NCBI GenBank assembly: GCA_947644575.1
Contig: CANRZX010000004.1
Location: 1-32,995 of the forward strand
Length of the DNA stretch: 32,995 nucleotides
Source: an uncultured Clostridia bacterium
GTDB taxonomy: Bacteria > Bacillota > Clostridia > Oscillospirales > Ruminococcaceae
Direction: 5' to 3'
Shown here one piece after another: positions 1 through 32,995 of this stretch. The notes below the pieces were generated by a model. That model ran no database searches and was not told the origin of the DNA. It was given only the letters and a program-made list of their open reading frames with translations. The translations under genes were made by a program, and so were the position numbers. How positions within the stretch are numbered: position 1 is the stretch's first letter; each line of letters begins with the position of its first letter.

Positions 1-747
1 TCCTCCAACCGCACGTTTGCCGGAGTGGAAAATTACATCTATCTGCTGAAGGACTAATACTTTATACAGGCGCTTTTCAACACTTTGAAATTGATGGTAG
101 GCGTGCCCGTGGTTACGCTTGTACTTGCGCTGCTGATGGCCGTGATCATTACCCAAGGGCATCTGCGGGAAAAGAAATTCTATCGCGTGGTCATGTTTCT
201 GCCGAGTATTCTTTCAACAACGGTTATCGGCATGCTGTGGACTTTTATCTATAATCCCAATATGGGGCTTTTGAACAACTTTTTGGACCGCATCGGGCTT
301 GATTTTTGGGCACACGCATGGCTGGGCGACCCGAAAGTGGCGTTGTTGGCTGTGGCGGTGGTCCTGATCTGGACAAATGCGGGCTATTATATGGTTATGT
401 ACATTGCCGGGATCGACGGTATTTCCCCCGACATATACGAAGCCGCCACCATAGACGGCGCCGGGGAGTTGAATAAATTCTGGCGAATCACGCTTCCGCT
501 TCTGCGGGGTGTGATAAAGACGACCATCGTGTTGTGCATTTCCACAGTGCTTTCGTCCAGTTTTGTGTTGGTGACGGTTATGACGAATGGCGCGCCCGCC
601 GGGGCAACCAGCGTCCTTTTGCAATATATGTACCAGCAGGCTTTTACCAATGCCAATTTCGGCTATGCAATGGCAATTGCAGTAATTACGCTGATGATTG
701 CTTTTCTTCTGTCCAGATTGAGCAATCGCCTGACAAGGAAGGAATAA
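1..747 (+). pseudogene. ABC sugar permease (MalF/UgpA type), 5' end outside window, internal stop
   Basis: Inner-membrane permease of a CUT1-type sugar ABC importer. Reading frame 1 from base 1 gives typical permease sequence (FAGVENYIYLLKD), then TAA at 55-57, then continues in the same frame with YFIQALFNTLKLMVG to the TAA at 745-747. The EAA loop that contacts the ATPase is present (EAATIDGAGELNKFWRITLP). The ORF track begins at a TTG at 85, but no ribosome site precedes it and such a product would lack the first membrane segment and the periplasmic loop. I therefore treat the gene as one reading frame broken by a nonsense codon. The alternative is a sequencing or assembly error. It lies 18 bp before its partner permease. 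Confidence 0.75.
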
Positions 748-765
748 CGGAGGCGGGAAACAGAA

Positions 766-1617
766 ATGAACGCAAAAAGAATTGATTTGAGCGGGATGCT
801 CTGCCGCCTGCCGATACGCTTGCTGCTGATGCTGCTGTCGCTCACGGTGGTATATCCTCTTATATGGAATCTGTATTCATCACTGAAGTCAAACACCGAA
901 ATTATGGAGAACCCCTGGGCGCTGCCGGAAACGTTCCAATGGCAGAACTATGTTTCGGCCTTTGAAAAAGCGCGTATGGGTGATTACTTTTTGAATTCGG
1001 TCATGGTTGTCGTGTTGGCCACGGCTTTGCACCTTCTGCTTGTGATTCCCATTACCTATGCGCTGAGCCGCTATCGCTTTATGGGGAGCGGCGTGCTGTT
1101 CGGGCTGCTTACCGCATGCATTTTCATCCAGGAACCATACATCCTCGTGCCGATGTATTTACAGCTGAGCCAGATCCACATGCTGGACAATTTGGTTGTT
1201 CTGGCGATGATTTATGCCGTGGTGCGCATGCCGTTTTCGGTATTTTTGCTGTCGGGTTTCGTCAAGTCCATTCCGGTGGACTATGAACAGGCAGCGATGC
1301 TGGACGGTTGCTCGTACACCCGTAACCTGTGGCGAATTGTAGCGCCGCTGGCAAAACCGGGGATTTTCACGGTGGGGCTTCTGGCGGTTTTGGGCTACTG
1401 GAACGAATACGCAATCGCCCTGACAATGATTTCTACCGACACGCATTATACATTGCCGGTAGGGCTTGTAAATTTGTACGAGGTGCAGCGTTATGCCACG
1501 GACTGGGGCGCATTGTTTGCCGGGCTGATGATTGTATTGATCCCAACGGTTGCTGTATACCTGTTTGCACAGGAACGTCTGACACAGGGCATGAGCATCG
1601 GGGGTATTAAGGAGTAA
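766..1617 (+). CDS. ABC sugar permease, MalG/UgpE type
   Basis: Second membrane subunit of a CUT1 carbohydrate importer, 283 aa, the usual length for MalG-like permeases. A hydrophobic first segment (LLLMLLSLTVVYPLIWNLY) is followed by further membrane segments. The EAA signature EQAAMLDGCSYTRNLWRIVAP and the closing GYWNEY stretch are clear. A ribosome site (GGAGGCGGG) stands about 8 bases before the ATG. It follows the interrupted permease by 18 bp and precedes the MFS gene by 5 bp, so the three form one operon. No binding protein or ATPase for this pair lies in the window; the binding protein is probably upstream of base 1. Confidence 0.9.
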   Translation: MNAKRIDLSGMLCRLPIRLLLMLLSLTVVYPLIWNLYSSLKSNTEIMENPWALPETFQWQNYVSAFEKARMGDYFLNSVMVVVLATALHLLLVIPITYALSRYRFMGSGVLFGLLTACIFIQEPYILVPMYLQLSQIHMLDNLVVLAMIYAVVRMPFSVFLLSGFVKSIPVDYEQAAMLDGCSYTRNLWRIVAPLAKPGIFTVGLLAVLGYWNEYAIALTMISTDTHYTLPVGLVNLYEVQRYATDWGALFAGLMIVLIPTVAVYLFAQERLTQGMSIGGIKE

Positions 1618-1622
1618 AATCC

Positions 1623-2894
1623 ATGAAAGATGGCGCTGCGTTGAAACTGTCGGCACAGGAGCAGCACACGCTGCTGTTTCTGCTATGCTTTACTGCATAT
1701 GTGACGGCATATCTGGGGAGGTTGAATTATTCCGCCTGCCTTTCCCGGATCGTGTTGGACTGCGGCTTCACACGGGCCGAGGGCGGTATGACGGGGACGG
1801 CATTTTTTATGGTGTACGGCCTGTGCCAGCTAATTAACGGGATGACTGGAGACCATATAAAACCGCAGCATATGATTGCTGCTGGGCTGGCTGGCTCCGG
1901 CGCGGTCAATCTGCTATTTCCTTTCTGCAAAGATGCTGTTGCCATGGCGGTGATTTGGTCCGTCAACGGCTTGTTTCAGGCCATGCTCTGGCCGCCGATT
2001 ATTCGGATTTTTGCGGAGTGGTTCCACCCGGAATACCGGAAAGCCGCGTGCCTGCGGATAAATATTACGACCCCTGTCGGAACGGTAGCCGCCTATCTGG
2101 CGGCGGCGGCTTTTATCCGCATGGGAAACTGGCGGGGAAGTTTCTACATGGCGGGCATCCTGATGCTTTTAACGGCGGGTATATGGATGTGGATAGCCGG
2201 CCCTCTCGCGGAAAGCCCTGTGTTCCAGCAGGAGACCCGGCCGGGAAAAGAGCGGTGGAACGGTGATAAAGCCGCTCTTTCTGTGCTTTTTGTGCGGGCG
2301 GGCATCCCGACGCTTTTTATGGCTCTGGTCGCGCAAGGCGTTTTGAAAGATGGGATCACTACATGGGTTCCAAGCTTTGCGGAAGAACAGTTCGGCATCA
2401 GCCCGGCATTGTCGGTGCTCGGTACGGTTATTCTGCCCATAGCGAACATATCCGGTGTATACCTAGCCAGCAGTTTGGAACGCCGGATAAAGAAAGGAGA
2501 ACTGGCCGCGTCCGGTGCTCTGTTTGCCGTCAACGTATTGCTGCTTGGACTTTTGCTCTTCCTGAAGGAGGCCGGCCTGTGGGTTACATATCTTCTGCTG
2601 GCTTTTGCAACGACCGGGATGATGGGAGTGAATACGCTGTTTGCCAGCTGTATGCCCTTGGCTTTTGCACCTTGGAGAAAGGCGAGTTCGGCGGCGGGAA
2701 TTTTTAATTTCTGCATTTATATAGGGGCAGCAATCTCCGTATGGGGCACGGGCCTGTTGAGCACACAAATTGGATGGGACAAAACCGTTCTATGCTGGTG
2801 CGCGGTCTCGGTGCTGGGAGGCATCCTATGCGCGGCGGACATCCGAAAATGGAACAATTTTGTTTTTGAGGCAAACAGCCGTCAGCATAAGTAA
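1623..2894 (+). CDS. MFS transporter, organophosphate:phosphate antiporter-like
   Basis: A 423-aa, multi-pass membrane protein. The N-terminal stretch YLGRLNYSACLSRIV, followed by GMTGTAFFMVYGLCQLINGM and a short basic loop, resembles GlpT/UhpT-type (OPA) transporters, including the Arg in the first helix that binds phosphate in that family. It could therefore move a sugar phosphate or a related anion; the real substrate is unknown. The ribosome site AAGGAG overlaps the end of the preceding permease gene. Having both an ABC importer and an MFS carrier in one operon suggests two entry routes for related substrates, or export of a by-product. Confidence 0.8.
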   Translation: MKDGAALKLSAQEQHTLLFLLCFTAYVTAYLGRLNYSACLSRIVLDCGFTRAEGGMTGTAFFMVYGLCQLINGMTGDHIKPQHMIAAGLAGSGAVNLLFPFCKDAVAMAVIWSVNGLFQAMLWPPIIRIFAEWFHPEYRKAACLRINITTPVGTVAAYLAAAAFIRMGNWRGSFYMAGILMLLTAGIWMWIAGPLAESPVFQQETRPGKERWNGDKAALSVLFVRAGIPTLFMALVAQGVLKDGITTWVPSFAEEQFGISPALSVLGTVILPIANISGVYLASSLERRIKKGELAASGALFAVNVLLLGLLLFLKEAGLWVTYLLLAFATTGMMGVNTLFASCMPLAFAPWRKASSAAGIFNFCIYIGAAISVWGTGLLSTQIGWDKTVLCWCAVSVLGGILCAADIRKWNNFVFEANSRQHK

Positions 2895-3200
2895 GCTGCC
2901 GGCAGAAAACGGAACCGATACGAAAAATGAATGTGTTTGCGGGACAAATAGATGCGGAACTGTGCTATGAGAACAATGCCGGAAAATTGCGGCCCGGGCG
3001 AATACTCCTGTGGTCTGGCAGGATATATTTGATACGCTCCTCAGCCTTTGCCGTCGTTTGAGCCCAAAGCAGAGAGGAAAGACATATATGCGCACTATTG
3101 GCACCGTATGATGTCCGCTTTGAATCCGAGTGCGAATCGACTGGAACGCAAGAGCTGCGCGGGACAGGATAAATATACAGAACGGAAGGCTGAACAATGA
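2895..3200 (+). pseudogene. Decayed gene remnant, possibly FGGY-kinase C-terminus
   Basis: No intact ORF fills these 300 bases. One frame (codons starting at multiples of 3) carries protein-like sequence with in-frame stops at 2928, 2949 and 3030: PENCGPGEYSCGLAGYI, a TGA, then PSFEPKAERKDIYAHYW. It ends in a TGA at 3198-3200 that overlaps the GH112 ATG as ATGA, the arrangement of a translationally coupled gene. The last part resembles the end of FGGY carbohydrate kinases (pattern YEPxPExHxxYxxLYxxYxxLxP), with the segment between shortened. The family is a weak call; that a real gene once ended here is better supported. Confidence 0.4.
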
Positions 3201-5392
3201 AGGGTGATTTTCAAAAGGGGCGCGTGACGATCCCGACAGATGTGGACGTGGTGCCCGAGACTCTGGAGCTTTTGGAACGCTGGGGAGCGGATGCCGTCCG
3301 CGACTGTGACGGAACGGATTACCCCGAGGCGCTGAAAGGCGTGGACGCAAAGGTGTATTCTACGTATTATACCACGCGCAAGGACAATGCATGGGCAAAA
3401 GCAAACCCGGATGAGGTGCAGCAGTGCTATATCATGACGGGTTTTTACACGGCAGTATCCGATTCGCTTTCCATTCCGCTGATGCAGGGCATCAGCCCGG
3501 AACTGATGGCGGTGAATACACGGGATGATATCAAGCGCTGGTGGGAGGTTATGGACCGCACCAGCGGTGAAACAGTGCCGCCGTCGCGTTGGGATTATGA
3601 TGAAAAAAACGGGGACGTTGTGATACATGCGGCAAAAAAATTTCACGAATACACCGTAAGCTTCCTTGCTTATCTGATTTGGGACCCGGTGCATATGTAC
3701 AATGCGATTACTAACGGCTGGGAAAATTTCGAGCATCAGATCACCTTTGACGTACGCCAGCCGAAAACGCGCAGGTATACGATGGAACGACTGCGAAAAT
3801 TCATCGCGGAGCATCCGTATGTGGATGTTATCCGCTACACTACGTTTTTTCACCAGTTCACGCTGATATTTGACGAACTGCGAAGGGAAAAGTATGTGGA
3901 CTGGTACGGCTATTCCGCCAGCGTATCCCCGTATATACTGGAGCAGTTTGAACAGGAGGCCGGCTACCGGTTCCGGCCGGAATTCATCATTGATCAAGGC
4001 TATTATAATAATCAATATCGCATCCCATCGAGGGAATTTAAGGATTTTCAGGCGTTCCAGCGGCGTGGAGTGGCGGAGTTAGCCAAAGAAATGGTGGCGA
4101 TTACCCATGAGCTGGGCAAGGAAGCAATGATGTTTTTAGGCGATCATTGGATCGGTACCGAGCCGTTCATGGAAGAATTCAAAAGCATCGGGCTGGACGC
4201 CGTAGTGGGCAGCGTGGGCAACGGTAGCACGCTGCGCCTCATCAGCGATATTTCAGGAGTGAAATATACAGAGGGACGCTTCTTACCCTATTTCTTTCCG
4301 GATACCTTCCATAAAGGAGGGGATCCGGTGCGCGAAGCAAAAGAAAACTGGGTAACGGCACGCCGCGCTATCCTGCGCAAACCAATCGACCGCATCGGAT
4401 ACGGAGGGTATCTGAAGCTTGCCTGCGAGTTTCCGGAATTTATCGACTATATAGAAAGCGTGTGCGGCGAGTTTCGGGAGCTGTATGGGAATATCAAAGG
4501 AACCACTCCATATTGTGCCAAGACAATAGCCGTTTTGAACTGCTGGGGTAAGATGCGCGCATGGGGCTGCCACATGGTGCATCACGCATTGTACCAAAAG
4601 CAGAATTACTGCTACGCGGGCATTATTGAAGCGCTTTCGGGCGCGCCGTTCGATGTGCGATTCATCAGTTTTGACGACCTGCGCGCGGACGCCCATGCGC
4701 TGGATGGCGTGGACGTGCTCATCAACGTGGGCGATGGCGATACGGCGCACACTGGCGGCTGGGAGTGGGAGGATCCGGCTGTGACAGCAGCTGTGCGCGG
4801 TTTTGTGTACAAGGGCGGAGGCCTGATCGGCGTGGGTGAGCCGTCGGGCCATCAGTACGAAGGACACTATCTTCAGTTGGCCAGTGTGCTTGGCGTAGAG
4901 AAAGAAACCGGCTTCACGCTGGGGTACGACAAATACAACTGGGATGAACATCCCGGACACTTCATTCTGGCGGACTGCACAAAGCCTGTGGACTTCGGTG
5001 AAGGCAAAAAGGGAATCTACGCACTTCCGGGCACGGAGATCCTTGTGCAGCGGGAAAAAGAGGTGCAGATGGCTGTGCACGCGTTTGGCAAGGGACGGGC
5101 GGTGTACATCAGCGGCCTGCCGTACAGCCTCGAAAACAGCCGCGTTTTGTATCGCAGCATTTTATGGAGTGCCCGTGATGAAGAAAGCCTGCGCAAATGG
5201 TTCAGCAGCAACTTCAACGTGGAGGTTCACGCTTATGTAAAGAACGGAAGGTATTGTGTTGTAAACAATACCTTCGAGCCGCAGAGCACCGTTGTTTACA
5301 GGGGCGACGGCTCCGGTTTTACATTAGACATGGCGCCCAACGAGATCAAATGGTATAAGATACCGGATTCTGCCGCTGAATCGGCAACTTGA
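3197..5392 (+). CDS. GH112 1,3-beta-galactosyl-N-acetylhexosamine phosphorylase
   Basis: Cytosolic phosphorylase that splits galacto-N-biose or lacto-N-biose with phosphate, giving galactose 1-phosphate and a free N-acetylhexosamine. Some GH112 members instead act on galactosyl-beta-1,4-rhamnose, and I cannot tell which from sequence alone. The 731-aa length matches the family (bifidobacterial LNBP is about 750). Family-typical stretches include KFHEYTVSFLAYLIWDPVHMYN, FLGDHWIGTEPF with the expected catalytic acid at Asp316, KYTEGRFLPYFFPDTF and RIGYGGYLKLA. The order is a TIM-barrel domain, a Rossmann-like middle domain (GGLIGVGEPSG) and a C-terminal beta domain. GGAAG precedes the ATG. The product is soluble with no signal peptide, so the disaccharide must be imported, fitting the permeases upstream. 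Confidence 0.95.
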   Translation: MKGDFQKGRVTIPTDVDVVPETLELLERWGADAVRDCDGTDYPEALKGVDAKVYSTYYTTRKDNAWAKANPDEVQQCYIMTGFYTAVSDSLSIPLMQGISPELMAVNTRDDIKRWWEVMDRTSGETVPPSRWDYDEKNGDVVIHAAKKFHEYTVSFLAYLIWDPVHMYNAITNGWENFEHQITFDVRQPKTRRYTMERLRKFIAEHPYVDVIRYTTFFHQFTLIFDELRREKYVDWYGYSASVSPYILEQFEQEAGYRFRPEFIIDQGYYNNQYRIPSREFKDFQAFQRRGVAELAKEMVAITHELGKEAMMFLGDHWIGTEPFMEEFKSIGLDAVVGSVGNGSTLRLISDISGVKYTEGRFLPYFFPDTFHKGGDPVREAKENWVTARRAILRKPIDRIGYGGYLKLACEFPEFIDYIESVCGEFRELYGNIKGTTPYCAKTIAVLNCWGKMRAWGCHMVHHALYQKQNYCYAGIIEALSGAPFDVRFISFDDLRADAHALDGVDVLINVGDGDTAHTGGWEWEDPAVTAAVRGFVYKGGGLIGVGEPSGHQYEGHYLQLASVLGVEKETGFTLGYDKYNWDEHPGHFILADCTKPVDFGEGKKGIYALPGTEILVQREKEVQMAVHAFGKGRAVYISGLPYSLENSRVLYRSILWSARDEESLRKWFSSNFNVEVHAYVKNGRYCVVNNTFEPQSTVVYRGDGSGFTLDMAPNEIKWYKIPDSAAESAT

Positions 5393-5450
5393 CTGAAAGG
5401 GCTAATTTCATGAAGCGTTGACTTGGTCAAGAATAAGCTCCGGTAATAAA

Positions 5451-5849
5451 GTAAGTGCTGAATAAATCGGAGTGTACATCGGCCGCGGTTGGAACGCGCG
5501 GCCCATGCTTTCCCCGCGAGAATATGCGGGGTCGCGAAGCGGCGAGCAAATTTTGTGTCAGAGAAAACAAAATACGCAGGGGCAACGCCTGCCGGCCCAA
5601 AATCACGGCCAGTATTCCGCCTGCGGCGGACACGCCGTGCTTTGTGCATTGGCGAGTATTTTTGTAATCATAGCTGCGTTGCAGCTATGATTGCGCATCT
5701 GCCCACTGCGTGGGCGGGCGCTATTGATTCAAAGGCCGTGGGCGCACAGCGCTTACATGGCCAATTTTACAGCTTTGCAGCGCAAAGCTGTAAAATCTGA
5801 CGGAACAATTTTCCGCCGATGCGTGCGCGGCGATTTAGTCAGTGCTTAC
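5451..5849. mobile_element. MITE-like element copy A (terminal inverted repeats, TAAA duplication)
   Basis: Left end GTAAGTGCTGAATAAATC (5451-5468) and right end GATTTAGTCAGTGCTTAC (5832-5849) are inverted copies with three mismatches in 18. TAAA flanks both sides (5447-5450 and 5850-5853) as a 4-bp target duplication. The 399-bp interior has no plausible transposase. It is packed with hairpins, several with 3-nt loops: GGCCGCG/CGCGGCC, CCCCGC/GCGGGG, CCGCC-TGC-GGCGG, ATCATAGCTGC-GTT-GCAGCTATGAT, CCCAC-TGC-GTGGG and TTTTACAGCTTTGC-AGC-GCAAAGCTGTAAAA. The ends and one block recur in copy B. It would need a transposase in trans; which family I cannot say. Confidence 0.8.
5479..5533 (+). repeat. 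Conserved double-hairpin block (copy A)
   Basis: Two adjacent hairpins that recur at 19137-19190. The shared core reads GGAACG, GCGGCC, then TTCCCCGCG, one variable base, and GAATATGCGGGGTC. The first stem differs between copies but stays paired, which suggests the fold is kept. The block sits near the left end here and near the right end in copy B, on the same strand. Confidence 0.75.
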
Positions 5850-6012
5850 TAAAGAAGCAAATCATACCGCCGTCGAGAAATATGTGGATAAAGCAATCCC
5901 TCTTTCCCGTATCCCCGTATCGACTGGGATTTATGGGAAGCCTCATGGGACTTCAAAAAACATCCGCTGATTTAGAAGCCGGTTAAAAATGCTTTCTGAT
6001 TGCGCCGCTCGG

Positions 6013-6978
6013 TTATGCCGACGTCTCCTGATACGCACAGAGCGCCGCGCCGATCAGCCCGATTTTCTGCGGATCCAGCTTGGAAACGGTGATGTTATCG
6101 AGCAGCGCGAGGTTATTGGGAGGCAGCCAGCCGGTCAGGCCGTCAATGATCCCCTGCAGCAGCCATGGATCGCGAAAAACACCGCCGCCGCAGACGATTG
6201 CCTGCGGATCCATAAAATTGATAATATCCTGCACCATGGAAAGCTGCGCTTTCATCATCAGTTCCGCCACGCGGATGGCGAGCGCGTCGCCCTCGCGCGC
6301 CGCCTGAATGATTGTGGAGGAAACCATGCGTCCCTCCCGGTCAAGCTGCGCCAGAACGGAATCCGGGTACTGTTCCATCAGTGCCCGCGCGTGGCGGATC
6401 ATCCCGCCGCCGGAGGCATAGGCTTCAATGCAGCCCACACGCCCGCATTCGCACGGGACGTCAATATTGGCGACGATATGCCCCACTTCCCCCGCGTTGT
6501 TTTGATGCCCGCGGATCAGCCGGCCGTCGCTGACAAGCCCGGCGGCGATGCCGGTACCGACGTTCAGATAAACGAAATCGCGGAACCTCCGCCCCACACC
6601 GAACCGAATTTCCGCCAATGTAGCGCAGTGCACGTCGTTGTCCGCAATGACGGGGATTTGAAACTGCTCCGAAATTTCCCGCCCCAGCGGATAGGGCGTC
6701 AGGATCGGCGTGGCCATGGAAAACACCCATTCCGCGCGGCGGTGGTCCACCTGCCCTACCAGCCCAAGGCCGATCGCGTCCGGCCGGGGAATGGCTCCGC
6801 TCTCCACCAGCTCCGCCCAGTAGGCCGCAACCGCGCGCTTTACGGCGGCGATCGCGATCTCCTGAGACCCGCGCTGCGATGGATACCGGCGCTCGTGGGT
6901 TATCGTCCCGTCCAACCGGACAAGGCCGATGAGTATTTTGGTTCCGCCGACGTCTACTCCCATTACCGTATCCATCAT
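6013..6978 (-). CDS. ROK family sugar kinase
   Basis: ATP-dependent kinase phosphorylating a free hexose or N-acetylhexosamine in the cytosol, 321 aa, normal for the family. The phosphate-binding motif DVGGTK is at residues 9-14, the catalytic Asp lies in ADNDVH (Asp115), and the zinc site is complete (GH at 166-167, then CECGRVGC at 176-183). There is no helix-turn-helix, so it is an enzyme and not a ROK repressor. A GGAGG precedes an ATG-ATG pair; I keep the first. It is transcribed away from the glycosidase-like gene at 7323. With GH112 nearby, the N-acetylhexosamine released there is a reasonable substrate, but glucose or mannose cannot be excluded. Confidence 0.88.
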   Translation of the reverse strand: MMDTVMGVDVGGTKILIGLVRLDGTITHERRYPSQRGSQEIAIAAVKRAVAAYWAELVESGAIPRPDAIGLGLVGQVDHRRAEWVFSMATPILTPYPLGREISEQFQIPVIADNDVHCATLAEIRFGVGRRFRDFVYLNVGTGIAAGLVSDGRLIRGHQNNAGEVGHIVANIDVPCECGRVGCIEAYASGGGMIRHARALMEQYPDSVLAQLDREGRMVSSTIIQAAREGDALAIRVAELMMKAQLSMVQDIINFMDPQAIVCGGGVFRDPWLLQGIIDGLTGWLPPNNLALLDNITVSKLDPQKIGLIGAALCAYQETSA

Positions 6979-7322
6979 AAGCTTCCTCCGGTTACAAACG
7001 GTGTTGCGAAAAAACGAAGGGGTGCCGCGCAGACGTCAAGGCGCCCCGTTTTCCGGTTTCTTCATCCTGTTCTCAACGCTTCTCATTATAGCCCGGGCAA
7101 TACAGCGCGGGCAAGAGCTTCTAATAATAATTGAGAAAGCTGCAACGATATGCAAAACGCGCCGTGTTCTTCCGGGCATCCTCCAAGAATGATTGTGGAT
7201 GCGCGCAGCGGGCATATGCTATAGTAGAAGCAGATGGAATCCGCTTCGGTTTTTTGGCGGATTCGGTTTTCTGCCGCGATCCCAAACGCAAATTCGGGCC
7301 CTTAGAGAAAGGACGGAGAACA
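6979..7322. promoter_or_regulatory. Divergent promoter region between ROK and glycosidase-like gene
   Basis: About 340 bases without a gene. Plus-strand TATGCT (about 7214) with TTGTGG 16 bases upstream could serve the gene at 7323, and TATAGT overlaps this area. An imperfect stem, GGGGTGCC/GGCGCCCC, lies at about 7019-7047. No operator is evident. The ORF track runs through here only because a long upstream frame stays open. Confidence 0.35.
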
Positions 7323-8726
7323 ATGGCTGTAAAAGAACGCGCGATCCATCTGGATTATTTTGACCCGGCCGTAGGCAAGGTGCCTAACCCCGGGATGGGC
7401 GTACAGGGCTATGTCTACAGCGACCATATGCGCTTTGGCTACACATGGGAGGAGATTCAGCCCAGTGTGCCGCACGAAATGACGCCGCTGGATCGGGAGA
7501 GCCTCGAACGCATGGCCGCCTCGCCCCACTGCGACAACCTCTATTATCGCTGCGAATGGCGCGATATCCAGAAGGAAAAGGGCAAGCTTTCTCTGCCCAA
7601 GGAATTTGAGTGGATGCTGGAGGCGTGCGAAAAATACAATAAGACATGGTCGTTCCGGATCATGTCCAGCTCGGTAACGTCTGTTTACAGGGACAGTGTC
7701 CCTGAATTCATCAAGGATCAGGTGAAGATGATCCCCTACTGGCGTACCATCGGCGTACAGGAGTGGTACCCGAAATATTTCCCGGAATACTCCCCGGAAT
7801 TTCTCAAATACTGGGACGAGCTGAACTGCCTTTTGGGCGCGCGGTTTGACAGCGACCCGCGCCTTGAATTCGCGGATGTATCCGGCTATGGCTTCTGGGG
7901 CGAGGCGCACCATTACAGCCTGCAAAGCCCCGATCAAAAGGAAGAGATCAACTGGGAGCCCGAGAACGTGGAAGAGGTTACGGAATTTTTGATGGAGAGC
8001 CATCTGAAGGCTTTCCCCACCACGCCCGCGTGCATGAACCTGCATTACACGGAGTACGGCTTTGCCGGACGCGTTCTCAATCAGAATGGCGTGTGGCTGC
8101 GGCGCGACAGCTTTCAGGCGCACATGAACACCGAGGAATACCGGTGGATTCACCGCGGCGCGAAGAAGGGCGCGATGATCTGGGAGCCGATTCGCGCGCA
8201 CATCACGCGCACCGCACCGCTGCTGTTCACCCCGTCCCAGATGGTGCAGCATTGTCTGGATTACGGCGCGAACTATTTTGGCGTGTCGTTTACCCCATGG
8301 GATTTTGTCATGAGCACACACAATTATCAGGATCTGATGGACCAAATGGATGCGCATGTCGGCTACCGCCTGCGTCCCGCAATGGCATGGCGCCGGGAAA
8401 ACGCGGACAAATCGCAGGATCTTGTCCTGCAGCTGCTGAACGACGGGTGCGGCGCGGTTCCCGGCGCGCTGCGGCTGAAGGCGCGCTTCCCGGACGGCTC
8501 GACAGCGGAAAAAGAGCTTCCCGTGGGAGCTCCCTTCCAAGGCGAGGAAAACCTGTTCAACCTTCCGCTTCCCGAACGGTATTGGGGCGCGTCGGAGCGC
8601 GAGGTCATCCGAGTCTCGGCGAGCCTGAAAATGCGCGGAAAAGAGAAACCGATTCGCTGGGCCGTTCGTCAGGAACTGGACAATCCCTTTGAAATCGTTC
8701 TCCCGTTGCGGGCATTTGTGGATTAA
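7323..8726 (+). CDS. Glycosidase-like TIM-barrel protein (DUF4832-related)
   Basis: A 467-aa soluble protein without a signal peptide. The track start at 7131 is too far upstream; an ATG at 7323 follows a purine-rich ribosome site (AAAGGACGGAG) and begins MAVKERAIHLDYF. The N-terminal NPGMGVQGY, the motif SGYGFWGE (Glu194) and a later MIWEPIRAH (Glu288) fit a clan-A-like barrel with two acidic catalytic residues. The tail (LRLKARFPDGSTAEKELPVG) looks like a beta-sandwich. It shares this plan with the protein at 17618. Substrate unknown; hydrolase activity is inferred from fold and context. A strong terminator follows. Confidence 0.7.
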   Translation: MAVKERAIHLDYFDPAVGKVPNPGMGVQGYVYSDHMRFGYTWEEIQPSVPHEMTPLDRESLERMAASPHCDNLYYRCEWRDIQKEKGKLSLPKEFEWMLEACEKYNKTWSFRIMSSSVTSVYRDSVPEFIKDQVKMIPYWRTIGVQEWYPKYFPEYSPEFLKYWDELNCLLGARFDSDPRLEFADVSGYGFWGEAHHYSLQSPDQKEEINWEPENVEEVTEFLMESHLKAFPTTPACMNLHYTEYGFAGRVLNQNGVWLRRDSFQAHMNTEEYRWIHRGAKKGAMIWEPIRAHITRTAPLLFTPSQMVQHCLDYGANYFGVSFTPWDFVMSTHNYQDLMDQMDAHVGYRLRPAMAWRRENADKSQDLVLQLLNDGCGAVPGALRLKARFPDGSTAEKELPVGAPFQGEENLFNLPLPERYWGASEREVIRVSASLKMRGKEKPIRWAVRQELDNPFEIVLPLRAFVD

Positions 8727-8791
8727 CGGGCCGGAAAATCCGGAAAAGCGGACGGCTGCGCCGCATCGCCGGCGGTCTGAAGCAGAATATC

Positions 8792-8836
8792 AAAAAGGCG
8801 AACAGGGCGCCAAAAGGGCTGTCCGGTTCGCCTTTT
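8792..8836. terminator. Bidirectional terminator between convergent genes
   Basis: AAAAAGGCGAAC pairs with GTTCGCCTTTT across a loop that can itself fold. The A-tract and T-tract on the two sides let it stop transcription from the glycosidase-like gene (+) and from the aldolase (-). Confidence 0.75.
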
Positions 8837-8929
8837 CCATTTGCGCAACGCAAAGCCGCAGGTTTTTGAGGCAATCGGCTATGTGTTCCGCGGCCTGCGG
8901 GGAAGCGGTGCCGGCTCGGTGCCCCGCAG

Positions 8930-9778
8930 CTATGCCCTTCCGCCGCAGCCGCAGACGCGGATGCGGCTGAACACCAGTTCCTTTACCGTGGCGCGCCCCG
9001 CACGCCCATAAAGCTTCGGGTCAATCGCCTCTGGGCTTTCCTCCAGCGTCCGGCGCACCGCAAGGGTATACGCGGCGCGCAGCTCCGTGGCGAAATTCAC
9101 CTTGCAGATTCCCCGGGTGACACATTCCCGGATGGCCCGCTCCTCTAAGCCGGACGCACCGTGCAGCACCAGCGGTACGTGCAGCCGCTGCCGGATGCGG
9201 CCGACCAGTTCGACATTGAGTACCGGCGGAGCGGCATAGACGCCGTGCGCCGTGCCAACGCCCACGGCAAGGCTGGAAACCCCTGTTTCCCGTTCAAAGC
9301 GCTCGGCTTCATCCGGGTCGGTATAGCCGGCATCCGCGCACACAAGATCCTCTTCCTTGCCGCCGACGCGGCCCACCTCCCCCTCCACAGGGACGCCGTT
9401 CGCGGCGCACATTCGCACCACTTCGCGCGTCAGCGCAATATTCTGCTCCAGCGGCAGCGCGCTTTTGTCAATCATCACACTGGTATAGCCCGCGCGTAGA
9501 GCCTGCGCGCACAGCTCAAAGCTGTTCCCATGATCCAGATGCATTGCCACCGGCACGTCAGCGCGCTCCGCAAGCGCCCGCACGCTGCCCATGTACAGCT
9601 GCGGGTCCGCGTACCGCAGCGTAGAAGGCGTTGTCTGCAGAATTACCGGCGCGCGCGCTTCCTGCGCGGCCTGAACGACGGCCTGCGCCATCTCCATGTT
9701 TTCCACATTGAACGCGCCGACGGCATAACCGCCCGCCTGCGCGGCGCGGAGCATTTCATCTGTAGCTACAAAAGGCAT
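8930..9778 (-). CDS. Class II fructose/tagatose-bisphosphate aldolase
   Basis: Zinc-dependent aldolase that splits a ketose 1,6-bisphosphate (or a related ketose phosphate) into two trioses; 282 aa, usual for the family. HLDHGNS holds the catalytic Asp82 and the zinc ligand His83. GTAHGVY and LHGASG supply His178 and His206, and VEGEVG lies between. I chose the ATG at 9778 over the track start because AAAGGAGG sits 5 bases before it. It is the last gene of a minus-strand AraC-MATE-aldolase set. With ROK and SIS genes nearby, the tagatose branch of galactose or galactosamine breakdown is plausible. Sequence alone does not separate GatY/KbaY from Fba. Confidence 0.88.
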   Translation of the reverse strand: MPFVATDEMLRAAQAGGYAVGAFNVENMEMAQAVVQAAQEARAPVILQTTPSTLRYADPQLYMGSVRALAERADVPVAMHLDHGNSFELCAQALRAGYTSVMIDKSALPLEQNIALTREVVRMCAANGVPVEGEVGRVGGKEEDLVCADAGYTDPDEAERFERETGVSSLAVGVGTAHGVYAAPPVLNVELVGRIRQRLHVPLVLHGASGLEERAIRECVTRGICKVNFATELRAAYTLAVRRTLEESPEAIDPKLYGRAGRATVKELVFSRIRVCGCGGRA

Positions 9779-9821
9779 GGGGGCCTCCTTTGGCTCTGTT
9801 TGGCCGGTTCCCTCCGGTAGT

Positions 9822-11216
9822 TCAGGCGCGATCCACAACATTTTGGATCCAGCGCCCCTTTTTGATCAGAAGCATGCCCAGACCGGTTTTCAGAATTTCC
9901 GTACACTGACAGAAGCCATAAATCCACAGGATGCCAAGCCCGGTAAAATGGACAAGGCCGCCGGCGGGCACGACACATGCCAGCCAAATAAACACCGTGT
10001 CAAAAATCAAGGTCAGGCTGGCGTTGCCGCCCGTGTGGAGCACACCGGAGACGACTGTCAGGTAAGAGGTGAACGGCAGAATCAGCGCGCTGATGAGAAT
10101 AAAGGAAGACGCGAGTTCCCGCACCTCGCCGGTTGTGTTGTAGATCAGCGGGAAATACCGCCCCGCCAGCGCGTAAAGCAGCGAAACCACAAGGCTTGAC
10201 GCAAAGCACAGACCGATGAATTTCCGGTAAACGGCGAGGATTTTCCCCGGATCCTCCGAGCGTCCCATCATATGTCCGATGACAATCCGCGCCGTGTTGC
10301 CGACGGCGGTTGCCGCAACAATAATCAGGCTGGAAAGCGTGCTGACAATACTGTTCGCGCTGACGACATGCAGCCCCCGGACGGAATAGCACTGCGTCTG
10401 CGCGGCGACGCCCATGGACCAAAGCAGTTGGTTGAGCGCGAACGGCGCGCTTTTTTTCACAATGCGCAAGGCGAGCCAGCCGGGAATATGCAACGAGCGA
10501 TACGCGCCCCGGATAAAGGGAACGCCGCGCGCATTGAGATGCGTCCAGCCCGCCACACCGGCCAATTCAATGAACCGCGCAATCAGCGTTGCGATGGCGG
10601 CCCCATAGCAGCCCATAGCGGGAATCCCCCAAAAGCCGAAGATCAGCACATAATTCAGGGCCAGGCTTACCATCATGGACAGGACGCACGAAATCATGGG
10701 CACCTTTGTTTGCCCAAGCTCCCGCAGCGTGGAGGAATAGACGTTGATGAGCGCGTAAGGCGGCACGCCGGCCAGCATAATCCACAAATAGCCCATCCCG
10801 TAGAAGAGCGACGCCTCGGCGTCCGCGGCAAGACCCTCGCCGTTCAGATAGCTTTGAATCAGCAGCCTGCCCCAGATGCCCAGCAGCAGAATTGTCGCTG
10901 CGCTCAGAAGAAAGCTTGTGATCAGCTTGAAGCGGAAGGTGAACCGGATGCCCTCATCGTCGCCCTTTCCGCTGAACTGCGCGGTGAAAACGCCGATTCC
11001 GGCAAAAATTCCCGAGATGCAGGAATAGAATACAAACATCAGCTGATTGACCACCGCGACGCCGTTCATCTGAACGGTGCTGACACGGCCGACCATGATG
11101 TTGTTCAGCAGCCCGATCAGGTTATAGATGCCGCCTTGCAGCATCATGGGCAGCGCGATGCGGGATGCTTTCGTGTAAAAGGATTTCTCCCCGACGTATT
11201 CATGGATCCTGCTCAT
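9822..11216 (-). CDS. MATE family efflux transporter
   Basis: A 464-aa inner-membrane exporter with the twelve-helix layout of MATE/DinF proteins. The first helix region reads ALPMMLQGGIYNLIGLLNNIMVGRVS, and the second half repeats the fold (NQLLWSMGVAAQT, GHMMGRSEDPGKI). MATE proteins use a sodium or proton gradient to export cations, drugs or metabolites. The ATG at 11216 is preferred to the track's GTG six bases upstream, because GGGAG stands 5 bases before it. It lies 33 bp after the AraC gene and 43 bp before the aldolase gene, so it is probably co-transcribed; its link to sugar use is unclear. Confidence 0.9.
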   Translation of the reverse strand: MSRIHEYVGEKSFYTKASRIALPMMLQGGIYNLIGLLNNIMVGRVSTVQMNGVAVVNQLMFVFYSCISGIFAGIGVFTAQFSGKGDDEGIRFTFRFKLITSFLLSAATILLLGIWGRLLIQSYLNGEGLAADAEASLFYGMGYLWIMLAGVPPYALINVYSSTLRELGQTKVPMISCVLSMMVSLALNYVLIFGFWGIPAMGCYGAAIATLIARFIELAGVAGWTHLNARGVPFIRGAYRSLHIPGWLALRIVKKSAPFALNQLLWSMGVAAQTQCYSVRGLHVVSANSIVSTLSSLIIVAATAVGNTARIVIGHMMGRSEDPGKILAVYRKFIGLCFASSLVVSLLYALAGRYFPLIYNTTGEVRELASSFILISALILPFTSYLTVVSGVLHTGGNASLTLIFDTVFIWLACVVPAGGLVHFTGLGILWIYGFCQCTEILKTGLGMLLIKKGRWIQNVVDRA

Positions 11217-11249
11217 AAGCACTCCCGTTTTCTGCGTCCGGCAAAAAGG

Positions 11250-12137
11250 TCAGCGCCGGTCCTGCTTCTGTTTCTTGCGGTATTCGCTTGGGCTTGTTTC
11301 CGTAAGTTGGCGGAATGCGCGGTTGAAATTGGCGGCGTTGTTGAAGCCGGAACGCAGCGCTACCTCCAAAATGGAAAGCTTCTCGTCCTTCAGCAGCTCG
11401 ATGGCCAGACGGATGCGCTTGCGGGTGATGTACTGAACCGGGGACTCGGACATCTGCTTTTTGAAGAACGTGGAAAAATAGTAGCGGTTCATGGCGGCAA
11501 CCTGGGAAAGCTGGTCGATCGTAATGTCGTGCGTCAGGTGTTCCTCAATGTAATCCAGCACTCTCGTAAAGGAATCCTGCAGGACGGGGGCCTCTCGCCG
11601 AGACGGGTTCAGGCTGGGTACGGTTTTTTGATAATAGCACGCGATTTCGGAAAGGATCAGAAAAAGGTACGCCTTCACCATAAGCGGGTAGCCTTCCTTT
11701 TTCTCGTACAGCGCCGTCTGGATTTTCCCGAACAGGCCGCTCACCTCTTTGGCGCAGGCCTCCGTATGCGGAATCCTGCACGAGCGGTTTGTAAAATAAA
11801 ACGGCTCGAGGTACCGCAGGTTGAAATCCTCCATTTCCAGAGAGGAGATAAAGGAGGGCACAAAATTGAGCGATAAATACTTCAGTTTGGCCGACGCGTT
11901 TTCGGAAAAAATATTGTGCTGCTCCATACTGTTGAAAATGAAGCAGTCGCCCTTTTCAAAGGGCTGCTCCGCGTCGCCGCTTTTGAAAAAGCCCTCTCCG
12001 TCCACAAGCAGCGTAATCTCCATTGTGGAATGAAAATGGGCCTGTGTTTCCGTGTAATCACCCGACGCGGCAAACTCCATAAATTCCAAGCAGGTATCGT
12101 GTCCGTGCTTGATCAGTTCGACCTGATAAAACAGCAT
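11250..12137 (-). CDS. AraC family regulator with cupin sensor domain
   Basis: A 295-aa transcription regulator. Residues about 25-100 form a cupin-like sugar-sensing domain (HFHSTMEITLLVDGEG, FEKGDCFIFNSMEQHNI). Residues about 190-290 form two helix-turn-helix units typical of AraC/XylS (ITIDQLSQVAAMNRYYFSTF, SILEVALRSGFNNAANFNRA). GGAGGGAG precedes the ATG. It heads the minus-strand set with MATE and aldolase, and stands opposite the ROK-like/SIS pair. It probably activates one or both sides in response to a sugar or sugar phosphate. Confidence 0.92.
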   Translation of the reverse strand: MLFYQVELIKHGHDTCLEFMEFAASGDYTETQAHFHSTMEITLLVDGEGFFKSGDAEQPFEKGDCFIFNSMEQHNIFSENASAKLKYLSLNFVPSFISSLEMEDFNLRYLEPFYFTNRSCRIPHTEACAKEVSGLFGKIQTALYEKKEGYPLMVKAYLFLILSEIACYYQKTVPSLNPSRREAPVLQDSFTRVLDYIEEHLTHDITIDQLSQVAAMNRYYFSTFFKKQMSESPVQYITRKRIRLAIELLKDEKLSILEVALRSGFNNAANFNRAFRQLTETSPSEYRKKQKQDRR

Positions 12138-12403
12138 ACGGCTCTCCCTCCGGTCAAATTAGCTTGATTATATCGTGCCGCGATTTCAAAAATCAAGGGA
12201 ATGCAACAATAATTGTGAAGATAACAATAATCCATGAAGCCGCCAAAAAGAGACGAAAAAAATGAAGATTTTCTTTGTAGAAAAAGCGCGTACAGGCAGC
12301 GTATACTGAAAAATAAGGTGAATTTACATCTTGAATGGGCAGGCGCGCCGCTATTTTGCGAGGTTCGGGCAGGCGCTACCTGCAAAAGCTGGGAGGAGAT
12401 GCC
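12138..12403. promoter_or_regulatory. Divergent control region, AraC versus ROK-like/SIS pair
   Basis: An AT-rich island of about 266 bases between divergent genes, holding the related direct words ACAATAATTG and ACAATAATCC (about 12208-12232). Plus-strand TATACT at 12302-12307 is a good -10 box with no matching -35 box, which is usual for activator-dependent promoters of the AraC type. The assignment of binding sites is inference. Confidence 0.4.
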
Positions 12404-13414
12404 ATGAGCTGCACAGAGCCGTACAGGGCGCAGACGGCAATGGCGATTGATATCCGCGAGGAGCGGATCAAAGTGGGGATTGTCTCCCGGGAGGGGAGCG
12501 TGCTGTTCAGCCGGCGCTACCCGTGGGAAACCTCCTCCGTCGCCGGCTTCCTCGACACATTGATGCTTGATATCGCGGACTTTCAAAGCCGGACAGACGG
12601 CCAGTGGAGTTATGACCGAGTGGGTGTGAGCATCGGCGGCTGGATTGACCGCGAGACGGGCACGTGGCTTTATACCGCGAAGGTGCATGGCTTTGCGGAT
12701 CCCGTCCCGTTGCGGTACCTAATTGAGCGCGCCACGGGCCGCCCTGTTTTTATTGACAATGACATCCACGTCAGCACGCTTGCGGAAAACCGCTTTGGCA
12801 TCGGCAAAATCTATCCGAACTTTACGTATTATCACATCGGCAGGGGCATCGCGGTCGGTGTTGTCAGTGAGGGCCGGCTGATCCGCGGCGCGGCGAATTA
12901 CGCGGGGGAATATGGAGGATACTTATACGATTTCGGTGGGCAGGACAGCATCTGCCGTCTGGAGGAATTCGCGTCCGGGCGCGGCATGGTTCGCTGGGCG
13001 CGCAGTCTGTTCGGGCAGTATCCCAATTCCGCGCTGTGTCAGGCGGACCGGGAGGGCATGCTTTCCCCGGCGAAAATTTTTGAATGCGGCGCGGTGAATG
13101 ATCCGCTGGCCGCGCACATTGTCCACCATGTGCAGCGCGGCATCGGCCTGTCGGTGGTGAGCTTGTTGAGCTTCACAAACAGCGAGGCAATCGCGTTCGG
13201 CGGAGAGCTTGCCGGGATGAACGGGCTTTTGCCCGCGCTGACGGATTTCATTGAGGAGTACTGTGCGCCCCCGACCAGACGTTCCCTGAACTACATTGGC
13301 AGCGGGCGGCTCAACGTCCAGGAAGAGGGAATGATCGGCGCGGCATGGCTGACGTGGGAGGAGCCCGGCCCGCAGCCCGCAGGCGGCCCGTCCCCGGCCG
13401 GGCGGGCAACGTGA
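12404..13414 (+). CDS. ROK-fold protein with lost ATP and zinc motifs
   Basis: A 336-aa protein aligning in outline with ROK kinases (FIDNDIHVSTLAENRFGIGK, GRGIAVGVVSEGRLIRGAANYAGEYG, RLEEFASGRG). The phosphate-binding DxGGTxI is replaced by DIREERI (residues 16-22), and the CxCGxxGC zinc motif by YLYDFGGQDSIC, with the zinc-binding His also gone. The catalytic-position Asp (Asp120) remains. No helix-turn-helix is present. It is therefore unlikely to be a normal sugar kinase and may be a sugar-binding or regulatory partner. GGAGGAG precedes the ATG at 12404; the track start at 12335 has no such site. It lies 73 bp before the SIS isomerase gene and is probably co-transcribed with it. Confidence 0.8.
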   Translation: MSCTEPYRAQTAMAIDIREERIKVGIVSREGSVLFSRRYPWETSSVAGFLDTLMLDIADFQSRTDGQWSYDRVGVSIGGWIDRETGTWLYTAKVHGFADPVPLRYLIERATGRPVFIDNDIHVSTLAENRFGIGKIYPNFTYYHIGRGIAVGVVSEGRLIRGAANYAGEYGGYLYDFGGQDSICRLEEFASGRGMVRWARSLFGQYPNSALCQADREGMLSPAKIFECGAVNDPLAAHIVHHVQRGIGLSVVSLLSFTNSEAIAFGGELAGMNGLLPALTDFIEEYCAPPTRRSLNYIGSGRLNVQEEGMIGAAWLTWEEPGPQPAGGPSPAGRAT

Positions 13415-13487
13415 GGGGCGGTGGGCCTGTGCCGTGCGGGCGCCATCCATACAGGCCATAAAGCTGTCTGTCAAAAGGAGAACCCTT

Positions 13488-14627
13488 ATGGAAGAAAAAG
13501 ATCGTCTGCTGCAGCGCATTCTGTCATTGACGACAAGCGCCCCCTGGTCGGAAAATCTCCGCTTGAATCGGGAGAGCATCCGGACGCTTTGCGCAAAGGG
13601 GGCGCTGGGCGGCATCCGGCGAATGTATCTGACGGGCGGAGGCACCTCGCTGTACGCGGCGGAGGTGGGGCGAAGCTATATGGAGCGGATTGCGGGCATC
13701 CCCGCACAGGCGGTTCCCTGCTACAGCTTCAGCTATTATATTCCGGAGGAACTGCTGGGGCCGGATGTCTGCCTGCTTGCCATTTCGCAGACAGGGACGG
13801 CCCGGTCCGTGGAAAAATGCGTTCGTGCGGCACAGCGGTCGGGAGCGCTTGACATCGCCGTCTCCGGCTCCACCGACGCGCCGGTTCCGGCGGCGGCGCG
13901 CCGCCTGATCCTGACGGATGCCAAAACGGAGGGGCCGTCCGCAAAGAGCACCTCCTATGTTCAGGCGCTCACCGCGGTTTATCTGCTGGCGGTCGCGATC
14001 GGGCGGGCAAACGGGCGCTTGACGGAACAGCAGGCCGCGTGGTGGGACGCACAGCTGGAGGAAGCCGTTCAAAAATCGGCGCAGCTGGCCGGGCTCACGG
14101 AGCAGATGTACCGACTCGCTGCACAATACAAAGACGCGCCGATCCACCACTGCCTGGCCGTGGGGCCGAATGTCGGGACAGTGGAGGAGGGCGCGCTGAA
14201 AATCATCGAAATGGCGTGGGTGCCCGCAGAAGGCCGGGAAATGGAGGACTTCCTGCACGGAAGGTACCGTGAGGCGGATGAGACAACGCCCCTTCTGCTG
14301 ATTGCCCCTAAGGGACCATCCAAGGAGAAGCTGATGGATACGCTCGGTTCGGCAAAGCGGATTCATGCGCCGACGATCGTTCTGACGGACGACCCGGACC
14401 CCGCCATCGCGCGGCTGGCAACCCATGTGGTAAAAATGCCGGGTGGCGTGGATGAATTCCTCACACCGATGTTCTATATCACACCGCTTTGGCTCTATGC
14501 GCATCGGCTGGGAATCCTGCGCGGCGCGGACCCCGCGGGCAACCGCCACGGATTTATCCCCACGGGATATGAATATCGCGCGCACTATGACGAAAACGGA
14601 ATGCCGCTTGTGCCGGCTGCTCCATAA
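13488..14627 (+). CDS. Double-SIS sugar-phosphate isomerase/deaminase
   Basis: A 379-aa cytosolic enzyme with two SIS domains. The first (about residues 35-170) has LTGGGTSLYAAEVG and AISQTGTARS. The second (about 205-350) has VGPNVGTVEEGALKIIEMAW followed by GREMEDFLHGRY, the GlmS-type region with the catalytic Glu. There is no glutaminase domain, so it resembles the isomerase half of GlmS, AgaS (galactosamine-6-phosphate deaminase/isomerase) and FrlB (deglycase). Length fits AgaS/FrlB. The start at 13488 has AAAAGGAG just before it. With the class II aldolase and NagB in the region, an amino-sugar phosphate is the likely substrate, but the exact reaction is open. Confidence 0.82.
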   Translation: MEEKDRLLQRILSLTTSAPWSENLRLNRESIRTLCAKGALGGIRRMYLTGGGTSLYAAEVGRSYMERIAGIPAQAVPCYSFSYYIPEELLGPDVCLLAISQTGTARSVEKCVRAAQRSGALDIAVSGSTDAPVPAAARRLILTDAKTEGPSAKSTSYVQALTAVYLLAVAIGRANGRLTEQQAAWWDAQLEEAVQKSAQLAGLTEQMYRLAAQYKDAPIHHCLAVGPNVGTVEEGALKIIEMAWVPAEGREMEDFLHGRYREADETTPLLLIAPKGPSKEKLMDTLGSAKRIHAPTIVLTDDPDPAIARLATHVVKMPGGVDEFLTPMFYITPLWLYAHRLGILRGADPAGNRHGFIPTGYEYRAHYDENGMPLVPAAP

Positions 14628-14789
14628 GCGCCTGTTTGGGAGTTCGGGGCAGGCCGGACGGGAGGAATGTTCCCGCTCTGCTGAGGACAAACGCGCGGAA
14701 AACCTTTGTGGGCTCCGGGCGTTGGGGCGGCAAAGGGCGACGCAACGGCCCGCAGGCGGCGCGCGGGAAAACGGGAGAATGCGCCCTGC

Positions 14790-15800
14790 TCAGACGGATG
14801 CGCGCACGACCTTGGCGATCGGCAGATAAAGTTTGCGCGGCGGCAGCGTGCAGCCGCGCAGCCGCTCGTCCAAAAGCTCGGCCGCTACCTGGCCGATTGC
14901 CTCCATCGGTACGGCATACGTCGTCAGGGGCGGGCTGGAAAATTGGGAGAGCTGGATGTTGCTCAAGCCGATTACCGCCATTTGCTCCGGCACGCGGACG
15001 CCGATGGAATACAGCGCGCTGAGCGCAGCCATCGCCATCAGGTCGCTGGCCGCGCAGATGGCCGTGGGGGGATCGGGCTGCGCCATCAACGCCTTGATTA
15101 GGTCGATGCAGAGAATTTCATCCCACTTGCAGTCCAGCACCCACTCGGAACGGATGGGCAGGCCCGCGACGTGCATCGCCGCGACAAAGCCGAGATAGCG
15201 CCGGCTCACCGCGCCCCTCGGCCCAAAGATGGTCCCGCCCAGAAAGGCGATTTTCTGATGGCCCTTCCGGATCAGGTGATTGGCAAGGCGCATGCCTGCC
15301 TCAAAATGGTCGTAGCCGACGATGTCAATATCGGGGTTTCTCGTATCAATTCCCACACACGCGGGGATGCGCGCGCGCAGGCTGCTGTAGAGCGCCGGGT
15401 CAAGCTGCTCCATCAAAATCAGCCCTGTCGGGGGCGCTTCCAGAATCGCGCGGAGGGTCTCCGGTTCCTGCATTTCAAAATATGTTTTCAAAAACGCGAC
15501 GGAATAGCCTTTTTCAAGCAGGCGCGCTTCCAGCCCGGCATAGATGCTGATGAAATAGGGATCCCGGTATTTGTCCTTTGTTACGCTCAGGATACAGCCG
15601 ATGCGCTTACCCGCCGGCGCGGCCGCCGCCCTGCCCGAATGGGCGGACGCCTTCTGTTTATAGCCCGTCTGCGCGGCGGCGTTCCATACTTTGTTTTTCG
15701 TTTCTTCCCGTATCTTATAGGTAGTATCGTTGTTGAGCACGCGGGAGACAGTGGCGGCGGATACGCCGGCCAAAGCGGCAACCTCCCGGATAGACGCCAT
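14790..15800 (-). CDS. LacI family transcription regulator
   Basis: A 336-aa repressor-type protein. The N-terminal helix-turn-helix SIREVAALAGVSAATVSRVLNN is textbook, and a periplasmic-binding-like sensor domain follows (RIGCILSVTKDKYRDPYF, GLILMEQ, KIAFLGG, VIGLSNIQLSQFSSPPLTT). AAGGAGGG precedes the ATG. It diverges from the oxidoreductase gene. Two operator-like palindromes in the shared region suggest that it controls both itself and the long cluster to the right. The effector is probably a sugar or sugar phosphate of that pathway. Confidence 0.93.
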   Translation of the reverse strand: MASIREVAALAGVSAATVSRVLNNDTTYKIREETKNKVWNAAAQTGYKQKASAHSGRAAAAPAGKRIGCILSVTKDKYRDPYFISIYAGLEARLLEKGYSVAFLKTYFEMQEPETLRAILEAPPTGLILMEQLDPALYSSLRARIPACVGIDTRNPDIDIVGYDHFEAGMRLANHLIRKGHQKIAFLGGTIFGPRGAVSRRYLGFVAAMHVAGLPIRSEWVLDCKWDEILCIDLIKALMAQPDPPTAICAASDLMAMAALSALYSIGVRVPEQMAVIGLSNIQLSQFSSPPLTTYAVPMEAIGQVAAELLDERLRGCTLPPRKLYLPIAKVVRASV

Positions 15801-15830
15801 GAAAATCCCTCCTTTTTAAGATAATTTTAG

Positions 15831-15844
15831 CGTAACACATTACG
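15831..15844. promoter_or_regulatory. Operator-like palindrome 1 (lacI proximal)
   Basis: CGTAACACATTACG has 5-bp arms CGTAA/TTACG and is followed by AAACAAAA. It lies 30 bp upstream of the LacI start codon, a position that would allow self-repression. A near copy lies at 16047-16060 in the same orientation. Confidence 0.55.
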
Positions 15845-15987
15845 AAACAAAAGTAAAGCGTTTTTTCTTTGAAAAGATTCTTTTTTCTTTGCGGCGCATG
15901 GGTTTGTGCGAAACAGCCCACACCGAATGCGGCGTAGGCATGGGTAAATTTCCGAATTATCGTAGATAAACTTGTGCGTTTTGCCAA

Positions 15988-16015
15988 TTGCATTCTTTTG
16001 CGTTAGCTTTATAAT
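15988..16015 (+). promoter_or_regulatory. Promoter for the oxidoreductase cluster
   Basis: TTGCAT (15988-15993), a 16-base spacer and TATAAT (16010-16015) form a good housekeeping-type promoter about 87 bp before the GTG start. TTGCGTTA in the spacer and TAACGCAA at 16044-16051 are perfect inverted copies that straddle the -10 box. Confidence 0.65.
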
Positions 16016-16046
16016 GAAAATATCATTTAATAGACGCAAATTATAA

Positions 16047-16060
16047 CGCAACATTTTACG
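16047..16060. promoter_or_regulatory. Operator-like palindrome 2 (oxidoreductase proximal)
   Basis: CGCAACATTTTACG followed by AAACAAAA matches site 1 in 10 of 14 bases plus the trailing A-rich word. It is downstream of the TATAAT box, so bound LacI-type protein would block the polymerase. Confidence 0.55.
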
Positions 16061-16101
16061 AAACAAAATAGGCCCCTGTGATGAGCGAGGAGGAATGTGC
16101 T

Positions 16102-17358
16102 GTGAAAATTGTTTTGATTGGCGCCGGACAGCGAGGACGGATCTATGCGGATTACATAGCGGAAAAGGACGGCATACAGGTTGTGGCGGTTGTGGAGCCG
16201 AACGACGCGCGCCGGAACGCGGCCGCCGCGCAGCTGGGCATCGCCGGGGATCGGTGCTTTTCATCCGTCGAGGCGCTGTGGGCCCAGGGAAAAATTGCGG
16301 ACGCGGCAATTATCGCTTCGATGGACCGGGATCATTACGCGCAGGTGATGAAGGCGCTGGAGCTGGGCTACCATATTCTTCTGGAAAAGCCCATTTCCCC
16401 CGACCCCGCTGAATGCATGGACATCCTGCGCTTTGCCAAGAAGAGAAAGCTGCATGTGGTAGTCTGCCACGTCTTGCGCTACACGCCGTTTTTCTCCCGA
16501 ATCAAGGAGATTCTCGATTCCGGGCGCATCGGCCGCCTTGTGTCGGTCCGGCTGGACGAAAATATCGGGAATTTCCATTTTGCGCACAGCTTTGTGCGCG
16601 GCAACTGGCGCAGGGCGGAGCTGGCCAGTCCCAGCATCATGCAGAAGTCCTGCCACGACATGGATTTGCTGAACTGGCTGGTGGGCGCGCAGGCAAAGCG
16701 CGTTTCCTCCTGCGGCTCGCTGCATTATTTCAAGGAGAGCAACGCGCCCGCCGGCAGCACGGACCGCTGCGCGACCTGCCCCGCCGAGAGCGCCTGCCGC
16801 TTCAGCGCCTATAAAAGCTATCTGCCCGCTGCGGGGGAGTGGCCCGCAGCCGTCATCACTCCCTCGGCGGACCCCGAGGCGTTGCGCAAGGAGCTCGAGC
16901 ACAGTCCCTATGGTCGCTGCGTGTACCGCTGCGACAACGACGTGTGCGATCAGCAGGTGGTCGCGGTGGAATACGAGGGTGGCCAGACGGCAAGTTTCAA
17001 CATGTCTGCCTTTACCAACCGGATGAACCGCACGATCCATGTGATGTGTGAGGACGGGGAAATCTTCGGCGACGACGGCCTGCACGAGATTGAGGTGATT
17101 TCCTTTGCATCCAATCAGGTGGAAGGCTATCAATCCGAAAAGATCTATGTGCCGGAGCCGCGCAGCGGTCATGGCGGGGGCGACGCGGGCGTCGCGGATG
17201 ATTTCATCAGTCTTTTGCAGGACGACCGGCCGGCCCGCTCCGAAATCGGCATGTCTGTGGACAGCCACGTGATGGCCGCGGCGGCGGAGCTGAGCCGGGC
17301 GACCGGACGGACCATTGATTTAGACGCCTACCGCTGCGAGCTGCGGAAGGAAGAATGA
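16102..17358 (+). CDS. Gfo/Idh/MocA family sugar oxidoreductase
   Basis: NAD(P)-dependent oxidoreductase acting on a sugar, inositol or sugar derivative, 418 aa. The Rossmann motif GAGQRG is at residues 7-12, EKP at 95-97, and the C-terminal alpha/beta domain carries SCHDMDLLNWLVG, with the Asp and neighbouring residues usual for the active site. A cysteine cluster (RCATCPAESAC) lies in the middle, as in one subset of the family. I chose the GTG at 16102 because GAGGAGG stands 8 bases upstream; the track's GTG at 16078 and the ATG at 16081 have none. It heads a long plus-strand cluster and overlaps the next gene as ATGA. Confidence 0.85.
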   Translation: MKIVLIGAGQRGRIYADYIAEKDGIQVVAVVEPNDARRNAAAAQLGIAGDRCFSSVEALWAQGKIADAAIIASMDRDHYAQVMKALELGYHILLEKPISPDPAECMDILRFAKKRKLHVVVCHVLRYTPFFSRIKEILDSGRIGRLVSVRLDENIGNFHFAHSFVRGNWRRAELASPSIMQKSCHDMDLLNWLVGAQAKRVSSCGSLHYFKESNAPAGSTDRCATCPAESACRFSAYKSYLPAAGEWPAAVITPSADPEALRKELEHSPYGRCVYRCDNDVCDQQVVAVEYEGGQTASFNMSAFTNRMNRTIHVMCEDGEIFGDDGLHEIEVISFASNQVEGYQSEKIYVPEPRSGHGGGDAGVADDFISLLQDDRPARSEIGMSVDSHVMAAAAELSRATGRTIDLDAYRCELRKEE

Positions 17359-17564
17359 AGCGGCTTGCCTGCGCGGCCTGCGGAGCGCCGATGACAAACG
17401 ACGAAATCGCTTTTTGCCTGCACCTGCACGGGGGCGCGGCGGCCCGCTTCCTCTGCGTGAAGTGCATGGCGGCGGACTTTGGATGCCCGCCGGAGCATCT
17501 GCAAAAAAAAATCGGGCTTTTAAGAAACAGCGGCTGCAGATATTTTGCTGAAACCTATGTGTGA
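17355..17564 (+). CDS. Small cysteine-rich (zinc-ribbon-like) protein
   Basis: A 69-aa protein starting in the stop codon of the oxidoreductase gene (ATGA), so the two are translationally coupled. CAACG near residue 6 and CVKC near residue 35 form a four-cysteine zinc-ribbon pattern, with extra Cys residues further on (FGCPP, NSGCRYF). No enzyme domain fits in this length. It may be a metal-binding partner of the oxidoreductase or a regulator. I do not know its function. Confidence 0.65.
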   Translation: MKRLACAACGAPMTNDEIAFCLHLHGGAAARFLCVKCMAADFGCPPEHLQKKIGLLRNSGCRYFAETYV

Positions 17565-17617
17565 CGGCGCCGCGCGGACAACCGCCGCACGCAGGATTAT
17601 TTTGGAGGAGGAACGAC

Positions 17618-18940
17618 ATGCAGACGGTGATCCCAAAAACAATCCCGGATCTTCTGACCAATCCCGGCATCGGCTTTATCGCGGCCCCGCATCTGATGGG
17701 GAACCCCGCCGAGCTGCGGGATAACCGGGGCGTTCCGGTGGAAGAATACCGCTTCCTGCAGAGTACAAAAACGTGGAACCACCCGGATTCCGGCCTGTAT
17801 TACTGCGGGGGCCGGTGGAAGGAGCTGGAGCCGGGGCAGGGTAAATACCGCTGGGATATTCTGGACGAGGGTCTGGAAAAGGCCCGCCGGATGGGCTGCA
17901 CCTCCATTGTGCGCGTCGCGCCCTATGCGCTGCGCCCAGAGGAAGATGTTCCCTCGTGGATGCGCGAGAAATGGCCGGAGGAGCCGGACTATCCGTTCTG
18001 GCGCGTCGATCCCAATACGACGGATTACGCCGACCGCTGGGCGGAATTTGTCCGCGCATTCGCGGCGCGCTTTGACGGGGATGAGCGCATTTCCTCTGTG
18101 GATCTCGCCATCACGGGCGCGTGGGGCGAGGGCGGAGGCTCGGAGTTTATGGATCCGGAAAAGTTAGAGCAGATCATTTCCGCGTATCTCGACGGCTTCA
18201 CCAAAACGCCGATCCAGGCGCTGCTGCACGACCCTGTCAGTGTGGCGTGCATCCGCAGGCACCGGGCGAAGGTAGGCTTCCGAGTAGACTGCCTCGGCGA
18301 TATGGGCGGCTTCCATCCCGGGCGCTGGAGCCATATGGAGGACTACTATCCGCAGAATGTAGTCAATTTCCATATGCAGGACGCGTGGAAGGAAGCCCCG
18401 GTTGTGTTTGAGGCCTGCTGGCACACCAACGACTGGTATCTGCAGGGCTGGGACATCGATTATATCATCGACGAAAGCCTGAAATGGCACATTTCCTCCT
18501 ATAACGCGAAGGGCACGACGATCCCGCAGGCGTGGCAGAAAAGCGTGGAGCGCTGGGTACGGAAAATGGGCTATCGGTACGAGATCCACTCCTGCGCTGT
18601 CTCCGAGCAGGCGCAGCCGGGCGGCGCGCTGGATTTCGAGATGCTCGTCAGCAATACGGGCGTCGCCCCGTGCTACCATAATTATGCCCCCGTGCTCCGC
18701 TTTGCCGGGGAGAACGCTTCGTTTGATCTGCCCATCGATACGGATATCCGCCGGTGGATGCCGGACGCGGATCTTCGCGTCGCTCAAAGGCTGACGATCC
18801 CGGAAAGCGCGCCCAAGGGGACTTATATGGTGAAGCTGGGTTTCCCGGTACCCGGGTATCTCGACAAGACGCTCCGGCTTGCCATCGAAGGGCGGGACGC
18901 GGAGGGCTTTTATCCGCTGTGTCCGGTGCGGATCGGATAA
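17618..18940 (+). CDS. DUF4832-type glycosidase-like protein
   Basis: A 440-aa cytosolic protein. The first 320 residues look like a clan-A-type TIM barrel: NPGIGF, GRWKELEPGQGKYRWDILDEGL, then ITGAWGEGGG with a likely acid/base Glu171, and APVVFEACW with a possible nucleophile Glu265. From about residue 325 a beta-sandwich with LVSNTGVAPCYHNYAPVLRF matches the DUF4832 style (a GVAP turn after a strand of aliphatic residues). GGAGGAGG precedes the ATG at 17618; the track start lacks one. Likely a beta-glycosidase-like enzyme acting on an imported oligosaccharide, with substrate unknown. The MITE-like copy B follows within 22 bp. Confidence 0.72.
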   Translation: MQTVIPKTIPDLLTNPGIGFIAAPHLMGNPAELRDNRGVPVEEYRFLQSTKTWNHPDSGLYYCGGRWKELEPGQGKYRWDILDEGLEKARRMGCTSIVRVAPYALRPEEDVPSWMREKWPEEPDYPFWRVDPNTTDYADRWAEFVRAFAARFDGDERISSVDLAITGAWGEGGGSEFMDPEKLEQIISAYLDGFTKTPIQALLHDPVSVACIRRHRAKVGFRVDCLGDMGGFHPGRWSHMEDYYPQNVVNFHMQDAWKEAPVVFEACWHTNDWYLQGWDIDYIIDESLKWHISSYNAKGTTIPQAWQKSVERWVRKMGYRYEIHSCAVSEQAQPGGALDFEMLVSNTGVAPCYHNYAPVLRFAGENASFDLPIDTDIRRWMPDADLRVAQRLTIPESAPKGTYMVKLGFPVPGYLDKTLRLAIEGRDAEGFYPLCPVRIG

Positions 18941-18961
18941 GCGCCTGAACGGGCTCTGAGA

Positions 18962-19234
18962 GTAATCACTGATTCAATCGGTAGGTCAGACCGGCGAGCA
19001 GATTTCCCGCCTGTTGAAGGTGAAAAATCGCAGGAATACTTGGTGCCCCCGCAAGGGGGATGCCAAAATTCTAAAGCGGCACAGCCGCTAAGAATTTTGC
19101 AATATTTTAAGGTTTTGAGGCAAAAACAGGCGGTCGTCGGCCACATAAGGAACGTGCGGCCGACATTTCCCCGCGGGAATATGCGGGGTCAAAGATGCCG
19201 CAGAGATGTGCCTGACGATTTATTCAGTGATTAC
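18962..19234. mobile_element. MITE-like element copy B (terminal inverted repeats, GAGA duplication)
   Basis: Left end GTAATCACTGATTCAATC (18962-18979) and right end GATTTATTCAGTGATTAC (19217-19234) match as inverted repeats with two differences in 18. GAGA flanks both sides (18958-18961, 19235-19238). The 273-bp interior holds hairpins: CCCCC-GCAA-GGGGG (about 19046-19059), AAAATTCT..AGCGGC-ACA-GCCGCT..AGAATTTT (19065-19098), GTCGGCC/GGCCGAC and CCCCGC/GCGGGG. No coding frame is present. It sits between two genes that would otherwise be about 40 bp apart. Confidence 0.83.
19137..19190 (+). repeat. Conserved double-hairpin block (copy B)
   Basis: Second copy of the block at 5479-5533, with the identical TTCCCCGCG and GAATATGCGGGGTC words around one variable base and the same GGAACG loop word. 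The first stem here is GTCGGCC/GGCCGAC. Confidence 0.75.
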
Positions 19235-19253
19235 GAGAAAGGAGAGATGCGGA

Positions 19254-20546
19254 ATGACGGAATTTGCACGTCTTACAGCCCAATTTGAGCTTTCCGGTTT
19301 TCCGGAGGGGCTGGATTCCCTGTATGACCAATACGCGGTCGGTTATCAGCCGCATGCGCTGATGCGCCGGGAACTGATCGGCGAAATGTGTGCGCGGTTT
19401 GAGGCGGGCGCGCAGGCCGAGCAGCGGCTGCTGGCCGCGCTGGACGAGATCGGGGCCAATCCGGAGCTGCTGAAGCTTTCAAGTTTTCTGGTGCACGATA
19501 TGTGCGCGGCACGGCACCGGCTTGATCTGGACGATTACCACGTCATGGAGCCCAAAAAGGGTGTGGAGCATGCCGAGCTGTATTCCTGCCTGCTGCTGTT
19601 CGCTTGCATCGAGCCGTCCATGCGGCGTTTGGAAAAGCTGGGAATGCCGCCGGAATACTATGAAAAAACGCCGTTTTCCCCCGCGAAGCGGCAGCTGGAA
19701 AAACTGCGCAGCACAGGAGACGGCCGTGTAAGCGATTTCCCGTGGGATATGAACTTCTACACCTGCAGTCTGTTCCCGCTCGGTCGCTTTAACTTCATCC
19801 CCTTCCGCGTGGACGACCCGATCCGGGTGTTCCGCAAAGGGAAGGAAACCGTCGCCTTCTTCACCGAGCCGCACCGCATCCGCCGCGACGGGATGATCGA
19901 CGGCGTAAACGGCCAGAAGGATCCGGAGGCGTTTGACATCCGGTATGAGGAAAAGGACGGTATTGTCACCGGCTGGCCGATCTGCCCCGCCGGAACGGTG
20001 GAGCCGCAGCCGCGTAGCATCGCTCTGGCGGAATGGGAAATGGTGCTCCAAAAAGGGGATATCCTGATGGGCTTTCACATCCCGGGCGGGCCGGGGTATG
20101 ACCCGCAGCACCTGCGTGACGACTGCCTGATGTGCTACGAATTCTTCAAAAAATGGTTTCCGGAGATTGAGATCAAGGGCTTTGGCAGCGAGAGCTGGCT
20201 GTACGACCCCCATCTCGCGATGCTGTTGGAGGGGCGCGGCAACATTGCCAAAATGCAGTGCCAGATGTATATTTATCCGATCGAGAGCGGCGACGGGCAG
20301 GTGTGGCGCGAGCTGTTCCACGGCAGACGCTCGCCGGACGAGGTCGAACCGAAGAGCCGTCTGCAGAAAGCGGCGGCGGAATATATGGAACAGGGCGGAC
20401 GCTTCACGCCTTGCAGCATGTTTGTGCTGGCGCAGGATCTGCCCCGCGTAGAGCGCGAGCCGCTTTATGCAGAGGAGAGCGTTTATCGGAGCGTTTGGGA
20501 GCGCATGCGCCAGCCGCTGTCTGCGCAGGAAGGGAACGAAACATGA
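19254..20546 (+). CDS. Acyltransferase-domain protein (NAT_N / GNAT_C-like)
   Basis: A 430-aa cytosolic protein. The C-terminal half carries GDILMGFHIPGGPGYD, LRDDCLMCYEFFKKWFPE and SESWLYDPHL, the pattern of the two-domain acyltransferase-like family seen in many Clostridia. The N-terminal helical half has an LLLFACIEPSMRRLEK region. The substrate is unknown; acyl transfer to a sugar or amino sugar is a guess from the neighbours. The ATG at 19254 has GGAG about 9 bases upstream. The track start at 19206 lies inside MITE copy B and is rejected. The gene overlaps the next as ATGA. Confidence 0.72.
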   Translation: MTEFARLTAQFELSGFPEGLDSLYDQYAVGYQPHALMRRELIGEMCARFEAGAQAEQRLLAALDEIGANPELLKLSSFLVHDMCAARHRLDLDDYHVMEPKKGVEHAELYSCLLLFACIEPSMRRLEKLGMPPEYYEKTPFSPAKRQLEKLRSTGDGRVSDFPWDMNFYTCSLFPLGRFNFIPFRVDDPIRVFRKGKETVAFFTEPHRIRRDGMIDGVNGQKDPEAFDIRYEEKDGIVTGWPICPAGTVEPQPRSIALAEWEMVLQKGDILMGFHIPGGPGYDPQHLRDDCLMCYEFFKKWFPEIEIKGFGSESWLYDPHLAMLLEGRGNIAKMQCQMYIYPIESGDGQVWRELFHGRRSPDEVEPKSRLQKAAAEYMEQGGRFTPCSMFVLAQDLPRVEREPLYAEESVYRSVWERMRQPLSAQEGNET

Positions 20547-21574
20547 ATATCTATTCTTTAGAGTATTTTGAGCGAACGCTTCCTGTGGAAAAAATCCGTC
20601 CGCCGTACAAAAAGCCGGAACCCGACGGTTCGCGTCTGTCGGTTTGCGGCGTGGAGCAGGCGGCGTGGGACGGCGCTCCCGTTCCGGCGCCGGACAGCAT
20701 GGCGCTGCTGGCGCCGCAGCCCGCACGCGGAGAGGGCCCGCGCTGCACGGAGGTTTTCCTGCAGCGGCTTGGCATGCAGACCGAAGGCGGACGCGATTTC
20801 GCGGGCGTCTTGCTCGATGAGGATGCCGCAGATCCCGCCGAATTCGCCGTATGGCGGCGCGCGTTTGACAACGCGACGCTGATTGCTCGGGCAGCGCGGC
20901 CGGAGCAGGTTGCGGCGCTGCGCACCGAGGGTGTTCCCTTCGGTTTGCTGCTGGACGCCCGCGCGGGGCTTCTGCCGGTTCGCCGCCAGCTTGCACAGCA
21001 GAGCTTGCAGTTCGTGTGGGAAACCGCCCCGGTTTTTCTGCTGGCAAAAGGATGTCCCGATGCAAAATCGGCGCTGCGGCAGGCAATGGACGGCTGGCAC
21101 GTGCTGGCCGCGGACGTTCCCGGCGCCGTGCCCGGTTCGCTTCTGGTGCGCAGGGTTACCTATCCGAAAGCGCTGTCCGCCGGAGGGGCGCTTCCCCTGC
21201 GTCTCTGGCTGCAGAATGTGGGCAACACGCCTGTCTATGCTGCCTCCCGGGTACGGCTGCAGCTGAAAGGGGCGGACGGCTGCTTCCCGGTGGCGGTGCA
21301 GCTTGCGCCGCGCGTCTGGCCGATTGGCGATACGGTGTACAACGAGATCACCCAGCTTCCGGGCGTCGCCCCGGGCGGCTATGCGCTGCGGTGCCGTGTG
21401 TGGAAAAATGACGGTTGCGGCACGGTTCCGCTCGGCGGGGAAGGCGCGGACGGTTGGCTCGCGCTCGGCACGGCCGTGCTGGATGATGTACCCCGGCCGG
21501 AATTATACGCCGTGTGGGATACATATTATCCGGATGGGTACTACCCGCTGGAGGACCCGAAGCTTCCGGAATAA
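20543..21574 (+). CDS. Protein of unknown function with DUF4832-like C-terminal domain
   Basis: A 343-aa protein whose ATG overlaps the upstream stop (ATGA), so it is made together with the acyltransferase-like protein. I do not recognise the first 190 residues, which look like a reduced barrel (FGLLLDARAGLLPVRRQLAQ). From about 210 on, LPLRLWLQNVGNTPVYAASRVRLQL resembles the beta-sandwich of the DUF4832 protein upstream, and the tail is rich in Tyr and Pro. There is no signal peptide and there are no clear catalytic residues. It could be a non-catalytic glycan-binding partner or a diverged glycosidase. The track start at 20258 is in another gene's coding sequence. Confidence 0.6.
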   Translation: MNIYSLEYFERTLPVEKIRPPYKKPEPDGSRLSVCGVEQAAWDGAPVPAPDSMALLAPQPARGEGPRCTEVFLQRLGMQTEGGRDFAGVLLDEDAADPAEFAVWRRAFDNATLIARAARPEQVAALRTEGVPFGLLLDARAGLLPVRRQLAQQSLQFVWETAPVFLLAKGCPDAKSALRQAMDGWHVLAADVPGAVPGSLLVRRVTYPKALSAGGALPLRLWLQNVGNTPVYAASRVRLQLKGADGCFPVAVQLAPRVWPIGDTVYNEITQLPGVAPGGYALRCRVWKNDGCGTVPLGGEGADGWLALGTAVLDDVPRPELYAVWDTYYPDGYYPLEDPKLPE

Positions 21575-21694
21575 TCCGGAGCGCATATCCCTTTGCGCCG
21601 GGATGGGACGATCTGAAAGGCAAAGCGGATGCCGAAGCTTTTGGCACGCATGGCTTTTCAGACCGCTCAGGATAGGAAAGGAGAGAGCGGAACG

Positions 21695-22645
21695 ATGGCA
21701 AAAAGTGAGACAAAAACGGACCGGAGCGGGAGGAAAAAGGGTATTCTGCATGAGCTGAGCACAAACAGGACGCTGTACCTGATGTGCGCGCCGGCCATGC
21801 TGCTGCTCTTCCTGCTGTGCTATCTGCCGTTCGGCGGAATCTGGATGGCCTTCACCGATTTCAACGCGCTGGACGGTGTGTTTGGCAGTCCCTTTGTCGG
21901 GCTGCGGAATTTCCGCATCTTTTTCAATCAGCTGACGGCGTGGAATGTGGTAAAGAACACGCTGATTATCAATTTCTTTGGCATCATCCTCGGCCTGATC
22001 GTCCCGATTTCGCTCGCCATCTTCCTCAACGAGATGCGGCTCGGCATTTATAAGCGCGTGGTGCAGAGCGTAATGTTTTTCCCTTACTTCCTGTCGTGGG
22101 TTGTTGTGGGCGCGATCATTTACGGCCTGCTCGCCACGGACGTGGGCGTGGTAAACAATATGCTCGAATCGATGGGGCTGGAGCCCGTGCGCTGGTTCGC
22201 CGAGCCGAAATACTGGAAAACGATCCTCATCGTTGCGAATGTATGGAAATGGAGCGGGTACAACAGTATCGTCTATCTCGCGGCCATTACGAACTTCGAC
22301 CCCAATCTGTTTGAGGCGGCGGAGGTGGACGGCGCATCCCGTTTCCAGCAGATCCTGCACCTCACAATCCCGATGCTGAAGCCCACCGCGGTGGTGCTCA
22401 CACTCTTGAGCGTCGGCCGGATTTTCTTCGGCGACTTCGGCATGGTATACGGCATTGTGGGCGAGAATCCGATCCTTGTGGACGCGGTGAACGTCATCGA
22501 CACCTATGTGTACCGCAGCATGCGCGGCATGGGCTTCTCCTACGGCACCGCGGTGGGCCTGATGCAGTCGGTGCTGGGGCTGATCCTTGTGAGTTTGGCG
22601 AACCACGCCGCCAAAAAGATTAACGACGGGGAGGGGCTGTTCTGA
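21695..22645 (+). CDS. ABC sugar permease, LplB type
   Basis: First membrane subunit of a CUT1-type oligosaccharide importer, 316 aa. The first membrane segment is YLMCAPAMLLLFLLCYLPFGGIW, and the ATPase-contact loop is EAAEVDGASRFQQILHLTIP. A GGAG lies about 14 bases before the ATG at 21695; the track's start at 21629 has no site. Its stop overlaps the next ATG (TGATG), the normal layout for LplB-YtcP pairs. The binding protein follows and there is no ATPase gene, as usual for this group, which shares an MsmX-like ATPase. Confidence 0.93.
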   Translation: MAKSETKTDRSGRKKGILHELSTNRTLYLMCAPAMLLLFLLCYLPFGGIWMAFTDFNALDGVFGSPFVGLRNFRIFFNQLTAWNVVKNTLIINFFGIILGLIVPISLAIFLNEMRLGIYKRVVQSVMFFPYFLSWVVVGAIIYGLLATDVGVVNNMLESMGLEPVRWFAEPKYWKTILIVANVWKWSGYNSIVYLAAITNFDPNLFEAAEVDGASRFQQILHLTIPMLKPTAVVLTLLSVGRIFFGDFGMVYGIVGENPILVDAVNVIDTYVYRSMRGMGFSYGTAVGLMQSVLGLILVSLANHAAKKINDGEGLF

Positions 22646-23538
22646 TGCATATCAAAAAGCGCACCGGAGACCGCATATTCAAAGCGGTGGCGGTTCTGTT
22701 CGTTTCGCTGTTTGCCCTGGTCTGCCTGTATCCTCTGGTGATGGTCGTCTCGGTTTCGTTTTCCAATGAGACTGAGGTGCTGCTCAACGGGTATTCCGCG
22801 TTTCCGCAGAAGCCCACGCTGGACACCTACCGGTATATTTTCGCGAACAGCGGCGCAAAGATCGTCCGCAGCTACGGCGTAACGATTTTCATCACCGTTG
22901 TCGGTACGCTGGGCTCGCTGCTGATCACCAGCATGTGCGCGTTCGCGCTCTCCATCAAAAAGCTGCGGTATCGGAACATCATCGCCTATCTCTGCAATTT
23001 CACCATCATCTTTTCGGCTGGTCTGATTCCGTGGTACATCATCTGCACGAGCGTGCTGCAGCTGAAAAACAGCATATGGGCGCTGGTGATCCCCAGCCTT
23101 ATCAGCGTATGGAACATGTTCCTGATGCGGACGTATCTGTCGCAGGTTCCGTACGCGCTGTATGAATCGGCGCTGATCGAGGGCGCGGGCTGGATGCGCA
23201 TCTTCTGGCGCATCGCGGCGCCGCTTTCCAAAACGGCGTTTTTGACCGTGGGCCTGATGTACGCGCTCACCTACTGGAATGACTGGTGGAACGCGCTGAT
23301 GTTTATCGAGAAGAAGGAGCTTTTCCCGCTGCAGTATTTCCTGTACGGCATTCTTTCCAACGTCAACGCCATCAGCTCCGGGCGTGTGCCGGCGGGCGTC
23401 ACGGGCACGCTTCAGCTCCCGGCGGAAACGGTGAAAATGGCCGTCACCATCATTACCATCGGCCCGATTATCTTCATGTATCCGTTTATCCAGAAATATT
23501 TCGTCAGCGGCGTGATGAGCGGCGCGGTGAAGGAATAA
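22645..23538 (+). CDS. ABC sugar permease, YtcP/LplC type
   Basis: Second permease of the importer, 297 aa. It starts MHIKKRTGDRIFKAVAVLFV, has the expected first helix and the long FSNETEVLLNGYSAFP loop typical of LplC/YtcP, and an EAA-type loop ESALIEGAGWMRIFWRIAAP followed by TYWNDWWNALMF. The last residues (YFVSGVMSGAVKE) are a conserved ending of this subfamily. It is translationally coupled to the permease before it. A 270-bp stretch with a small AAGCC/GGCTT stem and no clear promoter separates it from the binding protein. Confidence 0.93.
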   Translation: MHIKKRTGDRIFKAVAVLFVSLFALVCLYPLVMVVSVSFSNETEVLLNGYSAFPQKPTLDTYRYIFANSGAKIVRSYGVTIFITVVGTLGSLLITSMCAFALSIKKLRYRNIIAYLCNFTIIFSAGLIPWYIICTSVLQLKNSIWALVIPSLISVWNMFLMRTYLSQVPYALYESALIEGAGWMRIFWRIAAPLSKTAFLTVGLMYALTYWNDWWNALMFIEKKELFPLQYFLYGILSNVNAISSGRVPAGVTGTLQLPAETVKMAVTIITIGPIIFMYPFIQKYFVSGVMSGAVKE

Positions 23539-23808
23539 GCCCGCGCGGGGCGGCTGCTTTTGGTTGGAGGATCCTTTTGCGCGGCGCGCTCTGGGATCTG
23601 CAAACATAAGGCAATCCCGCACAAAGAACGCCGAACGGCTTTGTACCCATCTTGCTTGCAGATTTCCCGTCCTATTTTACAAAAATTTTCGGCAAGCCAC
23701 AAAGGCTTTCCTGCGGTTTTTGTCTCATCTGACAGAAAATCTGCCGGCGCAATCCGGGCACAATCTTTATGCGGTATTGCCATAAATCACAGAAAATGGA
23801 GGATGAAT

Positions 23809-25299
23809 ATGAAAAAAACAATCAGTCTGCTGCTTTGCTTCGTCATGGCGCTGCTCCTGATGACTTCCTGCGGTCAGAGCGGCGGCACGCAGAGCGGCTC
23901 CACGGCGGCTCCCACCAGCGGGAACGACGCGGCCTCCGGCACGCCGGAGGAAATCACCATTCTGTATCCCGGCGAGGAATCCGACCGCATGACGAGCTTT
24001 TTGAACGGCGAGTTCGCCGAGCGGATGCTCCAGGACCTGAACATGAAGGTGAACGTCATCTTCGTGCCGTGGGATCAGTACTGGGACAAGAAGAGCATTA
24101 TGCTGGGCTCTCAGGAGCCGATCGACCTGTACTGGGACGGCCTTGTGGATTTGGGACAGTTTGTGAATAAGAAAGAGGCCCAGCCCCTGGACGAGCTGAT
24201 CGAGCAGTACGGGCAGGACATGCTGAAGGTTCTGCCGATGGAGCACATTCAGGGCGGCGTTATCGACGGCAAGATCTACGGCATCCCCTCCGCATATTCC
24301 CCCAGCTCCGCCATGTTCCAGCAGGTCTGCCTGCGGCAGGATCTGCTCGAGGCTGTCGACATGACAGAGATTTCCACACCGGAGGATCTGAAGGAATTCG
24401 CGACGCGCGCGATGGACAAATTCCCCAACATCAAGGGCGCGGGCGACCCGATCCTGATGCCGCTCACCCGCTATTTTTCCGAGCAGCCCGCGCATAACAT
24501 CGGCGCCGGTTACCTCGCGTTCTTCAACGAGGAAACCAAGGAGGTCTTCAGCTACTACGAGAGCGAGACGTTCCAGAACGTGGCGAAATTCAACCGCGAG
24601 ATGACGCTGGCCGGCCTGTACCCGGACGAGATGACGACCAACTACAACGAGCGCGATTCCCGTGTGCAGAGCGGCAACTACCTGTGGGTAGAGGGCAGCC
24701 TCGGCAAGGAAACCGAAATTGTGGACGCCGTGCGCGCCAACGCGCCCGACGCGGTGATGAAGAACTATCTGCTCGCCCCGGAAAAGCCCAAGTATATCAC
24801 AGCGGCCGGCGGCGAAGTCATCTGCATTCCGTATTCCGCGCCCAACCCGGCCGGCACCATGAAGTGGCTGAACTGGCTGTATTCCAGCCAGGAGAACTAT
24901 CTGTTCGCGATCTACGGCGTGGAGGGCAAGGACTATGAGATCGTGGACGGGCGGATCAACCGGCTCATCGGCGACGAGCTGTTCTACGAGTGGATGTTCC
25001 GCAACAAGAACTATCAGCTTTTCTCCGCCGAGGCGGACGAGGAATATATCGAAACCTATCAGGCGTGGGACGACGGCGCGATCTACAGCCCCATTTTCGG
25101 CTTCGCCTACAAGGACGAAAACGTGAAGGAGCTGGAGCTCAACCTCAAGGAAATTGAAAAACAGTTCGAAGCCATCCGTTCCGGCTTTGTCGATTTTGAC
25201 AGCGAATATCCCAAGGCGGTGGAGGCTCTGAAGGCCGCGGGCATCGACGAATATATCGCCGACCTGCAGCGTCAGGTGGATGAATTTATGGCGTCATAA
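23809..25299 (+). CDS. Lipoprotein sugar-binding protein (DUF3502-type)
   Basis: Membrane-anchored extracellular binding protein that delivers a glycan to the two permeases, 496 aa. The signal peptide MKKTISLLLCFVMALLLMTSC ends in a lipobox with the lipidated Cys at position 21, followed by a Gly/Ser/Thr linker. The C-terminus (KELELNLKEIEKQF, EYPKAVEALKAAGIDEYI) matches the DUF3502 tail of these proteins. I chose the ATG at 23809 because GGAGG lies 6 bases before it; the ATG at 23803 abuts that site and the track's start at 23560 has no signal peptide. A strong terminator follows, ending the cluster. Confidence 0.92.
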   Translation: MKKTISLLLCFVMALLLMTSCGQSGGTQSGSTAAPTSGNDAASGTPEEITILYPGEESDRMTSFLNGEFAERMLQDLNMKVNVIFVPWDQYWDKKSIMLGSQEPIDLYWDGLVDLGQFVNKKEAQPLDELIEQYGQDMLKVLPMEHIQGGVIDGKIYGIPSAYSPSSAMFQQVCLRQDLLEAVDMTEISTPEDLKEFATRAMDKFPNIKGAGDPILMPLTRYFSEQPAHNIGAGYLAFFNEETKEVFSYYESETFQNVAKFNREMTLAGLYPDEMTTNYNERDSRVQSGNYLWVEGSLGKETEIVDAVRANAPDAVMKNYLLAPEKPKYITAAGGEVICIPYSAPNPAGTMKWLNWLYSSQENYLFAIYGVEGKDYEIVDGRINRLIGDELFYEWMFRNKNYQLFSAEADEEYIETYQAWDDGAIYSPIFGFAYKDENVKELELNLKEIEKQFEAIRSGFVDFDSEYPKAVEALKAAGIDEYIADLQRQVDEFMAS

Positions 25300-25339
25300 C
25301 CGCCGCGGCAGCCCGGCTGCCGAAAGCTGATTCCGATCG

Positions 25340-25376
25340 GGGGGATCGCCGTACAGGTACCTTGCGGCGATCCCCC
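25340..25376 (+). terminator. Strong terminator after the binding-protein gene
   Basis: GGGGGATCGCCG pairs perfectly with CGGCGATCCCCC over a 13-base loop, followed by TTTT. Confidence 0.85.
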
Positions 25377-25420
25377 TTTTGCCTAAGGATGCGGACAGGA
25401 AATCGCCGCGGGCGTTTTTT

Positions 25421-25499
25421 GCGCGGCATCCCGTGCCGCGCCTCGAAAAGTACCTCTTTTCGAGTGTGTCGATGATAAAAAGCGGCTCTGCCGCTTTTT
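25421..25499. repeat. Three more tandem hairpins before the MFS gene
   Basis: Three perfect stems follow each other: GCGCGGCA/TGCCGCGC, CTCGAAAAG/CTTTTCGAG and AAAAAGCGGC-TCT-GCCGCTTTTT. The last could terminate on either strand. With the terminator at 25340 they make four hairpins in 160 bases. I find no terminal inverted repeats like those of the MITE-like copies. Confidence 0.65.
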
Positions 25500-25536
25500 G
25501 CGTGATTTGACTACATCGCGTGAGAGGATTGCAAAA

Positions 25537-26811
25537 ATGCGGTTGCGTGAAAAATTTTTCCCTCCTGCGCCTCCGACAGAGCGTCAGCTGGCGCAAAGCC
25601 GCCGGATTATTCTGGCGGAGGAGGCTATTGCCGGTACGATTTTTTCTCTTGGCATCGGGAACTTTTTGGTTGGATACTTAACCTGGATGGGTGCGAGCCC
25701 CGCGTTCAGCGCGCTTGTGGGCGCGCTGCCGATGTTAGGGTGCATTTTACAGGCGGTATCCCCGTTCCTGTTTGAACGGCTGCGCTACCGCAAGCTGAGC
25801 GTGGTTCTGGTATGCTTCGGCTTCCGGTTCAGCATGGGGCTTGCTGCCTTTGTCCCGTTCCTGTTTTCCGGTTCGCCGGCACGGCTTGCGGCGGTATTTG
25901 CGCTTTATTTCTTCGCCTGCATGTGCGCCGGCTTTGTCTCGCCGGGCCTGAACCAGTGGATTATGGCAACCGCCCCACAGGAAGGCAGGGGCCATTTTTT
26001 TGCGAAGAAAAATATCCTAAGCTCCATTGTCAACGCGTCCGTGATGTTTTTGATGGGGCGCCAGTTGGATTATTTTATCAGCAAGGGACAGCCGCAAACC
26101 GGCTATTTCATTGTATATGGAACCATTTTGCTTCTGACCTTTCTGGATATCGCAATGCTTTCTCAAGTATGGGAGGCTCCGTCTCAAAGGGTTCTGAACA
26201 TCAAGCCCCGGGATTTCCTGCGCCCATTTCGCGACCGCAGATTCCGTCCGGTCATCCTGTTCGATACACTGTGGTTCATCGCGGGGAATTTTTCCTCGGT
26301 ATTCCTGCCGGTCTACCTCCTGCGCGGACTGGGGCTTTCCCACAGCTACATCAGCGTCATGACCATTTTGGCCTCCGTTACGGGGATTCTCTGCAACTGG
26401 ATCTGGGGGCGTATGGCGGACCGCAGAGGCTGGCGCGCCGTACTCACCGCCGCCAGCGCACTCGCTTGCTGCGGCTATCTCGGCTGGTTCTTTCTCACCC
26501 CGGCAGCGGCGCTGTTCCTCGCGCCGGTGCTGCAGTGTGTCGCCACCGCAGGCACGTCGGCCTCCAGCCTTGCCACGCTCAACATGGAATACGCCTCCTG
26601 TCCGCAGGAGGGAAAAACCGTCTATCTCGGCGCGGTGGCGGTGGTTTCCAATTTGATGGGATACACAGCGTCGCTGACTGCCTCCGCCATTCAATCCATG
26701 CTGGAGCACAGCCTTGGCACCGAGCGCAGCATTTCCGTCCTGTTTGCTATCAGTGCCGTCGGAATGCTTGCATGTCTGTGGCACGCACGGAAAAATCTGC
26801 CCAAAATATAA
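25537..26811 (+). CDS. MFS transporter
   Basis: A 424-aa multi-pass membrane protein of the major facilitator superfamily. N-terminal helices (AIAGTIFSLGIGNFLVGYLTW, FSALVGALPMLGCILQAVSPFLFERLRYRK) contain the usual short basic loop after helix 2, and a second half begins near LFDTLWFIAGNFSSVFLPVYL with WIWGRMADRRGWR as the equivalent loop. The ATG at 25537 has GAGAGG 9 bases upstream, better than the TTG used by the track. It starts just after the hairpin series, 60 bp ahead of nagB. It may import the substrate of the GH31/NagB group, or export a sugar. Confidence 0.85.
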   Translation: MRLREKFFPPAPPTERQLAQSRRIILAEEAIAGTIFSLGIGNFLVGYLTWMGASPAFSALVGALPMLGCILQAVSPFLFERLRYRKLSVVLVCFGFRFSMGLAAFVPFLFSGSPARLAAVFALYFFACMCAGFVSPGLNQWIMATAPQEGRGHFFAKKNILSSIVNASVMFLMGRQLDYFISKGQPQTGYFIVYGTILLLTFLDIAMLSQVWEAPSQRVLNIKPRDFLRPFRDRRFRPVILFDTLWFIAGNFSSVFLPVYLLRGLGLSHSYISVMTILASVTGILCNWIWGRMADRRGWRAVLTAASALACCGYLGWFFLTPAAALFLAPVLQCVATAGTSASSLATLNMEYASCPQEGKTVYLGAVAVVSNLMGYTASLTASAIQSMLEHSLGTERSISVLFAISAVGMLACLWHARKNLPKI

Positions 26812-26871
26812 CTGCGGCGGGCTGTTTTCACGCGCCCGGGCCGCGCATCAGAAAAAGGAAAGGGAATCCGT

Positions 26872-27612
26872 ATGCAAAAAACCATCGTATCCCGCGCGGC
26901 GTTTGACCGCGCGGCCGCGCAGAGGGTGTTGCGCCAAGTGCTGCAAAAGCCGGACAGCACCCTCTGCCTTGCCACAGGCGGCACAACCGCCGGTATTTTT
27001 ACCCGGATGATCGAATTGAAGCAGGTGCTTGATCTGGAGCTTTCGCGCGTAAAATGCATCAATATGGATGAGTATGTCGGGGTACGCAAGGACGATCCTG
27101 CCAGCTGCTACTATCGCATTGTGCGGGATCTATATGCGCCGCTGGGCCTGCGGGAGGAGCAGTTCTATGTCCCGATCGCACCGGCAGAGCAGGCGCAGCG
27201 GGAAAGCGCGCGCTTTGCGCAGCGGCTGCGGGAATTTGGCGGGATTGATTTCATGCTGCTCAGCGTTGGCGGGAACGGACACATCGCGTTCAATGAGCCG
27301 GGCGCGGATTTCGGTGCGCACATCCATGTGACGGATCTCACACAGGGCACACGGCGGGCAAAAGCGGAGTTGTTTGGCGATGTGGAAAAGGTTCCGGCAC
27401 AGGGCCTGACGCTGGGGATCGCCGATGTAATGGCGGCGCGGCACATCCTGCTGGTGGCGAACGGTTCCCATAAGGCGGAGATCATCCGCCGCGCGCTGGA
27501 GGGCCCGGTCACACCGGAGGTGCCGGCCTCCGTACTTCAACTGCATCCCAATTTAGAAATCCTGCTGGACGAAGCGGCGGCACAGGAAAGGAGCACTCGC
27601 GATGAAGGATAA
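26872..27612 (+). CDS. nagB: Glucosamine-6-phosphate deaminase
   Basis: Converts glucosamine 6-phosphate to fructose 6-phosphate and ammonia, feeding amino sugars into glycolysis. The 246-aa length fits bacterial NagB. Motifs are ATGGTTAGIF (phosphate-binding), NMDEYVG with catalytic Asp66, and GGNGHIAFNEPG with His137 and Glu142. The Asn before Gly-His is normal in Firmicutes NagB. AAAGG precedes the ATG at about 8-10 bases. Its end overlaps the GH31 start by 11 bp, so the two are coupled. A related lactonase of the same superfamily is less likely given the MDEYVG and NEPG motifs. Confidence 0.88.
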   Translation: MQKTIVSRAAFDRAAAQRVLRQVLQKPDSTLCLATGGTTAGIFTRMIELKQVLDLELSRVKCINMDEYVGVRKDDPASCYYRIVRDLYAPLGLREEQFYVPIAPAEQAQRESARFAQRLREFGGIDFMLLSVGGNGHIAFNEPGADFGAHIHVTDLTQGTRRAKAELFGDVEKVPAQGLTLGIADVMAARHILLVANGSHKAEIIRRALEGPVTPEVPASVLQLHPNLEILLDEAAAQERSTRDEG

Positions 27613-29134
27613 AAAGAGCCTGCGGATCGGGCCGTGCGAAGCGTGGTACGGCCTGTGCGTAGAGGACGGAGCCGATCTGCCCATCACCCATGAAAGCCGC
27701 TACAGCCGATCCCTCGCTCCGAATGAAACCGTAAACGGCGCAGCGGCCATTCTGGTCTCCAGCGACGGGCGCTATTTGTACTGCGCGAGCGGCGCGCAGG
27801 TGTCTGCGCAAAACGGCGTTCTGGAAATGTGCTCGCCCGACGCGGAGATTTTCATAGGAGAGGGCTTTGAAACGCTGCGCGGCGCGTGGCGCGCGCTGGT
27901 GCGGGACCATCTCCCGGCGGGCGGGCAGGCTCCCCCGGCGCTTTTCTTTACCGCGCCGCAGTACAACACGTGGATCGAGCTGTTGTATGATCAGAGCCAA
28001 GAGGGAATCCTTCACTACGCCCGCTCGCTGCTGGCAAACGGCTATCCCCCTGGCGTGCTGATGATCGATGACGGCTGGATGCGCGATTACGGCATGTGGG
28101 ATTTTGACGCAGAGCGTTTCCCGAACCCGCGCGAGATGGTGGCGCGGCTGCACAATATGGGCTTTCGCGTGATGCTGTGGGTCTCCCCCTTCGTCTCCCC
28201 GGACAGCCCTGTGTTCCGGGTGCTGCGGCAGACGAATGTCCTTGTACGGGACGCGCAGGGAGAGCCTGCCGTGCGCGAGTGGTGGAACGGATGGTCCGCC
28301 CTGTTGGATCTGTCCGGCAAGGAGGGCGTGGAATGGCTGAACCGCCAACTGGACAGCCTTGTGGAGCGCTACGGCGTGGACGGCTTTAAGATGGACGGCG
28401 GCGACGCGAAATTCTATCGGAACGACGACCACACCGCGGGGCGCGTGAGCGCAAACGAGCAGAGCACGCTTTGGGCTAAAGCGGGCCTGCGCTATCCGTA
28501 TAATGAATTCCGCGCTTGCTATGGGATGGCAAACGCCCCGCTGGTGCAGCGCCTCGCGGACAAAAACCATAGTTGGGAGCAAAACGGCGTAGGCTCTCTT
28601 GTGCCCAATACGCTCACGCAGGGCATGCTGGGCTACGCGTTCAGTTGTCCGGATATGATCGGCGGCGGGGAGTACGCCAATTTCATGGCAAACAGCGGCA
28701 AGCTGGACGCCGAGCTGTTCGTGCGCTACGCACAGTGCGCCGCGCTGATGCCCATGATGCAGTTTTCGGCGGCGCCGTGGCGCGTGCTGCCGCCGGAAGC
28801 GGCCACGCTTTGCGTTCAGGCGGCAAAGCTGCATGGGCAGTATGCCGAAATGATCCTTTCGCTGGCAAGGCATGCCGCGCAGACCGGCGAGCCAATTGTC
28901 CGATATCTGGAATACTGTTTCCCGCATCAGGGGCTGGAGGCCGTCCGCGACCAGTTTATGCTGGGGGATTCTCTGCTCGTCGCACCAGTTCTGACGAAAG
29001 GTGCCCGCGTGCGGAGCGTCGTGTTGCCGCAGGGCCGTTGGAAATACGTGGACGGAACCATTTACGACGGCGGATGCATCGTCACCGTTCCGGCAGAGCT
29101 GGATACGCTGCCGCGCTTTGTCCTGCAGGCATAA
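27602..29134 (+). CDS. GH31 family glycosidase
   Basis: Retaining alpha-glycosidase, 510 aa, a short single-barrel version of the family with little N-terminal beta domain and no signal peptide. Barrel motifs include NTWIELLYDQSQEGIL, PPGVLMIDDGW, GFRVMLWVSPFVSP and DGFKMDGGD, with the nucleophile Asp265 in KMD; the general acid Asp351 lies in CPDMIGGGE. GH31 covers alpha-glucosidases, alpha-galactosidases and alpha-N-acetylgalactosaminidases. Overlap with nagB hints at an amino-sugar alpha-glycoside, but this is inference. A cupin follows 53 bp later. Confidence 0.88.
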   Translation: MKDKKSLRIGPCEAWYGLCVEDGADLPITHESRYSRSLAPNETVNGAAAILVSSDGRYLYCASGAQVSAQNGVLEMCSPDAEIFIGEGFETLRGAWRALVRDHLPAGGQAPPALFFTAPQYNTWIELLYDQSQEGILHYARSLLANGYPPGVLMIDDGWMRDYGMWDFDAERFPNPREMVARLHNMGFRVMLWVSPFVSPDSPVFRVLRQTNVLVRDAQGEPAVREWWNGWSALLDLSGKEGVEWLNRQLDSLVERYGVDGFKMDGGDAKFYRNDDHTAGRVSANEQSTLWAKAGLRYPYNEFRACYGMANAPLVQRLADKNHSWEQNGVGSLVPNTLTQGMLGYAFSCPDMIGGGEYANFMANSGKLDAELFVRYAQCAALMPMMQFSAAPWRVLPPEAATLCVQAAKLHGQYAEMILSLARHAAQTGEPIVRYLEYCFPHQGLEAVRDQFMLGDSLLVAPVLTKGARVRSVVLPQGRWKYVDGTIYDGGCIVTVPAELDTLPRFVLQA

Positions 29135-29187
29135 CCGGCGCGGATGTAAAATATCCGGCATCAGCCGGCTGCAAAGGAGGCTCCGAT

Positions 29188-29538
29188 ATGGAGGTTGTAA
29201 ATTTTCTGCGCCGGCCCGCTCAAAGGGAAGCGGTTCACGGCGGTGACAGCCAATGTTTGAACTGCCGCGTTCTGGGCCCGGAAAGCTTCGATACCCCGGT
29301 GCGGTTCCTTTATTATACGATTTTGCCATCCGGCGCGTCCTTTGGAGAGCATGCGCACGGGGATGACAACGAGGTTTATATCATTTTAGAGGGTGTCGGC
29401 ATCTATGGCATGAACGGAGAAACCGTATCCGTTGAGGCCGGAGACATTCTGATCAACAAGCCGTTCGCCTCTCACTTTTTGAAAAACACGGGAAGCGGCG
29501 AAATGCGTGTTCTGGTATTCGAGGTATATAACCGCTGA
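29188..29538 (+). CDS. Small cupin protein
   Basis: A 116-aa single cupin barrel. Metal-binding residues are visible in GEHAHGDDNEVYIILEG (His55, His57, Glu62) and KPFASHFL (His96). AAAGGAGG precedes the ATG at 29188; the track's long ORF starting at 28573 runs inside the GH31 gene in another frame. Such stand-alone cupins often act on or bind sugar phosphates near sugar operons, but no reaction can be named. A terminator follows within 45 bp, closing the plus-strand run. Confidence 0.82.
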   Translation: MEVVNFLRRPAQREAVHGGDSQCLNCRVLGPESFDTPVRFLYYTILPSGASFGEHAHGDDNEVYIILEGVGIYGMNGETVSVEAGDILINKPFASHFLKNTGSGEMRVLVFEVYNR

Positions 29539-29580
29539 TCCTCCGTGGCCTTGTCTGTATCTCCGTCCATAGGTCATCAG

Positions 29581-29615
29581 AAAAAGCCCGGCTGCTTTAT
29601 TTAAGCCGAGCTTTT
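29581..29615 (+). terminator. Terminator after the cupin gene
   Basis: AAAAAGCCCGGCT pairs with AGCCGAGCTTTT (one mismatch), and T-rich sequence follows on the plus strand. Confidence 0.75.
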
Positions 29616-29657
29616 AGCACTTTATGAACCATATGTGGTGAATATTCGTAAAAATGT

Positions 29658-29693
29658 AAATTGTCCGGTCAAATCACTCTGACCGGACAATTT
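29658..29693 (-). terminator. Terminator of the tRNA-Asn gene
   Basis: Perfect 14-bp arms AAATTGTCCGGTCA and TGACCGGACAATTT around an 8-base loop, directly beyond the tRNA 3' end on the minus strand, with a T-rich tail in that direction. Its presence shows that this side is the native chromosome. Confidence 0.8.
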
Positions 29694-29694
29694 C

Positions 29695-29755
29695 TGGCTC
29701 CCCCTGTTGGGCTCGAACCAACGACCCTGCGGTTAACAGCCGCATGCTCTACCAT
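29695..29755 (-). tRNA. tRNA-Asn (GTT), 5' end missing
   Basis: On the minus strand, GGTAGAGCATGCGG, the anticodon loop CTGTTAA (anticodon GTT), the T-arm GTTGGTTCGAGCCCAAC and AGGGGGAGCCA form the 3' part of tRNA-Asn. The 5' acceptor strand TCCCCCT and most of the D-arm are missing; before GGTAGAGC the sequence reads GTGCTATAT. It cannot make a normal acceptor stem, so the gene is interrupted. The serine recombinase lies about 95 bp away on the other side of the break. The fragment is best read as one junction of an integrated element. Confidence 0.85.
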
Positions 29756-29850
29756 ATAGCACATTGTATACCCAAAATGGAGTCTGCCGGACGCTTTGAC
29801 TGTGTCAGTGGCGTTCTCCATTGTAAAGCATTGGCATAGAGGGCTTTGGT

Positions 29851-31440
29851 TCAAACGGCGAGAGGGATGTCCGGTGCGACACCTTCCAGAAACTGCCGGT
29901 AGTTGAGATCGACCTCGAACCGGATCTGATAGCCCCGGTCAAGTTCGATCCTCGAAAAAAGCTCCGACAGGATCATGCGTTTGCGCTCCATTGAAGCAGC
30001 GTCAAATTCATCGGCCCAGCTTGTGAATTGGTCGTAGTATCGGCCCAACTCCAGCGCGATTTTCTCCTGATTCTTCGCCTGTGCATCGAGCTGCCTGACG
30101 GCGTCCTGCGCCGCTTTCAGCTCGGTTTTCTTTTTGTCGATCAGTGTTCCCAGCGTTTCCTCCGTGAATCTGCTTTCTCCCAAAAGGCACTTACTGATTT
30201 CCTCGGTCAACGCATCCAGTTCACGCTTGGCCTTGTCCATTTTCGCCGCCGCATCCTTTTTTGCCGCGAGGAGCTGTACGATCTTGCCCTGCATCCGCAG
30301 CTCGATGGATGCGTCGCGGGGCGTCTCTTGAATGGAGCGGAAGATCATATGCGCAATTTCCGTGACGATCTTATCGACGCGCTCGGCCTGATAGGTCTGC
30401 TGGCCCGCGCAGTTGTTCAGCTGACGGGTGGCATGATAGCAGATATAACGCGGAACTTCGTTTTCGGTCACTCTGCCGTCCACGCATTGATACCGCTCCT
30501 TCTTGATCACCGAGGCCAGCCGCTTGCCGCAGCAGGCACAGAACAGGTTGCCGCCGAGCATACTGTGCGACCGGCATGTCCATGACTGGCGGCGCTTGTC
30601 GCTGTTGATCCTCTGGCGCTCCTGCACCAGCTTGATCGTCTGCATCTTGGTTTCTTCGTCGATGATTTCCAGATCAGGCAAGTGAGGGGACATGGCTTCC
30701 GCTGTGATCAGATATCCCATGTACTCCGGATCCAGCAGGATTCGGCGAATCGTGTTGGCTTGAAACCTTGTGCCGTTATGCGTGCGCAGACCGCGCGCAT
30801 TCAATTCCTCGGCCATTGTGTGTGTCCCGACGCCCTCGTAGAGCGCCCGTCGGTGAATCTCCTGCACAATGAGCATTTCTGTCGGATCAACTTCCTTGTC
30901 TTTAACAGGTACGCCCTTTTTGTTTGTCCGGCCTTTATCGGCCAGCCGATAACCGTATTGCACTCTGCCGCCTGCGAATACGCCCGCTTCTGTCATCTGC
31001 TTGATGCGGGTTTTGATGCGGGTGGATGTCTTGCCGGATTCGCCGGACGCCTGCCAGAAGCGGATATAGTTCAGCAGATAATCCACATGGTCGTCAAACT
31101 TCTGCTGCCCCTCGCGGGTACTCCAGACCTCGATGCCCTGTTTGACAAACCACTCCACCACAAACGGCGTTTCGTCCTCGCGGCGGCCAAGACGGTCGAA
31201 CATGAAGACGAGCAGGACGTCAAATTTTCCCTGTTCCGCATCGGCTTTGATGAGCTGCAGCTTGTCGCGGCGCTCGGCGGACACCTTATAGCCCGACACG
31301 CCAAGTTCGGCTTCTTCCCGCAGGATCGTCCAGCCCTTTTCTTCAGCGAATTTCCGGCATTCAATGCGCTGCATCGGGATGTCGTTGTGATCGACCTGTC
31401 CTTTTGTCGAAACTCTGTATAGGCAATAAACTCGTTTCAT
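29851..31440 (-). CDS. Large serine recombinase (site-specific integrase)
   Basis: Integrates and excises the element by serine recombination; 529 aa. Domains in order: resolvase catalytic domain (1-135) with the nucleophile Ser11 in YRVSTKGQ and the FMFDRLGRREDE stretch; recombinase domain (about 150-255, QYGYRLADKG, ILLDPEYMGYL); zinc ribbon (about 300-345, LFCACCGKRL with paired Cys further on); coiled coil (about 365-440); and a short C-terminal tail. I moved the start to the ATG at 31440, where GGAGGG lies 6 bases upstream, not the track's 31461. The gene ends about 95 bp from the tRNA break. Confidence 0.94.
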   Translation of the reverse strand: MKRVYCLYRVSTKGQVDHNDIPMQRIECRKFAEEKGWTILREEAELGVSGYKVSAERRDKLQLIKADAEQGKFDVLLVFMFDRLGRREDETPFVVEWFVKQGIEVWSTREGQQKFDDHVDYLLNYIRFWQASGESGKTSTRIKTRIKQMTEAGVFAGGRVQYGYRLADKGRTNKKGVPVKDKEVDPTEMLIVQEIHRRALYEGVGTHTMAEELNARGLRTHNGTRFQANTIRRILLDPEYMGYLITAEAMSPHLPDLEIIDEETKMQTIKLVQERQRINSDKRRQSWTCRSHSMLGGNLFCACCGKRLASVIKKERYQCVDGRVTENEVPRYICYHATRQLNNCAGQQTYQAERVDKIVTEIAHMIFRSIQETPRDASIELRMQGKIVQLLAAKKDAAAKMDKAKRELDALTEEISKCLLGESRFTEETLGTLIDKKKTELKAAQDAVRQLDAQAKNQEKIALELGRYYDQFTSWADEFDAASMERKRMILSELFSRIELDRGYQIRFEVDLNYRQFLEGVAPDIPLAV

Positions 31441-31599
31441 TCGTTTCCCTCCATATACCATGCTTGTGTGATATATGGGTTCACAATGTTGCTATCTTCT
31501 GTTTTCAAGGTGCTGCCGCGCCGCACTTTTCTGTGCTTCGCGTCAACATACAGTATACCATGAACCCGTTCTCTCGGTTATCACCAGAACCAACAAAGA

Positions 31600-31740
31600 T
31601 CAGCCCGTAATACTGACACATTGCATTCGGCGTTGCTCATAGGCGTCCAGCAGATTTTTCATGAGGCGCCGTTTTAGTTCCGGGCGTTTATCTTTCGTAA
31701 AGCAAAGCCGAACACGGCACTCATCGATCCGCAGATCCAT
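31600..31740 (-). CDS. Small 46-aa ORF upstream of the recombinase
   Basis: Too short for the ORF track. It reads MDLRIDECRVRLCF, then KRRLMKNLLDAYEQRR and ends ITG with TGA. An in-frame stop lies just before it, so ATG is the first possible start. No clear ribosome site is visible. The pattern of a short beta strand followed by a basic helix fits small accessory proteins that I believe sit beside recombinases in clostridial elements. A role in recombination or its control is inference. Confidence 0.5.
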   Translation of the reverse strand: MDLRIDECRVRLCFTKDKRPELKRRLMKNLLDAYEQRRMQCVSITG

Positions 31741-31798
31741 GACGTCGCTGAATTAATCAGACGTCTAAACAATGTAAAGGTATCTGTCGATTACAAAT

Positions 31799-31850
31799 AA
31801 AAACTCGCGCAAGCCGGATGCTGCGGTTTCACGGCTCACTACGAGTTTTT
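31799..31850. terminator. Stem-loop, probable bidirectional terminator
   Basis: AAAAACTCG and CGAGTTTTT pair over a long loop that has its own AGCCG/CGGCT stem. It separates the recombinase part from the AT-rich cassette. The stretch 31851-31997 has no gene. Confidence 0.6.
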
Positions 31851-31997
31851 ACTCAAATTGTTTTTATGTTACTAACTATTTTATATACCAGTCAGTATGT
31901 ACAGTAATAATAAGAAATCAGTAAAAAATCCAATCTTTTACTCGAATATATTTATCTTTTCTCACGACTATAATTTCCACGACATTTATGTTTCTAT

Positions 31998-32579
31998 CTA
32001 ATACTCTTTAAGAATTCGAAAATATTCTTCTGCCGTTTCCCTGTTAAAGGTACATAACAAGCATATATATTCTAACAAGAAAAACTTGTCAGCTAATTCC
32101 ATCTCATTTAACTGATAATCCTTTTGTGCGAAATACAAATTCCGACATACAACATCAATATAATCGGTATCACACGACCATGCTTTTGGGTATAGAAAAT
32201 CATCCAATGGTTCTAATTTGGATTTTTGAGTAATTATTTCGTTAATCTGTGCAATCAAATAATCAATAGCACATAACAGCAAAATCTTAGCTGAAGCAAT
32301 ATTGATATAACCCTCACTGTTCTCAGGCGCAGCCGCACTGCTATCAATAATACCCAATTTCAATCCCTGAACCACCATAATTGCCGCCACTTTATGTCTG
32401 TCCAAAAACTCCACGTCCGTAGACATATAGGTATCTTTATAGGCATTATAGCGATTCTTTGTTCCCTCCAGATATTCTTGCCTTTTTTCCTCTTTAAATT
32501 GGACATTTAATCCTTTTTCGGAAAACGCTTTACAATATTCCTTTGCTAAATCTAAAAAAGAATTAAGAGTGTTATTCAT
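31998..32579 (-). CDS. Unknown helical protein of the element cargo, 193 aa
   Basis: I do not recognise this protein. It is mostly helical, with MNNTLNSFLDLAKEYCKAFSEKG at the start, FLDRHKVAAIMVVQGLKLG in the middle and a hydrophobic helix ASAKILLLCAIDYLIAQINEI. There is no signal peptide. The DRHK word is the most distinctive motif. Its ATG overlaps the end of the membrane protein gene upstream (ATGA), so the two are made together. Base composition is AT-rich, unlike the sugar genes. Function unknown; a membrane-plus-soluble pair on a mobile element might be defence-related. Confidence 0.7.
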   Translation of the reverse strand: MNNTLNSFLDLAKEYCKAFSEKGLNVQFKEEKRQEYLEGTKNRYNAYKDTYMSTDVEFLDRHKVAAIMVVQGLKLGIIDSSAAAPENSEGYINIASAKILLLCAIDYLIAQINEIITQKSKLEPLDDFLYPKAWSCDTDYIDVVCRNLYFAQKDYQLNEMELADKFFLLEYICLLCTFNRETAEEYFRILKEY

Positions 32580-32881
32580 AGTTTATCCTTTCTCTTTGCA
32601 TAGAAAAAGTCTTTTGGTATCTCCATCGCCTTATACTTCTCTATATTTTTGGATATGAAAGAATGTTTACATGGATCCGGTCCTGCATTGGATACATGAA
32701 ATTTAATTTTTATTACTGGAGGGGAAGAAACTTTTATTTGAACAAAATTTTTCAGTCTTGCTTTAATTATATCGTGTAATTCAACTTTCTGTATTTTAAT
32801 AGCAGACAGGCTATAAATCAGAAAAACAATGAATACGATTGTTAGGAACGAAATACTTAAAATTGCATAAGTTAAAATCAT
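32576..32881 (-). CDS. Unknown small membrane-anchored protein, 101 aa
   Basis: First gene of the AT-rich pair. One membrane segment lies at residues about 3-28 (ILTYAILSISFLTIVFIVFLI), followed by a basic region and a soluble tail (PVIKIKFHVSNAGPDPCKHS). I prefer the ATG at 32881, with GAGGG about 10 bases upstream and the helix at the very N-terminus, over the track's 32947. It overlaps the 193-aa gene by 4 bp. No family recognised; 32882-32995 holds nothing I can name. Confidence 0.6.
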   Translation of the reverse strand: MILTYAILSISFLTIVFIVFLIYSLSAIKIQKVELHDIIKARLKNFVQIKVSSPPVIKIKFHVSNAGPDPCKHSFISKNIEKYKAMEIPKDFFYAKRKDKL

Positions 32882-32995
32882 CTCAAAAAGTCCCTCACAA
32901 ACAAGTCTAAAGTCATTATATTTCCGTAGCACTATACCAAAAAACAATCTGTTCTATAATGCCATCCATGATAGGTATTATAAGAAGCAAGATAT

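Follow-up and report, generated by a model that had tools for sequence, protein, structure and literature searches.

The window analysed here comprises the entire contig C4 (32,995 b) of its own genome, G000. It carries the 3′ part of a tRNA-Asn gene with its terminator, a large serine recombinase gene and one end of an integrated element, arranged as follows:

29660..29693, minus strand: intrinsic terminator of the split tRNA-Asn, hairpin TTGTCCGGTCA/TGACCGGACAA, from the sequence
29695..29753, minus strand: tRNA-Asn(GTT) 3′ part, nt 18-76 (partial match to Rfam RF00005; register identical to the intact tRNA-Asn of relatives)
29749..29750, minus strand: putative crossover dinucleotide AG, tRNA nt A21-G22, from its retention in tRNA halves and the symmetry centre
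29751..29777, minus strand: attL element arm TTTTGGGTATACAATGTGCTATATGGT, from its symmetry with the attR arm on contig C2 of G000
29751..32995, no strand assigned: recombinase-side end of the integrated element, running on past the contig end at 32995
29851..31461, minus strand: large serine recombinase, 536 aa (PF00239, PF07508, zinc ribbon)
31998..32579, minus strand: element ORF, 193 aa, no Pfam match
32576..32947, minus strand: element ORF, 123 aa, no Pfam match

ARAGORN detected no complete tRNA in the window. RF00005 matches 29706-29760 on the minus strand with 36 bits, which is above the gathering score and covers model positions 10-63 only. Alignment with the intact tRNA-Asn genes of relatives shows that the split gene has the anticodon GTT and an encoded CCA, and that unrelated DNA stands in place of the 5′ acceptor strand and the 5′ D-arm. 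The 59-nt tRNA match has an E value of 7e-6 for the genome, even as a fragment, and is far beyond chance. A preliminary description of this DNA had noted a tRNA-Asn broken in the D-loop that kept its terminator and had lost its acceptor 5′ strand to recombinase-side DNA; Rfam, ARAGORN and the alignment with relatives confirm the break, and the alignment confirms the replacement of the 5′ strand. The 3′ part at 29695..29753 is the displaced half of the gene, stranded at the attL junction. Terminators of the same type follow the element-borne tRNA-Asn both on contig C2 of G000 and in G007.

The recombinase is full length, and 98 bp separate its 3′ end from the split tRNA-Asn, with which it shares a contig that stops 1.5 kb upstream of the recombinase gene. 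Besides PF00239 and PF07508 it matches the zinc ribbon PF13408, the latter under the curated cut-off. Its catalytic serine, S18 of the N-terminal YRVST motif, is invariant in the recombinase alignment, and it is ~40-50% identical to recombinases that adjoin tRNAs broken in the D-arm, making it the probable integrase of the element. It has domain order and recognisable sequence similarity in common with the TP901-1, SPbeta YokA and phiC31 integrases, which are not known to target tRNA D-arms. Inspection by eye showed an imperfect inverted repeat at 29776-29822 (GGAGTCTGCCGGACGC.../...GTGGCGTTCTCC), in the stretch from the attL arm to the stop codon of the recombinase. Upstream of the recombinase, window 31620-31754 is 78% like G007 L071:1804-1936, which lies outside the 3′ half there and is perhaps a remnant of an older, outer element.

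The tRNA-Asn 5′ end was matched without mismatch at two sites in G000, both on contig C2. At C2:6888 the tRNA 5′ half TCCTCCTTAGCTCAGTCGGTAG is fused to foreign DNA, giving the junction TCCTCCTTAGCTCAGTCGGTAGAGCATATGGCACATAGGTAACCCAAAGACTG; the tRNA part there comprises no more than its first ~27 nt, a complete tRNA lies 370 bp farther in, and the element extends from ~6910 rightwards with ICE genes. The window junction is TTTTGGGTATACAATGTGCTATATGGTAGAGCATGCGG, and the core common to both junctions is GGTAGAGCAT. The attL and attR arms of G000 are reverse-complementary at 20/26 positions, the 99.9th percentile for shuffled arms being 16. In relatives, arm symmetry reached 23/26 in G061 and 18/26 in both G007 and G044, and was weak (13/26) for the G073 pair; a fixed centre of symmetry failed in some Ruminococcus elements, which yielded once 1-nt offsets were allowed. 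A21-G22 is the centre of attP symmetry in G000, G007, G061 and G044. It is also the only dinucleotide kept in all 5′ halves and nearly all 3′ halves across the family: every 5′ half reaches at least nt 22, and almost every 3′ half begins no later than nt 21. The two G000 junctions imply one putative near-palindromic attP recombined at A21-G22, and a near-palindromic attP together with a short core is as expected for a serine integrase.

The matching 5′ tRNA fragment that the preliminary description had sought at the other end of the element is thus present at C2:6888 with symmetric arms, and these mutually symmetric junctions lend support to its suggestion that a serine recombinase had split the tRNA gene. 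The two ends lie on separate contigs (C2 and C4) of a fragmented assembly, and we infer from the att arms and the ICE gene content that they are probably linked. On the non-element side of the C2 junction are PNPase and YbaK-like genes (named by eye from their translations), which adjoin tRNA-Asn in G009 or G007 too. Comparison with an empty site, also put forward earlier, succeeded on one side: no site matched on both left and right was found among the relatives, the C2 side alone being matched by PNPase beside the intact tRNA-Asn of G009, while the genes flanking the window side (GH31, cupin) had no match to an empty site in relatives.

A complete tRNA-Asn(GTT) with its own terminator occupies C2:7280-7355, 370 nt inside the junction. 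Counting of tRNA-Asn genes identified it as the only intact one seen in the G000 assembly (94.6% complete); the further copy that a split gene had been expected to require therefore exists. In the G007 and G061 assemblies, likewise, the carried tRNA-Asn is the sole intact copy. The T-stem of the C2 gene is TCTG/CAGA and that of the displaced half TTGG/CCAA, a compensated change. Downstream of it are genes for an actin-like protein, a C5 methylase, a giant SpaA-domain protein, a sortase, S-adenosylmethionine synthetase and TraG/VirD4. The TraG/VirD4 coupling protein, the actin-like protein and the sortase may belong to a conjugation machinery; the element is split over contigs, the C2 DNA beyond the junction appears ICE-like, and the element is most likely an ICE. 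Promoter-like sequences (TTGACA-TATAGT/TATAAT) precede the 5′ half in G007 and the intact tRNA-Asn of relatives, and one is visible in G077 as well. A leader hairpin before the replacement tRNA, taken by eye for a universal trait, was rejected as such, since folding against shuffles supports it at some loci only: z is -2.8 to -6 in several Ruminococcus-type Asn loci and near 0 in others.

A contig scan recovered 429 related recombinase loci, and the best 80 of these plus four from relatives were examined (n=84), a sample picked by similarity to the window recombinase. At least 62 of the 84 adjoin or lead to a broken tRNA gene (Asn, Ala or Lys) with the break at one shared position in the D-arm, 56 by strict count and six by looser matching or reading. 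No broken tRNA was found in the available DNA of the other 22, some of whose contigs end too soon; in a Ruminococcus bromii-like subclade (L096-L100, L102, L104, L106, L133), the 2-10 kb downstream held no tRNA fragment. Loci lacking a broken tRNA next door might be thought to target a different gene; this was rejected in part, as G073 and several others have the 3′ half 1.7-10 kb farther downstream, with cargo in between. Beside 15 unrelated serine recombinases there was no tRNA half, save one 18-nt match at chance level.

Two layouts recur. In the first, that of the window (Asn, Lys), the recombinase sits at the end with the 3′ half, and the replacement tRNA at the opposite end of the element; the second (mostly Ala) runs recombinase, replacement tRNA, 5′ half. 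The Ala loci of the second layout form one corner of the recombinase tree (a quick tree with SH-aLRT support only). In both, the replacement tRNA adjoins the 5′ half, i.e. it is downstream of the host promoter, and an intact tRNA stands next to a 5′ half in ~20 loci with Ala or Asn. In L154, the intact tRNA and the split host gene are different alleles, and the family's junction is present on the Ruminococcus albus 7 plasmid pRUMAL02. On this sequence evidence, a split tRNA accompanied by a carried replacement tRNA is a trait of the recombinase family, a recurrence beyond what the reading of a single window could show. Rfam pemK RNA matches were also observed 0.6-0.8 kb upstream of the family recombinase in L098, L100 and L130.

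Because the G000 assembly is fragmented, closure on a single contig was sought in relatives. Six of them have, on one contig, the order 5′ half, intact tRNA, element, 3′ half:

G007:C33, closed element of 10 kb: 5′ half, intact tRNA-Asn, element, 3′ half
G061:C56, closed element of 17.7 kb: same order of parts, tRNA-Asn
G073:C4, closed element of 56 kb: 5′ half, intact tRNA, element, 3′ half
G044:C1, closed element of ~92 kb: tRNA-Ala, on a single 3.0-Mb contig, recombinase degraded
G074:C13 (Neglectibacter timonensis): tRNA-Ala, 16 kb to the first 3′ half
G077:C2, closed element of 20 kb: tRNA-Ala

The G073 5′ half (TCCTCAA), now stranded, pairs with the far 3′ half (TTGGGGA), and the enclosed tRNA is another allele (TCCTCCT/AGGGGGA); the same pattern is spread over two contigs in G063. 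In both genomes, acceptor-stem pairing is better between the two stranded halves than between them and the replacement tRNA, indicating that the halves were once one gene and that the enclosed tRNA is of other origin. The family recombinase of G073 is 10 kb away from its 3′ half. The G007 element has no family recombinase, and its displaced 3′ half has decayed. In G074, a tRNA-Ala 5′ half (G074:C13:49986-50007) lies within a second, divergent recombinase gene (49104-50711).

Taken together, these data make it very probable that an ICE-type element entered the D-arm of tRNA-Asn by means of a serine recombinase and carries a complete tRNA-Asn as replacement. Tandem tRNA copies are common, and the ends of the G000 element are on different contigs, such that where the intact copy sits with respect to the element is itself deduced; the element might then have broken one member of a tandem chromosomal tRNA-Asn pair, the intact copy being an ordinary neighbour rather than cargo. 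We regard this as unlikely in view of the intact tRNA found between the 5′ and 3′ halves in G061, G073, G007, G074 and G077, the allelic difference between carried tRNA and split host gene in G073, G063 and L154, and the recurrence of an intact tRNA by the 5′ half in the ~20 Ala or Asn loci. Still less probable is insertion by a tyrosine integrase encoded elsewhere on the element, with the serine recombinase as cargo. Islands in tDNA mostly use tyrosine integrases and the middle of the G000 element is not assembled, but the core at the break is short, the tRNA is rebuilt at neither junction, the attP is near-palindromic as with serine integrases, and the recombinase adjoins the junction in dozens of elements with differing cargo. 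That an old tRNA-Asn simply lost its 5′ part by deletion beside a recombinase that is there by chance could be argued from a single locus, where the displaced half has no function and in some relatives (G007) decays, but is hardly credible given the matching 5′ half with its symmetric att arm at C2:6888 and the same break point recurring next to members of this recombinase family in at least 62 loci.

We propose that replacement-tRNA integration would proceed as follows. The large serine recombinase would insert the element into the D-arm of a chromosomal tRNA-Asn, by recombination between attB (centre A21-G22 in GGTAGAGC) and the near-palindromic attP. The attP and attB sites of serine integrases have only a short core in common, and this prevents the junction from restoring the tRNA. 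In place of such a repair, the element would bring a complete tRNA-Asn with its own terminator. This gene would stand downstream of both the stranded 5′ half and the host tRNA promoter, and may be read from that promoter or from one on the element. The replacement tRNA would make good the lost function, the host thereby becoming bound to the element, and it could also offer a fresh target for the next element, giving rise to nested insertions and ladders of 5′ halves.

Such ladders are seen. In G069, six successive tRNA-Asn 5′ halves, most of them with their own att arm, are spaced by ~100-110 bp and followed by one intact tRNA-Asn (L202, G069:C201, 73-790), and smaller stacks of 5′ halves occur in G061 (two), G055 (three) and L163 (two). 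A ladder of this kind follows if each new element enters the tRNA delivered by the previous one. Behind the inner 3′ half of G077 there is a remnant of a recombinase C terminus, and another 3′ half follows 8 kb on, as a nesting model predicts for putative successive insertions. The counts of 5′ and 3′ halves sometimes disagree (G069, G077, G074), and loss or misassembly must therefore occur too. We lean towards the broader view that tRNA genes serve these elements as renewable landing sites, at which a functional tRNA is destroyed, a complete new one is supplied under the host promoter, the host is bound and the target is reset, leaving countable stacks of 5′ halves.

The closest known phenomenon is tRNA-dependent lysogeny of actinobacteriophages, in which a whole replacement tRNA is carried by phages with tyrosine integrases (Guerrero-Bustamante and Hatfull 2024, PMC10865867), and whose authors asked how widespread it is elsewhere. 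Both systems integrate into a tRNA gene without rebuilding it, neither G000 junction having a complete tRNA, and both carry a complete tRNA (here at C2:7280-7355 and within the closed elements of relatives). They differ in that the actinobacterial phages use a tyrosine integrase, whereas the Clostridia ICE/IME-type elements use a large serine recombinase, cut the D-arm, form stacked insertions and place the replacement tRNA tens to a few hundred bp inside the host-promoter junction. The requirement for the tRNA was shown for the actinophages, whereas for the Clostridia elements we infer it. Carrying a whole replacement tRNA is known from actinophages; the Clostridia elements represent a serine-integrase, ICE/IME form of it. 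A serine-integrase version with a carried complete tRNA was not found in the literature searched, coverage of which leaves out most subscription journals.

tRNA genes have long been regarded as the territory of tyrosine integrases, because these enzymes can rebuild the gene. According to the authors of Islander, tDNA islands mostly use tyrosine integrases, and only these, not serine integrases, were known to target tDNA (PMC4383910). Those islands share with the present elements a tRNA gene as target and a displaced 3′ fragment at one end, but they rebuild the tRNA at the junction from an attP fragment, whereas here a separate complete gene is carried (PMC4383910). In a survey of actinobacterial ICEs, serine-recombinase integration into tRNA genes is called rare, the examples being the tRNA-Leu AICEs of Mycobacterium and, at the tRNA-Ser 3′ end, phage phiRSM1; these too have a serine recombinase targeting a tRNA gene, but the passages on them do not describe an element that breaks the D-arm and brings a complete replacement tRNA (PMC3218068).

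Our findings suggest that carrying a whole spare tRNA along gives serine integrases a route to the conserved D-arm. They would widen the range of tRNA-dependent integration, known from actinophages, to elements of gut Clostridia that are conjugative or mobilizable, and would explain the stranded tRNA fragments in the genomes of these bacteria. The integrases of the family, with one conserved dinucleotide and varied arms, may serve as genome-engineering tools. A further prediction is that an essential host function is carried on mobile DNA that also bears defence systems. The G061 element (L197, G061:C56, 2741-17889) encodes a type III-B CRISPR-Cas system with an RT-Cas1 fusion, Cas6 and a Card1-like nuclease, together with a NikA/MobC mobilisation protein; that of G007 encodes a NACHT protein and a KAP NTPase with a QatA-like match, and that of G073 a Tmn-like protein.
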